From contig CALTNV010000071.1 in the NCBI GenBank assembly GCA_943845485.1, positions 1 through 8,215 of the forward strand: a stretch of DNA of 8,215 nt. Reading direction: 5' to 3'. How positions within the stretch are numbered: the first letter of the stretch is position 1; each line of letters starts with the position of its first letter. The position numbers were made by a program, and so were the translations under genes. The DNA comes from an uncultured Flavobacteriales bacterium. GTDB taxonomy: Bacteria > Bacteroidota > Bacteroidia > Flavobacteriales > CALTNV01. A model generated the notes under the pieces. The model made no database searches. It was not told the origin of the DNA and worked only from the letters and a program-made list of their open reading frames with translations. Shown here one piece after another: positions 1 to 8,215 of this stretch.

Positions 1-370
1 CACCAGGGTTCCCTCCATAGCTTCCGTCGGGCATATTACTTGAATGTACAGCGTTTACATATTTTAATGTTCCAAATTCAAAATTATATTTACCTCCATG
101 ATTCATTGCGTGACCTTCTATATCTTTTTCGGAAAACCAATTAACAATTTCAAAATTTGAAATGATTTTAGCATTTGTATTTTTTACAATTGCCTCAACA
201 TCTAAAATATGATCTAGATGTCCGTGTGTTATTAATATATAATCAGCCTCAATAGTATTAATGTCAATATTTTTGGCTAATGGATTTCCTGTAATAAAAG
301 GGTCTACAATTATTTTGGTGTTATTTATTTCAATAAACAAAGTAGCATGACCTAAGTATTTAATTTTCAT
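1..370 (-). CDS. UPF0173-type metal-dependent hydrolase (partial, 3' end outside window)
   Basis: The reading frame begins at the ATG at 370 and runs off the left edge after 123 codons, so roughly the N-terminal half is visible. It opens with the metallo-beta-lactamase pattern: a short beta strand with GHA (residues 7-9), then DPFITGNP (23-30). The metal-binding HxHxDH motif is complete as HGHLDH (H49, H51, D53, H54). Further on come SNFE (71-74), MNHGG (89-93) and AVHSS (107-111), where H109 is the likely next metal ligand, followed by YGGNPG at the edge. This series is characteristic of the UPF0173 (YtkL-like) family of cytosolic zinc-type hydrolases, whose physiological substrate is not established. 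No signal peptide is seen. It is divergent from the cold-shock genes, and I see no convincing TAnnTTTG box in its leader. The family call is firm; a precise reaction cannot be given. Confidence 0.9.
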   Translation of the reverse strand, partial: MKIKYLGHATLFIEINNTKIIVDPFITGNPLAKNIDINTIEADYILITHGHLDHILDVEAIVKNTNAKIISNFEIVNWFSEKDIEGHAMNHGGKYNFEFGTLKYVNAVHSSNMPDGSYGGNPG

Positions 371-394
371 AGTTGTTTTTTAAATAGTTGTTTT
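369..394. repeat. Short direct repeat in the hydrolase leader
   Basis: ATAGTTGTTTT occurs at 369-379 and again at 384-394, a 15-nt period. On the minus strand this gives two AAAACAACTAT copies, and the second one runs directly into the start codon of the hydrolase. It may be simple low-complexity slippage, or it may be an A-rich translation-initiation region. The rest of the intergenic stretch to 457 is AT-rich with nothing else recognisable. Confidence 0.4.
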
Positions 395-457
395 AACAAT
401 ATAAATATAATTGGATAATCTTTTTTAAATTTTTATTAAAAAAAGTGTTTTTATAGT

Positions 458-487
458 ATGATATCTATTTATTTAAACCTACATTTG
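458..487 (+). promoter_or_regulatory. Putative Bacteroidota-type promoter of cold-shock gene 1
   Basis: TACATTTG at 480-487 is a perfect match to the Bacteroidota -7 consensus TAnnTTTG. Exactly 19 nt upstream is ATG (458-460) where the consensus -33 element is TTG, so that box is one base off. Transcription would begin near 492, giving a leader of about 20-25 nt before the ATG at 515. The same boxes and spacing recur ahead of the second copy, where only three bases of the 58-nt upstream region differ, and none of those lies in a box. Confidence 0.65.
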
Positions 488-514
488 TTACATAATATTA
501 TTATAAAAATAGAA

Positions 515-706
515 ATGAAAAAAGGAACAGTAAAATTTTTTAATGAAACTAAAGGTTTTGGTTTTATTACTGACGAAGATACTAATGAAGAGTATTTCGT
601 ACACGTATCAGGATTAGTTGATGAAATTCGTGAAAATGACGAAGTTGAGTATGAACTATCTGAAGGAAGAAAAGGTTTAAATGCAGTGAACGTAAAAGTA
701 TTATAA
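515..706 (+). CDS. Cold-shock domain protein, copy 1
   Basis: This 63-residue protein is a complete single cold-shock domain, an OB-fold RNA/ssDNA chaperone of the CspA type that melts mRNA secondary structure in the cytosol. RNP1 is KGFGFI (13-18) and RNP2 is FVHVS (28-32). KFFN (7-10) replaces the KWFN of Escherichia coli CspA, so a Phe stands at the usual Trp position. The length matches the 63-70 residues usual for the family. An in-frame ATG at 458 would add 19 residues, but it lies in the putative -33 promoter element and the added residues match nothing in the family, so I chose the ATG at 515. That start follows an A-rich stretch rather than a Shine-Dalgarno sequence. The neighbour at 881-1072 differs only at residues 21, 35 and 46. 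Confidence 0.95.
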   Translation: MKKGTVKFFNETKGFGFITDEDTNEEYFVHVSGLVDEIRENDEVEYELSEGRKGLNAVNVKVL

Positions 707-728
707 TAAATATATATTTTCGCTTCAT

Positions 729-763
729 AAAAGGTCTCTATTTTTATAGAGACCTTTTTTTTT
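729..763 (+). terminator. Rho-independent terminator of cold-shock gene 1
   Basis: A 13-bp perfect stem pairs AAAAGGTCTCTAT (729-741) with ATAGAGACCTTTT (746-758) across a TTTT loop. An unbroken T run spans 755-763. It lies 22 nt after the stop codon and separates the two cold-shock genes into independent transcripts. Confidence 0.92.
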
Positions 764-823
764 GATATGATTTTAAAATAAAAATAATTTTATTTTTATT
801 TTAAAAGTTTTTTAAAATATACT

Positions 824-853
824 ATGATATCTATTTAATTAAGCCTACATTTG
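824..853 (+). promoter_or_regulatory. Putative Bacteroidota-type promoter of cold-shock gene 2
   Basis: TACATTTG at 846-853 is a perfect TAnnTTTG box. ATG at 824-826 stands at the -33 position with the same 19-nt spacing as in copy 1. The leader to the ATG at 881 should be about 20-25 nt. The in-frame TTG at 851, which would lengthen the protein by 10 residues, is the end of this promoter box and is therefore an unlikely start codon. Confidence 0.65.
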
Positions 854-880
854 TTACATAATATTATTATAAAAATAAAA

Positions 881-1072
881 ATGAAAAAAGGAACAGTAAA
901 ATTTTTTAATGAAACTAAAGGTTTTGGTTTTATTACTGACGGAGATACAAATGAAGAGTATTTCGTACACGTATCAGGTTTAATTGATGAAATTCGTGAA
1001 AATGACGAAGTTGAATTCGAATTATCAGAAGGTAGAAAAGGTTTAAACGCCGTGAACGTAAAAGTATTATAA
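881..1072 (+). CDS. Cold-shock domain protein, copy 2
   Basis: This is a second complete 63-residue CspA-type cold-shock domain with the same RNP1 KGFGFI (13-18) and RNP2 FVHVS (28-32). It differs from copy 1 by E21G, V35I and Y46F. These changes are conservative apart from the Glu-to-Gly in the turn after RNP1, and none touches the RNP residues. Nine of the twelve coding differences fall in changes that leave the amino acid unaltered or in double-base changes within one codon, so both copies appear to be under purifying selection and functional. It has its own promoter and terminator, so the two genes can be regulated separately. The ATG at 881 matches the start chosen for copy 1. Confidence 0.95.
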   Translation: MKKGTVKFFNETKGFGFITDGDTNEEYFVHVSGLIDEIRENDEVEFELSEGRKGLNAVNVKVL

Positions 1073-1094
1073 TATTTATATATATTTTCACTTC

Positions 1095-1129
1095 AAAAAA
1101 CCTCTATATGTTTATATAGAGGTTTTTTT
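1095..1129. terminator. Strong symmetric terminator, probably bidirectional
   Basis: A perfect 15-bp stem pairs AAAAAACCTCTATAT (1095-1109) with ATATAGAGGTTTTTT (1114-1128) across a GTTT loop. A T run follows on the plus strand (1123-1129), and the A run at 1095-1100 gives a T run on the minus strand. It sits between the cold-shock gene and the convergent CAP-domain gene, so it can end transcripts from both sides. Its stem differs from that of the first cold-shock terminator although the genes are near-identical. Confidence 0.9.
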
Positions 1130-1169
1130 ATGCTTTTAATTTTTTTATTTAGGTATAATGATTAACTAA

Positions 1170-2018
1170 TTATTTTATAGTGTAAAAATTTATTTCTTTT
1201 TTAATCATACCATCATTGGTCTCATATGTTATTTCAATATAGTAATGTGTATTTTTATCAAGTATATTCTTAGGAATAATTCCGATTGAGTTCCATTTAA
1301 TAGGGTATACATTTTCAGATTTTGGATATACTACTATACAAGCTAATTGCTCTTCGGTAGTTTTATTTATTAAAACAACATCGATACTCTCATCTTTTAT
1401 TTTAATGCTTGATGGGAGTAATATAGATACAGGGTTGCCTGCTTTTGTATCTTTACTTATAGGATGTGGTACTTCATTAAATAAATCAATTAAAAAGTCT
1501 CTTTGATTGTTTGAAGGATAGGTAATTGTTTGAAAAGATTTATTAGAAAGTTTTTTTCCAGTTATACAATCTATTAAAGTATAACTAATATTTTTTTTTG
1601 ATTTTTTTTTATAAGCTACACCAACTTCAACTAAATCTGGTTGTAGTATTAAAAATCGGTGATAATATGAGTTTTCCCAATTATCAATTAAAACTGTAGG
1701 ACTATATTGTAAGTTTATAACCGAATTTTTTGCAGCTATTTCTCCTTTTTTAGAATACCTTTTAAATGTTTTGTCTTCGTTATGGTATTTAGAGCCAATT
1801 AAATATGGATTGTTTTTATTAGCTTTAATATAAGAGATATGCTTATAGCAATTATTGCTTAGTTTTTTTGATAGTATTACAGTGTCTAAGCCAGCAGATT
1901 TTCTTATTTCATTTATTTTATATACGGTTTTCCATAACTCTTTGTTTTTATTAAATTTACCTGCCCATGTTATTGAGCTTAATAACATAAAATATCCAAA
2001 AAGGAGTTTAGATTTCAT
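1170..2018 (-). CDS. Secreted CAP-domain (SCP/PR-1-like) protein
   Basis: This 282-residue protein has an N-terminal signal peptide (about 1-19, hydrophobic LLFGYFMLLSSITWA, probable cleavage after A19), so it is exported to the periplasm or surface. Residues 30-137 fit the CAP fold: a first helix with INEIRKSAGL (35-44), then SKKLSNNCYKH (50-60), HNE (79-81), a GENIA-like GEIAA (92-96), and SPTVLIDNWENS (106-117). YYHRFLI (118-124) and EVGVAY (131-136) follow. H79, E93 and H120 are candidates for the conserved cavity residues. A second segment from about 165 has TYPSNNQ (166-171), EVPHPI (182-187) and GNPVSI (194-199), resembling the beta-rich region that follows CAP domains in some bacterial proteins. 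Substrate and role are unknown. It begins 39 nt after pabA and is probably the last gene of the ffh-folD-pabA operon. Confidence 0.75.
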   Translation of the reverse strand: MKSKLLFGYFMLLSSITWAGKFNKNKELWKTVYKINEIRKSAGLDTVILSKKLSNNCYKHISYIKANKNNPYLIGSKYHNEDKTFKRYSKKGEIAAKNSVINLQYSPTVLIDNWENSYYHRFLILQPDLVEVGVAYKKKSKKNISYTLIDCITGKKLSNKSFQTITYPSNNQRDFLIDLFNEVPHPISKDTKAGNPVSILLPSSIKIKDESIDVVLINKTTEEQLACIVVYPKSENVYPIKWNSIGIIPKNILDKNTHYYIEITYETNDGMIKKEINFYTIK

Positions 2019-2057
2019 AATTAAATATATAGATAACTATAAAAGTAAGATAAAATA

Positions 2058-2645
2058 TTAATTATAAGCTTTTAAAGCATTGAAAAAATTAACTAAAATT
2101 TCCTTTCCTTTAAAAGTTAATATCGATTCTGGATGGTATTGCAATCCAAATATTGGATAGTATTTGTGTTCTATTGACATAATTTCATTATTTATATCAA
2201 CGCTAGTTATATTTATATTCTCGTTAAATTTTTTAGTTTCTTTCAATATCCATGAGTGATATCTTGCAACATGAAAGTGATGTTTGAAATTTCTGTAAAT
2301 TGGAGATTGTTTATCAGTTAAAGATATTTGATGTTTTTCTCCGTGATAAACTTTATTTAAATTAATTAATTCCCCACCAAAAAATGTACCTATTGCTTGA
2401 TGCCCAAGACAAATACCAAGAATTATTTTAGAAGAATAATATTTTTTTAAAATTTCATTCATTAAAGGCTTTTCAGAAGGTAAGCCAGGTCCAGGAGAAA
2501 AAATAATTATATCATATTTATTTAGCTCCTCTATATTTATTAAATTTGGTCTTTTAACGGTAATTGATTCATTGATAATTGATTCAATATAGTGCACTAA
2601 ATTGTAAGTAAATGAATCATAATTATCAACTAAAAAAACTTTCAT
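2058..2645 (-). CDS. pabA: Aminodeoxychorismate/anthranilate synthase glutaminase subunit
   Basis: This 195-residue class I glutamine amidotransferase releases ammonia from glutamine and passes it to a chorismate-using partner (PabB or TrpE). The family opening VDNYDSFTYNLV (6-17) is present, with SPGPG (50-54) and the nucleophile elbow GICLGHQ (77-83, Cys79). HGE (101-103) and QYHPES (169-174, giving His171 and Glu173 of the triad) complete the set. Length is normal. TrpG and PabA cannot be told apart reliably by motif, and some bacteria use one subunit for both enzymes. I favour PabA, for p-aminobenzoate and folate synthesis, because the gene is not among trp genes and lies 7 nt downstream of folD. 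No pabB or trpE partner is in the window. The 7-nt gap (TAAATAA) suggests translational coupling with folD. Confidence 0.9.
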   Translation of the reverse strand: MKVFLVDNYDSFTYNLVHYIESIINESITVKRPNLINIEELNKYDIIIFSPGPGLPSEKPLMNEILKKYYSSKIILGICLGHQAIGTFFGGELINLNKVYHGEKHQISLTDKQSPIYRNFKHHFHVARYHSWILKETKKFNENINITSVDINNEIMSIEHKYYPIFGLQYHPESILTFKGKEILVNFFNALKAYN

Positions 2646-2652
2646 TTATTTA

Positions 2653-3525
2653 TTAGTTGAATTTTCTTTCCCAAGATATCAAGGTGTTTTTTAATAAAGA
2701 AGCAATTGTCATTGGACCAACGCCTCCAGGAACAGGAGTAATAAACGAGCATTTATCTTTTACATCATTAAAATCAACATCACCTAATAATCTAAATCCA
2801 GATTTTTTTGTATTATCATCAACTCTAGTAATTCCTACATCAATGATAACAGCACCCTCTTTAATCATTGAGGCTTTAACAAATTCAGCTTTCCCTAATG
2901 CAACAATTAATATATCTGCAGTTTTAGTTATTTCACTTAGATTATTTGTTCTACTGTGTGTTAATGTTACAGTACAATTTCCTGGATACTCATTTCTACC
3001 CATTAATAAACTCATGGGAGTACCTACAATATGACTTCTACCAATTACTACACAATGTTTTCCTGATGTATTTATTTTATATCGTTCTAATAATTGAATA
3101 ATACCGTATGGTGTCGCAGGTAAAAAAGTAGGGAGGTTTAGCATCATTTTACCTAAATTTTCAGGATGAAATCCATCTACATCTTTATTAGGATCTATTG
3201 CTAAAGTGATTTTAGTTTCATCAATATGTTTTGGAAGTGGTAATTGCACTATATAACCATCAATTTCATCATTATTATTTAATGCAGCTATTTCTTTTAA
3301 AAGTTTTTCTTCTGTGATATCCTCTTCAAATTTAATTAGTGAACTACTAAACCCTACGTACTGGCATGCTTTTACTTTAGCGTTTACATATGTTAAACTA
3401 GCTCCATTATTACCAACAATAATAGCAGCTAAATGAGGTTTTCTTTCAGTTTCTATTAGCTCTACGCGCGTTTTAATTTCTTCTTTAATTTCTGATGATG
3501 TTCTCTTTCCGTCTATTAATTGCAT
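2653..3525 (-). CDS. folD: Bifunctional methylenetetrahydrofolate dehydrogenase/cyclohydrolase FolD
   Basis: FolD interconverts 5,10-methylene-, 5,10-methenyl- and 10-formyl-tetrahydrofolate with NADP, supplying formyl groups for purines and initiator Met-tRNA. At 290 residues it is complete. The catalytic YVNAK (46-50, Tyr46 and Lys50) is present, with DGYIVQLPLP (89-98, Gln94) and KDVDGFHP (114-121, Asp117); these positions correspond to E. coli Tyr50, Lys54, Gln98 and Asp121. The nucleotide-binding GRSHIVGTPM (162-171) and the C-terminal PVPGGVGPMT (264-273) are intact. PATPYG (136-141) has Ala where many FolD proteins have Cys in PCTPxG; this residue is not one of the catalytic set. It starts 36 nt after ffh and ends 7 nt before pabA, with no terminator seen between them. 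Confidence 0.97.
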   Translation of the reverse strand: MQLIDGKRTSSEIKEEIKTRVELIETERKPHLAAIIVGNNGASLTYVNAKVKACQYVGFSSSLIKFEEDITEEKLLKEIAALNNNDEIDGYIVQLPLPKHIDETKITLAIDPNKDVDGFHPENLGKMMLNLPTFLPATPYGIIQLLERYKINTSGKHCVVIGRSHIVGTPMSLLMGRNEYPGNCTVTLTHSRTNNLSEITKTADILIVALGKAEFVKASMIKEGAVIIDVGITRVDDNTKKSGFRLLGDVDFNDVKDKCSFITPVPGGVGPMTIASLLKNTLISWERKFN

Positions 3526-3561
3526 GATTGTTGAATATTATGATGTTGATAAATTTAAATT

Positions 3562-4908
3562 TTACATTCCTGGCATTCCGCCCATTCCTTTTAAATTTTT
3601 CATCATTCCCATCATGTTCTTTTTGTTAGACATAACTTTCATCATTTTTTTTGTGTCTTCAAATTGTTTTAACAAACGATTAACCTCTTGTATGTTAGTT
3701 CCACTACCTAATGCTATTCTTTTTCTTCTACTAGCGTTTATAACAGAAGGAGTAGCTCTTTCTTTTGGAGTCATAGAGTAAATAATAGCTTCTATTCCTT
3801 TAAAAGCATCATCTTCAATTTCCATGTTTTTAACAGCTTTTCCCATTCCTGGAATCATTCCCATTAAATCTTTAACATTTCCCATTTTTTTAATCTGATG
3901 TAATTGACTTAAGAAGTCGTTAAAATCAAATTGGTTTTTTGCAATTTTTTTATGAAGTTTTTTTGCTTCTTTTTCGTCAAACTGCTCTTGTGCTTTTTCT
4001 ACTAAAGTTACAACATCTCCCATTCCAAGAATACGATCTGCCATACGCTTAGGATAAAAAATATCTAAAGCATCCATTTTTTCTCCTGTACCTACAAACT
4101 TTATAGGCTTGTTTACTACAGATTTTATAGAAAGTGCAGCTCCACCCCTTGTGTCTCCATCAAGTTTGGTTAATATAACTCCATTAAAATCTAATTTATC
4201 ATTAAATTCTTTTGCTGTATTTACTGCATCTTGACCAGTCATTGAATCAACAACAAACAATATTTCTTGAGGTTTTACAGTATTTTTAATTTCTGTAATC
4301 TCATTCATCATCGCCTCATCAATAGCTAAACGTCCAGCCGTATCAATAATAACTACATTAAATCCATTAGATTTAGCATATAAAACTGCATCTTGTGCAA
4401 TTTTAACAGGATTTTTTTCTTCTTTATTTGAGTATACCTCAATGTTTAGTTGCTCGCCTAAAACGTGAAGTTGATCAATTGCTGCTGGTCTGTATACATC
4501 TGCTGCAACTAATAAAGGTTTTTTTCCTTTTTTTGTTTTAACAAAGTTTGCTAATTTTCCAGAGTGAGTTGTTTTACCAGAACCTTGTAATCCTGCCATT
4601 AAAATAATCGCTGGATTCCCAGTTAAACTTAATACTTCCTCCTCATTACCCATCAATTCCACTAATTGCTCGTGAGCAACCTTAATTAATAATTGACTTG
4701 GAGATATAGAGGTTAATACACCTTGACCTAATGCTTTATCCTTAACTTTATTAGCAAATTCTTTAGCTGTTTTAAAATTAACATCAGCATCTAAAAGAGC
4801 TCTTCTTACTTCTTTTAGAGATTCAGCTACGTTAATTTCAGTAATTTGTCCTTGTCCTTTAATTACTTTAAAGGCTCTATCGAATTTCTCTGTTAAATTT
4901 TCGAACAT
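3562..4908 (-). CDS. ffh: Signal recognition particle protein Ffh
   Basis: Ffh is the SRP54-type GTPase that, with 4.5S RNA, binds signal sequences on ribosomes and delivers them to FtsY at the membrane. All three domains are seen in 448 residues. The helical N domain (1-90) includes ALLDADVN (37-44). The G domain (about 95-295) has P-loop GLQGSGKTT (106-114), DVYRPAA (137-143), DTAGR (189-193) and the guanine-specificity motif TKLDGD (247-252). The methionine-rich M domain (from about 320) includes the RNA-binding INASRRKRIALGSG (390-403) and a Met/Gly-rich tail ending MGGMPGM. Length is typical. The ATG at 4908 gives the family-standard opening MFENL. It is the first gene of the probable ffh-folD-pabA-CAP operon. 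No SRP RNA gene was recognised in the window. Confidence 0.98.
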   Translation of the reverse strand: MFENLTEKFDRAFKVIKGQGQITEINVAESLKEVRRALLDADVNFKTAKEFANKVKDKALGQGVLTSISPSQLLIKVAHEQLVELMGNEEEVLSLTGNPAIILMAGLQGSGKTTHSGKLANFVKTKKGKKPLLVAADVYRPAAIDQLHVLGEQLNIEVYSNKEEKNPVKIAQDAVLYAKSNGFNVVIIDTAGRLAIDEAMMNEITEIKNTVKPQEILFVVDSMTGQDAVNTAKEFNDKLDFNGVILTKLDGDTRGGAALSIKSVVNKPIKFVGTGEKMDALDIFYPKRMADRILGMGDVVTLVEKAQEQFDEKEAKKLHKKIAKNQFDFNDFLSQLHQIKKMGNVKDLMGMIPGMGKAVKNMEIEDDAFKGIEAIIYSMTPKERATPSVINASRRKRIALGSGTNIQEVNRLLKQFEDTKKMMKVMSNKKNMMGMMKNLKGMGGMPGM

Positions 4909-4946
4909 CGTATATATGCGTATTAGTATGAAGTTTAGATAATTTA

Positions 4947-4976
4947 CAAATTTAAAAAACTTTAGCTACTTATTAA
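4947..4976 (-). promoter_or_regulatory. Putative promoter of the ffh-folD-pabA operon
   Basis: On the minus strand TAAATTTG (4954 to 4947) matches TAnnTTTG exactly. The -33 element is weak: TTA or TTT lies 19-20 nt upstream instead of TTG. Transcription would start near 4942, leaving about 33 nt before the ffh ATG. The 84-nt gap to the upstream acetyltransferase gene holds only a weak 5-bp inverted repeat (4966-4970 with 4985-4989), so read-through from that gene cannot be excluded. Confidence 0.5.
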
Positions 4977-4992
4977 ACCTATTTAGTAGTTT

Positions 4993-6024
4993 TTATGTCA
5001 TGTCAAAAGCTGTGATGAATTTTGTTGCTTTTGATAATTTTTCTTTTTCTCTTTCCGAGAGATGAAGTCCTTTACAAATCATTTTTGCTACAGGAGGATT
5101 TTGAATTTTACTAATGAATCCACCTTTTTTAAGATTTTTAAGACTTATATATAATTCATCCTTGGTATCAAGCCAATAAAAAGCCATGTTTTCTTCAAAT
5201 AAAGCTAATACACTTTCCATTAGTTTCAATAAAACATCTTCTCTTCCTTCTTTACAATAAAAATGATCAAACGAAACAAAATTCATTTCTTCCTTTTTAA
5301 ACAATTTTTTAAAAAGTGGGAGTTTTGGAAATATTTTTAACATAAAAAAACCTTGTAATCCAGGGAAATTAATTAATTTCCAATCAACCTTATTTCCTTG
5401 AAGTCCAGCAATTATTTCATCGTCTTCTTTCCAAACAAAATATTTAAAGGGATTCATTAAATGATCTAATGTTAATAAACACTTATTTTTGTTATAGTTT
5501 AACAGTAGTTCTTTAATAGCTTCTTTTTCGTGATTTGGAACTATTTCTACTTGTTTGTAGTTTTTTGGATGGAATCTTGAAAATAAGTTGGTTTTTACCT
5601 CTCCAAAGTCTAAGCATCCACTGTTTAATGCAGTTCTCATTGATGCTTCATTGTTACTTTCAATATATGAATGCATCAATGCTGGTTGACTTATAGTTTC
5701 ATGATAATACTTATCTGTTTCAGTTGCTAGTTTTTTTCCAAGTCCAAGTCCTTTATTTTTAACAGAGAAAAACCTAGCATATAATCCTAAATACTTTTTT
5801 TTATCAAAAAAGAAGTCTCTTTTTAAAAAAGTTATATTTCCCAACAACTTGTTATCTTCAGAATAATAACAGCAGTAATCTGCCTTTTTTATTTGAGAAA
5901 TTCTTAATGTAGTATTCTTATGTTGGTATTGTAATTTACCTTCTTTTCCATAAGTTGTTTTACGTAAAAGATCTTTAATTTCTTTATCAGCTTTTGTTAA
6001 TACTCTAAATTCTATATTTTCCAT
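4993..6024 (-). CDS. GNAT-family N-acetyltransferase-like protein
   Basis: This 343-residue soluble protein has no signal peptide or membrane segment. The N-terminal part (about 1-150) fits an acetyl-CoA-dependent GNAT fold. A strand FFSVKN (85-90) leads into a motif-A-like loop NKGLGLGKKLA (90-100), which fits the pyrophosphate-binding Q/RxxGxG/A pattern apart from its first position. After it, YIESNNEASMRTALNSGC (120-137) matches the motif-B pattern in which an Asn and a small residue precede a helix and the 'klGF' turn. The C-terminal half (about 155-343) has strands such as FVWKEDDEIIAGLQG (196-210) and AFYWLD (281-286). It could be a second, degenerate GNAT lobe without the CoA loop. The acceptor substrate is unknown. 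It is divergent from the HPF-receiver gene and lies upstream of ffh in the same direction. The start at 6024 suits the promoter box at 6059-6066. Confidence 0.72.
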   Translation of the reverse strand: MENIEFRVLTKADKEIKDLLRKTTYGKEGKLQYQHKNTTLRISQIKKADYCCYYSEDNKLLGNITFLKRDFFFDKKKYLGLYARFFSVKNKGLGLGKKLATETDKYYHETISQPALMHSYIESNNEASMRTALNSGCLDFGEVKTNLFSRFHPKNYKQVEIVPNHEKEAIKELLLNYNKNKCLLTLDHLMNPFKYFVWKEDDEIIAGLQGNKVDWKLINFPGLQGFFMLKIFPKLPLFKKLFKKEEMNFVSFDHFYCKEGREDVLLKLMESVLALFEENMAFYWLDTKDELYISLKNLKKGGFISKIQNPPVAKMICKGLHLSEREKEKLSKATKFITAFDMT

Positions 6025-6058
6025 AAAACCAAAAAAACATTTAGTGAAGACGTTTTAG

Positions 6059-6091
6059 CAAATGTATTAATTAAGTTTATTTTTATTGAAA
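6059..6091 (-). promoter_or_regulatory. Putative promoter of the acetyltransferase gene
   Basis: On the minus strand TACATTTG (6066 to 6059) is a perfect TAnnTTTG box, identical to the boxes of the two cold-shock genes. A TTT/TTC lies 21-22 nt upstream in place of TTG. Predicted transcription starts near 6054, about 30 nt before the ATG at 6024. Confidence 0.55.
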
Positions 6092-6121
6092 CTTATATTT
6101 TTTTTATCCGTAAATTATTTG
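6086..6121 (+). promoter_or_regulatory. Weak promoter candidate of the HPF-receiver gene
   Basis: TTG at 6086-6088 and ATTATTTG at 6114-6121 resemble the -33 and -7 elements. The -7 box lacks the leading TA and the 25-nt spacing is longer than usual. If real, transcription starts only 15-20 nt before the ATG at 6143, and the in-frame TTG at 6086 cannot be the start codon. The divergent region 6025-6142 holds both this candidate and the promoter of the acetyltransferase gene. Confidence 0.3.
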
Positions 6122-6142
6122 AGACCTAAATTAACTTCATAT

Positions 6143-6835
6143 ATGGAAATTGTTATTGCTTCAGATATAGAATTAGCATCAAGTAAAGTAAGTAGGATAG
6201 CTGATAAAAGAATTACACAACTAATAGGAGCATTTCCTCATATTAGTGATATTAAATTTTATATAGGAAAAGAGGGTAGAGAATTTTATTATGAACTTAC
6301 CATAAAAATAAAAGAAGAGTCTATTTATTTCAAAAAATATTTCACCAATTTAAAGTTTGAGCTTATTCAGGGAATCCAAGAAATTTATGATGAATTATAT
6401 ATAAGGTATGAGGTTAAAAAAAATGAAAGATATTATAAACCTATACATTTGATTTGTATTGTTGAAGAAAATAAAAAATTAGCAATCAAATTAACTGATG
6501 ATTTAAAACACACTTTTAATACTCAAATTATTGTGTTTTCATCACCTTTAGAATGTTATTATAAATTAAAGTACTATAAACCAGATTTAATTATTATGGA
6601 TTATGACTTTAAAGAATTTCCTAAGAATAAAATTTTGTTTGAAAATGGCTTGTCAGCAATGAAAGCGATAAAAAGGGATTATAAAGATCAACTTTTTTTA
6701 CTGATGGTGAATGATAATAATGTTGTTTTAAATCATCAACATTTAGTTTGCATTTCTAAGGACAATAAATCAATGGAAAACTTACCATTGATTATTAAAG
6801 AAATGGTTCCTAACCTACCTTTAAATCCATCTTAG
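6143..6835 (+). CDS. HPF/RaiA-like domain fused to receiver-like domain
   Basis: This 230-residue protein appears to have two domains. Residues 1-94 follow the beta-alpha-beta-beta-beta-alpha order of the ribosome hibernation factor HPF/RaiA: MEIVIAS strand, helix with SSKVSRIADKRITQLIG, strands DIKFYIG, REFYYELTIKIK and SIYFKKYF, then helix LIQGIQEIYDELYIRYE. Residues 99-222 resemble a CheY-type receiver. Strand IHLICIVEEN (101-110) has E108/E109 at the acidic pair, PDLIIMDY (147-154) puts D153 at the phospho-acceptor position, GL (169-170) follows, LFLLMVN (184-190) has Asn where Thr/Ser is usual, and VCISK (202-206) supplies the conserved Lys206. I infer a ribosome-binding protein with a phosphorylation-sensing or signal-tuned domain; both calls rest on pattern, not alignment. 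A start at TTG 6086 would add 19 residues, but the HPF-like fold begins at the ATG at 6143. No histidine kinase is in the window. Confidence 0.6.
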   Translation: MEIVIASDIELASSKVSRIADKRITQLIGAFPHISDIKFYIGKEGREFYYELTIKIKEESIYFKKYFTNLKFELIQGIQEIYDELYIRYEVKKNERYYKPIHLICIVEENKKLAIKLTDDLKHTFNTQIIVFSSPLECYYKLKYYKPDLIIMDYDFKEFPKNKILFENGLSAMKAIKRDYKDQLFLLMVNDNNVVLNHQHLVCISKDNKSMENLPLIIKEMVPNLPLNPS

Positions 6836-6858
6836 TTTAAAGATTGGTTAGGAATTTT
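6807..6858 (+). terminator. Terminator hairpin overlapping the end of the HPF-receiver gene
   Basis: TTCCTAACC (6807-6815) pairs perfectly with GGTTAGGAA (6846-6854), followed by TTTT (6855-6858). Inside, CTTTAAA (6819-6825) pairs with TTTAAAG (6836-6842) around a 10-nt loop, so the hairpin has two stacked stems separated by an AT-rich internal loop. The left arm lies in the last codons of the gene and the right arm in the 28-nt gap before the convergent neighbour. A competing stem pairs TTAAAGATT (6837-6845) with AATCTTTAA (6859-6867), which includes the neighbour's stop codon. The U tract is short, so efficiency may be modest. Confidence 0.5.
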
Positions 6859-6863
6859 AATCT

Positions 6864-8215
6864 TTAACTTTCTATTACACAAGGGTAATTAAACAAGCAG
6901 TTTTGTTTAATTTCATTGGTGATGTTTTTAGGAACCATTAATTCCCAATCTGACATCTCTCCCTTTTTTATCATTTTTAATACGTTATCTGAAAAAATAT
7001 TTAACAAAGATGTGTTAACCCCTTTTATATCTTCAAGTCTATTATTTTCAATCATATGAGAATACAAACCTTGCATTTTTTCTGGGACTGCGAAATTTTC
7101 TAAAGTATAAAGATCTTTTGTACCATAAATATGAGCTGGGTAAACTAACATTTTTACATTGTTACCAAAACCTACACCAAAAGCCTCAAAAATACCACCA
7201 GATAAATTTGTGTAGTATTTTTCTTCAAATATTGTTTGTAGACTGTAAATACCTAAAATAACACCAATTTTTCTACCTTTTGTAAACCCAGATAAATAAC
7301 TTACTACTTTATAAAACTTTTGATAGTTAGATATCATAACAGTATGGCCTATTGAGCCTAATAAACTTACTCTATCTAAAAAATCTTGATCGTTAATTTC
7401 TCCATCTTGCTTTAAATCTTTAAGAGTTAATTCAAACAATACGGAAATATTATCTTCATTAACATCTTCTTCTTTTTTAAACTGATTTAATCCAGTTTCT
7501 AGCATGTCAATATTAACTAATGTTGGTGGTCTAAACCTACCTCTTAATAGAAGTATATTTTTTTTGTAAAGTGCCTCAGAAGGTTGTAAAATTTTACCAG
7601 ATGGATGGAAAACAGTGGCGTCAGTAAAACCGAATTTTACTAATTTTAAACTCATCAACCTGTTATCAACATTTTCAAAATCAGGGCCTGTTAGTCTAAA
7701 CATATCAATTTCAACTCTTTCTCTAGAAAGTCTGTCAAAAATGTTTAAAAGTAGTTGCTCAGGGTTATCTGCATTATAAAAACAACTATGAATTAAGTTT
7801 ACACCTAAAATTCCTAAAGCATCATGTTGAAGCCTGTTATTAGGGTCATGCATTTTAATATGCAAAATACATTCATTAGGCTCAGAGTTAGGAGTTAATT
7901 GAAATTTTAATCCTATCCATCCTTGACCTTGGTTTGTTTTATGATAATTTAAAGCTTCAACAGTATTAGCAAATGCAAAAAACTTTGTATCATCAGCTCT
8001 GTGAGATAGTTCATGAGTAATTTGACTATACTCTTTATTTAGCATTGTAATTAGTCTCTCTTCGCAAACATATCTTTTAGCTTTTCCATATATAGAGTCA
8101 CTAATTTTCATGTCATATGCAGACATTGTATATGCTATTGTTCCAGAAGATCCACCTGCTCTAAAAAAATTTGCAGCAACTTCTTGTCCTGCACCAATTT
8201 CTGAAAAGCTCCCAT
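6864..8215 (-). CDS. Conserved protein of unknown function (partial, 5' end outside window)
   Basis: The frame stays open to the right edge. An ATG at 8126 exists, but the codons upstream of it encode GSFSEIGAGQE and FFRAGGSSGTIAYT, which match from memory the conserved N-terminal region of a widespread family of about 450-500 residues. The true start is therefore beyond 8215, and about 449 codons are visible. Recognisable family stretches include MSAYDMKISDSIYG, FFAFANTVEALNY, GWIGLKFQL, HDALGILGVNLIHSCFY, VDNRLMSLKLV, QPSEALYKKNILLLRGRFRP, NIDMLE and FEEKYYTNLSGGIFEAFG. There is no signal peptide in the visible part, no transmembrane segment and no nucleotide-binding loop that I recognise. 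As I recall, databases label relatives variously, including 'TonB-dependent receptor' and 'nicotinate-nucleotide adenylyltransferase'. The sequence shows neither a plug/barrel nor an HxGH motif, so I do not adopt those names. It converges on the HPF-receiver gene with a 28-nt gap. Confidence 0.85.
   Translation of the reverse strand, partial: GSFSEIGAGQEVAANFFRAGGSSGTIAYTMSAYDMKISDSIYGKAKRYVCEERLITMLNKEYSQITHELSHRADDTKFFAFANTVEALNYHKTNQGQGWIGLKFQLTPNSEPNECILHIKMHDPNNRLQHDALGILGVNLIHSCFYNADNPEQLLLNIFDRLSRERVEIDMFRLTGPDFENVDNRLMSLKLVKFGFTDATVFHPSGKILQPSEALYKKNILLLRGRFRPPTLVNIDMLETGLNQFKKEEDVNEDNISVLFELTLKDLKQDGEINDQDFLDRVSLLGSIGHTVMISNYQKFYKVVSYLSGFTKGRKIGVILGIYSLQTIFEEKYYTNLSGGIFEAFGVGFGNNVKMLVYPAHIYGTKDLYTLENFAVPEKMQGLYSHMIENNRLEDIKGVNTSLLNIFSDNVLKMIKKGEMSDWELMVPKNITNEIKQNCLFNYPCVIES

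Follow-up and report, generated by a model that had tools for sequence, protein, structure and literature searches.

The question raised by this locus is whether one gene of an uncultured flavobacterium joins a ribosome-hibernation domain to a signal receiver, and whether its product could place ribosomes under direct signal control. The stretch of DNA analysed (the window) comprises 8,215 nucleotides. The gene lies at 6143–6835 on the plus strand and, by frame translation, encodes 230 amino acids plus a stop codon; two homologues of the same length, P0003 and P0004, were found. An alternative in-frame TTG at 6119 would give a 238-aa version (P0002); the ATG, rather than the upstream TTG, is the start in both homologues. 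Predicted models indicate that the protein very probably consists of an HPF/RaiA-fold domain (residues 1–89; 6143–6409, +) joined to a degenerate CheY-like receiver (residues 103–221; 6449–6805, +). A linker of residues 90–102 (6410–6448, +) connects the two domains in the AF2 model.

Searching about 5.8 billion proteins recovered the protein of the window itself, its relatives P0003 (77% identical) and P0004 (74% identical), and no more. The alignment of the three is ungapped and collinear. Nor did a second search, with the three-row profile and E values allowed up to 1, add any relative. The gene is thus real, yet very rare in the databases searched. Among the three members, the N half is better conserved (80–84% identity) than residues 96–230 (70–73%).

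The C half was predicted to adopt a receiver fold. PF00072 matched the window's protein with an E value of 0.004 and 17.7 bits, below the cut-off of 30.2; the best member reached an E value of 8.4e-6, and all three members matched. In the AF2 structure, the acidic pair E108 and E109 (6464–6469, +) follows beta1, the candidate phospho-acceptor D153 (6599–6601, +) ends beta3 in the motif PDLIIMDY, N190 (6710–6712, +) follows beta4 at the Ser/Thr position, and the conserved lysine K206 (6758–6760, +) follows beta5. All of these residues are as the earlier note had named them. D153 and K206 are identical in the three members; P0003 and P0004 have the ordinary acidic pair E-D at 108–109, and Asp, not Asn, at 190. 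Four of the five active-site residues are kept (E108, E109 or D109, D153, and K206). Cys203 presumably sits where CheY has its switch Tyr. Helix alpha4 was absent from the predicted structure. The term pseudo-receiver covers receivers in which one or more of these five residues is missing (PMC12632262), and the C half falls in this class by loss of the Ser/Thr in all three members (N, D, and D). No kinase gene was found within the 8.2-kb window.

The N half was predicted by AF2 to run strand-helix-strand-strand-strand-helix over residues 1–89, which is the HPF order and bears out the strand/helix order that had been read from the sequence. Fold searches with Foldseek and VIA-align gave matches specific to HPF for the N half and to receivers for the C half, and these matches and the ungapped, collinear homologues together make the observation more than a chance resemblance; membership of the N half in the HPF fold is a matter of predicted structure alone. 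The top VIA row for the whole model was 28tm_A, titled as an uncharacterised human Rossmann-fold protein, level with receivers. For the full protein, one AF2 model of five was confident (77.1; the others 60.1, 42.6, 40.8, and 39.9). The N half alone gave a pLDDT of 62, with residues 1–22 below 50. When the N half was aligned with 51 HPFs and the E. coli HPF, it was collinear with them, with a shortened beta2-beta3 hairpin. The hydrophobic core was scored on the columns in which 80% or more of HPFs carry a hydrophobic residue. Each of the three members kept 25 of the 27 core columns, while the decoys (300 shuffles and 300 real windows of similar hydrophobic content) kept 23 at most.

Profile tests were less favourable to the HPF assignment. 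PF02482 gave no Pfam match to the N half at E up to 10 in any of the three members. The proposed check, a match of each half to its own Pfam family, thus came out only in half: PF00072 was seen in all three members, with the window's protein under the cut-off, and PF02482 in none. Support for the architecture, an HPF fold followed by a receiver fold, comes from the predicted structures and the fold searches. When the N half was compared profile to profile with 13 Bacteroidota HPFs, the probability was 4%. With an HMM of the 51 HPFs, the three members scored 6.1, 4.0, and 6.0 bits; among 20,000 real windows, 45, 211, and 48 did as well, and among 20,000 shuffles, 235, 855, and 244. The 13-sequence HMM was weaker (480, 390, and 298 real windows; 1931, 1548, and 1201 shuffles). 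Overall, depending on model and member, as many as 2.4% of real windows and 9.7% of shuffles scored at least as high. In the reverse test with a three-member HMM, the 51 HPFs scored above real windows (p about 1e-12) and not above shuffled HPFs (p 0.14). Because the scores lie near the decoy tail and the reverse test failed against shuffles, profile scores alone are insufficient to establish homology. These results, together with the three close sequences that AF2 had as its input, are what would be expected if the N half were unrelated to HPF and merely resembled a simple fold, or were pulled towards it by AF2. Such an explanation was considered unlikely.

The basic surface of the N half was scored on the ten columns in which 60% or more of HPFs have a basic residue. 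The window's protein kept two, P0003 three, and P0004 two; E. coli HPF kept nine, and the median of all rows was eight. In an alignment built without the query, each member kept 3 of 11. The usual basic rRNA-contact positions, chiefly those of the predicted helix alpha2 (residues 70–89; 6350–6409, +), are thus mostly lost in the three members. In RafH, R84, R88, and R91 of alpha2 contact 16S C1382-G1384, and K21, R24, and R28 of alpha1 contact h44 (PMC10799931). The loss of these positions and the pseudo-receiver features of the C half fit a repurposed fold, in which the N half would derive from HPF but would have ceased to bind the decoding centre. It would instead provide output or dimerisation for an atypical response regulator whose target is another RNA or a protein. 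The high conservation of the N half, which marks constraint of whatever nature, is also in keeping with it. However, R23, K64, K65, R88, K92, and K93 persist in all three members, so an altered basic surface may remain, and the net charge of the N half (−1, +1, and +2) falls inside the range of the 51 HPFs (−4 to +11). Moreover, three HPFs above the Pfam cut-off, L063, L065, and L066, retain equally few basic positions (two, three, and three of ten), and the next HPF keeps six. The repurposed fold is the chief rival to a hibernation role and a serious possibility, although not a probable one. As an observation in its own right, L063, L065, and L066 represent a second, divergent S30AE type in Bacteroidota, with starts like M-IQ-NTD-NI.

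The hibernation role had been put forward as a link between ribosome silencing and two-component signalling, and such coupling may be envisaged as follows. The HPF-like half would still dock on the small subunit of the ribosome, although its contacts may be altered or weaker. The receiver half would modulate docking through inefficient phosphorylation of D153, a partner protein, or dimerisation. The fusion protein would then be an extra, signal-gated ribosome-associated factor beside an ordinary short HPF. Taken as a whole, docking of the HPF-like half on the 30S subunit with modulation by the fused receiver is possible rather than probable; the loss of basic positions and the pseudo-receiver character of the C half hold it at this level. 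The narrower proposal, a hibernation-type factor that docks under the control of the (pseudo-)receiver fused to it, with the signal acting on ribosomes directly and no transcription step in between, is put forward only tentatively. A protein with an HPF fold and fewer basic positions might also act as a competitor, occupying the HPF site weakly or pairing with HPF, so that hibernation would be delayed or relieved, not caused. An S30AE protein was present in 294 of 296 sampled Bacteroidota genomes, and in 14 of 16 related genomes, so an ordinary HPF is probably also present in this organism for such a protein to compete with; competition nevertheless appears decidedly unlikely. Known hibernation factors are generally controlled mainly through synthesis and turnover. 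If signal-gated docking were true, the fused receiver would switch ribosome activity post-translationally in response to a signal, and a translation factor would join the outputs of response regulators. If ribosome binding has been lost, the protein would still be an HPF fold reused beside a pseudo-receiver.

Several known systems bear comparison with the protein. It resembles short HPF/RaiA (YfiA; PF02482) in its predicted secondary structure, collinear alignment, and core columns, and differs from it in lacking the Pfam match, most basic rRNA-contact positions, and the full beta2-beta3 hairpin, and in being fused to a receiver. Long HPF and RafH share with it an N-terminal HPF-type domain, a linker, and a second domain; the second domain of long HPF is the dimerisation domain PF16321, whereas that of the window's protein is a receiver fold. 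PF16321 gave no Pfam match at E up to 10, and the protein does not class as a long HPF. The PF00072 receivers compared, which come from related genomes (receiver-only L071, L073, and L078, and the hybrid-kinase receiver L068), share the fold, D153, K206, and the acidic pair. Unlike them, the window's receiver has lost the Ser/Thr, has no predicted alpha4, and has an HPF-fold N-terminal partner. Atypical response regulators with pseudo-receivers are defined by the lack of one of the five active-site residues, a feature that they share with the window's protein; the latter differs in its HPF-like partner and in keeping the Asp phosphorylation site (PMC12632262). Among described proteins, the archaeal HibA comes closest: it combines an HPF/RaiA domain with four CBS domains and was found on ribosomes by cryo-EM (PMC13324472). 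There, too, an HPF-type domain is coupled to a domain class known for regulation, which is a precedent for HPF domains gaining such partners; the CBS module, however, is N-terminal and the protein archaeal, and its ribosome binding was observed by cryo-EM, while the window's protein is known from sequence and models. According to its methods, the HibA study also looked for domains fused to HPF in bacteria; the terms 'response regulator' and 'receiver' do not occur in its main text (PMC13324472). The literature search named no described HPF-receiver fusion, in agreement with the earlier note, as judged from titles and the start of abstracts with most subscription papers outside its scope.

The same architecture was also sought in related genomes. 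A profile search of 399 genomes drawn from the order, with up to 7 first-look candidates scored per genome, found no place spanning both halves (10 of 399 had some match); neither did one of 240 genomes of the family, with up to 12 scored per genome (10 of 240). The partial matches were receivers or looked like chance. Scans of genome contigs and of viral contigs with the three-row alignment, each resting on two exact peptide patterns, gave no distant relatives, and plasmid DNA and phage records gave no match. Over 49 loci, HMMs built from the whole protein and from either half reached a best E value of only 0.23. The N half alone matched 3 of 395 Bacteroidota genomes weakly (L134, L135, and L136); the match in L134, the one of these that was read, lies in a frame that we take to encode a phosphopantetheinyl transferase. 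Matches to 9xqs (E 0.031), F0F1 gamma (E 0.064), two PHROGs (E 0.029 and 0.1), and PCIF1_WW (E 0.058; best member 0.028) were judged to be chance.

Fusions of ordinary HPFs were considered as well. The three longest frames around ordinary HPFs among the matches listed (234, 233, and 173 aa) were upstream read-through with the HPF at the end; inspection covered these three, and the matches listed also included shorter frames, such as those of 168 and 164 aa. A search with words from one Flavobacteriales HPF gave 74 candidates, including 10 of fusion length (127–396 aa), and none of the 10 had PF00072. Five of them were inspected: two were recombinase-HPF run-ons and three looked chimeric. The HPF-receiver fusion seems either to have arisen recently or to have been sampled rarely. 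Separately, in several Bacteroidota, HPF was observed closely behind a tyrosine-recombinase gene, giving run-on frames or fused proteins (P0007, P0009, L129, and L130).

By Pfam, the other genes of the window are ordinary: Ffh, FolD, a class-I glutamine amidotransferase, a GNAT protein, a CAP-domain protein, two cold-shock proteins, and a metallo-beta-lactamase-fold protein. Rfam gave no match in the window. Across 19 genomes, Ffh identity was 81% for G178, 79% for six others including G001 and G003, and 66% for G002. The organism is most likely a Crocinitomicaceae-like flavobacterium, as placed by identity and not by a tree. A gene at 6864–8126 (−), whose frame is open to the window end, had no Pfam or NCBIfam match; nonetheless, 225 of 240 genomes from the nearest family retain it, at up to 63% identity. 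The 3′ portion of the HPF-receiver gene contains a terminator-like stem-loop at 6768–6793 (−), for the convergent gene on the minus strand (1 found against 0.2 expected). Two tandem cold-shock-domain genes at 440–720 and 800–1090 (+) are near-identical in both the coding part and an upstream leader of about 60 bases, with a mean column identity of 95%, and the conserved leader may be regulatory.
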